From a virus: 32,568 nucleotides of DNA. The translations under genes and the position numbers were made by a program. Positions within the stretch are counted from its first letter, which is position 1, and each line of letters starts with the position of its first letter. Shown here piece by piece: positions 1 through 32,568 of this stretch. The DNA lies in the IMG/VR virus record IMGVR_UViG_3300007538_000102, positions 1 to 32,568 of that record; one strand, written 5' to 3'. The notes below the pieces were generated by a model. That model was not told where the DNA came from. It searched no databases and saw only the letters and a program-made list of their open reading frames with translations.

Positions 1-10
1 GGCTGGCGGG

Positions 11-274
11 CTATGCTTTGGCGTACTCCCAATCGACAAGGCCTTGGAGTTGGGCCATGCGATAGGCGCCGCGCTCTGACCTGACTTTCCAAAACCGCCC
101 TGTTTTCTGGCAGGTGAGAACGCCTTGCGACCTTGCGGGCTTGCCTTGCTTTTCCAGAATGTCGCAAACCTCTTCCTCATCAATTCCAAGGATGGATGCT
201 ATTTCCTCTGGGGATCTGGTTTCAGCCATGCCGACAATGCGGCCAATAGAGGTTTTCGTTCCTGCGAAAATCAT
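11..274 (-). CDS. Small HTH-like phage protein (unknown function)
   Basis: An 87-residue protein of unknown function. A segment reading ETRSPEEIASILGIDEEEV, roughly residues 18-36, looks like a helix-turn-helix, so DNA binding is possible but unproven. The chosen start is the ATG that overlaps the upstream stop codon as ATGA, because AAGG lies 7 nt before it; another ATG two codons upstream sits almost on that ribosome-binding site. It is the last gene seen in a four-gene leftward operon whose promoter carries a repressor operator, so it is probably silent in a lysogen. No family was recognised. Confidence 0.7.
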   Translation of the reverse strand: MIFAGTKTSIGRIVGMAETRSPEEIASILGIDEEEVCDILEKQGKPARSQGVLTCQKTGRFWKVRSERGAYRMAQLQGLVDWEYAKA

Positions 275-426
275 CGCCATCCCTTGTTCTCCCGAAGTTC
301 CTTACGGCGCAATTCGCAAATGCTTTCCGCTGATTTGTCATAACGGCCATCATCTTTTAGTTGCTGGATGAAGCCTGCGAGCTCGCCCTCGTCTATTACT
401 GTGGCCGCCTTGTCTTTGAGTGTCAC
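271..426 (-). CDS. 51-residue ParD-like (ribbon-helix-helix-like) small protein
   Basis: This small gene starts at GTG, which overlaps the stop codon of the upstream membrane-protein gene (GTGA). Longer in-frame reading is possible to about position 531, but that extension runs through the membrane-protein gene in another frame and does not look like protein. The segment ELAGFIQQLKDDGRY followed by SAESICELRRKELRE aligns by eye with ParD-type antitoxins (ELAEFV...GRY.SASEVVREALRLLEE). No ParE-like toxin is next to it, so it may be an orphan antitoxin-like protein or a chance resemblance. It is translationally coupled on both sides. Confidence 0.6.
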   Translation of the reverse strand: MTLKDKAATVIDEGELAGFIQQLKDDGRYDKSAESICELRRKELRENKGWR

Positions 427-551
427 AGGCCGGTCCCAAACGTGTAGAAGATCAATTCCATGACTGCGCGGCCGATCACAATTCCAAGGACTGCTGCGCA
501 GCCTGACAAAATGAGCGTGATGGAAAGCCAAAGTGGCGTGATGCGGTTCAT
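423..551 (-). CDS. 42-residue single-span membrane protein
   Basis: A short gene starting ATG (MNRITPLWLSITLIL...) with one long hydrophobic stretch (LWLSITLILSGCAAVLGIVIG, split here as LWLSITLILS and GCAAVLGIVIG) and a second weaker one near the C-terminus (MELIFYTFG). The Leu-Ser-Gly-Cys sequence resembles a lipobox, so a small lipoprotein is an alternative to a plain inner-membrane protein. Its start overlaps the stop of the upstream zinc-finger gene and its stop overlaps the GTG of the next gene. This tight packing is the main reason for believing it is real. Function unknown; small membrane proteins in this position in temperate phages sometimes act in exclusion, but nothing here proves it. 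Confidence 0.65.
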   Translation of the reverse strand: MNRITPLWLSITLILSGCAAVLGIVIGRAVMELIFYTFGTGL

Positions 552-718
552 TTCAGGGCCCCGCCAACACGGATCGAATTAGCGCCGGAGCCGCCACAAG
601 CGTAGCATGGCTCGTATAGGGTGGTGCCGCGCTCTGTATGCTCTTCGGTGTACTTCTTGCCCTTGCAGGAGCCGCATGACCGGTCTGTATCTGGAAGGTA
701 TGTTGTGGTGTCTTGCAT
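548..718 (-). CDS. Small zinc-finger-like protein (CxxC pair, DnaJ-like spacing)
   Basis: A 56-residue protein with four cysteines in two pairs, CGSCKGKKY near residue 16 and CYACGGSG near residue 39. The CxxCxGxG layout resembles half of a DnaJ-type or TraR-type zinc finger, so it probably binds zinc. The start at MQDTTT is preferred because GGAG lies a few bases before it; the longer in-frame start at 757 falls inside the operator and -10 region of the promoter and cannot lie on the transcript. First gene of the leftward operon; its stop overlaps the start of the membrane-protein gene. Exact role unknown. Confidence 0.7.
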   Translation of the reverse strand: MQDTTTYLPDTDRSCGSCKGKKYTEEHTERGTTLYEPCYACGGSGANSIRVGGALK

Positions 719-747
719 CTGGCTCTCCGCGTTCGTGGTGTTCCAGA

Positions 748-776
748 GTATTTCCATATTGGAATGCCCGCGTCAA
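748..776 (-). promoter_or_regulatory. Early left promoter (PL-like)
   Basis: Read on the minus strand: TTGACG at 776-771, a 17-nt spacer, then AAATAC at 753-748. The operator palindrome at 752-764 covers the spacer and -10 box. The arrangement is nearly the same as in the right early promoter at 1793-1822; both share TTCCAATATGGAAATA. It should drive the four-gene leftward operon. Confidence 0.6.
752..764. promoter_or_regulatory. Repressor operator OL1 (TTCCATATTGGAA)
   Basis: A 13-bp palindrome lying over the leftward promoter. The same word occurs as its reverse complement at 1806-1818 over the rightward promoter, which is the pattern expected of an immunity repressor or Cro operator. Confidence 0.7.
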
Positions 777-786
777 TATAAAAAGC

Positions 787-799
787 TTCCAAATTGGAA
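787..799. promoter_or_regulatory. Repressor operator (TTCCAAATTGGAA)
   Basis: A perfect 13-bp palindrome 22 bp beyond the OL1 end, in the gap before the rightward gene at 820. A TATTAT at 801-806 and a TATAAG at 812-817 could be -10 boxes for that gene, so this site could control it, or act cooperatively with 752-764. Confidence 0.65.
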
Positions 800-819
800 A
801 TATTATGCACCTATAAGGT

Positions 820-1137
820 GTGCAATGGTTTTCACATCAGAATTATAAGGGTGGTGGTGGCTTGGGTAAGCAGGCTCGATTTGCGCTGGAATATGTTGAA
901 AATTACGTTGGCGGTATGTCCAGCGAGGATAGGCGCGCGTCGATGCCGCGCTGGCTTGAGCGGATTGCCGCTCTAGGGCGGGCACATAATCGGCTGGGTA
1001 TGGGTGAACGCGAAAATGCGCTCCTTGAGCACTTGGTTGAGTGCGTTGTTTGGGGTGAATGCTTTGAGGCCGGTCAAGACTGGGCGCACCGATTGGTTCG
1101 CCGCAGTTCGATCGTTAGGGAATATATAAGAAATTAA
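820..1137 (+). CDS. Unknown 105-residue protein in the immunity region
   Basis: A protein with no family recognised; it looks like a small helical cytosolic protein (central segment RWLERIAALGRAHNRLG). The start is uncertain: GTG at 820 is the longest, but it has no clear ribosome-binding site, and a TTG 15 codons further (before GKQARF) follows a purine-rich stretch. It runs alone between the leftward operon and the repressor gene, and its last codon overlaps the repressor stop tail to tail by 4 bp. The operator palindrome at 787-799 lies just upstream, suggesting control by the repressor or expression in the lysogen. Confidence 0.6.
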   Translation: MQWFSHQNYKGGGGLGKQARFALEYVENYVGGMSSEDRRASMPRWLERIAALGRAHNRLGMGERENALLEHLVECVVWGECFEAGQDWAHRLVRRSSIVREYIRN

Positions 1138-1727
1138 ACAATGTTAGCGAGTTCGCGCGGCAAATGCAGCAAAATACGAGAGGCCCATTCCAGCGCAATA
1201 TCGTACTGACTATCGGCCTCTGGGCTGATGGCTAGAAGGTTGTAAAGTCCCGGCTCACTTCCTCCCTTCACCCGCTTTACCCACTTGGCGCCACTTGCTT
1301 CACAGCAAATGCAATTTTTCCCGATTGCATCTTGTGTGACCTTGGGCGATCCACCGGCATAAAAGATCAGATCGCCTTCGTCAAACGTGGGCGTCATCGC
1401 ATTGCCCACAACTTCAATGGCAACGATATTGCCTTCCGGCAATAGGTCTGGGGCTTCAACATAGCGCAGCGTGGCGTCACTGATACACGGCAGGGGCTCT
1501 AAGACCTTGGCACCAGGGCCTATCTGGCCGATTACTGGTATGAGGCGGCGCGGCTCTTCTGGAAGGCGGTAGCCAAAGAAGTGCCGGATGCGGTCTGCCT
1601 CGCTTGATTGCAGCACGCGGTAGCCTGTCAAAACCTTATTCATTTGCACAGACGTAAGGCCAATAGCTTCGGCCAGGGCTGCCTGTGATAAGCCCCGCGC
1701 TTCAAGTTGTGATCTAACCCAATCCAT
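1134..1727 (-). CDS. CI/LexA-like phage repressor with degenerate S24 domain
   Basis: A 197-residue repressor. The N-terminus (residues 8-38, LSQAALAEAIGLTSVQMNKVL) is an XRE-type helix-turn-helix. The C-terminus is an S24/LexA-type domain with a GQIGPGA hinge near residue 67, the dimer core ending DEGDLIFY, and a KWVKRVKGG block carrying the expected lysine near residue 151. The catalytic serine of the usual GDSM motif is replaced: the sequence reads GNAMTP with Ala near residue 110 (codon GCG). If the alignment is right it cannot cleave itself in the SOS manner. The start is the ATG 8 nt after GGAGG; upstream GTG and ATG codons overlap or crowd that site. It lies divergent to the Cro-like gene with operators between. 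Confidence 0.88.
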   Translation of the reverse strand: MDWVRSQLEARGLSQAALAEAIGLTSVQMNKVLTGYRVLQSSEADRIRHFFGYRLPEEPRRLIPVIGQIGPGAKVLEPLPCISDATLRYVEAPDLLPEGNIVAIEVVGNAMTPTFDEGDLIFYAGGSPKVTQDAIGKNCICCEASGAKWVKRVKGGSEPGLYNLLAISPEADSQYDIALEWASRILLHLPRELANIV

Positions 1728-1747
1728 TTTCATAACCTCCACAATAA

Positions 1748-1776
1748 ATTCTATTTTGGCATGTCACCATTGCTAT
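1748..1776 (-). promoter_or_regulatory. Repressor maintenance promoter (PRM-like)
   Basis: On the minus strand TAGAAT at 1753-1748 can serve as a -10 box, with a poor -35 (ATAGCA) at 1776-1771 and a 17-nt spacer. Imperfect operators at 1749-1761 and 1771-1783 overlap both elements. A weak -35 beside operators is what a repressor-activated or autoregulated promoter looks like; this is inference. Confidence 0.45.
1749..1761. promoter_or_regulatory. Imperfect operator OR3-like
   Basis: TTCTATTTTGGCA matches the operator palindrome TTCCATATTGGAA at 10 of 13 positions and covers the -10 box of the repressor promoter, the position a Cro-preferred site would take. Confidence 0.4.
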
Positions 1777-1783
1777 ATTGGAA
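1771..1783. promoter_or_regulatory. Imperfect operator OR2-like
   Basis: TGCTATATTGGAA matches TTCCATATTGGAA at 11 of 13 positions, with one half-site intact. It lies between the two divergent promoters. Confidence 0.55.
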
Positions 1784-1792
1784 CTAGCCCTC

Positions 1793-1822
1793 TTGACATC
1801 AATGCTTCCAATATGGAAATAG
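1793..1822 (+). promoter_or_regulatory. Early right promoter (PR-like)
   Basis: TTGACA at 1793-1798, an 18-nt spacer, then AAATAG at 1817-1822 (GAAATA at 1816-1821 is an alternative). A perfect operator fills the spacer. Transcription should begin near 1829, that is, at or next to the ATG of the Cro-like gene. Confidence 0.65.
1806..1818. promoter_or_regulatory. Repressor operator OR1 (TTCCAATATGGAA)
   Basis: Exact reverse complement of the 752-764 site, and with it part of a shared 16-base word TTCCAATATGGAAATA. It blocks the right early promoter when bound. Confidence 0.7.
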
Positions 1823-1829
1823 TCTGTGC

Positions 1830-2099
1830 ATGAAAGCAGAACAAATCCCCAAACCCCTCTACGGCCAAGCGGCGCACGTTGTTCGCAAGTGCGGCGGCAT
1901 TCAGTCAACTGCAAGGCTGATTGGGCGTCATCCATCGTGGGTTCTGAAATGGACCTACGCCAAGGAAAGGGGCGGCCGTGGCGGGCTTATCCCCGACGAG
2001 GACCAGCAAATCCTTATGCAAGCTGCGCGGGAGGGCAGGGCTGATCTTTGCCCCTCCGACTTTTTCCCACCAGAAACCCGCAATGAGACTGCGGATTAA
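1830..2099 (+). CDS. Cro-like/YdaS-like helix-turn-helix regulator
   Basis: An 89-residue basic protein with a helix-turn-helix near residues 16-40 (RKCGGIQSTARLIGRHPSWVLKW), a pattern seen in Cro and YdaS-type phage regulators (here written GGIQSTARLIGRHPSW for the core). It stands divergent to the repressor and is the first gene of the rightward early operon, the position of cro. No Shine-Dalgarno precedes the ATG and the predicted transcription start lies at the ATG, so the message is probably leaderless. CII-like activator is an alternative. The assignment is by position and fold pattern, not by a strong family match. Confidence 0.7.
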   Translation: MKAEQIPKPLYGQAAHVVRKCGGIQSTARLIGRHPSWVLKWTYAKERGGRGGLIPDEDQQILMQAAREGRADLCPSDFFPPETRNETAD

Positions 2100-2117
2100 C
2101 CCAAGAAGGCAAATAAT

Positions 2118-2663
2118 ATGGCGAAAGCACAAAGCGAAGGTGAACAAGTTCGGCGGGCATTCGATGGCCCCACGCTGGAACATGACAAGCTGATCGGTCA
2201 CATCGGCGCGCGGATTAGCGAAGAACATTCGCGGTCCTCTGACGGTAGCGAGAGCGCGGCCAAGGTATCGGCGTTCATCGAAGAGACTGGCATGAATAGC
2301 CAAGCGTATTCGTGGATGAAAACCATCATCAAAAAGCTTCCCAAGAAAGACGGGCAGTCAAAGGCGATGGACGTTATTCGCTCGATCGAGGCCGCGTTGC
2401 CGATGATTAAGGCTCATGTGGCCGGTCAATCTACCGCTGAAATGTTCCCCGATGAAGCGCCTGCACCTGTGGATGCGCCAAAGGCTGAACCAAAAGCTGC
2501 GGCCAAAAAAACCAACATTGAGAAGTTCACGCCAAAGGCAAAGGTCGCCAAGGCCGAACCTGATCCTGTTCCGGCTGAAACTCCTGCCGAAAGTGAGCCT
2601 GTTGATCTGGCCGACGATCAGGACGACTTCGATCGCCAACTTGCTGCGGCTTCTGACGAATGA
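2118..2663 (+). CDS. Early phage protein with K/A/P-rich linker and acidic tail
   Basis: A 181-residue protein whose function is not recognised. Residues 1-100 look folded and mostly helical (for example SAFIEETGMNSQAYSWMKTI). Residues 110-160 are a Lys/Ala/Pro-rich linker, and the C-terminus is strongly acidic (DLADDQDDFDRQLAAASDE). A basic linker plus acidic tip is reminiscent of single-strand-binding proteins that recruit partners, but no OB-fold signature was seen. AGAAGG lies 8 nt before the ATG. Its stop overlaps the start of the resolvase gene (ATGA), so both are coupled and a role in replication or recombination is plausible. Confidence 0.75.
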   Translation: MAKAQSEGEQVRRAFDGPTLEHDKLIGHIGARISEEHSRSSDGSESAAKVSAFIEETGMNSQAYSWMKTIIKKLPKKDGQSKAMDVIRSIEAALPMIKAHVAGQSTAEMFPDEAPAPVDAPKAEPKAAAKKTNIEKFTPKAKVAKAEPDPVPAETPAESEPVDLADDQDDFDRQLAAASDE

Positions 2664-3151
2664 AGGTTTTGGCGTTCGACACCGCCACAAAAACGGGGGT
2701 CTGCTTCGGTGAAGCAGGCTCTCGGCCTAAGCTGTGGTCGGTGGTTCTCGGCAAGGTGGAGTGGCCAGATCGCTTTTCCAAGACCCTCCGCATGACTGCT
2801 CATTACATCGAGCAATTCAAGCCAGACCTGATCGCGGTCGAGGCGTTTGTCGGCGGGCCCAAGGCTAATACATCGCTGGCAGGCCTTGTAGCGTGCGTGC
2901 AGGGCGAGGCTGTGCGTCTTGGTGTGCCTGTGGTCACTTATTACCCTGCCACTATCCGCAAGCACTTCCTCGGCGGTGTGAGCCGGTCAAACAAGACCCC
3001 TATCAAGTCACAAGTGTTTGCGCGGTGCCGGATGCTGGGCTGGGACGTGCGCGACACTGACGCGGCCGATGCCGGGGCGCTGTGGGATTATACCTGCTCC
3101 ATGCACAGTAAGGACCACCAGATGACGAGCGTGGGCGGGCTGTTCCATTGA
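2660..3151 (+). CDS. RuvC-like Holliday junction resolvase
   Basis: A 163-residue nuclease of the RuvC/RNase-H fold. The expected metal-binding acids are all visible: Asp7 in LAFDTATKTG, Glu61 in LIAVEAF, and Asp134 and Asp137 in TDAADAGALWDY, at spacings close to E. coli RuvC. Phage versions cut branched DNA, clearing replication and recombination intermediates before packaging. The length is normal for the family. It overlaps its upstream neighbour by ATGA, and its stop TGA overlaps the TTG start of a hidden downstream gene. Early operon context fits a replication/recombination role. Confidence 0.85.
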   Translation: MKVLAFDTATKTGVCFGEAGSRPKLWSVVLGKVEWPDRFSKTLRMTAHYIEQFKPDLIAVEAFVGGPKANTSLAGLVACVQGEAVRLGVPVVTYYPATIRKHFLGGVSRSNKTPIKSQVFARCRMLGWDVRDTDAADAGALWDYTCSMHSKDHQMTSVGGLFH

Positions 3152-3318
3152 TAATTAGACCCTGGGCTGCCTGCCACGACCTTCTTCGATCTGGTCACGG
3201 GGTCGAAGACATAGCTTTCAAGCTGAACTGCACCACGGAACGGGTTCGGCGCGAAGTACGGAAACTTAGAAATAGCGGCCAGTTGAAGGCTGTACTGAAC
3301 CGAGAGGACGAAAAATGA
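3148..3318 (+). CDS. 56-residue winged-helix-like protein with TTG start
   Basis: A gene that fills exactly the gap between the resolvase and the initiator. It begins TTG ATA ATT, the TTG overlapping the resolvase stop (TTGA), and ends in a TGA that overlaps the initiator ATG (ATGA). The product reads like a real protein with a helix-turn-helix: DIAFKLNCTTERVRREV then RKLRNSGQLKAVL, roughly residues 21-50, as in small wHTH proteins. The non-standard start and short length would make it easy to miss. No clear Shine-Dalgarno; translation probably depends on coupling. Function unknown, probably DNA binding. Confidence 0.65.
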   Translation: MIIRPWAACHDLLRSGHGVEDIAFKLNCTTERVRREVRKLRNSGQLKAVLNREDEK

Positions 3319-4133
3319 GCAATACTGTTTCTGTGTTTGTTAAGCGGCGTGTGATTGGATCGGCAACGCTCAAGGGCGTGCTGCTCTACATGGCCGATAA
3401 TGCCAGCGATGACGGTACGGGGATCTGGACTTCAAAGGGCAACATTGCGCGCGATTTGGAGTTGAGCAAGCGGGCTGTGCAGATAGCAATCCAAAACTTG
3501 ATGGAGTTTGGCATTGTATTGGAGGATGGCACGCGGAAGTGCGTGAATGGCTTTACGATGGAGTATTCCATCTGTCTTGATACCCTGAATAGGCTTCCTT
3601 CAACGCGCGAAAACCTATCGAAAGGGACGGGTGAACCACATTCACCGGTGAACCACATTCACGGGTACGGGCGAACCACGTTCACGGGTACCGGTGAACC
3701 ACATTCACCCAAACCATCCTTAGAACCATCCTTAGAACCATCCAAAGAGCGTGATGGCTTATTCGATGCAATGGAAACACCAGAAGCAAAGAAGAGCGGT
3801 GATGGGTTTGATGAGTTCTGGAATGCCTATCCAAAGAAGGCTGGGAAGCCAGCGGCACAGAAGGCTTATCAAAAGGCAATCAAGAATGGCGCGGCGCCGG
3901 ATGCAATCATCACGGGGGCCAAGCGTTATGCGCTGTGGCTGTCTACGGGCGGGCCCAAGGATTTCCGGCCGACTGTCAAATTCCCGCAAGGCTGGCTGAA
4001 CGATGAGCGCTGGAATGATGCTGATCTGCCAGCGTTGCCACCCGAGAAGCCAAAGTTTGCAGTTGGGTCGCCGGAAGATCTAGCAGAGCGGCGCAAGCGG
4101 CTTAGTCCGCAATTTGGTGAGGTGGTGCGGTGA
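3315..4133 (+). CDS. Replication initiator (lambda O / DnaT-like, HTH plus C-terminal helicase-recruiting domain)
   Basis: A 272-residue protein with an N-terminal winged helix (about residues 15-85; IWTSKGNIARDLELSKRAV is typical of phage replication proteins), a central linker (95-145) and a C-terminal domain starting FDEFWNAYPKKAGKPAAQKA, a pattern common in phage replisome organisers. It should bind the origin and recruit the DnaB helicase encoded downstream. The linker is encoded by four direct copies of a palindromic iteron (3630-3709) followed by 12-bp tandem repeats, which is the lambda arrangement of an origin inside the initiator gene. GAGAGGA precedes the ATG. Confidence 0.82.
   Translation: MSNTVSVFVKRRVIGSATLKGVLLYMADNASDDGTGIWTSKGNIARDLELSKRAVQIAIQNLMEFGIVLEDGTRKCVNGFTMEYSICLDTLNRLPSTRENLSKGTGEPHSPVNHIHGYGRTTFTGTGEPHSPKPSLEPSLEPSKERDGLFDAMETPEAKKSGDGFDEFWNAYPKKAGKPAAQKAYQKAIKNGAAPDAIITGAKRYALWLSTGGPKDFRPTVKFPQGWLNDERWNDADLPALPPEKPKFAVGSPEDLAERRKRLSPQFGEVVR
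3630..3709. other. Candidate replication origin: four iterons inside the initiator gene
   Basis: Four 17-bp repeats of the form GGTGAACCACATTCACC lie at 3630-3646, 3647-3663, 3670-3686 and 3693-3709. Each is itself an inverted repeat (GGTGAA / TTCACC). Copies 1 and 4 are identical, copy 2 differs only at the last base, copy 3 at three positions (GGCGAACCACGTTCACG). Start-to-start spacing is 17, 23 and 23 bp. Iterons of this kind are initiator binding sites in lambdoid phages and plasmids; the location inside the initiator coding sequence supports that reading. Confidence 0.7.
3712..3747 (+). repeat. 12-bp tandem repeats beside the iterons
   Basis: AACCATCCTTAG occurs at 3712-3723 and 3724-3735, with a third variant copy (AACCATCCAAAG) at 3736-3747. 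They encode PSLEPSLEPSKE. Directly next to the iterons they could form the unwinding element of the origin, like the AT-rich repeats of oriC, although they are only moderately AT-rich. Confidence 0.55.
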
Positions 4134-4288
4134 TGAAAAAGAAAATGACCGAAGATGAAATTAACGCAAAGCGTACACCCGAGGGAGGCTGGACCAAGGC
4201 GCAACTGAAAGAATGGGGCGTCGAGTGGCCACCGAAAAAGGGCTGGAAGCTAAAACTGATGGGTAAAAAGGCTTGGGGAAATAAATGA
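4133..4288 (+). CDS. 51-residue lysine/tryptophan-rich small protein
   Basis: A small gene in the gap after the initiator, starting ATGAAAAAGAAAATG one base overlapping the initiator stop (TGATG) and ending in TGA within the start of the next gene. The product is basic with several Trp (GGWTKAQLKEWGVEWPPKKGW). The segment WTKAQLKEWGV followed by a Pro-Pro-Lys-Lys-Gly-Trp patch looks like a small homeodomain-like or Arc-like nucleic-acid-binding fold, but no family is certain. Fit into the operon by overlaps at both ends supports it as real. Confidence 0.65.
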   Translation: MKKKMTEDEINAKRTPEGGWTKAQLKEWGVEWPPKKGWKLKLMGKKAWGNK

Positions 4289-4641
4289 TGGGCGATATTT
4301 TCAGCGATAGCATGTTCAATGCCCCGCCCCGCAAGCATGAGCCCAAGCTGTGCGAGTTCTCCACGCAGGATCAAGATGAGTTGCGTGATGCCATGATGGG
4401 CAAGATCACGAAGGCCAAGGTGACGCACGGCTACACCAACACCAGCGTCAATAGGAAAAACATCTTGGACATTGTGATAAAGCACGGCCCTATCAATCCC
4501 GATGGTGTGAATAACAAGCTGGAAAGCAAGTTAAGCCGGGGCTGCGTTGGCAAGATTTTGAAGGAATTGTACGAGGCTGATTTGGTCGGTCGTGAACATG
4601 CCTTGGTTGGCGTTGTTTCCTATTGGTATTTTGCAAAATGA
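4285..4641 (+). CDS. Winged-helix-like early protein
   Basis: A 118-residue protein whose C-terminal half looks like a winged helix: KNILDIVIKHGPINPDGV, then KILKELYEADLVGREH and a final beta pair ending VSYWYFAK. The N-terminal 40 residues are less ordered. Two adjacent ATG codons could start it; the first overlaps the stop of the previous gene (ATGA). Probably DNA binding, perhaps a replication accessory factor, given its place between initiator and helicase genes. No named family was recognised. Confidence 0.75.
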   Translation: MMGDIFSDSMFNAPPRKHEPKLCEFSTQDQDELRDAMMGKITKAKVTHGYTNTSVNRKNILDIVIKHGPINPDGVNNKLESKLSRGCVGKILKELYEADLVGREHALVGVVSYWYFAK

Positions 4642-4889
4642 GAAAAAACATTTACCGCCGCTTAACCAACCCGACAAAAGAAGATGGTGTCCGCATTGGC
4701 AATGTTTCAAAAATGATTGGCAGGCTTGAGGATGAACAACCTGGCGCTGGTCATTGGTTGCTGGATCAAGTTCCAAAGGACGCAAACGTGGCCGATGTGA
4801 TTTTCGGCTTGGCCCTTGATGCTTTTCTTGACGAAAAAGAGGCCAAGTCTGCGGCCATTCTTGCCAAGGTGAGGGCTAAACAGAAATGA
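4638..4889 (+). CDS. Unknown 83-residue protein upstream of the helicase
   Basis: A small protein starting MRKNIYRRL, whose ATG overlaps the stop of the previous gene (ATGA) and whose own stop overlaps the helicase start (ATGA). An in-frame GTG 15 nt upstream is a poorer choice. The C-terminal half is helical and charged (LDAFLDEKEAKSAAILAKVRAKQK, roughly residues 60-83). A position directly before dnaB is where helicase loaders are often found, but the protein is far shorter than DnaC-type loaders and has no ATPase motif. Function unknown. Confidence 0.72.
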   Translation: MRKNIYRRLTNPTKEDGVRIGNVSKMIGRLEDEQPGAGHWLLDQVPKDANVADVIFGLALDAFLDEKEAKSAAILAKVRAKQK

Positions 4890-6280
4890 GCAATGGTCAC
4901 TTCAACATCGAGGCGGAACAACAGTTGCTCGGCGCTATCCTGTGCGACAATTCGGTTTTCGATCTGGTTTCCGATCTGATCGAAGAGGATCACTTCTATG
5001 ACCCCCTTCATGCTCGGATATTTGGCATCTGCAAGGCGCGCATCGTCAAGCAACACTTGGTTTCGCCGGTATCTCTGAAATACACGCTGGAAGGCGATGA
5101 AGGGTTGGCGCAGGTGGGCGGCCCGAAATACCTTGCCAGAATGGCGGGCTCTGCAATCGGCAAGTCTACGGCCCGCGACTATTCAAAGATCATTGTCGAG
5201 GGTTCCGTGCGGCGCAGGCTTCTTGAGGCGTCCAGCAAGGCATCATTTGACCTTAATGCTGGCAGTGAGGCGGATGAAGTGCGCGCTGGCCTCCTGTCGG
5301 CCCTATACGCGCTGCCAGAGGGGCATAGTGAGCAAAGTTCTGTGTCATTGCTCAAGGCGGTGACAAGGGCGGTCACGCAGGCCAATGAAGCTTATCAAGG
5401 CAACACGTCATTTCTGAAAACCGGTGTTCCGGCGCTGGATGGTGTCATCAAAGGACTTGGGCCTGGTGATGTGATGCTTCTGGGCGGGGCAACCTCGATG
5501 GGGAAAACCTCGCTGGCTCTGGAAATTGCGGGCAACGTGGCAATCAAGCAAAAGCTGCATGTTGGTTTCTGGTCGCTGGAAATGTCGGATGACCAATTGG
5601 CCACGCGGATGCAGTCGGCTTGGTCGCGTGTTCCCTATGCGGCTCTGCGCGATGCTGCTGCGATGGATGAGGCTGATTTTCGCAAGTGGGTCGATGCTGG
5701 TAAAGAGATAAGTTCTGCCCCCATGCGTATCATCCCAAAGCATATTCGTGATATTGCGGCGGGTCATGCGGCGATGCGCCGGGTGAAGCGTGAATTGGGC
5801 GGCAAGCTTGATCTGGCAATTGTGGACTATGCGCAGCTTATCCGCGGCACGGGAAAAAGCCGGTTCGAGCAAATGACAGAGGTTTCCATTGGGCTCAAGA
5901 CGCTGGCCGGAATGCTGGAATGCCCCCTGATTGCGCTGGTGCAGTTGTCCAGAACGATTGGTGAGCGGGATGACAAGCGGCCTCAACTCTCGGACATCAA
6001 AGAAACAGGCCAGTTTGAAAACGATGCGGATCAGGTCGTGTTCTGCCACAGAGAGGGTTATTGGCTGCAAAGGCAAGGGCCAAAGCTGGACAAAAACGGG
6101 CAAATCACCGATGGCGCGCGCACCGATTGGGAAGCTGACGTTGCCGCGTCCAACAATGTGATGGAAATAATCGTGCGAAAAAACCGCCACGGTAGGCTGG
6201 CGGCGGCGCAAGTTGGGTTCCATGACGCAACAAACCGCTTCTGGGATTTGAGCCAGAGCCAAGAAGAAGGAATGTACTGA
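4886..6280 (+). CDS. dnaB: Replicative DNA helicase, DnaB family
   Basis: A 464-residue DnaB-type helicase that unwinds the fork ahead of the polymerase. The N-terminal domain (FNIEAEQQLLGAILCDN...) is followed by the RecA-like ATPase domain: Walker A GATSMGKTS near residues 200-208, FWSLEMS near 229, Walker B LAIVDYAQLI near 310, and the late motifs LVQLSRTIGER and GQFENDADQVVF with the arginine-finger region. Length and order match bacterial and phage DnaB. Overlaps on both sides (ATGA upstream, TGATG downstream) place it firmly in the early operon with the initiator and resolvase. Confidence 0.95.
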   Translation: MSNGHFNIEAEQQLLGAILCDNSVFDLVSDLIEEDHFYDPLHARIFGICKARIVKQHLVSPVSLKYTLEGDEGLAQVGGPKYLARMAGSAIGKSTARDYSKIIVEGSVRRRLLEASSKASFDLNAGSEADEVRAGLLSALYALPEGHSEQSSVSLLKAVTRAVTQANEAYQGNTSFLKTGVPALDGVIKGLGPGDVMLLGGATSMGKTSLALEIAGNVAIKQKLHVGFWSLEMSDDQLATRMQSAWSRVPYAALRDAAAMDEADFRKWVDAGKEISSAPMRIIPKHIRDIAAGHAAMRRVKRELGGKLDLAIVDYAQLIRGTGKSRFEQMTEVSIGLKTLAGMLECPLIALVQLSRTIGERDDKRPQLSDIKETGQFENDADQVVFCHREGYWLQRQGPKLDKNGQITDGARTDWEADVAASNNVMEIIVRKNRHGRLAAAQVGFHDATNRFWDLSQSQEEGMY

Positions 6281-6795
6281 TGGATCAAGCGTTTTTGCGG
6301 GAAGTTCAGTCAAAAGGCTGGTCTATCCAGTCAGTCACAGAAGAGCTTGTTGTTGCGCCTTGCCCAAATTCAGGTTGCAGCGTGCGGGTTAACCTGAAAA
6401 GCGGGGTGGCCATACCGGCTGCCTGCCGCGCTGGTGTCGAGGCGCGCAGTCAGGTTGTAACGGTGTTCGATGATGCGAGGGTGTTCTTGCGATCGAGGCG
6501 GGAAGAGTTGCGCCTCACGATCAGGGACGTGGAAAGCATATCTGGAATGGCCGATGATTTCCTTGCCAAGTTTGAAAAGGAAAAGCCATCCAAGTATCCG
6601 AATGTGCAAACCTTTGTGGAATGGGCGCAGTCGCTTGGTTTCAAAGTTGTGCTAATGCCAGCGGAATTTCCCCCACTGGCATTGCGTGTTATCGCGGAAA
6701 CCCGCCACCTTATTCAGTCACGGGATCAGATGACTGCGCAACATCATGCGAGGCGACAGGCATCCGGCGCGCAATCGTTGAAAGGGTCGCCGTAA
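6280..6795 (+). CDS. HTH-like protein, last gene of the replication operon
   Basis: A 171-residue protein. Residues 1-50 contain a small Cys pair (CPNSGC) and read like a mini beta domain. From about residue 66 an XRE-like helix-turn-helix follows (FLRSRREELRLTIRDVESI, then FEKEKPSKYPNVQTFVEWA), ending in a segment typical of such regulators (LGFKVVLMPAEFPPLALRVI). It may be a late regulator or replication accessory factor. The ATG overlaps the helicase stop (TGATG). The last 29 codons overlap the end of the convergent minus-strand gene by 86 bp, unusual for this compact genome, so the very C-terminus is less certain. Confidence 0.75.
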   Translation: MDQAFLREVQSKGWSIQSVTEELVVAPCPNSGCSVRVNLKSGVAIPAACRAGVEARSQVVTVFDDARVFLRSRREELRLTIRDVESISGMADDFLAKFEKEKPSKYPNVQTFVEWAQSLGFKVVLMPAEFPPLALRVIAETRHLIQSRDQMTAQHHARRQASGAQSLKGSP

Positions 6796-7090
6796 CGCGG
6801 GTCATAATCTTGGCAACATCGGCCAGGTCTTCCGGCAAGCTGTGCCAGTCATCCAAGATCCGAGTTGCGGCCGCGTCCGAGTTCACCCAAGCATCCAGTG
6901 CAAAGATCACGGCCCAAGGTGTGTTATTCTCCCGGCGCCAACGGAAAATCGTCGGGTTCGATACCCCGAAGTCAGTCGCAAGTTTGCCCGCGTTCTGGGT
7001 TGTTCCGTAAAACTGTGTTGCCAAGCGCTCGAACAGTTGCGTTCTATCGTCGGCGCTCATGGCGCGCAGGTCATCAGGTGTCAGCATCAT
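6710..7090 (-). CDS. HTH-like protein, last gene of the leftward operon
   Basis: A 126-residue protein with a helix-turn-helix near residues 32-55 (AGKLATDFGVSNPTIFRWRRE). The rest is helical. It probably binds DNA and could regulate one of the flanking early operons. Its start overlaps the stop of the 32-residue membrane protein gene (ATGA). The 3' end overlaps the end of the opposing replication operon by 86 bp; its reading frame there (RMPVASHDVAQSSDPVTE) is low in structure. It is the distal gene of the 17-gene leftward operon. Confidence 0.72.
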   Translation of the reverse strand: MMLTPDDLRAMSADDRTQLFERLATQFYGTTQNAGKLATDFGVSNPTIFRWRRENNTPWAVIFALDAWVNSDAAATRILDDWHSLPEDLADVAKIMTRVTATLSTIARRMPVASHDVAQSSDPVTE

Positions 7091-7185
7091 TCCCCCCTCT
7101 TCGTGCTGGTAATACGGCCAATTACAAACCCCGCGCCAAAAATCATGGCGGTTTGCAAAATGTTTAGCATCAGTTGTTCGCCCAT
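7087..7185 (-). CDS. 32-residue membrane microprotein
   Basis: A very short gene (MGEQLMLNILQ...) with one hydrophobic span (ILQTAMIFGAGFVIG) and a positive C-terminus (RITSTKRGE), predicting an N-out or N-in single-span peptide. GAGAGAGG lies about 8-9 nt before the ATG, and the stop overlaps the next gene start (ATGA). Good ribosome binding and coupling are the reasons to call it. Function unknown. Confidence 0.62.
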   Translation of the reverse strand: MGEQLMLNILQTAMIFGAGFVIGRITSTKRGE

Positions 7186-7222
7186 TGTTATTGCCTCTCT
7201 CAAGTTGCGGTGATATTCGATT

Positions 7223-7242
7223 GGCTCACCTCTCGGTGAACC
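7223..7242. repeat. Hairpin containing a copy of the leader element
   Basis: GGCTCACC, a TCTC loop and GGTGAACC form an 8-bp stem with one wobble or mismatch. On the minus strand the hairpin carries ACCGAGAGG, the core of the leader element found before other genes of the leftward operon. It lies about 38 nt upstream of the 32-residue gene. Confidence 0.4.
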
Positions 7243-7251
7243 TTGCAAGGT

Positions 7252-7292
7252 GGCGCGGTGGAATGTGGTGTTCTGCCGCGCCGTTTGTTTTT
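7252..7292 (+). terminator. Possible terminator of the rightward early operon
   Basis: GGCGCGG at 7252-7258 pairs with CCGCGCC at 7276-7282, followed on the + strand by GTTTGTTTTT. The loop of 17 nt is long for an intrinsic terminator, but the position fits: about 460 bp beyond the last rightward gene, and it would shield the leftward operon. Confidence 0.4.
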
Positions 7293-7750
7293 CAGAAAAG
7301 CGATAGTTGCGCTGTCTTGGGCCGGTCCTCGGGCTCGGTGCCGGGGATCATGTATTGCTCACCTGCCGGGGTGAGTTGCACGCGGTAAGGGATGGTAAAC
7401 GGTCCAACCTTTGCGCCCGGCTGGGCCTTGGCTGTGATTTCAGCAATCAATTCATCCTGTCGTTTCTGGCTCACCCCTTGATCGGTCCAGAGTTCGCGCA
7501 AGGCCTTATCCGGGTCTGCCTCTCGACCAAAGTCAGTTGGCTTTGTGGTGAAGTCTCCACTTTCAAAGCGATAGCGGCCCTTTTTCAAGATCACGCGGAA
7601 ATTTTCAAGGTCGCCATGATCTAGGCGTGAAAGTTTCCACTCGTTCGGTCCTGACGGTTGCAGTTGCCACACGCTACCGCAAAAATATCGGTTAATGCTT
7701 TCCTGCACGCGGTCAAGGCTCGGGGCAGTTGCGATAAGATTAATGGTCAT
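7292..7750 (-). CDS. Unknown 152-residue protein
   Basis: A cytosolic protein with no recognised family. It has a mixed alpha/beta look (ESINRYFCGSVWQLQPSG; NFRVILKKGRYRFESGDF) and a charged helical middle (SQKRQDELIAEITAKAQ). The C-terminus (GPFTIPYRVQLTPAGEQYM) looks like beta structure. TTAGAGGATTGAGCC gives AGAGGA 8 nt before the ATG. A gap of about 100 bp with hairpins separates it from the next gene in the operon. Longest but two of the leftward cluster; function unknown. Confidence 0.75.
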   Translation of the reverse strand: MTINLIATAPSLDRVQESINRYFCGSVWQLQPSGPNEWKLSRLDHGDLENFRVILKKGRYRFESGDFTTKPTDFGREADPDKALRELWTDQGVSQKRQDELIAEITAKAQPGAKVGPFTIPYRVQLTPAGEQYMIPGTEPEDRPKTAQLSLF

Positions 7751-7753
7751 GGC

Positions 7754-7984
7754 TCAATCCTCTAACCAAACAAGGTTCCTGCGATAACAGTTGATCCGCA
7801 CATAGCGGTTGCGGCGGTCTGGGCGCGTTTGGAAAGCTGCAAACCGCGCGACCTGCTTTGTGGCCTGCCTGTCGCGATACAATGCCACGTCACGCAAGGC
7901 GCTAAGTTGCGCTGGTGGGCAGTAATGCAGGCATACAGGGTCGGTGGTGGGCTCGTGCCGCGCGTATAGGGTCAAGGCGGTCAT
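7754..7984 (-). CDS. Unknown 76-residue Arg-rich protein
   Basis: A small basic protein (ALYRDRQATKQVARF; TRPDRRNRYVRINCYRRN) with a CLHYCPP motif near residue 18. No family recognised; RNA or DNA binding would fit the charge. Its ATG overlaps the stop of the upstream gene (ATGA) and the next gene follows after 3 bp, so it is translated as part of a coupled series. Confidence 0.68.
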   Translation of the reverse strand: MTALTLYARHEPTTDPVCLHYCPPAQLSALRDVALYRDRQATKQVARFAAFQTRPDRRNRYVRINCYRRNLVWLED

Positions 7985-8151
7985 GGCTGGCCCTCAATGC
8001 AGATCGGCGCGGCCTCACGGTCTGACCAATCGAAGGCGTCAAGTTGCGCTTGGCATTCGGCAAAGGTTTCATAGGCATGGATGCTTTCGATTTGGTCGGG
8101 CGTGCCGTTGCCAAAAATCACGATTGCGAAAATGTAGATGGAAAGTTGCAT
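7981..8151 (-). CDS. 56-residue protein with N-terminal hydrophobic segment
   Basis: The product starts MQLSIYIFAIVIFGNG, a hydrophobic stretch without strong positive charge, followed by an acidic soluble part (ESIHAYETFAECQAQLDAFDWSDRE) with two cysteines. It may be a membrane-tethered or exported small protein. A longer in-frame start at 8190 was rejected because the leader element with its ribosome-binding site (GAGAGAGGAC) lies between the two. Function unknown. Confidence 0.65.
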   Translation of the reverse strand: MQLSIYIFAIVIFGNGTPDQIESIHAYETFAECQAQLDAFDWSDREAAPICIEGQP

Positions 8152-8171
8152 TTTGTGGTGCGTCCTCTCTC
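8152..8171 (-). promoter_or_regulatory. Leader element copy
   Basis: Reads CCGAGAGAGGACGCACCAC just before the ATG at 8151. The GAGAGGA part is the ribosome-binding site. Confidence 0.55.
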
Positions 8172-8173
8172 GG

Positions 8174-8497
8174 TCAAGTATTGAAGGCAAGGCGGGCCAA
8201 GTCGCGCGCGCCGTTTACAGTTGCGCTATAGCTGTCGGGCACGCCTAGCCACGTTTCGTCCTGCGTGCTGGTGCTGTGCATGTAAAACCGCTTTCCGTCA
8301 TGGTGCCCGATTGATACGGGCCCAAGTCCATCCTGGCGGATAAAAGCGCGGGCATTGCCTTGCATGTCTGAAAATACAATTCCGGCGCGTTCAATCTTGA
8401 AAGTGCCGTTTGCGGTCTTCGGGCCGGTGAAAAGCGTTTCAACAGTTGCGGCCAGGTTCTTGCAATAGGTTTGGCCGTAAAGTGTGATCTGGTCCAT
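8174..8497 (-). CDS. Unknown 107-residue beta-rich protein
   Basis: A protein with many short beta-like stretches (GTFKIERAGIVFSD; RFYMHSTS; ETWLGVP) and a helical end (NGARDLARLAFNT). No family recognised. It starts MDQITLYGQTY directly after a leader element copy (8498-8526). The downstream gene follows after about 22 bp with its own leader copy. Function unknown. Confidence 0.72.
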   Translation of the reverse strand: MDQITLYGQTYCKNLAATVETLFTGPKTANGTFKIERAGIVFSDMQGNARAFIRQDGLGPVSIGHHDGKRFYMHSTSTQDETWLGVPDSYSATVNGARDLARLAFNT

Positions 8498-8526
8498 GTG
8501 GTGCGTCCTCCCGGTATGTGGTGGCG
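8498..8526 (-). promoter_or_regulatory. Leader element copy
   Basis: Reads CCGGGAGGACGCACCAC next to the ATG, preceded by CGCCACCACATA, the CACC-rich upstream part shared with the 8795-8830 copy. Confidence 0.5.
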
Positions 8527-8527
8527 G

Positions 8528-8794
8528 TTAAATTGTGAAGTCTTCGACAACGCCGGTGTGCTGGCACGCTGGGCAAATACAGCCGGCGTATTGGTCCCAG
8601 TCGCTCCCGCCCTCGCAAATATCTTCGGCGTCTGGGTCAAATCCTTCGGTAGTGTATCGGCCCCAAACGCTTGCCGATATGTGGAAAGCTTCAATCTGGC
8701 CACATTTAGGGCAAGCCATGCCCAAATCGTTTGCGGCTTCATGCGCTGCGGTGATTTCGTCCTGCTCGGCTAGGTGGTCTGCAAGGTTTGACAT
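8528..8794 (-). CDS. Acidic zinc-ribbon-like protein
   Basis: An 88-residue protein with two CxxC pairs, CPKCGQ near residue 28 and CICPAC near residue 72, as in a zinc ribbon whose knuckles flank a beta segment. By count it has about 17 acidic and only 2 Lys/Arg residues, so it is strongly negative; zinc ribbons that bind DNA are usually not. A protein-binding adaptor or DNA-mimic role is therefore possible. The start MSNLADH follows a leader element copy; an in-frame start at 8866 reads through that leader and was rejected. Confidence 0.72.
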   Translation of the reverse strand: MSNLADHLAEQDEITAAHEAANDLGMACPKCGQIEAFHISASVWGRYTTEGFDPDAEDICEGGSDWDQYAGCICPACQHTGVVEDFTI

Positions 8795-8830
8795 TGTGGT
8801 GTGTCCTCTCTCGGTGTGGTGGTGGCGGTT
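8795..8830 (-). promoter_or_regulatory. Leader element copy (best match)
   Basis: Reads CCGAGAGAGGACACACCAC before the ATG at 8794 and CGCCACCACCACA upstream of it. Behind it lies a small hairpin, CGGGCA/TGCCCG at 8837-8858. Confidence 0.6.
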
Positions 8831-8870
8831 AGCGAACGGGCAACAGTTGCGCTGCCCGTCTGGCAAAACG

Positions 8871-9272
8871 TCACGCGGCGCAATCGGCTAGGGCAAGGCG
8901 TAACCATCGCGCGCGGTGAATGCAGCGGCGGGCCATTGCCTTATCTGCGGGGTATGTGCGGGCCTGGGTCAACGCGGCGCGGGCACAATCCAATTCCCGG
9001 CTGTGTTCGGCGTGCAAGGCTGTCACGCTGTCGGCTTCGATGCTGGGCCACCATGCCGCGCCGGGTGGGTGGTAACGCTGCACTATGACATTGCAGCGGC
9101 CATTCCCCCAATCCGCAAAAACGCTTGCCCGGCCTGCAACGTATCGGGCTATTTTGAAAGTGTCGCGGGCTTCCTTCCGCGCGTCATGGTGGGCCTGATA
9201 ATAGGCGGCGCGGGTGTCGGCGTTAAGCTGGTTCAGGCTGGGCGCGTGCTGGGTGTTGTGTTTGCGGGTCAT
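8871..9272 (-). CDS. Unknown 133-residue protein
   Basis: A basic, helical protein with no recognised family (YQAHHDARKEARDTFKIARYV; AHSRELDCARAALTQARTY; MARRCIHRARWLRLALAD). Its ATG overlaps the stop of the upstream gene. The Ala/Arg-rich composition suggests a helical bundle, but function cannot be inferred. Expressed from the leftward operon. Confidence 0.7.
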   Translation of the reverse strand: MTRKHNTQHAPSLNQLNADTRAAYYQAHHDARKEARDTFKIARYVAGRASVFADWGNGRCNVIVQRYHPPGAAWWPSIEADSVTALHAEHSRELDCARAALTQARTYPADKAMARRCIHRARWLRLALADCAA

Positions 9273-9505
9273 GGCTTAGGCTCCTGACGTTGTGCAAGGG
9301 TGGCGGCGGCAATCGCGCGGCCTTCGTCGGTCATTGAATGGCGGGCGGCAAGTTCAAGGGCTCGATCACTCCAAAGGCATTCGGGCGCGGTGGTTTCCGA
9401 AACATGAAAGCCCAAGCGGTCAATGTGGCCGGGGGTTTCAAATCGCGGGATAAATTCGGCGGCGGTGGTCCAGCTTGGGCGGCGTTTGCCGATAAGATAG
9501 CGCAT
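9269..9505 (-). CDS. Unknown 78-residue protein
   Basis: A small protein starting MRYLIGKRRPSWTTA immediately after the stop of the upstream gene (TGA then ATG). The C-terminal half is helical (SDRALELAARHSMTDEGRAIAAATLAQ). No family recognised. Coupling on both sides within the leftward operon supports it. Confidence 0.68.
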   Translation of the reverse strand: MRYLIGKRRPSWTTAAEFIPRFETPGHIDRLGFHVSETTAPECLWSDRALELAARHSMTDEGRAIAAATLAQRQEPKP

Positions 9506-9709
9506 TCAATAAGTATCCTTTATTGGTCTGCCGGCTTCGTTGTCGGCTTGGTATTCGTCAATTTTGCGGTCATGCTGCGCGATAGCGGCGGCGGCGTTCT
9601 CTGCGTATTGGAAAACATATTCAGACCAATCTTCGGGCACCAATGCAGGCGCTTCAACGGCCTTTATGGTTTCGTCTGTCTCGGTCGTGTAAGTGCAAAA
9701 TCGTTTCAT
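9506..9709 (-). CDS. Unknown 67-residue protein
   Basis: The product begins MKRFCTYTTETDETIK, with GGAGG about 8 nt before the ATG. A longer in-frame start at 9739 was rejected because it runs through the upstream 24-residue gene. It is moderately acidic with a helical middle (EYVFQYAENAAAAIAQHDRK). No family recognised. Confidence 0.68.
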   Translation of the reverse strand: MKRFCTYTTETDETIKAVEAPALVPEDWSEYVFQYAENAAAAIAQHDRKIDEYQADNEAGRPIKDTY

Positions 9710-9710
9710 A

Positions 9711-9785
9711 TTAAAAGCCTCCCGGCATAAGTGCGACAAACAAAAGCCCGAAAATCAGGGCAACGGATAGGGCGTCACGGATCAT
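9711..9785 (-). CDS. 24-residue membrane microprotein
   Basis: The ORF reads MIRDALSVALIFGLLFVALM and ends PGGF: almost the whole peptide is one hydrophobic span. The ATG overlaps the stop of the upstream gene (ATGA), GGGGG lies 4 nt before it, and it ends two bases before the next start, with that gene's GGAGG inside its last codons. Size, coupling and hydrophobicity fit a phage membrane microprotein. A chance ORF is possible at this length. Confidence 0.5.
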   Translation of the reverse strand: MIRDALSVALIFGLLFVALMPGGF

Positions 9786-9979
9786 TGCAGCCCCCTAATT
9801 CTCAACAGGCGGCGCAATATGGCGGTTGCCTCGCGGCGTCCTGCATTCTGGCCGTGCTGGTAATAGTGGCGCTTTCCTGTCGCTCCGACAATTGCCGGGG
9901 AAAGATAGCGGGAAAGATCAACGGATAGGCCAAGCCGTGCGGCCATTGCTGACGGGCTGTCATGGTCTGGGGTTCTCAT
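9782..9979 (-). CDS. Unknown 65-residue Arg-rich protein
   Basis: A small basic protein (SAMAARLGLSVDLSRYLSP; REATAILRRLLRIRG). The first part could be a short helix-turn-helix (AMAARLGLSVDLSRYL). The ATG overlaps the stop of the upstream gene (ATGA). Nucleic acid binding is plausible; no family recognised. Confidence 0.65.
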   Translation of the reverse strand: MRTPDHDSPSAMAARLGLSVDLSRYLSPAIVGATGKRHYYQHGQNAGRREATAILRRLLRIRGLQ

Positions 9980-10419
9980 GCGTCCACCTGTGCGGGCAAG
10001 GCTGCAAAGTCTGCGGCGGTTATGTAGGTGGCGCGGTCGTTAAACCTAACGGCCTTGGCAATGTAGCGCCCCCCTTTTTTGGCGTATTGGTTCGTGATGT
10101 TGCCAAAAGTGAATTCACTAATGCAAAACCGTTCGACGCCTTCGGCGGTGTGCCATTGCATCGGGGGCAGGCATTCCAGCGCTTCCCAGAAATCTGCCTC
10201 TGTGATTTCCTGCGCGGGTGTCATAAATTTAGCCTGGGCTGCGCTGGTGAATGCGTCCCAATCGGTCATTACTTCGTACGCCTTGCCGGGCTGGTCTGCG
10301 AGAATGGCGGGCAGGTCGGCGGCGGCGCTTTCCTCGTCGGTGTAGGCTGACCATATGTAATGGTCGCCGGGGCAGGCAATGAAGGCTTTGGCTTCGTTTG
10401 TGTTGTGGGTCTTAGGCAT
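9976..10419 (-). CDS. Unknown 147-residue protein, possibly DUF1419-like
   Basis: A soluble protein whose central part (TEADFWEALECLPPMQW, then FCISEFTFGNITNQYAKKG) recalls DUF1419-type proteins of alphaproteobacterial plasmids and phages, which carry a similar 'FW..LE.LPP..W' block. The match is from memory of the pattern and is weak. It starts right behind a leader element copy. Length about 150 residues is within what such proteins show. Function unknown. Confidence 0.7.
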   Translation of the reverse strand: MPKTHNTNEAKAFIACPGDHYIWSAYTDEESAAADLPAILADQPGKAYEVMTDWDAFTSAAQAKFMTPAQEITEADFWEALECLPPMQWHTAEGVERFCISEFTFGNITNQYAKKGGRYIAKAVRFNDRATYITAADFAALPAQVDA

Positions 10420-10452
10420 GGCGTGGTGTCCTTCTCTCGGTGTGGTGGTGGG
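10420..10452 (-). promoter_or_regulatory. Leader element copy
   Basis: Reads CCGAGAGAAGGACACCAC before the ATG at 10419, preceded by CCACCACCACA. One A is inserted in the AGAGAGG part relative to the 8795 copy. Confidence 0.55.
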
Positions 10453-10635
10453 TTACTTGCGCAACTTGGCGCGGCTGACGGGCTTTGTGCCTATCTTGTA
10501 AGTGTCGCCAAAAACGGCGCGGCCCATTCCGGCGATGTTGGTCAGATCGTTATTGCAGACGGTCATTAGCTTTTCCCCGTGCTGGATTGTGTCACCGGCG
10601 CGAAGTTCTGAAATGTGGATATTCTCAAAGTCCAT
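10453..10635 (-). CDS. Unknown 60-residue protein
   Basis: A small protein starting MDFENIHISELRAGDTIQHG, a pattern seen in small phage proteins with an SH3-like or Hint-like beta fold (ISELRAGDTI...GEKLMTVC). The C-terminus is basic (TKPVSRAKLRK). The start at 10635 follows a leader element copy; the in-frame extension to 10767 was rejected since it runs through that leader and reads as low-complexity Arg-rich sequence. Confidence 0.68.
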   Translation of the reverse strand: MDFENIHISELRAGDTIQHGEKLMTVCNNDLTNIAGMGRAVFGDTYKIGTKPVSRAKLRK

Positions 10636-10657
10636 TGGCAGGCGTTCCTTCTCTCGG
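10636..10657 (-). promoter_or_regulatory. Leader element copy
   Basis: Reads CCGAGAGAAGGAACGCC; the 3' CACCAC part is lost in this copy, and CACCACC occurs about 20 nt further upstream. Confidence 0.45.
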
Positions 10658-10691
10658 TGGGTTGCTGCTGCGGTGGTGGCGCAAGCTGGGT

Positions 10692-10925
10692 CTAGTCTTC
10701 GTCGGTTGTTTCGATTTCGTAGGACAAGAGGCGCGCAAGTGCGGCGCGGTCGTCCAGCAAGGCGCAAGAGACCTTAAAACATTCGTTTGCGGTGAAGCCT
10801 TTAGGGATGAGCAAAGCTTTAATCCTTTTATCAAGGGCGCATTCGATATGGTCCACGGCCTTTGCAACGCTGGCAAATTGCTGGCCTTCGACTTCGTAAA
10901 CTGTGACGCAATTTATGGTTAGCAT
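10692..10925 (-). CDS. Unknown 77-residue protein
   Basis: The product starts MLTINCVTVYEVEGQQFAS and continues as a helical small protein (KAVDHIECALDKRIKALLIP; DDRAALARLLSYEIETTDED) with an acidic tip. AAAGGA of the leader copy precedes the ATG. The in-frame extension to 10994 was rejected because it crosses the leader. The layout (short beta hairpin then helices) recalls small phage accessory proteins, but no family is certain. Confidence 0.68.
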   Translation of the reverse strand: MLTINCVTVYEVEGQQFASVAKAVDHIECALDKRIKALLIPKGFTANECFKVSCALLDDRAALARLLSYEIETTDED

Positions 10926-10943
10926 TGGGGTTCCTTTCTCGGT
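10926..10943 (-). promoter_or_regulatory. Leader element copy (short)
   Basis: Reads CCGAGAAAGGAACCCC before the ATG at 10925; only the CCGAGA and AGGA parts are kept. Confidence 0.4.
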
Positions 10944-10998
10944 GTCTGCATTGGCGCATGGTATGGGGGCCGGATAGGTCCAGCCCCTCAACAATGGG

Positions 10999-11490
10999 TC
11001 AAAGGTCGCTGCAAAATCTGGCCATATCCTCGGCGCTATTGATCGGCGCGGCGGCGGTGCCTGTGTCGTGGTCGTTCAATTCTTCAACGTCCACGCCTTC
11101 GGCCAGGTCGTCAAAGGTGCAATTGACATTCAAACTGCCTTCGATCGCGTACCAAGTGCCCGAACGGCCGGCCCATGTGTAGCAGGTCGCCGGGGTCTTG
11201 CTGCCGCCATAGGTGCAAGTGATTTCGTCAATGTCGGACGGGTCAACGCTGGGCGCGTCCTCTTCCTCGTCGGGGTCTGTCTCGCCATGTGTCGCAAAGT
11301 CAAAGGGCGCAAGGTCCCAGGCTCCGCAAGCGTTTCCGTTCAAGTCATACAAAACCCGTTCCATCTGCACGGGGGCGTAGTTCTCCACCGTCACGGCGAT
11401 GTTGCGCAAAATAGCGGCAATCGCTGCGGCGCGGTCTACGGGCGTAGGGCCAAAGGCTGCGTTATCTGTCTCTATGGATATGGTGAACAT
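10999..11490 (-). CDS. Highly acidic 163-residue protein (possible DNA mimic)
   Basis: By count it has about 31 Asp/Glu and only 6 Lys/Arg residues, with a dense run around residues 70-90 (GETDPDEEEDAPSVDPSD) and further acidic segments near the C-terminus (TFDDLAEGVDVEELNDHD). Strongly acidic early phage proteins can mimic DNA and block restriction or nucleases (Ocr, ArdA, Gam-like cases are known), but no named family is recognised here. It is the second gene of the leftward operon and has a leader element copy before its ATG. Confidence 0.72.
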   Translation of the reverse strand: MFTISIETDNAAFGPTPVDRAAAIAAILRNIAVTVENYAPVQMERVLYDLNGNACGAWDLAPFDFATHGETDPDEEEDAPSVDPSDIDEITCTYGGSKTPATCYTWAGRSGTWYAIEGSLNVNCTFDDLAEGVDVEELNDHDTGTAAAPINSAEDMARFCSDL

Positions 11491-11520
11491 GTGGTGTCCT
11501 CTCGGGGTTGGTGGGTGGTG
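11491..11520 (-). promoter_or_regulatory. Leader element copy
   Basis: Reads CCCGAGAGGACACCAC next to the ATG at 11490, with ACACCACCCACCAA upstream; the AGAG repeat is one unit shorter than in the 8795 copy. Confidence 0.5.
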
Positions 11521-11712
11521 TTAGTAGTCAAAGCCAATCCAAACGCGGGCCGATCCCTTGACGCGGATTTCGCGGCTTATGTCGTCGCAGTCGTAAAGAG
11601 CATAATCTTTTGTCGTGCGGTCATAAGGGCCGCGCTGGTAAGTCTTCTTTGCGTTTGGGGTGCGGCGGATAAACTCGCCAAGCTTCAAAACGTCAACGGG
11701 TGCGGTATACAT
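11521..11712 (-). CDS. Unknown 63-residue protein, first gene of the leftward operon
   Basis: A small basic protein (LGEFIRRTPNAKKTYQRGPYD; YALYDCDDISREIRVKGS), without a recognised family. Being promoter-proximal it should be the most strongly expressed gene of the operon. The start MYTAPVDV follows a leader element copy at 11713-11731. The 45-nt leader and promoter (11764-11791) lie directly upstream. Confidence 0.7.
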   Translation of the reverse strand: MYTAPVDVLKLGEFIRRTPNAKKTYQRGPYDRTTKDYALYDCDDISREIRVKGSARVWIGFDY

Positions 11713-11731
11713 GGTGAAAGCCTCTCGGTTG
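11713..11731 (-). promoter_or_regulatory. Leader element copy (divergent)
   Basis: Reads CCGAGAGGCTTTCACC before the ATG at 11712; GCACCACACGGCACC lies just upstream. Confidence 0.4.
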
Positions 11732-11763
11732 GTGCCGTGTGGTGCTGCGGGTTGGTAAGATCA

Positions 11764-11791
11764 ACAATACATCAATTTAATAGTGCGTCAA
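11764..11791 (-). promoter_or_regulatory. Promoter of the leftward 17-gene operon
   Basis: On the minus strand TTGACG at 11791-11786, a 16-nt spacer and TATTGT at 11769-11764. The region is AT-rich against a GC-rich background. A direct repeat CAATACATyAA at 11765-11775 and 11789-11799 flanks the spacer and may bind a regulator. No immunity operator word is seen here. Confidence 0.5.
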
Positions 11792-11809
11792 TACATTAAA
11801 TATAAAAGA

Positions 11810-11838
11810 TTGATACAGGCGCAATCGGGCAATATAGG
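11810..11838 (+). promoter_or_regulatory. Promoter of the packaging/structural operon
   Basis: TTGATA at 11810-11815, a 17-nt spacer, and TATAGG at 11833-11838, divergent to the leftward promoter. It would give a leader of about 95 nt before the small terminase gene. Called by pattern only. Confidence 0.45.
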
Positions 11839-11939
11839 GCCAGGGGCAGGCACGGCGCGGCATTCCATCGCGTGAGCCCCTGGCGCTGCCCGGCGCGGTG
11901 CATTGGTCAACAGTCCGGCAACGGTTTAACCCTCAACGC

Positions 11940-12422
11940 ATGAAGCAATCAAAACCACCACACAAACCACCACAAGCAACAGACAAGAGGGCGCAGCCCC
12001 CCGCCCTTCGTGCAAAACTACGCCACGCGTGCGAGCTCATAGCCGACGAGGGCCGAACACAACGCGCAGCAGCAGACGCAGCAGGCATGGACGAGACAGC
12101 ACTAGGCCGAGCCCTACGCAAGCCCCACGTCATTGCATACATAGAAGACAGAAAAGCCCTTAACGCATTAAACGCAGATGATTTAATGGGATTGGCCAAA
12201 GTCCGAGCAATACAGCGCGGAATAGAACTGCTCAACAATAGTACGTCCGATGCAGTAACCGCCAGAATGGTCGAGTTTTTCGCGGGCGAGCGTTCAAAGG
12301 GCGCGCAAATACAGGTCAATGTTGATGCAAGATCAGGGGGTTACGAGTTCATTCGCCCAGGTCAACAGGTCGTAGAGATCAAGGCCAATCCAGCCCCGAA
12401 GGCCACGCCTACAGATAGCTAA
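11940..12422 (+). CDS. Probable terminase small subunit
   Basis: A 160-residue protein starting MKQSKPPHKPPQ. After a basic, Pro-rich N-terminus (1-30) comes a helix-turn-helix (EGRTQRAAADAAGMDETALGRAL, residues about 40-62), then helices that probably oligomerise (MGLAKVRAIQRGIELLN). This is the small terminase layout: DNA-recognition at the N-terminus and a ring-forming core. The call rests on this and on its place ahead of the large subunit. The start at 11940 is preferred over a GTG at 11898. Codon use is C/A-rich, unlike the G/T-rich gene that follows the gap. Confidence 0.68.
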   Translation: MKQSKPPHKPPQATDKRAQPPALRAKLRHACELIADEGRTQRAAADAAGMDETALGRALRKPHVIAYIEDRKALNALNADDLMGLAKVRAIQRGIELLNNSTSDAVTARMVEFFAGERSKGAQIQVNVDARSGGYEFIRPGQQVVEIKANPAPKATPTDS

Positions 12423-12432
12423 TCATGCGCGC

Positions 12433-12477
12433 ACCATAGCCTAAGCCCATGTAATTGCAGGCAATCGCAGCTATGGT
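12433..12477. repeat. Nested inverted repeats just after the small terminase gene
   Basis: ACCATAGC at 12433-12440 pairs with GCTATGGT at 12470-12477, and inside the loop ATTGC/GCAAT (12454-12465) form a second stem. ATCATGC occurs as a direct repeat just outside both arms. The layout can form a cruciform and would suit a packaging or regulatory site. Confidence 0.5.
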
Positions 12478-12577
12478 TGCATCATGCAAGCGAGACAACC
12501 GCCCAAATCTGGCACCGATCGGCCAAGGCCCAAGGTATGCAGCGACCACACAGGACAGGCACCCCCCTTGCCCGATA

Positions 12578-12610
12578 GGGGGGGGTGGGTTCGATCGGGG
12601 GGGGCGGGGG
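12578..12610 (+). other. G-quadruplex-capable G-runs
   Basis: Four G-runs of 8, 3, 8 and 5 are separated by loops of 1, 7 and 1 nt (T; TTCGATC; C), which satisfies the G3+N1-7 rule. A run of six C at 12562-12567 could instead pair with the first G-run. Found in a non-coding gap. Confidence 0.55.
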
Positions 12611-12677
12611 CAAAACCCGGCGCGCGCAGAGCTCTACTCGTCCCTCTCCCTCGCGCGGCTTCAATTATCAAATTTTT

Positions 12678-12820
12678 CTGATTTTGGCATTTTGGCGATT
12701 ATTAATTTGATCTTACGAATGCTACCCTTCCACGGGTGGGGGACACTGATTTGGGGTGTTTTTGGTGATTTCAGGTATCACATTGATAATGGACCCCCTG
12801 ATTTTGGGTTATTTGGTGTG
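12678..12820 (+). repeat. Three degenerate direct repeats
   Basis: Units starting CTGATTTTGGCATTTTGG (12678-12700), CTGATTTGGGGTGTTTTTGG (12746-12770) and CTGATTTTGGGTTATTTGG (12798-12820) share CTGATTT followed by G-rich and TTTGG(C/T)G blocks. Such repeats could be small-terminase binding sites. Confidence 0.4.
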
Positions 12821-12877
12821 CATATGGCGATTTTTTTTTGGGAGTGATGTTCCGGTCTGGTTGATTGGAGGATCGCT

Positions 12878-13321
12878 ATGACGACGATTGTATTTCGGGA
12901 TGGGGTTATGGCCTCGGACAGTGGAGCGTGGGTTGGTGGTCTTGTCACGCCTTGGTCGAGGAAGCTTATTCGCGGGAAATCCGGTGTTATTTACGGGGGT
13001 GCTGGTGACGGTAGCCGTGTATCAGAATTTTTCAGGTGGGTTGAGGCTGGGGAGTGTGTTGGCGAAATGGTTGTTCCGCAGGTTCGGGATGACGGGAGTG
13101 ATTTTATTATTTTGGTTTGGCGGCCTGATGCGGGTTTGTTTCTTTTGACTGCGCAGGGCGAGGAGGATCTTCGGGGTTGCCCTTACTGCGCGATTGGTGG
13201 TGGCGCGGAGGTTGCCTACGGCGCGTTGCACTATGGGGCGTCTGCGGTGATTGCGGTTGAGGCGGCGATTGCTCACAGCACTTGTGCGTTTGGCGCGGTT
13301 CAATATTTGGCGGATCGCTAA
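12878..13321 (+). CDS. Ntn-hydrolase (HslV/proteasome-like) phage protein
   Basis: A 147-residue protein starting MTTIVFRDGVMASDSGAW, which closely follows the start of HslV/proteasome beta subunits: removal of Met would expose Thr as nucleophile, Asp14 and Lys29 (SRKLIRG) match the usual active-site neighbours, and GVIYGGAGDGSRV looks like the next conserved strand. Small phage proteins of this type lie close to terminase genes in other phages. A role as maturation protease is conceivable but not shown; the substrate is unknown. GGAGG lies 6 nt upstream. Its TAA overlaps the large terminase start (TAATG). Confidence 0.75.
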   Translation: MTTIVFRDGVMASDSGAWVGGLVTPWSRKLIRGKSGVIYGGAGDGSRVSEFFRWVEAGECVGEMVVPQVRDDGSDFIILVWRPDAGLFLLTAQGEEDLRGCPYCAIGGGAEVAYGALHYGASAVIAVEAAIAHSTCAFGAVQYLADR

Positions 13322-14847
13322 TGGCACTTCTTCAAACCCCTCGCGGGAATTACATATACGCTGCGGATGGTGCCGTTCTGGATGGGTACTTCTGGGACCG
13401 TTCGGAAATGGCGATCATTCAGGGTCCGATTGCTTCTGGCACGTCTACGGGTTCATGTATGAAGATCTGGGCGATTGCCGTTGAGCAAGAGCCTGACTTT
13501 GACGGTGTGAGGCGCACGCGGTTCATCATCACGCGGGACACCTACAAGGAACTGCGCGAAACGACGATCAAGACTTGGCTTGAATGGTTTCCCGAAAGCG
13601 AGTGGGGTCCGATGATTAGGGCGGAGCCTTCTTTCCATCATTTGAAGCGGGATCATCCCTCGGGCGATGGGACGACTATTGATTGCGAGGTGATATTCCT
13701 TGCCGTTCCCGATCCTGACGTTGCCGAACAGATTTTGGCGTCTTACGAGATTACGGGATTTTTTCGGAACGAGGGCCAGTTTTGCGACAAGCTGGTGATT
13801 GACGAACTTCTTTCACGGTGCGCGCGCTATCCTTCAAAGCGTAACGGCCCCGGCGCAACGTGGCACGGCGGCTTCATCGACCTTAACGCGCCGGTCGAGG
13901 GTCATTGGATACCGTACATGCGCGGCGACATTCCATTGCCCCCAGAAACGACAGAGGACGAGCGGCGCGTCTATCAGAAGCCCGCGAACTGGACATTTTA
14001 CACGCAGCCCCCCGGTCTTATTGAGGTTCGGCATGAGGGCAAGGTTTCCTATCAGCCAAACCCGAAGGCTGAAAACCAAACCCACACGAAGAAATCCTAC
14101 ATGGAAACCATCGTCGGCAAGACGAAGGCTTGGATTGACCGGCGCGTTCTGAACAAGGTCGGCCTGCACATCGAGGGCAAGGCGGTATACCCCACGTTTT
14201 CAGAAGACGAACACGTTTCCAAGAGCAAGCTAGAACCCATTCCCGGCTTCAAGATTGTCGTTGGTCTGGACTTCGGGCGCGATCCGGCCGCGGCTTTCAT
14301 GCAGGACGTAAATGGAAACTGGCGTGTCCTATCGGAACTAATCGGCTCGAACGAGAGCGCGGAGCTCTTTGCGCCTAAGGTCAAGAAGCACATCGCGGAA
14401 CGGTATCGCGGCTTTGAGGCTGATTTCCTTGGCGACCCGCGCGGGGCCGATGGCGGCCAGAACACCGAAACCACAGCCTATGACGTTTTCCAGAAGTACG
14501 GGATGCGGGTAATGCCGGCCACGACAGACAACAACACGCAGATGCGTCGGTCAGCGATGGAAGCCGTGCTCGGGCGCCGGAACGGCTTTCTCGTCGATAC
14601 GACCTGCCTTGTCGCAAAGACCGGCCTTGCTGGCGGCCACCATTACCCGAAGCTGAAAGTGCGAGGCCTATCCGGTCTATTCGCTGAAAAGCCGCGCAAG
14701 GGGCTCTACTCCCATATTGTTGACGCGATCGAGAACGGTCTTCTGGGCGGCGGAGAGGGTGAGGCGGTCATCACTTCAACGCACCGCGAACGCAAAGCGC
14801 CATCCCAGCCACAGCGGCACAGCATCCGCAATCGGAGAAAAAAATGA
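13321..14847 (+). CDS. Terminase large subunit
   Basis: A 508-residue DNA-packaging motor. The ATPase domain has a phosphate-loop-like GPIASGTSTGS (residues 35-45) in which the usual Lys is Thr, and a Walker B-like LVIDELLSR near residue 160. The nuclease domain shows RNase-H-type acids: Asp317 in GLDFGRDPA, Asp372 in LGDPRGAD and Asp468 in HIVDAIENG. The C-terminus is basic (SIRNRRKK). Start taken at TAATG, overlapping the Ntn-hydrolase stop; a longer in-frame start lies inside that gene. Size and neighbours fit a podoviral TerL. Confidence 0.9.
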   Translation: MALLQTPRGNYIYAADGAVLDGYFWDRSEMAIIQGPIASGTSTGSCMKIWAIAVEQEPDFDGVRRTRFIITRDTYKELRETTIKTWLEWFPESEWGPMIRAEPSFHHLKRDHPSGDGTTIDCEVIFLAVPDPDVAEQILASYEITGFFRNEGQFCDKLVIDELLSRCARYPSKRNGPGATWHGGFIDLNAPVEGHWIPYMRGDIPLPPETTEDERRVYQKPANWTFYTQPPGLIEVRHEGKVSYQPNPKAENQTHTKKSYMETIVGKTKAWIDRRVLNKVGLHIEGKAVYPTFSEDEHVSKSKLEPIPGFKIVVGLDFGRDPAAAFMQDVNGNWRVLSELIGSNESAELFAPKVKKHIAERYRGFEADFLGDPRGADGGQNTETTAYDVFQKYGMRVMPATTDNNTQMRRSAMEAVLGRRNGFLVDTTCLVAKTGLAGGHHYPKLKVRGLSGLFAEKPRKGLYSHIVDAIENGLLGGGEGEAVITSTHRERKAPSQPQRHSIRNRRKK

Positions 14848-15266
14848 TCGTTGAATGGTTTTTCGGATTTCACCGGCCACGTCTGCGCAACTTCAAAGGC
14901 AAGATTGATGCGCGTTACTGGCTAGGCCACTGTGAGGCTTGGGGATACAACGCCGATGACACTTGGGTTTTCCTAGATCCGCAAGGCAGGGGGTTTAAAA
15001 TTCGTGTTATGCACCGGCATGATGAAGTCCTGACGCAGCTAGAGGCTTATTACGCGATCTGCGAAAGTATCGTAAAAATAAAAAATGATGAGCCGGAATT
15101 TGACCTGCCGCCCTTCACACTTATGAGTTGCGCGTCGATCTGCGGCGCATTGGTGAATATCCGTGCATTGATGCCAAGCACCCTAAAGCGGAAATTGCTG
15201 TCCAACGGAGCGGAACTTTTACACGAAAGGTCAGATCATGGGTGGCGGATACAAGGAAGATCCTAA
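14844..15266 (+). CDS. Unknown 140-residue protein between TerL and portal
   Basis: A protein with no recognised family starting MIVEWFFGFHRPRLRN, its ATG overlapping the terminase stop (ATGA). It has an alpha/beta look (TWVFLDPQGRGFKIRVMHRH; LTQLEAYYAICESIVKI) and a Leu-rich segment near residue 100 (LMSCASICGALVNIRALM). The last 29 nt overlap the start of the next gene. Probably a minor structural or assembly protein, by position only. Confidence 0.7.
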   Translation: MIVEWFFGFHRPRLRNFKGKIDARYWLGHCEAWGYNADDTWVFLDPQGRGFKIRVMHRHDEVLTQLEAYYAICESIVKIKNDEPEFDLPPFTLMSCASICGALVNIRALMPSTLKRKLLSNGAELLHERSDHGWRIQGRS

Positions 15267-15480
15267 GGATAAGAAGGCAAGACTTAGGGAGCGGCGGATT
15301 ACCGATGTTGGCCGGCAGAAGAGCGCTGAAAAGCAGGCGTCCGGCCTGACAAGCGACATTCGCGCAATCTACGGAATGAAGGGTTTGGCGCCAGTTTCTG
15401 GAACCGCAAAGGGATCTTCCCGTAAAAGTTCTAGCAATATGCTTAACAATCTCGCCATGAGATTTGGGAGCCTCTCTTGA
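15238..15480 (+). CDS. Unknown 80-residue basic protein upstream of the portal
   Basis: A Lys/Arg-rich protein (KEDPKDKKARLRERRITDVG, then SGTAKGSSRKSSSN) with low-complexity character. AAAGG precedes the ATG inside the end of the upstream gene. Its stop overlaps the portal start (TGATG). Small basic proteins in this spot occur in podoviral operons; the function is unknown. Confidence 0.65.
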   Translation: MGGGYKEDPKDKKARLRERRITDVGRQKSAEKQASGLTSDIRAIYGMKGLAPVSGTAKGSSRKSSSNMLNNLAMRFGSLS

Positions 15481-16991
15481 TGCAGCCAGGAGAAGAGTTT
15501 TCATCCCGCCTCAAAACGGCAAAGGCTTGGCGCAGCGCCGCAGAGCCATTCATCAAGGAAAGCTTGAAGTTTTGCTGCCCCGGTCGGGAGCAGGATTTCA
15601 GCAAGGCTGTCGGTGACGTAAGCGAGAGCGAGAGCGAGGTTTTCATTTCCATTGCCGAGGATATGGCAACGGATCTGGCCGGCGACCTAGTGAATTACTA
15701 TACCCCTGCCGAAAGCAAGTGGGGCGAATTTCTTGTCACAATGGAAATTCCAGAAGATCAAGCGGATGCGGTTCTTGAACAAGTGCAGGCCCGCGAAGAT
15801 GACCTGTTTGAAATGATTTCATCTTCTAATTACAATGACATAGCGCCGCAATGGGCCTTTGAGGCGGCAAGCCACGGCACGACTGCGCTCTGGGTGCAGC
15901 AAGCGCACATGCAGCAACCTATTCATTGCGAGGTGGTTCCACCGCAACAGCTTTACACAACGCCGGGGCATCTTGGCTATCTGGACCGTTTCAGGGAAGT
16001 CTCGGTCCTGGCCTCATCTTTGCCAGCACTATTCACCGGCTGGGACGTTTCTCTGGCCGACGAGCAAATCCAACAGAAGATCAAAAAGCCAGGTGCAAGA
16101 GCCAAGGTTGTCTGGGGTTTCTGGGTGGATTGGTCTGATGCCGCAATCCCAAAATGGCTTTGTGAAATCACTGTCGATGATCGACGCATCACACCATCGA
16201 AGCCACTTGAACTTGGAGGCCTTGCTGGCACTTGCCCATTGATAGTTGGCCGCTTCAATCCACAAATCGGGAAGCCTTGGGGGCGCGGCCCTGGCTGGAA
16301 ATCCTTGCCAGACCTGCGCGTGATGGACGAAATGGCAGAGATTATCCTGTCTGGGCTCGACCAAAGCTTGATGAATACGATCATCTATCCCGATGATGGT
16401 TTCCTTGATCTTTCGGAAGGCCTGCAAGCCGGTCGCGCCTATCCCGCGCACCGCGGCTTTACCCGTGAGCAAATCTACGACTTGAGCCGCAACGTGAATG
16501 TGGATCAGGGCTGGTTCACGGAAGACAGGCTGGAAAAGAAGATCGCTCGGGCCTTCTATCAGGATGGGCCAAGGCAGAGTGGCGATACGCCGCCAACGGC
16601 AACCCAATGGCTTGATGAGCGCCGCCGTGTCCAGCAACGCCTTGGCAAACCGTCTGCGCCACTGTGGAGCGAGTTTGTCATGCCGCTCATCCAGCGGTTT
16701 GAATACCTGGCTGTTGAGAGCGGGAAGCTGAAAGAGGCGATTACGCACAATGGGCAGGTGATTAGCGTCACGCCTATCTCGCCTCTTCAAAAAGCCCAAA
16801 ACCAAGACAAGGTGATGGTAACGCGGTCCAATCTCGATCTGGCATTCTCTATTTTCCAAGATCAGGTTGGCGAAGTGGTGGATATGCGATCGACGATGAA
16901 GAAGGTGGTCAAGGTTTCCGGCGACCAGCTAACCGTCATTCGTGAAGAAGCTCCGCCCCAAGAGGCCCAGCCACCAGAAGGGCAGGTATAA
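15480..16991 (+). CDS. Portal / head-to-tail connector protein
   Basis: A 503-residue protein of the podoviral head-tail connector type that forms the dodecameric DNA entry ring. Support: length, position between terminase and scaffold genes, and the sequence character of that family (an N-terminal region SRLKTAKAWRSAAEPF, a core with PPQQLYTTPGHLGYLDRF, a long helical part containing RRRVQQRLGKPSAPLW, and a Pro/Glu-rich tail EEAPPQEAQPPEGQV). The chosen ATG overlaps the upstream stop (TGATG); a TTG one codon earlier is unlikely. The next gene starts directly after the stop. Confidence 0.9.
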   Translation: MQPGEEFSSRLKTAKAWRSAAEPFIKESLKFCCPGREQDFSKAVGDVSESESEVFISIAEDMATDLAGDLVNYYTPAESKWGEFLVTMEIPEDQADAVLEQVQAREDDLFEMISSSNYNDIAPQWAFEAASHGTTALWVQQAHMQQPIHCEVVPPQQLYTTPGHLGYLDRFREVSVLASSLPALFTGWDVSLADEQIQQKIKKPGARAKVVWGFWVDWSDAAIPKWLCEITVDDRRITPSKPLELGGLAGTCPLIVGRFNPQIGKPWGRGPGWKSLPDLRVMDEMAEIILSGLDQSLMNTIIYPDDGFLDLSEGLQAGRAYPAHRGFTREQIYDLSRNVNVDQGWFTEDRLEKKIARAFYQDGPRQSGDTPPTATQWLDERRRVQQRLGKPSAPLWSEFVMPLIQRFEYLAVESGKLKEAITHNGQVISVTPISPLQKAQNQDKVMVTRSNLDLAFSIFQDQVGEVVDMRSTMKKVVKVSGDQLTVIREEAPPQEAQPPEGQV

Positions 16992-17336
16992 ATGCTGCCA
17001 AATCTGATTTCAGAGCCGGGGCCGTTGTTGACGTATATCGCGGCCCTTGAGCAAATCGACGCGACAAAGGCATCTGACCTTCGGCGTTCCATCCGTGCGG
17101 CTCTTGGTTCCGTCGATGGCCGTATCCTTTTGGAATTGCTTGAAAAAGCAACAATAACAACGCCAACAAAAATCTTGGCTGATCCGCGTGCATTGGCGGC
17201 GCGCAATTCTCAAGCATTTATCGCAAGTGATCTTAGGAGGATCTTGAGCGATGAATATGAGAAACTGGTTGAACAAAAGCAAGCTACGGTGGGAAGCGCC
17301 AAACGAGGGGGGCCAAGGCGGGGCGCCGGTAAGTGA
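16992..17336 (+). CDS. Unknown 114-residue protein between portal and scaffold
   Basis: A helical protein (LLTYIAALEQIDATKASDL; LLELLEKATITTPTKILA) ending in a basic glycine-rich tail (KRGGPRRGAGK). Its ATG follows the portal stop directly (TAA ATG). The last 86 nt overlap the scaffold gene in another frame; the tail there could be a by-product of the overlap. Function unknown; a minor virion or assembly protein is likely by context. Confidence 0.68.
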   Translation: MLPNLISEPGPLLTYIAALEQIDATKASDLRRSIRAALGSVDGRILLELLEKATITTPTKILADPRALAARNSQAFIASDLRRILSDEYEKLVEQKQATVGSAKRGGPRRGAGK

Positions 17337-17979
17337 GGCCGCGCCTGTGGCCGCAGCGCCGGTGGGTGAAGCTGCACCACAGGCGGAAGCCTTTGACCTA
17401 TCCTTTATCCCCGAAAGCTTTCATGTGGATGGAAAGCCGGACCTTGAGAAATTCAAGGAGCATTACGGCAAGCTGGTCGAACCATCGGTAGCGCCTGACA
17501 AATACGACTATGTTGTGCCGGCCGATATGGATTTTTCCGCACTCGGGCTGCCCGAAGGAATGGCGCTGGATTTCAATCTGGAAGATCCGACCATGCAGCC
17601 GCTTCTTGGTGAACTGTCCGAAACCCTCAAGGGTATTGGCGCACCGGCTGAAATGGGCGGAAAGATTGGCGGCCTTCTCGCCAAATATGAAGCAACAAAA
17701 CTCACCGCAGCAATCGAAGCGCAAAAGCAAGAATTTGCAAAGCTTGGCACGCCCGAGCAAGCAAATCAGCGAATTACTTCGGTTGTTCGCGCAATGGAAA
17801 CCCGTCTTACCGCCGATGAGGCGCAAGCGCTTCAAGCGGCAACCCGCAGCGCACCGGCCATGATGGCTCTCGAAAAGCTTCTTGGCCCCCGCAACTCCAC
17901 CACGCCGACACCACAACCCGAAGAGGCCGCTAATGATGGCGGTCTTTCTTCACGATACCCAACCTCCCGGACAAAGTAA
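17251..17979 (+). CDS. Capsid scaffolding protein
   Basis: A 242-residue acidic, helical protein directly before the capsid gene, the standard place for a scaffold. Residues 20-45 are Ala/Pro-rich (APVAAAPVGEAAPQ). The block LSFIPESFHVDGKPDLEKF resembles the N-terminal 'peste.yk.p' region of many scaffolds, and SVVRAMETRLTADEAQALQ is helical. The end is Pro/Thr-rich. It guides shell assembly and leaves the head afterwards. AGGAGG lies 10 nt before the ATG; the start is within the preceding gene. Confidence 0.8.
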   Translation: MNMRNWLNKSKLRWEAPNEGGQGGAPVSEAAPVAAAPVGEAAPQAEAFDLSFIPESFHVDGKPDLEKFKEHYGKLVEPSVAPDKYDYVVPADMDFSALGLPEGMALDFNLEDPTMQPLLGELSETLKGIGAPAEMGGKIGGLLAKYEATKLTAAIEAQKQEFAKLGTPEQANQRITSVVRAMETRLTADEAQALQAATRSAPAMMALEKLLGPRNSTTPTPQPEEAANDGGLSSRYPTSRTK

Positions 17980-17988
17980 GGAGCCGAA

Positions 17989-19023
17989 ATGACCACCCTG
18001 ACCCAAAAATTCCTGTCTATGGCAGATATTTACAAGCGCACCCTCCCAGGCGGCGGCGCTGCTCAAATCATGGAAATGATGAACACAACTGCGCAGGACA
18101 TCTTCACCGATTTTGTCATGCAGGAATGCAACGATGGCACCAAGCATATCTACACCACTCGCACTGGTCTTGGTACTGTTGGCTGGGGCGCTCTTTACGA
18201 AGGTATCGCGCAATCCAAGTCGAAAACCCAACAAGTGACTGAAACCACTGGCTTTGCTGAAAAGCTTTGCTCGGTGGACACGCGCTTGCTGGATCTGGCC
18301 GGCGCCAATGAAGCCGCTGTCCGCGCGCAGGAAAGCGAAGCTGACATTGAAGCAATGGCGCAAGAACTGGTTTCGGCCCTGTTCTACCACAATACCGCAA
18401 CCAACCCTCGCCTGCCCAAAGGCCTTGCCCCTCGCTATGGCACCAAAGCAACTTCTGGCGCGGGCAAGCAAATCATCGACGCGGGCGGCACCGGCTCGGA
18501 CAATATGTCGATCTGGTTTGTGACGTGGGGCGGCTCGGGCCTCCGCGCTCTTTACCCAAAGGGCACCAGTGCGGGGATCAGCCAAGAGGATATGGGCCGC
18601 CAGCGTGTGCTGGATGATGCTGGCAACCCTTACTATGTGAAGGAAGAGTTGATCCGTTCGCATATGGGCTTTGGCCTTGGCGACTATCGCCGCTGTTCGC
18701 GCGTGTCGAACATCGACGTTTCTGAATTGGCCGCTGGCAACGTGGATCTCTACTCGTTCATGCGCAAGGGTTACTATGCGCTTCAAGGCGTCCGCAATCA
18801 GAACGTCAAGACGACCAAGGATACCGAACCTGGACGCACGGTGATCTATGCCAACGTCGATGCTTTGGAAGCCCTTGACGCCTTGGCAACCAACACCGGC
18901 GCCACCGACAACTTTACCCGCCTCAAGTGGATGGAAGTTGAAGGCAAAGAAGTGCTGGCTTATCGCGGTATCCCAATCCGTGAAACAAATGCGCTTCTGA
19001 ACGCCGAAGCCCGCGTGGTTTAA
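17989..19023 (+). CDS. Major capsid protein (epsilon15/BPP-1-like)
   Basis: A 344-residue coat protein. The N-terminal part, MTTLTQKFLSMADIYKRTLPGG and then HIYTTRTGLGTVGWGALYEG, with SKSKTQQVTETTGFAEKLCS following, matches the HK97-fold coat of epsilon15 and BPP-1 (the TTVRTGLP..W..LN.GV..SKS block). LFYHNTATNPRLPKGLAPRYG also matches. It forms the icosahedral shell. AAGGAG lies 6 nt before the ATG, the best ribosome site in the window, in line with high expression. A 9-bp hairpin separates it from the cement gene. Confidence 0.93.
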   Translation: MTTLTQKFLSMADIYKRTLPGGGAAQIMEMMNTTAQDIFTDFVMQECNDGTKHIYTTRTGLGTVGWGALYEGIAQSKSKTQQVTETTGFAEKLCSVDTRLLDLAGANEAAVRAQESEADIEAMAQELVSALFYHNTATNPRLPKGLAPRYGTKATSGAGKQIIDAGGTGSDNMSIWFVTWGGSGLRALYPKGTSAGISQEDMGRQRVLDDAGNPYYVKEELIRSHMGFGLGDYRRCSRVSNIDVSELAAGNVDLYSFMRKGYYALQGVRNQNVKTTKDTEPGRTVIYANVDALEALDALATNTGATDNFTRLKWMEVEGKEVLAYRGIPIRETNALLNAEARVV

Positions 19024-19031
19024 CCCCTTCT

Positions 19032-19054
19032 GGGTGGGCGGCACTCGCCCACTC
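19032..19054 (+). other. Hairpin between capsid and cement genes
   Basis: GTGGGCG (19034-19040) pairs with CGCCCAC (19046-19052) around a GCACT loop, with two more pairs possible at the base. No T-run follows, so it is more likely an mRNA processing or stability element, or a partial block, than a terminator. Confidence 0.5.
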
Positions 19055-19080
19055 GGCAACCCTGAAATTGGAGACTTGAA

Positions 19081-19500
19081 ATGATCTTGGACAAGAACCT
19101 GATCCTTTCGGAGTTGCAGGCAGTCACGGCTACCGCAATTTCCGAAAACGTGATCGACCTCGGTGTGAACGGCGTTGTTCCCTACGAAGCTGCTGCGGCG
19201 GCCATGAACCTCGGCGCGGGCAACGAAATCCCCCTACTGCTGATGGTGAATGAGGACTTCGCTACGCTGACCTCTCTGACCGTCACGCTGGAAACCTCTG
19301 CGGCGGCTGACCTCTCGACGCCAACGGTGCTTTACACCAGCGGCGCGATCCCCGTTGCCACCTTGAAGGCCGGCTACAAGCTGCCGATCCGCTGGCTCCC
19401 TGACGCGCCCTTGCTGCGCTATCTCGGCGTCCGCTACACGGTGACGGGCACCACAGCCACCGCGGGCAAGGTTTCGGCCGCCCTAGCCACGGAGGTTTAA
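19081..19500 (+). CDS. Capsid cement/decoration protein (Bbp16-like)
   Basis: A 139-residue beta-rich protein starting MILDKNLILSELQAVTATA, close to the start of Bbp16-type cement proteins of BPP-1-like phages (LLDK..LFSD.QA.T.TA.S.N.IDLG), and ending with a jellyroll-like series of strands (LRYLGVRYTVTGTTATAGK). These proteins bind outside the capsid and lock it. It lies directly behind the coat protein, as in BPP-1. GGAG precedes the ATG by 7 nt. Confidence 0.85.
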   Translation: MILDKNLILSELQAVTATAISENVIDLGVNGVVPYEAAAAAMNLGAGNEIPLLLMVNEDFATLTSLTVTLETSAAADLSTPTVLYTSGAIPVATLKAGYKLPIRWLPDAPLLRYLGVRYTVTGTTATAGKVSAALATEV

Positions 19501-19502
19501 GA

Positions 19503-19841
19503 ATGGCTGCTAAAACCAAAGAGCAATTGGCCGAAGACGCCAAGGCCGGTCTGGAAAAAGATGCCATTACCAAGCCTACGCCTGAAACAGATCAGGGCGG
19601 CGTCAAAGCCGAAACTGTTGTGGTGACGGAGTACAAGCCTGATGCTGGTGGTGAATATACGATGGAAATCGTTACCACCGCACCGGGAACATTTGGCCTT
19701 GGAGGCATTGAGCCAGTTGGCAAGCCTGCAAAGATCAATTGCAGCGCCTTCTCTCTTGTGTGGATGCAGCCAAAGACCAAAGAGGACATTGCGCGGTTGA
19801 AGGCCTATCGCGCGTCCATCAAGAAAGACGCTGCCGCGTAA
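19503..19841 (+). CDS. Unknown 112-residue structural-module protein
   Basis: A small protein with a charged, disordered N-terminus (KTKEQLAEDAKAGLEKDA), a beta-rich middle (GGEYTMEIVTTAPGTFGLGG) and a basic end (LKAYRASIKKDAAA). No family recognised. GGAGG lies 7 nt before the ATG, within the end of the cement gene, and a terminator-like hairpin follows. Probably a virion or assembly protein. Confidence 0.72.
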   Translation: MAAKTKEQLAEDAKAGLEKDAITKPTPETDQGGVKAETVVVTEYKPDAGGEYTMEIVTTAPGTFGLGGIEPVGKPAKINCSAFSLVWMQPKTKEDIARLKAYRASIKKDAAA

Positions 19842-19867
19842 GATCCTCCCGCGTGGGGCGTTTTGTT

Positions 19868-19897
19868 AAAGGGCTGGGGTAAAACCTGGCCCTTTTT
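19868..19897 (+). terminator. Probable intrinsic terminator/attenuator after the capsid genes
   Basis: AAAGGGC (19868-19874) pairs with GCCCTTT (19889-19895) with an inner GGT/ACC pair, followed by TTC. The T-run is short, so part of the transcription likely reads through to the tail genes, giving more capsid than tail message. Confidence 0.6.
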
Positions 19898-19941
19898 CTA
19901 TGTGCATATGGTCTTGCGGTTTTCGACTGCAATCTGCGGGC

Positions 19942-20535
19942 ATGTCAACAGAATTTGCAATGCTTGAAATAATGAATGCGGCCCTCATTTCGCAGGGCTG
20001 CGACGAACTATTGGCCCATACTGACGGGACCAATGAAGGTCGTCTTTTATCACTCAATTGGGCCCCTATCGTTGAGGCCGAGTTGGAAATGTCCAACTAT
20101 CACTTCTCTAAAAAGCAAGATGAGCTCTTGAGCCGCTCGGATGGTCTTTTTGGGTATGATGATGCGTTTGCGGTTCCACATGCGGCGCTGCACGTCCGTC
20201 GAGTGTGGACGGAGGATGAAACCGGCGTTCGGTCCTTCCCCGATTGGGTGCAGGATGGTTCGCGCGTTCACGTTGATAGCGCCGAGGGCGTTTTCATTGA
20301 ATACATCGAGAGCGCCGATCCTTCCATCTGGTCCGCTAACTTTGCAGTCGGTATCCAAATGAGGCTTGAGGCGGTTCTTCTGCGCTTCAAGGAAGAATAC
20401 GCCAACGCTGAACGGATGGATGGCAACGCAGAAGCTAAATTCCAGAATGCGCGCACGCTGTCATCGAAGGCACGATCTGCAACGCAGCCGTTCCAGCGTG
20501 GGCGTCTTGCGAAAGCGAGGTTTGGCCGTGGCTAA
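19942..20535 (+). CDS. Tail tube/adaptor protein, T7 gp11-like
   Basis: A 197-residue protein starting MSTEFAMLEIMNAAL, resembling tail tubular protein A: an opening helix, then a four-helix core (LSLNWAPIVEAELEMSNYHF) and a segment written DDAFAVPHAALHVRRVW that is typical of the group, with a basic C-terminus (RGRLAKARFGRG). It should sit between portal and nozzle. A start at 19900 is possible but falls in the terminator stem region. Its end overlaps the next gene GTG by 8 nt. Confidence 0.8.
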   Translation: MSTEFAMLEIMNAALISQGCDELLAHTDGTNEGRLLSLNWAPIVEAELEMSNYHFSKKQDELLSRSDGLFGYDDAFAVPHAALHVRRVWTEDETGVRSFPDWVQDGSRVHVDSAEGVFIEYIESADPSIWSANFAVGIQMRLEAVLLRFKEEYANAERMDGNAEAKFQNARTLSSKARSATQPFQRGRLAKARFGRG

Positions 20536-22693
20536 ACGCAGCATCCCGCAGCGCAACTTCCTTCTCGGGCAGACACGCGATGGCTTTCTTGAGGCCGATG
20601 ATCTGGATATTCGGCAGGCATCCTGCCGCGCGGCCTCAAACATGCGGGTTACAGCTACGCGCGGCCTGCACTCTCGCCCCGGCATGACCTATATTCGAGA
20701 GGGCGGAACGGCGCATGACATAATCGAGATAAGGCCCGAAACTTCAAAGACCTTTGGCCTTGTGATTATGGATGGAAGCGCAGTCATCATCAATGAAGAT
20801 GGCGGCGAAGATTTTGAAATCACGTCTGCACCTTGGGATCAGCCAGAAGACGTATGGGTTGAAGCCTTTCGTGAAAAGACGGTCATTGGCGGTCCATTTG
20901 GTCTATATGAACTAACCTATGACAGCGGCACTTGGTCATTCGCCACCTTTGAGTTTGATCTGGCGGCTGGCGGCGACCTGGCGCAGCCATATTGGTCCTT
21001 TGTTAAGGACACCACACTTCGTCCGAGCGCGCGAAGCGGAGCAATCACAATTGTTTCCTCAAAGCCTTTGTTCACGCCAGACTACGTTGGCACAAAGATC
21101 CGCTATTCGCAGCGTGAAATCAGCATCACATCGTTTACGTCCTCCACGCTCGTAGGCGGGACCGTCACGGACATTTTGGCGCCAAGCTTTAGAATTAATC
21201 TTTCAAAGACCGTTGGTTTCAAAACGGGTGATGCGGTTGTCGCTATCGACACAAACTTCCAAGGTATCATTGTCAACATCGTTGGCTCATACATCGAGGT
21301 CATCACCACAGAGTTTTTCGATGGCCCCGATGTAGACGAAACAATATCTGGCCCGTCTGCATCAGCCAAGGTTTTGTCTAAGTCAGAGATTACCCCGCTT
21401 CCATCCTTCATCTGGGACGAGCCGATAATGTCGGCGGTGCGCGGTTATCCAAGATCAGGTGCATCGGCCAGCGGGCGTTTGACGCTGGTGGACTTCCCGT
21501 TGGTTCCTGATCTGATCTGCATGTCATCGAGCCGGAGCGTGAACGACTTCACGGCTGGGGCCGGTGATGATGATGCAATTGTCAGGACGACCGGCGACAA
21601 TAGCCCGCGCTTTATGCACGTCCTGAACGCTGGGGATTTGCTGCTCTTCTCTGATCGCGGCCTTTACTACATCAACATCAGGGACGGAAACATACTAACC
21701 CCCCAGAACTTCAAGGCCACTCTCTTTGACAAGCGGTCATCAAGCCCTGTTCGGCCCGTTGCGGTCGATGATGGCGTTGTTTTTATTGAGGCGTCAGGCG
21801 AAGCAATCGCGGCGTGCCTGCTGGACGGGAACATTTACCTGAAATGGTCGGTTCGCACGATTTCCACATTCCATGACCCACTCATCAAAAGGCCAATCAA
21901 GCTTTGTGGCCCTTCGTTGTTCTCGGAAGCGCCTGAAAAATATATGTTTGTCATCAATAGTGACGGGACGATCGCGGCGGTATCGTGGTTCTCGGACTTT
22001 GCGGCGGATAGCGTTGGCTTTGTTCCGTGGAACACACAAGGCCTGTTCAAGACTGCTTCCCCGATATTTGGCGGCTACTGGGCGATTGTAGAGCGTGAAA
22101 TCAATGGCGTAACGCGCCGGCTGATTGAGCGGTTCGATGATGCGGCGCTGGTGGACTGCGCCGTGCCGGTCTTTTCTGCATCGAACTTTTCAGTGAACGG
22201 GATCGACCTTGAGGTAAACGGCGAAAGCCTGTCGGTGGTTTCATCCGGCGCTGCGCCTTTGGCTGGTGAGGAAGTGAGCATCTACAGCGGCAACTGGTTT
22301 GGCGGTTCACGCATTGTCGGCCTTGATGGTGTCGTACCCGATATTGAGGATATGCCCGAAGATACGTTTGCTGGGTTCAACTTCACATCGTCCTTCATGC
22401 CTTGGCCGGTCGAAGTAATTGATAGCCCGCGTGTAGGCATGCTGAAAGCCCGCCTGATCCGTGGGTCCGTGTCTGTGCTTTCATCAAGTGGTTTTAGTAT
22501 TCGCGCCAACAATCACACCAGAGAGGTTGGCGGCTATCGCTGGGGTGAAGACCTTGGGGTGCCGCCGCCATTCAGGACTGAACTCTATCGTTTCAGCGTT
22601 GTTGGCAGCCGTGACCATCCAGAAATTGAAATCACGAAGAATGAGCCGGGTATCCTTGAGATAATGGCGATTACACAGGAGGTACAATACTAA
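20528..22693 (+). CDS. Tail tube/nozzle protein, T7 gp12-like
   Basis: A 721-residue protein starting with GTG (MAKRSIPQRNFLLGQ), with GAGG 7 nt before it. The opening (FLLGQTRDGFLEADDLD then RAASNMRVTATRGLHSRPGM) and the beta-rich repeats (VFIEASGEAIAACLLDG; KYMFVINSDGTIAAVSWF) fit the nozzle/tubular B protein of T7-like podoviruses. It would form the tail tip around the DNA channel. The in-frame frame extends upstream into the previous gene, but GTG overlaps its stop and is the natural start. Ends TAATG with the next gene. Confidence 0.8.
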   Translation: MAKRSIPQRNFLLGQTRDGFLEADDLDIRQASCRAASNMRVTATRGLHSRPGMTYIREGGTAHDIIEIRPETSKTFGLVIMDGSAVIINEDGGEDFEITSAPWDQPEDVWVEAFREKTVIGGPFGLYELTYDSGTWSFATFEFDLAAGGDLAQPYWSFVKDTTLRPSARSGAITIVSSKPLFTPDYVGTKIRYSQREISITSFTSSTLVGGTVTDILAPSFRINLSKTVGFKTGDAVVAIDTNFQGIIVNIVGSYIEVITTEFFDGPDVDETISGPSASAKVLSKSEITPLPSFIWDEPIMSAVRGYPRSGASASGRLTLVDFPLVPDLICMSSSRSVNDFTAGAGDDDAIVRTTGDNSPRFMHVLNAGDLLLFSDRGLYYINIRDGNILTPQNFKATLFDKRSSSPVRPVAVDDGVVFIEASGEAIAACLLDGNIYLKWSVRTISTFHDPLIKRPIKLCGPSLFSEAPEKYMFVINSDGTIAAVSWFSDFAADSVGFVPWNTQGLFKTASPIFGGYWAIVEREINGVTRRLIERFDDAALVDCAVPVFSASNFSVNGIDLEVNGESLSVVSSGAAPLAGEEVSIYSGNWFGGSRIVGLDGVVPDIEDMPEDTFAGFNFTSSFMPWPVEVIDSPRVGMLKARLIRGSVSVLSSSGFSIRANNHTREVGGYRWGEDLGVPPPFRTELYRFSVVGSRDHPEIEITKNEPGILEIMAITQEVQY

Positions 22694-23223
22694 TGCAGGC
22701 ACTTTTGGCACCACTAGTGGCGGCAGGCGCAGGAACGGCAGCGGCAGGCGCGGGGGCGGCGGCAGCGGCAGGAACGGCGGCGGCGGCGGTAACACCTATG
22801 GCCCTTGTTGCAAGCGCGGCTGGGCCTGTATTCGGCGCCTTCAATGCAATGGAGCAAGCAAAGAGCGCGAAGGAGCAAGCGAAGGTCAACAGCTACATCG
22901 GGACCACCCGGGCGCGGCAAACAGACCAAGCTGCGCGTGAAGGGCTAAATTCAGAACTATCCAACGTGCGGGCGGCGCTGTCTGCCAATGGGCAGCGTCC
23001 AAGCGTAGGCACAGCGTCAATGTTTGATGAACTGCGCTCGGTGCGCGGCGCGGAACGGCGCGTGGCCTTCAACAACGAAACGCAAAACGCCGCTGCGTAC
23101 AAGGCTAAAGCCAACGGCATAAGCCCTGGAATGTCTTTGACTTCCGGCCTTTTGAAAGCTGGTCCGAGCCTGTTTGACATTTACGACTATGGCTCGAAAA
23201 ACAATTGGGGAGGTCGAGGGTAA
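22693..23223 (+). CDS. Internal virion protein, T7 gp14-like
   Basis: A 176-residue protein with a low-complexity Ala/Gly-rich N-terminus (residues 1-40, AGAGTAAAGAGAAAAAGTAA) that forms a hydrophobic membrane-spanning segment, then a helical soluble part (MEQAKSAKEQAKVNSYIG; ELRSVRGAERRVAFNNE). T7 gp14-type ejection proteins have the same order: hydrophobic N-terminus and helical rest. They enter the cell envelope first and help build a channel. Starts TAATG with the nozzle stop. Confidence 0.75.
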   Translation: MQALLAPLVAAGAGTAAAGAGAAAAAGTAAAAVTPMALVASAAGPVFGAFNAMEQAKSAKEQAKVNSYIGTTRARQTDQAAREGLNSELSNVRAALSANGQRPSVGTASMFDELRSVRGAERRVAFNNETQNAAAYKAKANGISPGMSLTSGLLKAGPSLFDIYDYGSKNNWGGRG

Positions 23224-25907
23224 TGGCTGAAATCAAGCGGGTTGTAAAATCCAGCGCACTTTCGGACTTCCGCCAAACCGTTCCCGATGCTGGGGGCGGT
23301 TTTCGCCTTATGGCAGAAGCGGCGAATGCGGCTTATGAATGGCTCAAGCCAGCGGCCATTGCAGAGCAAGAGGCACTGGGTTCCGAACTTGGCAGTCAGA
23401 TCGCAAAGCAACAGATGGGCGACCCTTCCGGTTCCTTCACAACGTCGCGGATGAATGCGCCGGCCGGTCCGAACCAAGGCCTCGCCAATGACGTGATGGG
23501 CGCGATTGGGAAGGGCTCTGGCGGCGGCGACAAACTGCATGGCGTAGATCCCCGCATTAACGAGGTTCTAAGTCTTGCTTCGCAGCGGACGGGGATCAAT
23601 ATTGGTGTGAGCGAGGGTTTGCGTACTTCCGACAGGCAGGCCCAAATGGTTGCACAAGGCAAGTCGCAAACGATGAATAGCAAGCACCTGCATGGCGGCG
23701 CTGCGGACTATCACATCATCGGAGAAGACGGGAAAGCAAATTGGGACTTTGAGGCTTATCGCCCACTTGCCGATGAAGCAAAAAAGGTTGCGGCTGAACT
23801 CGGATATGAGGGCTTTGAATGGGGCGGCGATTGGAAGACGCTAAAAGATGGCGTCCATTTCCAATTCAAAGATGGGGGTGCGGCACCATCGGGCGGCACG
23901 TCCACCACGGTATCATCCATGAATGGCGGTGCAGCGCCTCAACTGCCTCCACCAACCATGCTGCGGCAAGCGGATGGCTCACTGGTAGGGCGCCTGTATT
24001 CCCCCCTGTCTGGTGAGATCCTGCAAGCGCACAACGCGGCGGCGGGCGTGGCCTACCAATCAGAGATCATGCTCAAGGGCGCGCAGGACATGATGGCGCT
24101 GTCCGAGCAATTCATGCTCAATCCCGATGGCTTCAATGATGCGGCAAAGGGATATGTCGATGGGATCGTGAAGTCTGCCCCTGATATGTTCAAGGCGGCT
24201 ATTCGTGGCAACTTCCAGAAGGAAGCGCAGCGCCGGTATCTGGGCATGGTCGAGGAACGACAGCGCGACACGCGCCAGCGTGCCAACAACTCAAGCGCGG
24301 CCTTGGTGGATAGGTGGTCTGATAATTTGGTCAACGCGATGGTCGGCGGAAATGAAGAAGAAATCTTTGCTGCGCAATCAGAGCTCACTGGAATTTTGTC
24401 AGCGCGCGAGAGCCTGCCCGGCGTGGCATGGACGAGAGAGCAATCCCAGAACGTAGTCATCAAGGCGCGCGATGCGGCGCAAAAGGAAGTGGTGCGGCGA
24501 CAGAAGGAGCAAACGACCACTTGGAAGTCTGACCTAAGCCTAATTGGTAAGGCGGCGATGAACGGCCAAGCTTCGGCAGATGAAAGCATTCTGCAAAATC
24601 CGCAAATCCGTGCGCTGCTTCCCGACGAGTGGGCCGAGGCGGCATCACGGGTTGCGCTGCGCGACAACCTGCCAACCTTCCTGACAATGACCCCATCAGA
24701 ACAATCGGCGGCGCTGGCCGAAATGAAAGCCCAGCCGGTTCAAGCTGATTGGGAAATGGACATTCTCAAAGCGGGCGAAAGCGCGGCGGCCGAAAACAGG
24801 AAGGCGCTTGAGGAAGACCCTGTGAAGCGGGCGACTGAAATCATGCCTGATGACAGGAAACCCCCGGCGCTGACCAATATCAATCCCGAAGACCCATCAA
24901 GCGCGATTGCGGCCATGAAGGCGCGCGGGCAATGGGCGGAGCAATTCAGCGAGGCAGGATATACCCCAGAAGTCGTTTACTTGAGCGATCAAGAGGCGGA
25001 GGCTCTTGGGGCCGCTCTCGGCAAGGAAACCCCGCCTGAACTGCGCGCGGTAATGGCTGCGGCAATCGTTGAAGGCTTTGGCCCCGGTGCGGAGCGGGTC
25101 TTCACCGAAATCAAGTCGGATGACCCAACCACAATATACGCTGGCAAGCTAATGGCGCGTGGCGGTGAGAAGGCAATCGCGTTTGAAGCCATGCGCGGCC
25201 AAGCCATGCTGGATGAGGGTTTGGTGCAGGCACCATCATCGTCGGCAAGTCTTGAAGGCATTTCCCCAGACATATCGGCGGCGCTGTCCACGGTTCCATT
25301 TGAAATGCAGGGCGAGCTTCGCAAGTTTGCAATCTCGATCTATGGCGCCCGAGCGCGCGGCGTGACCGATGCCGAAGAGCAAAAGGCAATCATGGCTGGG
25401 GCGGTGCAGTCTGCGCTTGGTCAATCCAAGACAAAACGCGGCAAGCTGAAAGGCGGCGTGCAGACCATCGGCGGCAGTCCAGTCTTGCTTCCGGTCGATG
25501 TGATTGGCGAGGATGCAGAGTTTGCGCTTCAATCGGCGTTCACAGCGGGCCAAGGGGAAATCTCTGGAATGCAGGCTTTTGCGCAGATCGGCGCGGCCAT
25601 TATGGGCCAAGACCCAATTGCCGAACTTCCGCAGAATTGGGGTGCTGAACCCGGACCCATGCTTGGCGGCAAGCCATTGAGCCCAAAGCTTTTGCAGAAC
25701 GGGCATATTCGGATCGTGCCAACCAAAGATAGCAAATACCGAATTGAGGTTATCACCAACGGCGCCGTGACCGATGCGCGCAACGCGGCGGGCGGCACAT
25801 TCGAGTTTGACCTGCACGCGCTGATCGAGGCCAACCCACGGGAAGGGGCTTATGCGCCGGCCTTGGGTGGCCCTGCCTCAATTAGCGATCTTGGGGTGGC
25901 GCCATGA
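23223..25907 (+). CDS. Internal virion/ejection protein with M15 peptidase domain
   Basis: An 894-residue protein starting MAEIKRVVKSSAL. Residues about 105-215 form an M15 (VanY/T5 endolysin-type) peptidase: zinc ligands His155 in SKHLHGG, Asp162 in GAADYH and His212 in GVHFQF, with WGGDW before the last. It likely cleaves peptidoglycan cross-links during DNA entry. The remainder is long helical sequence of ejection-protein type (e.g. QRRYLGMVEERQRDTRQRA). TAATG overlap with the gp14-like gene. Confidence 0.85.
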   Translation: MAEIKRVVKSSALSDFRQTVPDAGGGFRLMAEAANAAYEWLKPAAIAEQEALGSELGSQIAKQQMGDPSGSFTTSRMNAPAGPNQGLANDVMGAIGKGSGGGDKLHGVDPRINEVLSLASQRTGINIGVSEGLRTSDRQAQMVAQGKSQTMNSKHLHGGAADYHIIGEDGKANWDFEAYRPLADEAKKVAAELGYEGFEWGGDWKTLKDGVHFQFKDGGAAPSGGTSTTVSSMNGGAAPQLPPPTMLRQADGSLVGRLYSPLSGEILQAHNAAAGVAYQSEIMLKGAQDMMALSEQFMLNPDGFNDAAKGYVDGIVKSAPDMFKAAIRGNFQKEAQRRYLGMVEERQRDTRQRANNSSAALVDRWSDNLVNAMVGGNEEEIFAAQSELTGILSARESLPGVAWTREQSQNVVIKARDAAQKEVVRRQKEQTTTWKSDLSLIGKAAMNGQASADESILQNPQIRALLPDEWAEAASRVALRDNLPTFLTMTPSEQSAALAEMKAQPVQADWEMDILKAGESAAAENRKALEEDPVKRATEIMPDDRKPPALTNINPEDPSSAIAAMKARGQWAEQFSEAGYTPEVVYLSDQEAEALGAALGKETPPELRAVMAAAIVEGFGPGAERVFTEIKSDDPTTIYAGKLMARGGEKAIAFEAMRGQAMLDEGLVQAPSSSASLEGISPDISAALSTVPFEMQGELRKFAISIYGARARGVTDAEEQKAIMAGAVQSALGQSKTKRGKLKGGVQTIGGSPVLLPVDVIGEDAEFALQSAFTAGQGEISGMQAFAQIGAAIMGQDPIAELPQNWGAEPGPMLGGKPLSPKLLQNGHIRIVPTKDSKYRIEVITNGAVTDARNAAGGTFEFDLHALIEANPREGAYAPALGGPASISDLGVAP

Positions 25908-28255
25908 CGTACTTTCTGCGCGATGAAGGCGATATGTCGCAAGTGAAGCCGCGGGGCCGCGATGTGCAGCCAAGCGGCGTGTGGGAAGGCCTTGGCGCTG
26001 GGTTCAACAAGTCCGCTCTGGAAAACGACGCTAACTTCCGTCTAGCGCGGGAACGGCAAACCGTGAGCCGGTCATTGGCCGAAAAGGCTTGGGATAGGCT
26101 TGGCGATGACGCGGTGCGAACCGGCCTCAAGGCGCGCAACGTCTATGTGACTGATGGCAAGGGGGCTGATGCTCTCGCCTCGAACATGCGGGCTATCCCT
26201 GGCGTGCTGGAAATGGCGCGTGAAGCTGCGGCGGCGGAGCCTGATAAGTGGGCCGATCTGGACGTTTCGGATGGAGCGATCGACAGCACCATCAACGCAA
26301 AGCTTCAAGCCGAACATGCTGACGCCGAGGCAATCCTGAACATGATGCCAGCGTGGCGCGGCGCTGCTGACCTTGTGGGCGGCATGGCGGGGATTACAGC
26401 GGACATAAAGAACCTTCCATTCATATTGGGCGGCGGCGGCGGATCAATCCTTCGGGTAATGGGGCGTGAAGCCGCTCTCAACATGGGGGCGGAAGCGGCA
26501 TTCCTGCCGGCGCAGTACGAAATGGCTGAACGTCTTGGTATCGAAGACCCCGATGTGGTTTCACAGCTTGCTATGGCGGCTGGGGCCGGTGCGATCCTTG
26601 GCGGCGCGGTAGAGGCCGGTTCTCGCGCATTCATATACATGCGTGGCCGCAACAGGCTTCCCCCTACGGCTGACCCTGTATTTGACGCTGGGGCCATTGA
26701 TGCGGCCGAGGATGCGATTGTCGCTGGCGCCAACCCGTTTGAGGCGGCAAGTCGCGTGCAAGCCGATGCGCCGCCAAAGCTTGATCCCCTGGTTCAGCGC
26801 GACCCAATTAAGCGCGAACCCCTCATCCCAGACCGTGCTGGGGCACCGCAGCCGGTAGAGACTGCCCCAAATGCCGCGCCGGAGCCACTGGCTGACCCTC
26901 TGGACGTGCTTCTCAATCCCCGCATGGACGAAGTGCGCCAGATCGAAGATGCGTCCACAGCGGCCATTTCTGACGCTATGGCCTATGATAGCGGCGCGGC
27001 CAAGCCTCTTATCTCTTGGCTTACCCGTGGGCACCGCGTCACAAAGGCTCAAATTCGCGCGGCGGAAAAGTCAGGCCAGCCACTACCAGGCGGCGGCGAA
27101 AGCATGCAGGTCAATCCATCGGGCAAGGCGGCGCAAGATCTTCGCGCTATGGGCGTCACATCGAAGAGTGCCCCCGGCCTGTTTTCCAAAGAAGGGCGTG
27201 GGGATTTCGACAACCTTGTAGCCACGGAAATGGAAGACAAATTCCCCGGCATCACGGCGGCGGCCGGCGTGTCGGAGGATGGCATGTATCTCGATCGTCA
27301 GGGTTTCCTAGACGTTATCGCTAGGGACGCGGGTGGAGACACGTCTTGGCTTGCCAGTAGGGCAGAGGTCACACGGATCATAGATGAGCGTGAGGCGGCG
27401 CTGCGTGCTCTGGAAACACCCACAACGCGGCCAGCGGATGATTACCTTGCCGGTCGGCCAGCGGATGATGGCTTTTTCGTGGATCTGGATGCCTACGCCT
27501 TCGATGACCTCACGGGGGGCTTTGACCGTATCCGCGATGACTTCGACGCATATTTCCGTAAAGAGTGGGCGGATGATCTTCTCACGCCGGATGAGCGGAT
27601 GGAAATAATCACGGAACTTCAAAAAAATGGCGGTGAGGCAAAACATCTGGTAGAACGTGTTCTTGAGCGCGATCTGGATTATCTGGACCTACCTGCAAAC
27701 AAGGCGGATGATTATGGACAATACGACCCAGAAGAATACCTCCGATATCTCGATCAGTCCGAGGCTGGAAGATTACCTGATGAGGGCGGAGGCGGGATTG
27801 GCAGACCGGACGAAGAGCCCCAGCCAGCACGCGGCGGCCCAGAGGGTGAAGGATATGATCCTGGCCCACAAAGAAGCGAAGTCACAAGCGCCGGTGAGCA
27901 AACCCTAATCGACGGTGTTGCGCCCATAACGCAGCGCGACCGGCTGGAAGCACGACAGCAAGCACCTCTAGGCGGCGGCCGGCAGTCAGCGCCGGATAGC
28001 AATATCGGCGGCTTGTTCGATCCTGATGACAAGGTGCGCAACGACCTGTTTTCGGAGCCTTCGGGCCCACAAGCGCGGACAGCACAGGATGCCATGCGCG
28101 CCGATGTGGAGGATCAGATCGCCAAGTCTGACTTCGACGTGGATATGGATGATGGCTTGGGGTCACGTTCTGCGTCCAGCATCCTTGATGAATTTGATAT
28201 GGATGACGAGTTTCAAGCCGTGCTTGATGCTTGCGGTAAGGGGAAAACCACATGA
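25904..28255 (+). CDS. Large internal virion/ejection protein (second)
   Basis: A 783-residue protein starting MTYFLRDEGDMSQV. N-terminal region helical (FRLARERQTVSRSLAEKAW), with hydrophobic glycine-rich segments near 165-185 (LPFILGGGGGSILRVMG) and near 225 (LAMAAGAGAILGGAVEAG). A long acidic, Pro/Gly-rich part (about 530-780) includes low-complexity sequence over the nested ORF at 27714-27908. It lies between the two other ejection proteins and shares overlapped ATGA junctions with both, so membrane translocation or core assembly is likely. No enzyme motif was recognised. Confidence 0.75.
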   Translation: MTYFLRDEGDMSQVKPRGRDVQPSGVWEGLGAGFNKSALENDANFRLARERQTVSRSLAEKAWDRLGDDAVRTGLKARNVYVTDGKGADALASNMRAIPGVLEMAREAAAAEPDKWADLDVSDGAIDSTINAKLQAEHADAEAILNMMPAWRGAADLVGGMAGITADIKNLPFILGGGGGSILRVMGREAALNMGAEAAFLPAQYEMAERLGIEDPDVVSQLAMAAGAGAILGGAVEAGSRAFIYMRGRNRLPPTADPVFDAGAIDAAEDAIVAGANPFEAASRVQADAPPKLDPLVQRDPIKREPLIPDRAGAPQPVETAPNAAPEPLADPLDVLLNPRMDEVRQIEDASTAAISDAMAYDSGAAKPLISWLTRGHRVTKAQIRAAEKSGQPLPGGGESMQVNPSGKAAQDLRAMGVTSKSAPGLFSKEGRGDFDNLVATEMEDKFPGITAAAGVSEDGMYLDRQGFLDVIARDAGGDTSWLASRAEVTRIIDEREAALRALETPTTRPADDYLAGRPADDGFFVDLDAYAFDDLTGGFDRIRDDFDAYFRKEWADDLLTPDERMEIITELQKNGGEAKHLVERVLERDLDYLDLPANKADDYGQYDPEEYLRYLDQSEAGRLPDEGGGGIGRPDEEPQPARGGPEGEGYDPGPQRSEVTSAGEQTLIDGVAPITQRDRLEARQQAPLGGGRQSAPDSNIGGLFDPDDKVRNDLFSEPSGPQARTAQDAMRADVEDQIAKSDFDVDMDDGLGSRSASSILDEFDMDDEFQAVLDACGKGKTT
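27714..27908 (+). CDS. Nested ORF in another frame (possible overprinted gene)
   Basis: A 64-residue ORF, starting MDNTTQKNTSDISISP, inside the ejection-protein gene but in a different frame. It has natural-looking sequence (RLEDYLMRAEAGLADRTK, then SQHAAAQRVKDMILAHKE), AAGG lies 9 nt before its ATG, and the host frame here is low-complexity (GGGGIGRPDEEPQPARGG). An overprinted gene or a remnant of an older frame are both possible. Confidence 0.4.
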   Translation: MDNTTQKNTSDISISPRLEDYLMRAEAGLADRTKSPSQHAAAQRVKDMILAHKEAKSQAPVSKP

Positions 28256-30756
28256 GTTTGTTCGATTGCATTCAGCGCTGGCACGATTACGCGGCCAAGG
28301 AAGATCCGGCCGAGGCGGCAAAGCTGCGTGACCGTGCGCAGCGGGCCCAGGATGAATGGAAAAAGCGTTCAGACCAATACGAGAGTTCAGGTCATCCCCG
28401 CCACGTTGCGGAGGTTCTTGCCGCCGATGACGTGAAAGAGGCTTTCCGGCGTGAAGCAGGCGAAAAGCGACATTCCTATCTGTCCACAATGGCATTCCAG
28501 CGCAAGGCGCAGGCTCACGTCAAGGAAGCTGCGGTGCCTGATATGATTAACCGCCATGAGAAGATGGACTATAAGCACCGCGGCTTGGTGCGGCGGTTCA
28601 ACGGCAAGCTTGGCGCATATCTCAAAAAGAACCATCGCAAAATTTCGGGCCAGATGACAAATCCGGCACAGCAAGCCCACATTGCGGATGAACTGCATGG
28701 GGTAAGCACGGGCAATGCGGAAGCGCGCGGCCTAGCTGCGGGTATCCATGAGGCGCTTGAAGATCTGCGCCTCATGTTCAACGAGGCTGGCGGCCACATT
28801 TCCAAGATGGACAATTGGGGTTTGCCCCACGTCCACGATCGACTGGCCTTGATGCGATCTGGTTTTGATGGATGGTTCAAGGAAATTGATGGGCGTCTGG
28901 ATTGGGCGCGGATTAATGACCCCCTGACCGGCAAGCCAATTCAGATGGACCCAAGGACCGGCGAGGTTCCTTTGGCATTCCGTGAGCGGTATTTGAAAGA
29001 GGCCTATGACAACATCGTTTTCAATCGTGACGCCGATAATCCGGTATATGGTCGGCCCAAGGGCGTTGCGACCTACCGCAAGCACTCGGACAGCCGGCAC
29101 CTTCACTTCAAATCCGGCAAAGACTGGATGGATTACAACTCGGGGTTTGGCACGGGCGGCATCCACCAATCTCTGATGGGCCACGTTCACCGGATGGCGC
29201 GGGACATCACCCTGATGCGAGAGTTTGGGCCTAACCCCAAGCTTGGCGCTGAATATGAGGCAGACCTGTGGCGCGCAAAGGCCAAGGCGACAGGCGACCA
29301 GAAGCTTCTCACCGCCGTAGAGCGCGACAGCAACACAGCCCTTCGTATGATGAACGTGATGAGTGGCGGCAGCGTCCCACAAGACGCCTCACAGCAATGG
29401 GTTGCTCGTTTCTTCTCTAACGCGCGGGGGCTGATGACCTCGGCCTTCCTTGACCGCGCAATCATCGCCTCCCTATCGGATATGAACTCGATGCGGATGG
29501 CGGCAAAGACAATGGGCATGAACCCCGGCAACGTCTTAGCAAAACAGGTGGGGGTATTGCAGGGCTTGAGCTCCGATGAACTTCTGCGCGCGGGGTGGGT
29601 TGCTGACACTATGGCTGACGCCGGGACAGCGGTTGCGCGGTTCCAACAAGAGTTTGCCTCATCGGAATGGGTCGAGCGCGTCACGCAGGCCTCTATGCGA
29701 TTGCAGGGGCTTTCCTTCTGGACAGATCGGGCGCGCGCAACCTTCTATCAGGAATTTGGCGGCTTCATGGCGGCGCAGATTGACCGGCCCTTGAGCAATC
29801 TTGAGCCCGCGCTGCAAATGCAATTCAAGAAATGGAACATATCGGACGCGGATTGGAACAATTTCAGGAAGGTTGAAAATCTGTTCCGTGCGGACAACGG
29901 CGCGACCTTCGCGCTTCCGACATACTGGCGCCAAGTAACGGATATGCCAGCCGACAAGGCTGATGACCTGTACGCCAAAATGCAGGGCGCGATTGAGGAA
30001 GTGATGGAGTTGGCGGTTCCTACGCAAAGCCTTCTGGCCAAGGCGTTCGTAGATCCATCTGCGCACAACTTGCCGCCAGGTTCCATCGGGTACGAATTTC
30101 TCAAGTCGGCAACGGCCTTCAAATCGTTCACCATGACGTTCTCGATCAACCAATATCGGCAGATCATGGCGCGGCCGACATTGGGCGACAGGGTAATGTA
30201 CGGCCTTGATCTTGCGGCCGGTGCCACGGTCCTTGGCGCGATTTCAATCCAAGCAAACGAACTGATGATGGGCCGTGATCCGCAGGACATGACAAACCCG
30301 CTCTTCATGGCGCGCGCAGCCGTAAAGGGCGGCGGCTTCGGTATCGTGGGGGATATTGTCACGACCGGTCAGGCATCATGGGGCGGCGGCTTTGCCGGAT
30401 ACTTGGCTGGCCCCGTGCCGCAAATGATGACGGACGTTTACGGGCTCACCATCGGCAATGCCATGACAGCGGCATATCAAGCGGCCACAGGCGAGGACGT
30501 GAATGTTGGCTTCGCAAAGGATCTTGGCCGGTTCGGAAAGCGGTACACCCCGATGGGGCAGACGCCTATTGTTGGCCCCGCAATTGATCGGTTGTTCTGG
30601 GATAGGCTATCAATGATGCTTGATCCCGAGGCAGCAAACAGCCTCGCCACGGCGGCAAAAAAGCGCAGTAACCTTGTCGGCGGAGGTGACTTCTGGCTTC
30701 CAGGGCAGGCAATGCCAGCGCGCGGGCCCAATCTGGCCAATGCTTTAGGCGGCTAG
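28252..30756 (+). CDS. Largest internal virion/ejection protein, T7 gp16-like by position
   Basis: An 834-residue protein starting MSLFDCIQRWHDYAAKED. Mostly helical (EAAKLRDRAQRAQDEWKKR; LMFNEAGGHISKMDNWGL), with hydrophobic spans near 640-660 (MYGLDLAAGATVLGAISIQA) and Gly-rich amphipathic stretches after that (GFGIVGDIVTTGQASWGGG). It is the last ejection-type gene and borders the tail fibre gene, the place of T7 gp16. It probably spans the periplasm during DNA entry. No transglycosylase motif was identified. ATGA overlap with the previous gene. Confidence 0.75.
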   Translation: MSLFDCIQRWHDYAAKEDPAEAAKLRDRAQRAQDEWKKRSDQYESSGHPRHVAEVLAADDVKEAFRREAGEKRHSYLSTMAFQRKAQAHVKEAAVPDMINRHEKMDYKHRGLVRRFNGKLGAYLKKNHRKISGQMTNPAQQAHIADELHGVSTGNAEARGLAAGIHEALEDLRLMFNEAGGHISKMDNWGLPHVHDRLALMRSGFDGWFKEIDGRLDWARINDPLTGKPIQMDPRTGEVPLAFRERYLKEAYDNIVFNRDADNPVYGRPKGVATYRKHSDSRHLHFKSGKDWMDYNSGFGTGGIHQSLMGHVHRMARDITLMREFGPNPKLGAEYEADLWRAKAKATGDQKLLTAVERDSNTALRMMNVMSGGSVPQDASQQWVARFFSNARGLMTSAFLDRAIIASLSDMNSMRMAAKTMGMNPGNVLAKQVGVLQGLSSDELLRAGWVADTMADAGTAVARFQQEFASSEWVERVTQASMRLQGLSFWTDRARATFYQEFGGFMAAQIDRPLSNLEPALQMQFKKWNISDADWNNFRKVENLFRADNGATFALPTYWRQVTDMPADKADDLYAKMQGAIEEVMELAVPTQSLLAKAFVDPSAHNLPPGSIGYEFLKSATAFKSFTMTFSINQYRQIMARPTLGDRVMYGLDLAAGATVLGAISIQANELMMGRDPQDMTNPLFMARAAVKGGGFGIVGDIVTTGQASWGGGFAGYLAGPVPQMMTDVYGLTIGNAMTAAYQAATGEDVNVGFAKDLGRFGKRYTPMGQTPIVGPAIDRLFWDRLSMMLDPEAANSLATAAKKRSNLVGGGDFWLPGQAMPARGPNLANALGG

Positions 30757-30763
30757 TGCATAT

Positions 30764-30800
30764 GCCATGACGGGCGGATTTAGCATCTTCCCGTCATGGC
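30764..30800 (+). other. 11-bp inverted repeat over the tail fibre start codon
   Basis: GCCATGACGGG (30764-30774) and CCCGTCATGGC (30790-30800) are exact complements around a 15-nt loop. The ATG of the fibre gene (30796) lies in the right arm, so the folded message would hide it. No T-run follows, so a plain terminator is less likely. Confidence 0.75.
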
Positions 30801-32124
30801 AACAGTAGCAAAAACCCCCCGTACGAGCTCCTATACCCTTGCATCTGCGGGGTCTGGGCCATTCCTTGTCGGATTTCGTCTATTTGACGATGACGCCCTT
30901 GATGTTCATGTAAATGGCATCAGGGCAACAAACTTCTCAATAACCACTGATCTTTCAATTGGTTATGATGACAACGCAACTATTACATTTGACGCAGCAC
31001 TTGATGCAAGTGACGAAATCCAGATCGACGGTGCGCTAGTACCGGGTCGTGACGCGGATTATCTTAGCAGCGATCCCGGCATGGCGCGCAAGCTGAATGC
31101 AGAACTTGCACGGCTTTGGTCAAGTGTTTCAGAAATTTCAATGAAGGTCGGCCGCACCGCAAGATCACTTTCCCCTTTGGGCGCGTTTGTGCCTGTTGCT
31201 GGTAGGGTGGTTGTCTTCACGGCTGATAGTATTGAGGCCGGCCCAACTGTCGATGAGGTCGAAAATGCTCAAGCTGCGGCGGATAGCGCCAATGCAGATG
31301 CGTTAATTGCGGTTGGCGCGGCGGTAAGTGCGGCCGCTGCGGCTGACCAGGTGCAGGGGGTGCTTGATAGCTTCTCCTATGCGTATATAGGTCCGAAAGC
31401 AGCGGACCCTACGCTGGATAATGAAGGCGGCCCACTGGTTATAGGTATGCTTTATTTCAATACCTCCGTGTCTGAAATGCGGATTTACGACAGCATAACG
31501 CCGTGGATTTCCTATACCGCATCGGAAACAGCACTGGCAAAAGGGAATAACCTTAGCGATTTGCTCAACGTGGTGGCCGCGCGCGCCAATCTCGGCCTTG
31601 GCACGGCAGCAACAACGGCAGCCACAGCTTACGCCACGGCGGCACAGGGGGCGCTTGCTGACACGGCTTTGCAGTCCGCTCCCGACACACAAACACAGCT
31701 TGAATGGGACACAGGCACCAGCACCACAGAGGCGCTGATTAGCCCGGCGAAGCTAAATGCGAAATTCAATGTAACAGGCACAGCCCCAACATACGCCTGC
31801 CGTGCTTGGGTGAATTTCAACGGTACTGGGACGGTTGCTATCCGGGCGGCGGGGAATGTGTCGTCGATCACGGATAACGGGACGGGTGACTACACGGTTA
31901 ATTTTACTACTGCTATGCCTGATGCAAATTATGCGGTGGTAGTAACTCCAACCAGAAACCGCACAGATAGGCCTAAGTGGATTTACCATCTACAACCTAA
32001 TGCGGAGGCCAATATTTTAACTACCTCTGTTCGTCTTATGGGCGGCTATGTTTCAGGTACAAGTGATGGGAGCTACAACGCAGTAAGCGACTTCCCACAA
32101 GTCTCCGTCGCCATCTTCCGATGA
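30796..32124 (+). CDS. Tail fibre/receptor-binding protein
   Basis: A 442-residue fibre. Residues 1-120 match the T7 gp17-type attachment domain (FLVGFRLFDDDALDVHVNG, then a beta series ending GRDADYLSSDPGMARKLN). Residues 150-180 are Ala-rich coil (AAVSAAAAADQVQ), followed by a collar-like motif near 255 (GNNLSDLLNVVAARANLGLG) and a globular C-terminus (residues 330-442, RAWVNFNGTGTVAIRAAGNV) of a type frequent at fibre tips. It recognises the host surface. The start codon lies in a hairpin and has no good Shine-Dalgarno. Confidence 0.85.
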   Translation: MATVAKTPRTSSYTLASAGSGPFLVGFRLFDDDALDVHVNGIRATNFSITTDLSIGYDDNATITFDAALDASDEIQIDGALVPGRDADYLSSDPGMARKLNAELARLWSSVSEISMKVGRTARSLSPLGAFVPVAGRVVVFTADSIEAGPTVDEVENAQAAADSANADALIAVGAAVSAAAAADQVQGVLDSFSYAYIGPKAADPTLDNEGGPLVIGMLYFNTSVSEMRIYDSITPWISYTASETALAKGNNLSDLLNVVAARANLGLGTAATTAATAYATAAQGALADTALQSAPDTQTQLEWDTGTSTTEALISPAKLNAKFNVTGTAPTYACRAWVNFNGTGTVAIRAAGNVSSITDNGTGDYTVNFTTAMPDANYAVVVTPTRNRTDRPKWIYHLQPNAEANILTTSVRLMGGYVSGTSDGSYNAVSDFPQVSVAIFR

Positions 32125-32135
32125 AAGGAACCCTC

Positions 32136-32351
32136 ATGGAAAAGCGCATTATTTACAAGAACGACGACGGCGGCGTGTCGGTGATTATCCCTGCTGATTG
32201 CGGGCTTACCATTGAACAGATTGCAGCCAAAGACGTGCCGACAGGGTTGGCCTACAAGATCGTAAACGTTGCGGACATCCCCGCAGACCGCAGCGAGCGT
32301 GAAGCATGGGCTGTCGATGAGGCAGACCTGACAGACGGAGTTGGCGCATGA
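32136..32351 (+). CDS. Small protein after the tail fibre gene
   Basis: A 71-residue protein starting MEKRIIYKNDDGGVSVIIP, with AAGGA 6 nt before the ATG. The first 30 residues look like a beta structure (RIIYKNDDGGVSVIIPA) and the rest is acidic. Genes of this size following fibre genes in alphaproteobacterial phages often encode fibre-assembly or tail-associated proteins; the family is not certain. Stop overlaps the next start (ATGA). Another in-frame ATG lies at 32121, overlapping the fibre stop, and is less likely. Confidence 0.7.
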   Translation: MEKRIIYKNDDGGVSVIIPADCGLTIEQIAAKDVPTGLAYKIVNVADIPADRSEREAWAVDEADLTDGVGA

Positions 32352-32568
32352 TTATCAAAATCAGACAGCCTGACCCCGCCGAAGCCCTCGCCAAAGAACG
32401 GTTGCGGATGTCATGCACTCCCATGCAGGGGCAGCTTGCCTTGGGCGAAACGAATTGGGGCATCATCTTGGCTTGGCGGGATGCACAGGCCACATGGGCG
32501 CAAAAGGTCATCATTGACAGCGCGCAAACGTGGGTGCGCAACTCGCAGAACATCGCGTTTTTCGCCTA
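32348..32568 (+). CDS. Partial small protein, cut by the window edge
   Basis: The first 73 codons are visible (MIIKIRQPDPAEALAKERL...), open to the window edge. It reads as a real protein, helical (LAWRDAQATWAQKVIIDSA). The start overlaps the previous stop (ATGA). Like its neighbour it belongs to the fibre-associated group; no domain is recognised from the visible part. Confidence 0.68.
   Translation, partial: MIIKIRQPDPAEALAKERLRMSCTPMQGQLALGETNWGIILAWRDAQATWAQKVIIDSAQTWVRNSQNIAFFA

Follow-up and report, generated by a model that had tools for sequence, protein, structure and literature searches.

The question raised by this locus is whether a phage repressor with an S24-like fold can still be inactivated by self-cleavage when alanine occupies the position of the catalytic serine. 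The preliminary description had placed such a repressor in the DNA analysed here (the window: 32,568 nucleotides, positions 1 to 32,568 of IMG/VR record IMGVR_UViG_3300007538_000102), and a complete open reading frame is indeed found there on the minus strand (1134..1742), with a GTG start and further ATG starts at 1733 and 1727. The ATG at 1733 is favoured, and GGAGG was seen by eye just 5' of it; residue numbers used here start from the ATG at 1727. The product of 1134..1733 is a CI-like immunity repressor with an HTH part (residues 1-57, approximately) and an S24-fold C-terminal domain (approximately 61-192), 197-202 aa in length depending on the start. The N-terminal part matched Pfam HTH_3 (E 5.9e-5), the C-terminal part gave a sub-threshold match to Peptidase_S24 (E 2.8e-4; 21 bits against a gathering score of 23.3), and the repressor matched phrog_4, transcriptional repressor, with E 3e-11. 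The AlphaFold2 model, for which 51 sequences served as input, had a mean pLDDT of 92.4 and a pTM of 0.73. When the predicted structure was compared with viral BFVD and PDB, the lambda repressor was the top PDB match (Foldseek, E 1.8e-5), while the BFVD matches were phage repressors from which nothing further was gained. VIA-align gave Z scores of 10.8 for LexA of Thermotoga (3k2z), 10.7 for a lambda CI fragment (2hnf), 10.1 for LexA S119A (1jhh) and 9.3 for the C-domain of the phage 186 repressor (2fkd). Pfam, the model and the fold comparison all show an HTH linked to a domain with the S24 fold. A second IMG/VR contig (IMGVR_UViG_3300025647_000085, 41,168 bp; L002/G001), which differs from the window by 2 mismatches over 29.7 kb, carries an identical repressor, and a single-base assembly error is therefore unlikely.

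At the column of the catalytic Ser the repressor has the motif V-V-G-N-A-M, with Ala110 encoded by GCG (1398..1400, minus strand), as had been read earlier. The surroundings of the active site had also been described as intact, which is correct for DEGDLIFY and for KWVKRVKGG with the kept general-base lysine Lys151 (1275..1277, minus strand), but not for the hinge or for column 166. Relatives have the hinge VGxVGAGA, whereas this repressor has IGQIGPGA, in which Pro71-Gly72 replaces Ala-Gly. In an alignment of the family profile with the solved lambda CI, three positions correspond: the family A-G to A-G in VQAG of CI, the Ser to the serine in GNSM, and the Lys to one K in FKKL. Since the family A-G thereby coincides with the cleavage site of lambda CI, Pro71 (codon CCT, 1515..1517, minus strand) stands at P1 of the scissile bond. 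According to PMC3121763, a Lys/Ser dyad cleaves the CI proteins of lambda and P22 at an alanyl-glycyl site. The repressor of the window has lost both the nucleophile and the P1 residue, and by sequence and fold it combines an S24-like fold with the lack of a working dyad. The change at Ala110 is the same substitution as in the laboratory form LexA S119A, which is uncleavable.

Scans with alignment A2, using two patterns of which one restricted the site to Ser or Ala and the other left it free, found loci in genome_contigs (49) and in viral_contigs (78). Together with eight earlier loci, and with L010-L024 left out, these yielded 133 profile matches corresponding to 106 distinct sequences including this repressor. 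All 105 other distinct relatives have Ser in the column of Ala110 and all have Lys (105/105), and 102/105 have an A/C-G hinge, the exceptions being L007 (A-R), L072 (G-G) and L132 (T-G). The seven annotated phage and plasmid relatives have Ser and Lys in 7/7 cases and hinge Ala-Gly in 6/7. After removal of seven distant rows, the near relatives numbered 98; Ser and Lys are present in every one of them and P1 Ala in 96. The preliminary description had made its interpretation depend on the alignment, which holds by sequence, by the profile against lambda CI and by fold (LexA and lambda CI, Z 10-11). Its claim that self-cleavage cannot inactivate the repressor is supported, in that absence of cleavage is predicted from the sequence, and the interpretation is strengthened because the Ala-to-Pro change at P1 is a second lesion that had been missed. 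With Lys151 and the fold intact, self-cleavage might be thought to continue by a different nucleophile. This is extremely improbable, as GNAMTPTF contains no Ser and no other Ser adjoins Ala110 in the motif, P1 is Pro, and the motif aligns without gaps to the Ser-bearing repressor of the related phage L221.

L221 (IMGVR_UViG_3300001594_000054) was among eight related contigs, besides the phage's own, that were found by a search with the helicase gene. Its early region is syntenic and contains relatives of the repressor, of the divergent small gene, of a RuvC-like gene and of other early genes. The two repressors align without gaps (78/194 identical; 35/60 in the HTH part and 43/134 in the rest), and that of L221 keeps Ser (GSSA) and Lys and has the hinge VGRVGAGD. 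In the tree, this repressor groups with L221 (98/78), and both group with L025 of Pseudogemmobacter faecipullorum (100/99), whose repressor keeps Ala-Gly, Ser and Lys. Because L221 and L025 both retain these residues, the losses of Ser and P1 Ala are most simply placed on the branch of this phage alone. Among the remaining helicase relatives, L227 carries the only full-length S24 repressor in the stretch examined, which is distantly related and has Ser, Lys and A-G; the stretches examined in L222, L224 and L228 gave HTH-only matches.

The divergence of this repressor reaches beyond the catalytic sites. It keeps 15 of the 21 columns that are at least 95% conserved and differs at columns 69, 71, 86, 104, 110 and 166, the last being Ala here and Ser in 97/98 near relatives. 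Its branch is also long (1.34). Such changes could represent drift in a gene no longer under selection, that is, a decaying or non-essential repressor gene in a phage drifting to a virulent or non-inducible state. We consider this distinctly unlikely, given that the frame is intact in two contigs, that the model is confident, that near-perfect operator-like sites are present and that the sister branch leading to L221 is nearly as long (1.26).

A census without any condition on Ser was also carried out. In 394 Rhodobacteraceae genomes it gave 24 matches in 22 genomes, all of which were read, and a second profile search of 385 alphaproteobacterial genomes had matches in 80, from which 30 loci among the matches listed were taken in. 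Among these 54 relatives, 41/44 with an intact dyad have the A/C-G hinge, as opposed to 0/10 with a broken dyad (Fisher 1.2e-8); after clustering at 60% identity (39 clusters) the figures are 28/30 and 0/9 (Fisher 2.6e-7). Both values overstate independence, as the rows are related and clustering removes kinship only in part, and the most distant rows cannot be aligned with confidence. The three intact dyads without A/C-G (L204, L207 and L210) are all G-G. Lys is lost in 10/10 of the broken dyads, and Ser also in seven. The repressor of the window belongs with those that have a broken dyad and no A-G, yet it has kept Lys151, which may reflect either an early stage of decay or a structural role of the lysine. 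Four Rhodobacteraceae sequences (L181, L182, L184 and L185) form a clade (100/99) with an S24-like region, no A-G and no Lys, one of them also lacking Ser; they appear to represent a separate loss of self-cleavage features.

A scan of viral_contigs for G[DN]AM found 12 stretches. L162 proved to be another contig of this phage, L155 and L163 are the same 80-residue frame and unlike a repressor, and L159 had no match to the family profile. The remaining eight variants have Ala at the site and no A/C-G hinge, and Lys is seen only in L153, although the alignments of distant rows are unsure. Given these eight other variants, replacement of Ser by Ala recurs among phage regulators with an S24 fold, and this phage is not the only case. 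The GNAM repressor-like protein of L153 (IMGVR_UViG_3300021978_000181, 2545-3129, minus strand), with Lys kept and the hinge VGAIDGDE without Ala-Gly, seems to be a parallel instance on a branch far from this one.

The region around the repressor gene contains two clusters of operator-like sites. In the right cluster, the palindrome TTCCAATATGGAA (1806..1818, exact match) lies just 3' of TTGACA (1793-1798) and is accompanied by TGCTATATTGGAA (1771..1783) and TTCTATTTTGGCA (1749..1761), each with an 11/13 match. The left cluster consists of TTCCATATTGGAA (752..764), located inside a promoter-like hexamer pair on the minus strand where the promoter scan was at chance level for the region, and of TTCCAAATTGGAA (787..799, exact match). 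The window contains three exact copies of TTCCAWWWTGGAA (752, 787 and 1806), where 0.01 would be expected under a first-order Markov model. Copies matching at 11/13 positions are also found far off, at 17571 and 28800, and when up to three mismatches are allowed the window has about as many copies as chance would give (25 against 22.7 expected), so only near-perfect and clustered sites count. L221 has operator-like sites in the corresponding places, namely TTCCACTTTGGAA (2465), TTCGAATATGGAA (2522) and TTCGAAAATAGAA (1516), of which TTCGAATATGGAA is the counterpart of TTCCAATATGGAA at 1806. Both phages share the putative operator sequence, even though the catalytic site is altered in one and intact in the other. 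At the same threshold no such sites were found in L025. Three apparent sites of another palindrome, of the ATCGAWWTTCGA kind, were noticed by eye at about 4900-4990 of L025, 5' of the repressor.

A small divergent early gene (1830..2099, plus strand) occupies the cro position and shows 54% identity over 68 aa to the L221 gene in the same place. It had no Pfam match, and its position suggests a Cro role. The arrangement is that of lambdoid CI/Cro regions, with the repressor divergent from the early gene and repeated putative operators both between them and at the left promoter. The same HTH and S24 fold, gene place, divergent early gene, operators and Lys are shared with self-cleaving LexA/CI repressors (lambda CI, LexA) and with the alphaproteobacterial phage repressors around Paracoccus phage Pyei1 and L221, from all of which this repressor differs by the changes of Ser to Ala and of P1 Ala to Pro.

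Repressors without a working peptidase are an already known kind. Phage 186 CI is not self-cleaved and is inactivated by Tum; the S24-like fold of its C-domain (2fkd; whole protein 2fjr) is common with this repressor, with 10% identity over the aligned part. In PMC10432266, 210/271 cI proteins are labelled putatively non-autoproteolytic because catalytic residues are missing, and the N15 repressor is reported to be non-proteolytic. The N15 repressor and other cI proteins of linear plasmid-phages resemble the present one in this prediction, but N15 is another phage type and has a known SOS-controlled antirepressor, according to the same source. Gifsy repressors are described in PMC3121763 as uncleaved on induction and inactivated by LexA-controlled antirepressors; at about 136 aa and without the cleavage signature motif, they differ from the longer repressor with an S24 fold studied here, which is not a small repressor of the Gifsy type. 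One clade of Stx phage CI is stated in PMC8951638 to have no S24 domain.

The phage is probably temperate. The longer of its two contigs contains an integrase-like frame of 417 aa (E 1.1e-4, below the Pfam family cut-off), and RecT and a PD-(D/E)XK protein are encoded left of the window. The C-terminal part of this RecT (L011:8175-9086, minus strand) matches Pfam RMF, ribosome modulation factor (1.1e-4, below the cut-off). No tRNAs were found within 40 kb of the longer contig. The relatives of the repressor suggest a host in the Alphaproteobacteria; terminase relatives occur in phages of many hosts, all below 60% identity.

With regard to what could release this phage from lysogeny, an antirepressor under SOS control may inactivate the uncleaved repressor, as happens in Gifsy, N15 or 186, which would preserve the response to DNA damage. 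We hold this as a tentative possibility, for which the precedents in phages with non-cleavable repressors speak (PMC3121763, PMC10432266). The string GTTCN7GTTC was searched for in the window, and one site was found, GTTCTCCCGAAGTTC at 286..300, which lies 5 bases before the start of the open reading frame 11..280 (minus strand). We take this string to be the alphaproteobacterial LexA box; it was not met in the literature looked up for the LexA box. As evidence of SOS control the site was set aside, since a single occurrence is at chance level (0.94 expected), and it lies inside the preceding frame 271..531 (minus strand). Moreover, none of the ten phage proteins scanned with Pfam matched an antirepressor family. 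CtrA-type sites were not found with any of the three strings tried. Alternatively, induction may not involve SOS and may be uncoupled from DNA damage altogether, being brought about by spontaneous switching led by Cro, by a host protease or by some other signal. This is a plausible reading, though one we hold with reserve: the catalytic Ser and the P1 Ala are both gone and no SOS-linked replacement was found, but the absence of such a gene is weak evidence when most early genes have no known function. We regard SOS-independent release and release by an antirepressor as about equally likely.

Two open reading frames deserve mention in this respect. An open reading frame convergent with the repressor (820..1137, plus strand; codon score 3.8, weak coding status) lies beside the left operator-like sites and has relatives only in its own phage in viral_contigs; it is a candidate partner of the repressor. 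A second HTH-like protein is encoded after the helicase gene (6280..6795, plus strand), with relatives in all eight helicase-related contigs at 28-56% identity, those of L227 and L228 giving weak matches to the HTH portion of the repressor profile.

We consider it highly probable that the gene provides a temperate phage with a functional immunity repressor, derived from a self-cleaving, RecA-responsive S24 ancestor, that self-cleavage was lost on this phage's own branch, and that RecA-stimulated cleavage is not the route by which the repressor is inactivated. Under this loss of self-cleavage, the repressor would have kept its HTH, S24 fold and operators while the nucleophile became Ala and P1 became Pro, the fold presumably being retained for dimerisation and cooperativity. 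Loss of Ser alone should stop self-cleavage, and Pro at P1 should also prevent use of the protein as a substrate in trans; with both changes, the repressor would be neither self-cutting nor a good trans substrate. We infer that it binds the operator-like sites, dimerises, is not cleaved and answers to a replacing trigger. Exit from lysogeny would then follow another route than RecA-stimulated repressor cleavage, most likely through binding or titration of the repressor by another protein, or through stochastic loss of repression together with the Cro-like gene. A further proposal, which we rate as rather improbable, is that joint loss of the nucleophile and the scissile residue on this branch made a cleavable S24 repressor permanent, with induction handed to a phage-specific partner (possibly 820..1137 or 6280..6795, both plus strand), which would respond to a signal other than DNA damage, while L221 would still answer DNA damage through near-identical operators.

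No description was found of the changes from Ser to Ala and from P1 Ala to Pro as a pair on one branch beside an intact sister, although a literature search on such wording says little. The known non-cleavable repressors compared here belong to separate lineages, and often they lack an S24 domain. This phage and L221 agree in early gene order and in the kind of operator, and the cleavage apparatus is intact in L221; they form a matched pair for studying how RecA-driven induction is abandoned by a prophage and what takes its place. For S24-fold regulators in metagenomes, the census suggests a sequence rule, in that a broken dyad goes with a lost A/C-G hinge. The present repressor also cautions against reading an S24 annotation as meaning that a prophage is SOS inducible.

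Follow-up and report, generated by a model that had tools for sequence, protein, structure and literature searches.

Clusters of small genes that run in one direction, have their own promoter and turn over rapidly are known from anti-defence or establishment islands, such as ArdC-type plasmid leading regions and early phage regions. The radC RNA motif is a leader that stands before radC, methyltransferase and antirestriction genes. A repeat just upstream of the starts of non-structural genes, the start-associated sequence SAS, occurs in cluster K mycobacteriophages, where some copies have an inverted repeat further upstream (ESAS) and the arrangement differs between phage groups (PMC3203893). 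Among small phage proteins, the sliding-clamp inhibitor (kayvirus Sci, phage G1 gp240) has the clamp of the host as its proposed target. Phage polypeptides that compete with replicase proteins for the clamp, cited in PMC9241854, are a precedent for host shutoff. The bacterial clamp-motif consensus is QL(S/D)LF, with C-terminal examples in Pol II, Pol IV and Pol III alpha (PMC11139829).

Here we analysed a 32,568-nucleotide stretch of viral DNA (the window) and compared its leftward gene cluster with homologous loci, mostly from Rhodobacteraceae prophages and viral contigs (23 non-redundant loci, designated L with a number). The cluster proves to be an accessory island of rapid turnover; its slot is conserved among these relatives, but not all of them have it occupied.

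Results

Layout of the island

An earlier note made from the sequence alone had described a leftward cluster of 17 genes of 24–163 codons with almost no recognisable family, converging on the replication operon. An ORF and codon-score check confirmed the count, sizes and direction: between the replication and packaging modules, 17 leftward ORFs with plausible starts fill 91% of positions 6710–11712 (Table 1), and codon scoring of the six frames puts the ORF's own frame first in 15 of them and second in g09 and g10. An automatic gene caller found 16 of the 17 and missed g06, which overlaps g05 and g07. The starts of g03, g04, g08, g11, g13 and g16 were chosen from leaders and ribosome-binding sites (RBS). 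Comparison with L026 revealed an excess of third-position substitutions in g02 (43/34/72) and g07 (4/4/12). Convergence is seen in g17, which overlaps the 3' end of the opposing gene at 6280–6795 by 86 bp, and the rightward hairpin inside the cluster is likely to be the end of the replication transcript. The island itself may be transcribed as a single operon.

The near-absence of recognisable families also held. None of the window genes scanned reached a curated Pfam or NCBIfam cut-off, three (g02, g04 and g15) matched PHROG families of unknown function, and megablast against phages and plasmids gave no match. PADLOC, whose library covers defence rather than anti-defence proteins, returned nothing for ten window proteins. 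The protein types named previously were all present, namely a zinc ribbon (g11), transmembrane (g07, g16), Arg-rich (g14), acidic (g02, g08) and HTH (g17) proteins.

Table 1. Features of the island and its borders, in coordinates of the whole window
Feature	Position	Strand	Description
g01	11521..11712	-	63 aa; first gene of the island; no family match
Sigma70-like promoter TTGACG-16-TATTGT	11764..11791	-	begins 79 nt before g01
g02	10999..11490	-	163 aa; ~60-aa beta-alpha-beta-beta domain (PHROG 9027) and acidic C-terminal part
g03	10692..10925	-	77 aa; leader/RBS start, codon score
Leader hairpin ttgcg-CCACCAC-cgcag	10668..10684	-	ends ~30 nt before g04; loop from 10679
g04	10453..10635	-	60 aa; PHROG 3623, E 1.7e-12
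g05	9976..10419	-	147 aa; homologue in L069
g06	9782..9979	-	65 aa; overlaps g05 and g07
g07	9711..9785	-	transmembrane micropeptide of 24 aa; L026 has a 79% homologue
g08	9506..9709	-	67 aa; acidic
g09	9269..9505	-	78 aa; own frame second in codon score
g10	8871..9272	-	133 aa; C-terminal part similar to free-standing small genes in L022 and L017
g11	8528..8794	-	88 aa; zinc ribbon, CPKC...CPAC
g12	8174..8497	-	107 aa; homologue in L061 slot
g13	7981..8151	-	56 aa
g14	7754..7984	-	76 aa; Arg-rich
g15	7292..7750	-	152 aa; PHROG 8345-like head and constant C-terminal tail with terminal QLSLF
g16	7087..7185	-	32-aa transmembrane peptide
g17	6710..7090	-	126 aa; predicted HTH protein with long C-terminal helix
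Start-associated leader repeat (CCACCACACCGAGAGAGGACACACCAC-ATG type)	span 7160..11750	-	before g01–g05 and g11–g13; partly g16
Terminator-like hairpin and T run	7248..7286	+	rightward, inside the leftward cluster
XRE9-family gene	6280..6795	+	Cys-containing N-terminus and XRE HTH; last in replication operon; convergent with g17

The slot and its cargo in relatives

Relatives share one gene order at the slot: replication genes, then XRE9, the leftward island, TerS and TerL. The slot is occupied in 18 of the 23 loci and empty in five, where XRE9 overlaps TerS or sits at most 362 nt from it. Singleton genes make up 48% of genes in the slot versus 11% downstream.

Several islands of relatives contain genes of recognised families. 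The L049 slot has an ArdC (ArdcN and MPTase-PolyVal, E 5.5e-31 and 1.3e-37); RadC is found in L022 and L044, DUF4942-methyltransferases in L033, L049 and L078, a DNA methyltransferase of PHROG 757 in L078, DUF932 in L021 and L082, and DUF3560 in L020 with a member of that family in L041. Antirepressors (KilAC/pRha and P22_AR_N) occur in L018 and L081, so the slot is not devoted to anti-defence only. At the level of the slot, these genes support the anti-defence reading of the earlier note. In the window itself no gene matches a known anti-defence or host-takeover protein, and no known anti-defence gene was named among its island genes by Pfam, NCBIfam or PHROGs.

The promoter region

Taken alone, the island promoter is at chance level (3 such sequences found, 3.1 expected). 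Across relatives, TTGAC...TA boxes lie at the same 75–79 nt in 9 of 18 islands versus 1.5% of background tiles, and the same position is seen in L017, L038, L039, L044 and L089. A putative immunity half-site, TTCCAAT, is found near the repressor (758–799 and 1777–1812) and does not occur at 11712–11900, the island promoter region. The idea that the island has its own operator-free promoter is borne out for position and for the lack of this half-site, but the 7-mer shows no enrichment across the window, so that the operator is conjectural. If the promoter is indeed free of the immunity repressor, the products would have to be tolerated in the lysogen, which argues against a simple host-killing set.

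Start-associated leaders

Slot genes that have their own leader carry a start-associated repeat. For nine slot leaders the mean best 20-nt identity was 13.75, compared with 11.71 ± 0.14 for shuffled sequences and 10.71 for rightward leaders. The leaders of relatives include a hairpin whose stems differ from gene to gene and whose loop is phage-specific but constant, and covariation supports the pairing. For L082 and L049 the exact-loop test failed with short loops, and the pairing seen there after post hoc redefinition of the loop is less independent. In the window, the g04 leader has the only clear copy of this hairpin. With an E-value threshold, Rfam covariance models matched nothing at window positions 6200–12500 or in L061, L049 and L089, and at the gathering threshold they matched nothing in six loci. 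Start-associated leaders with such a hairpin are new here.

The C-terminal tail of g15

The C-terminus of g15 reads TAQLSLF, and its last five residues are the canonical sliding-clamp motif. Because the motif is terminal, it agrees with the accessible or terminal location expected of clamp-binding motifs. In relatives, a constant tail of ~34 residues (YRxELTPAGEQxVIPGCER...QL[DSN]LF(G)) is joined to differing heads. A clamp-like motif within the last 12 residues was present in 15 of 1851 proteins, 12 of which carry the constant tail, and 12 tail proteins with different heads terminate in Q[LM]x[LM]F. In L033 and L061, the counterparts of heads that other loci fuse to the tail stand as genes of their own. 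More than half of the occupied slots lack the tail, and it seldom occurs in bacterial genomes (family search: 3 of 397, one of them strong). Matches in L072–L077 were rejected as chance, being confined to residues 6–21 and antisense to the genes. A tblastn search of annotated phages with g15 found none, and a scan of viral contigs with the g15 head alone recovered the same phage only.

In two host genomes, DnaE1 has NQVSLFG ahead of SGHPLD; no simple clamp motif was seen in host DinB proteins. Judging from its sequence, g15 probably uses QLSLF to dock on the beta sliding clamp of the host. Such a motif would fit host-replication shutoff, help for phage replication or tethering to replicating DNA equally well. 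The family of tails that place a putative clamp motif on exchangeable heads is likewise new here.

Relatives and predicted structures of other island genes

The domain of g02 is widespread in phages. L026 has a full-length g02 homologue, and tblastn against annotated phages gave N-terminal matches only, in mycobacteriophages Fowlmouth and MrMiyagi. Peptides of the g07 type, 27–28 aa long, occur in L015, L019 and L033, and the N-terminal peptide of g11 is common to slot proteins of L056, L018 and L082.

In most occupied slots, g17 is the gene closest to the replication module; tblastn against annotated phages found none. In structural checks of the kind that the earlier note had suggested, g17 was modelled confidently as an HTH with a long helix (mean pLDDT 88) and its XRE-type matches were frequent but weak (best E 0.76), and a fold search with g02 returned no match. 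The sequence CTTGCAAG, considered as a possible g17 operator, recurs before g17 in L015, L017, L019 and L050 and before g16–g17 in the window. From the predicted model, g17 would be an HTH regulator of the island, probably lambda-repressor-like.

Discussion

The explanation we favour, with a probability of roughly 0.5, is an establishment cargo island that combines a clamp-docking g15, an HTH regulator g17, a leftward promoter and start-associated leaders. The island is optional, fast-turnover cargo whose slot is fixed within a lineage of temperate, tailed Rhodobacteraceae phages. A sigma70-type promoter of its own would probably drive leftward transcription, and the leaders would support or regulate translation of the non-overlapping slot genes. 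The semi-constant end beside the replication module comprises the clamp-tail protein and the putative HTH regulator, and QLSLF of g15 may compete with or join, on the host beta clamp, the replicase whose alpha subunit has QVSLFG. The variable remainder would most likely be early establishment cargo against restriction and other DNA-targeting defences, because the counterparts in relatives are ArdC, RadC and DNA methyltransferases. A more tentative proposal is that the tail is a mobile C-terminal clamp tag for exchangeable proteins, combined with a slot-wide translational regulon in which any stem would serve and the loop would be read by the phage's own RNA-binding factor.

The lack of the putative immunity half-site at the promoter, the optional presence and leftward orientation of the island within rightward modules, and the chromosomal prophages among the relatives would also suit a lysogenic-conversion (moron) cassette that is on in the prophage and benefits the lysogen through phage exclusion or host alteration. 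We consider this doubtful, since relatives carry cargo for anti-restriction and DNA methylation as well as antirepressors, not genes for exclusion or surface modification, and PADLOC found no defence protein among the window proteins it was given.

Alternatively, g15 could bring the host clamp or Pol III to phage forks while its small neighbours aid phage DNA metabolism. The replication proteins seen in the phage include an O-like initiator and a DnaB-like helicase but no polymerase, which makes reliance on the Pol III and clamp of the host probable, and the island adjoins the replication genes. Such a replication-support module is nevertheless unlikely because relatives that share the same replication genes can do without the island and the tail, g15 lies outside the replication operon, and the heads are unrelated while the tail is constant. 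The same probable need for host clamp and Pol III counts against g15 as a clamp blocker that halts host replication by analogy with the kayvirus inhibitor. Its C-terminal consensus motif resembles that of host DnaE1, but a strong inhibitor would be toxic if the promoter is active in lysogens, and a tail on various heads suggests tethering over plain blocking; we therefore think host shutoff quite improbable. That the many singletons and short genes are decaying or random ORFs is hardly credible given that 15 of the 17 code best in their own frame, and given the third-position excess in g02 and g07, the RBS leaders and the conserved promoter position.

If the favoured explanation is true, one conserved Rhodobacteraceae prophage address would yield new anti-defence genes by position alone, and the constant clamp tag would offer a handle on the contact between a temperate phage and the host replisome. 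Leader hairpins with variable stems and a constant loop would then be a simple ticket for acquired genes into the phage regulon.

The locus can be set against each of the described systems. Like Sci and gp240, g15 is a small phage protein, but it differs in having a consensus short linear motif and a constant tail with exchangeable heads, and blocking by g15 is only putative. The leaders precede the same kinds of genes as the radC RNA motif, but matched no Rfam family, and identity with that motif was dropped. They recall SAS and ESAS in position, but the 13-bp GGGATAGGAGCCC is not present as a repeat (a single match with two mismatches at 30825 is at chance level). ESAS has 17-bp consensus arms and a variable spacer, whereas the slot hairpins of relatives have variable, compensating arms and a loop that is constant per phage. 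The likeness to establishment islands extends to the relatives of the window, which carry ArdC, RadC and DNA methyltransferases. Here, by contrast, the window genes match no known anti-defence family, and the slot of the island is fixed in one phage lineage, flanked by replication genes on one side and packaging genes on the other, with structured leaders and a semi-constant end made up of a clamp-tail protein and an HTH gene.

A variable site shared by related phages

To gather relatives from IMG/VR and GTDB genomes, we used as queries the helicase, the large terminase (TerL) and g02, one of the 17 island genes, which are numbered from the promoter end (g01) to the replication end (g17). Among named hosts, the nearest belong to the Rhodobacteraceae: Primorskyibacter, Roseovarius, Oceanicola, Pseudooceanicola, Ruegeria and a Pseudorhodobacter MAG. 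These homologous loci (L numbers) have a common gene order, in which the replication genes and XRE9 are followed by a slot holding the leftward island and then by the rightward genes for the small terminase (TerS) and TerL. The island is present in 18 of 23 non-redundant loci and absent in 5, and in the occupied loci the distance from XRE9 to TerS ranges from 1.3 to 6.0 kb, with the window island among the longest. Within this set, 48% of slot genes are singletons compared with 11% of genes from TerS rightward. The nearest partial relative of the window island, L026 (TerL 84%), has g07 directly after g02, so g03–g06 differ even at this short distance. We put the probability that the island is exchangeable cargo in a fixed slot above 0.9.

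Genes of the window island

The earlier note described 17 leftward genes with almost no recognisable families. This description holds, with those genes filling 91% of the island and none of the genes scanned reaching the curated Pfam or NCBIfam cut-offs; g02, g04 and g15 match PHROGs of unknown function. Codon scores prefer the called frame in 15 of the 17 genes, and g02 and g07 differ from L026 mostly at third codon positions. The automatic gene caller missed g06, which was called manually from ATGA overlaps. The same phage also occurs in IMGVR_UViG_3300025647_000085 (41,168 bases, 99.995–100% identity). Because this record continues well past position 1 of the 32,568-base IMG/VR window, the latter is probably truncated at its left end.

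The micropeptide type of g07 (24–28 aa, often starting MIR or MTPRD) recurs in slots of the window, L015, L019, L026 and L033. The N-terminal peptide type of g11, MSNLAEHxAEQDAITARYE, is common to slot proteins of L056, L018 and L082 with unrelated remainders, and is possibly a second exchangeable module. A plus-strand hairpin lies about 450 nt inside the cluster; the replication transcript may end there, after crossing g17 and g16 in antisense.

Coordinates of features in the window and in two relatives
Feature	Record	Position	Description
XRE9	window	6280-6795	rightward; Cys-containing N-terminus and XRE HTH
Island	window	6710-11712	17 leftward genes
g17	window	6710-7090	leftward; nearest the replication module
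Hairpin	window	7248-7286 (+)	strong hairpin, then GTTTGTTTTT
g11	window	8528-8794	leftward; shared N-terminal peptide type
g07	window	9711-9785	leftward; transmembrane micropeptide type
g01	window	11521-11712	leftward; nearest the promoter
TTCCAAT pair	window	23830-23865	inverted, inside a structural gene; same spacing as at 1777-1812
DNA methyltransferase	L078	6984-7667	slot protein ending KQLELF
RadC	L022	14967-15467	slot protein starting MFDQMHLF

Cargo in relatives

Slot cargo in relatives includes an ArdC-type antirestriction protein (L049), RadC (L022, L044), DUF4942 fused to a methyltransferase (L033, L049, L078), a DNA methyltransferase of PHROG 757 (L078), DUF932 (L021, L082), DUF3560 (L020, with a family member in L041) and KilAC/pRha (L018) and P22_AR_N (L081) antirepressors. 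The anti-defence role proposed in the earlier note draws its main support from this cargo. The support is positional; the window's own 17 genes have no assigned function. That this gene set serves mainly in anti-defence is, by our judgement and not by computation, a tentative reading with slightly less than even odds. Anti-restriction, replication support and host shutoff are all candidate roles, among which the sequence does not discriminate.

A tail predicted to bind the host clamp

Relatives have proteins whose similarity to g15 is confined to its last ~34 residues (consensus YRxELTPAGEQxVIPGCERxxxPKxAQL[DSN]LF(G)), and the heads carrying this tail do not align with each other. Heads and tail can exist apart; L033 encodes its version of the g15 head in a separate 67-aa gene (34% identity), and the head that L064 joins to the tail is a gene of its own in L061. 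We screened the 1851 proteins called from all loci for a Q[LM]x[LM]F-type motif within the last 12 residues. It occurred in 15, of which 12 also carry the tail; L064–L066, a single phage type, account for three of the 12. The others are an L049 protein with a degenerate tail, an unrelated L009 protein and the L078 slot methyltransferase. In L064, L065 and L066, the tail belongs to another phage type and lies a short way upstream of the large terminase and portal genes.

The beta-clamp consensus is given in PMC11139829 as QL(S/D)LF, after Dalrymple et al. 2001. The DNA polymerase III alpha subunit of two host genomes has NQVSLFG shortly before its SGHPLD stretch, so the phage tail resembles the docking motif of the host replicase in consensus form. 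Clamp binding by g15 is predicted and, in our uncomputed judgement, fairly probable; the L078 methyltransferase and the L022 RadC may also dock there. Of 397 bacterial genomes of the family, just 3 have the tail, one of them as a strong match, so this module belongs mostly to phages.

A likely regulator and a putative promoter

In 13 of the 18 occupied slots, as called, g17 is the gene closest to the replication module; tblastn gave weaker relatives in L021, L022 and L033. AlphaFold2 models it confidently (mean pLDDT 88) as an HTH with a long helix after it. Foldseek listed many XRE/lambda-repressor-type regulators, none at a significant E-value. A CTTGCAAG palindrome ahead of g17 is common to the window (before g16–g17), L015, L017, L019 and L050. 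It is likely that g17 regulates the island.

The boxes TTGACG-16-TATTGT begin 79 nt upstream of g01 and, as a single match, are at chance level. Such boxes occur within 200 nt before the first gene in 9 of 18 islands compared with 1.5% of background tiles, and in six of the nine, window included, they are at 75–79 nt. TTCCAAT, a putative immunity half-site flanking the repressor gene, was sought at the island promoter and not found, in agreement with the earlier claim of a promoter lacking the immunity operator, whose identity is itself only a guess.

Leader hairpins

The nine window genes that neither overlap nor abut their upstream neighbour share the leader type CCACCACACCGAGAGAGGACACACCAC-ATG. 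Their best 20-nt identity averages 13.75, compared with 11.71 ± 0.14 for shuffled leaders and 10.71 for rightward genes. Slot leaders of relatives are unusually structured (hairpin z 1.75 vs 0.75, p = 6e-8). With very few exceptions, constant-loop hairpins occur 22–38 nt before leftward slot genes. The stems of the start-nearest hairpin differ from gene to gene and the loop is constant within a phage: ACACCAC (L015, L017, L022, L026, L089), ACCGGAAC (L018, L081), WCCGAAAC (L082) or ACGGAAC (L061, L021). In the window, a clear start-near hairpin is seen at g04 only. When copies were picked by loop alone, stems of at least 4 were found in 7 of 16 ACACCAC copies near starts compared with 1 of 14 elsewhere, and in 8 of 8 ACCGGAAC copies near starts. 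Covariation in small sets gave 77.8% pairing for nine ACACCAC leaders, hand-chosen from near-start copies, not blind and including two non-pairing ones, and 96.7% for five ACCGGAAC leaders (0 of 500 shuffles in each case). Upstream of the start-near hairpin, slot leaders of L044, L069, L022, L078 and L082 have another conserved hairpin, CATGC-gcca-GCATG, whose variants are compensatory.

The most likely picture is an establishment island. This would be an early leftward operon free of the immunity operator, whose cargo would be swapped between phages while sharing one regulator and one leader code, and one of its proteins would dock on the host clamp. The nearest published analogue of the leaders is the SAS/ESAS of cluster K mycobacteriophages, likewise without an assigned function (PMC3203893), although in the slot leaders it is the other way round as to which part of the inverted repeat is constant and which varies.
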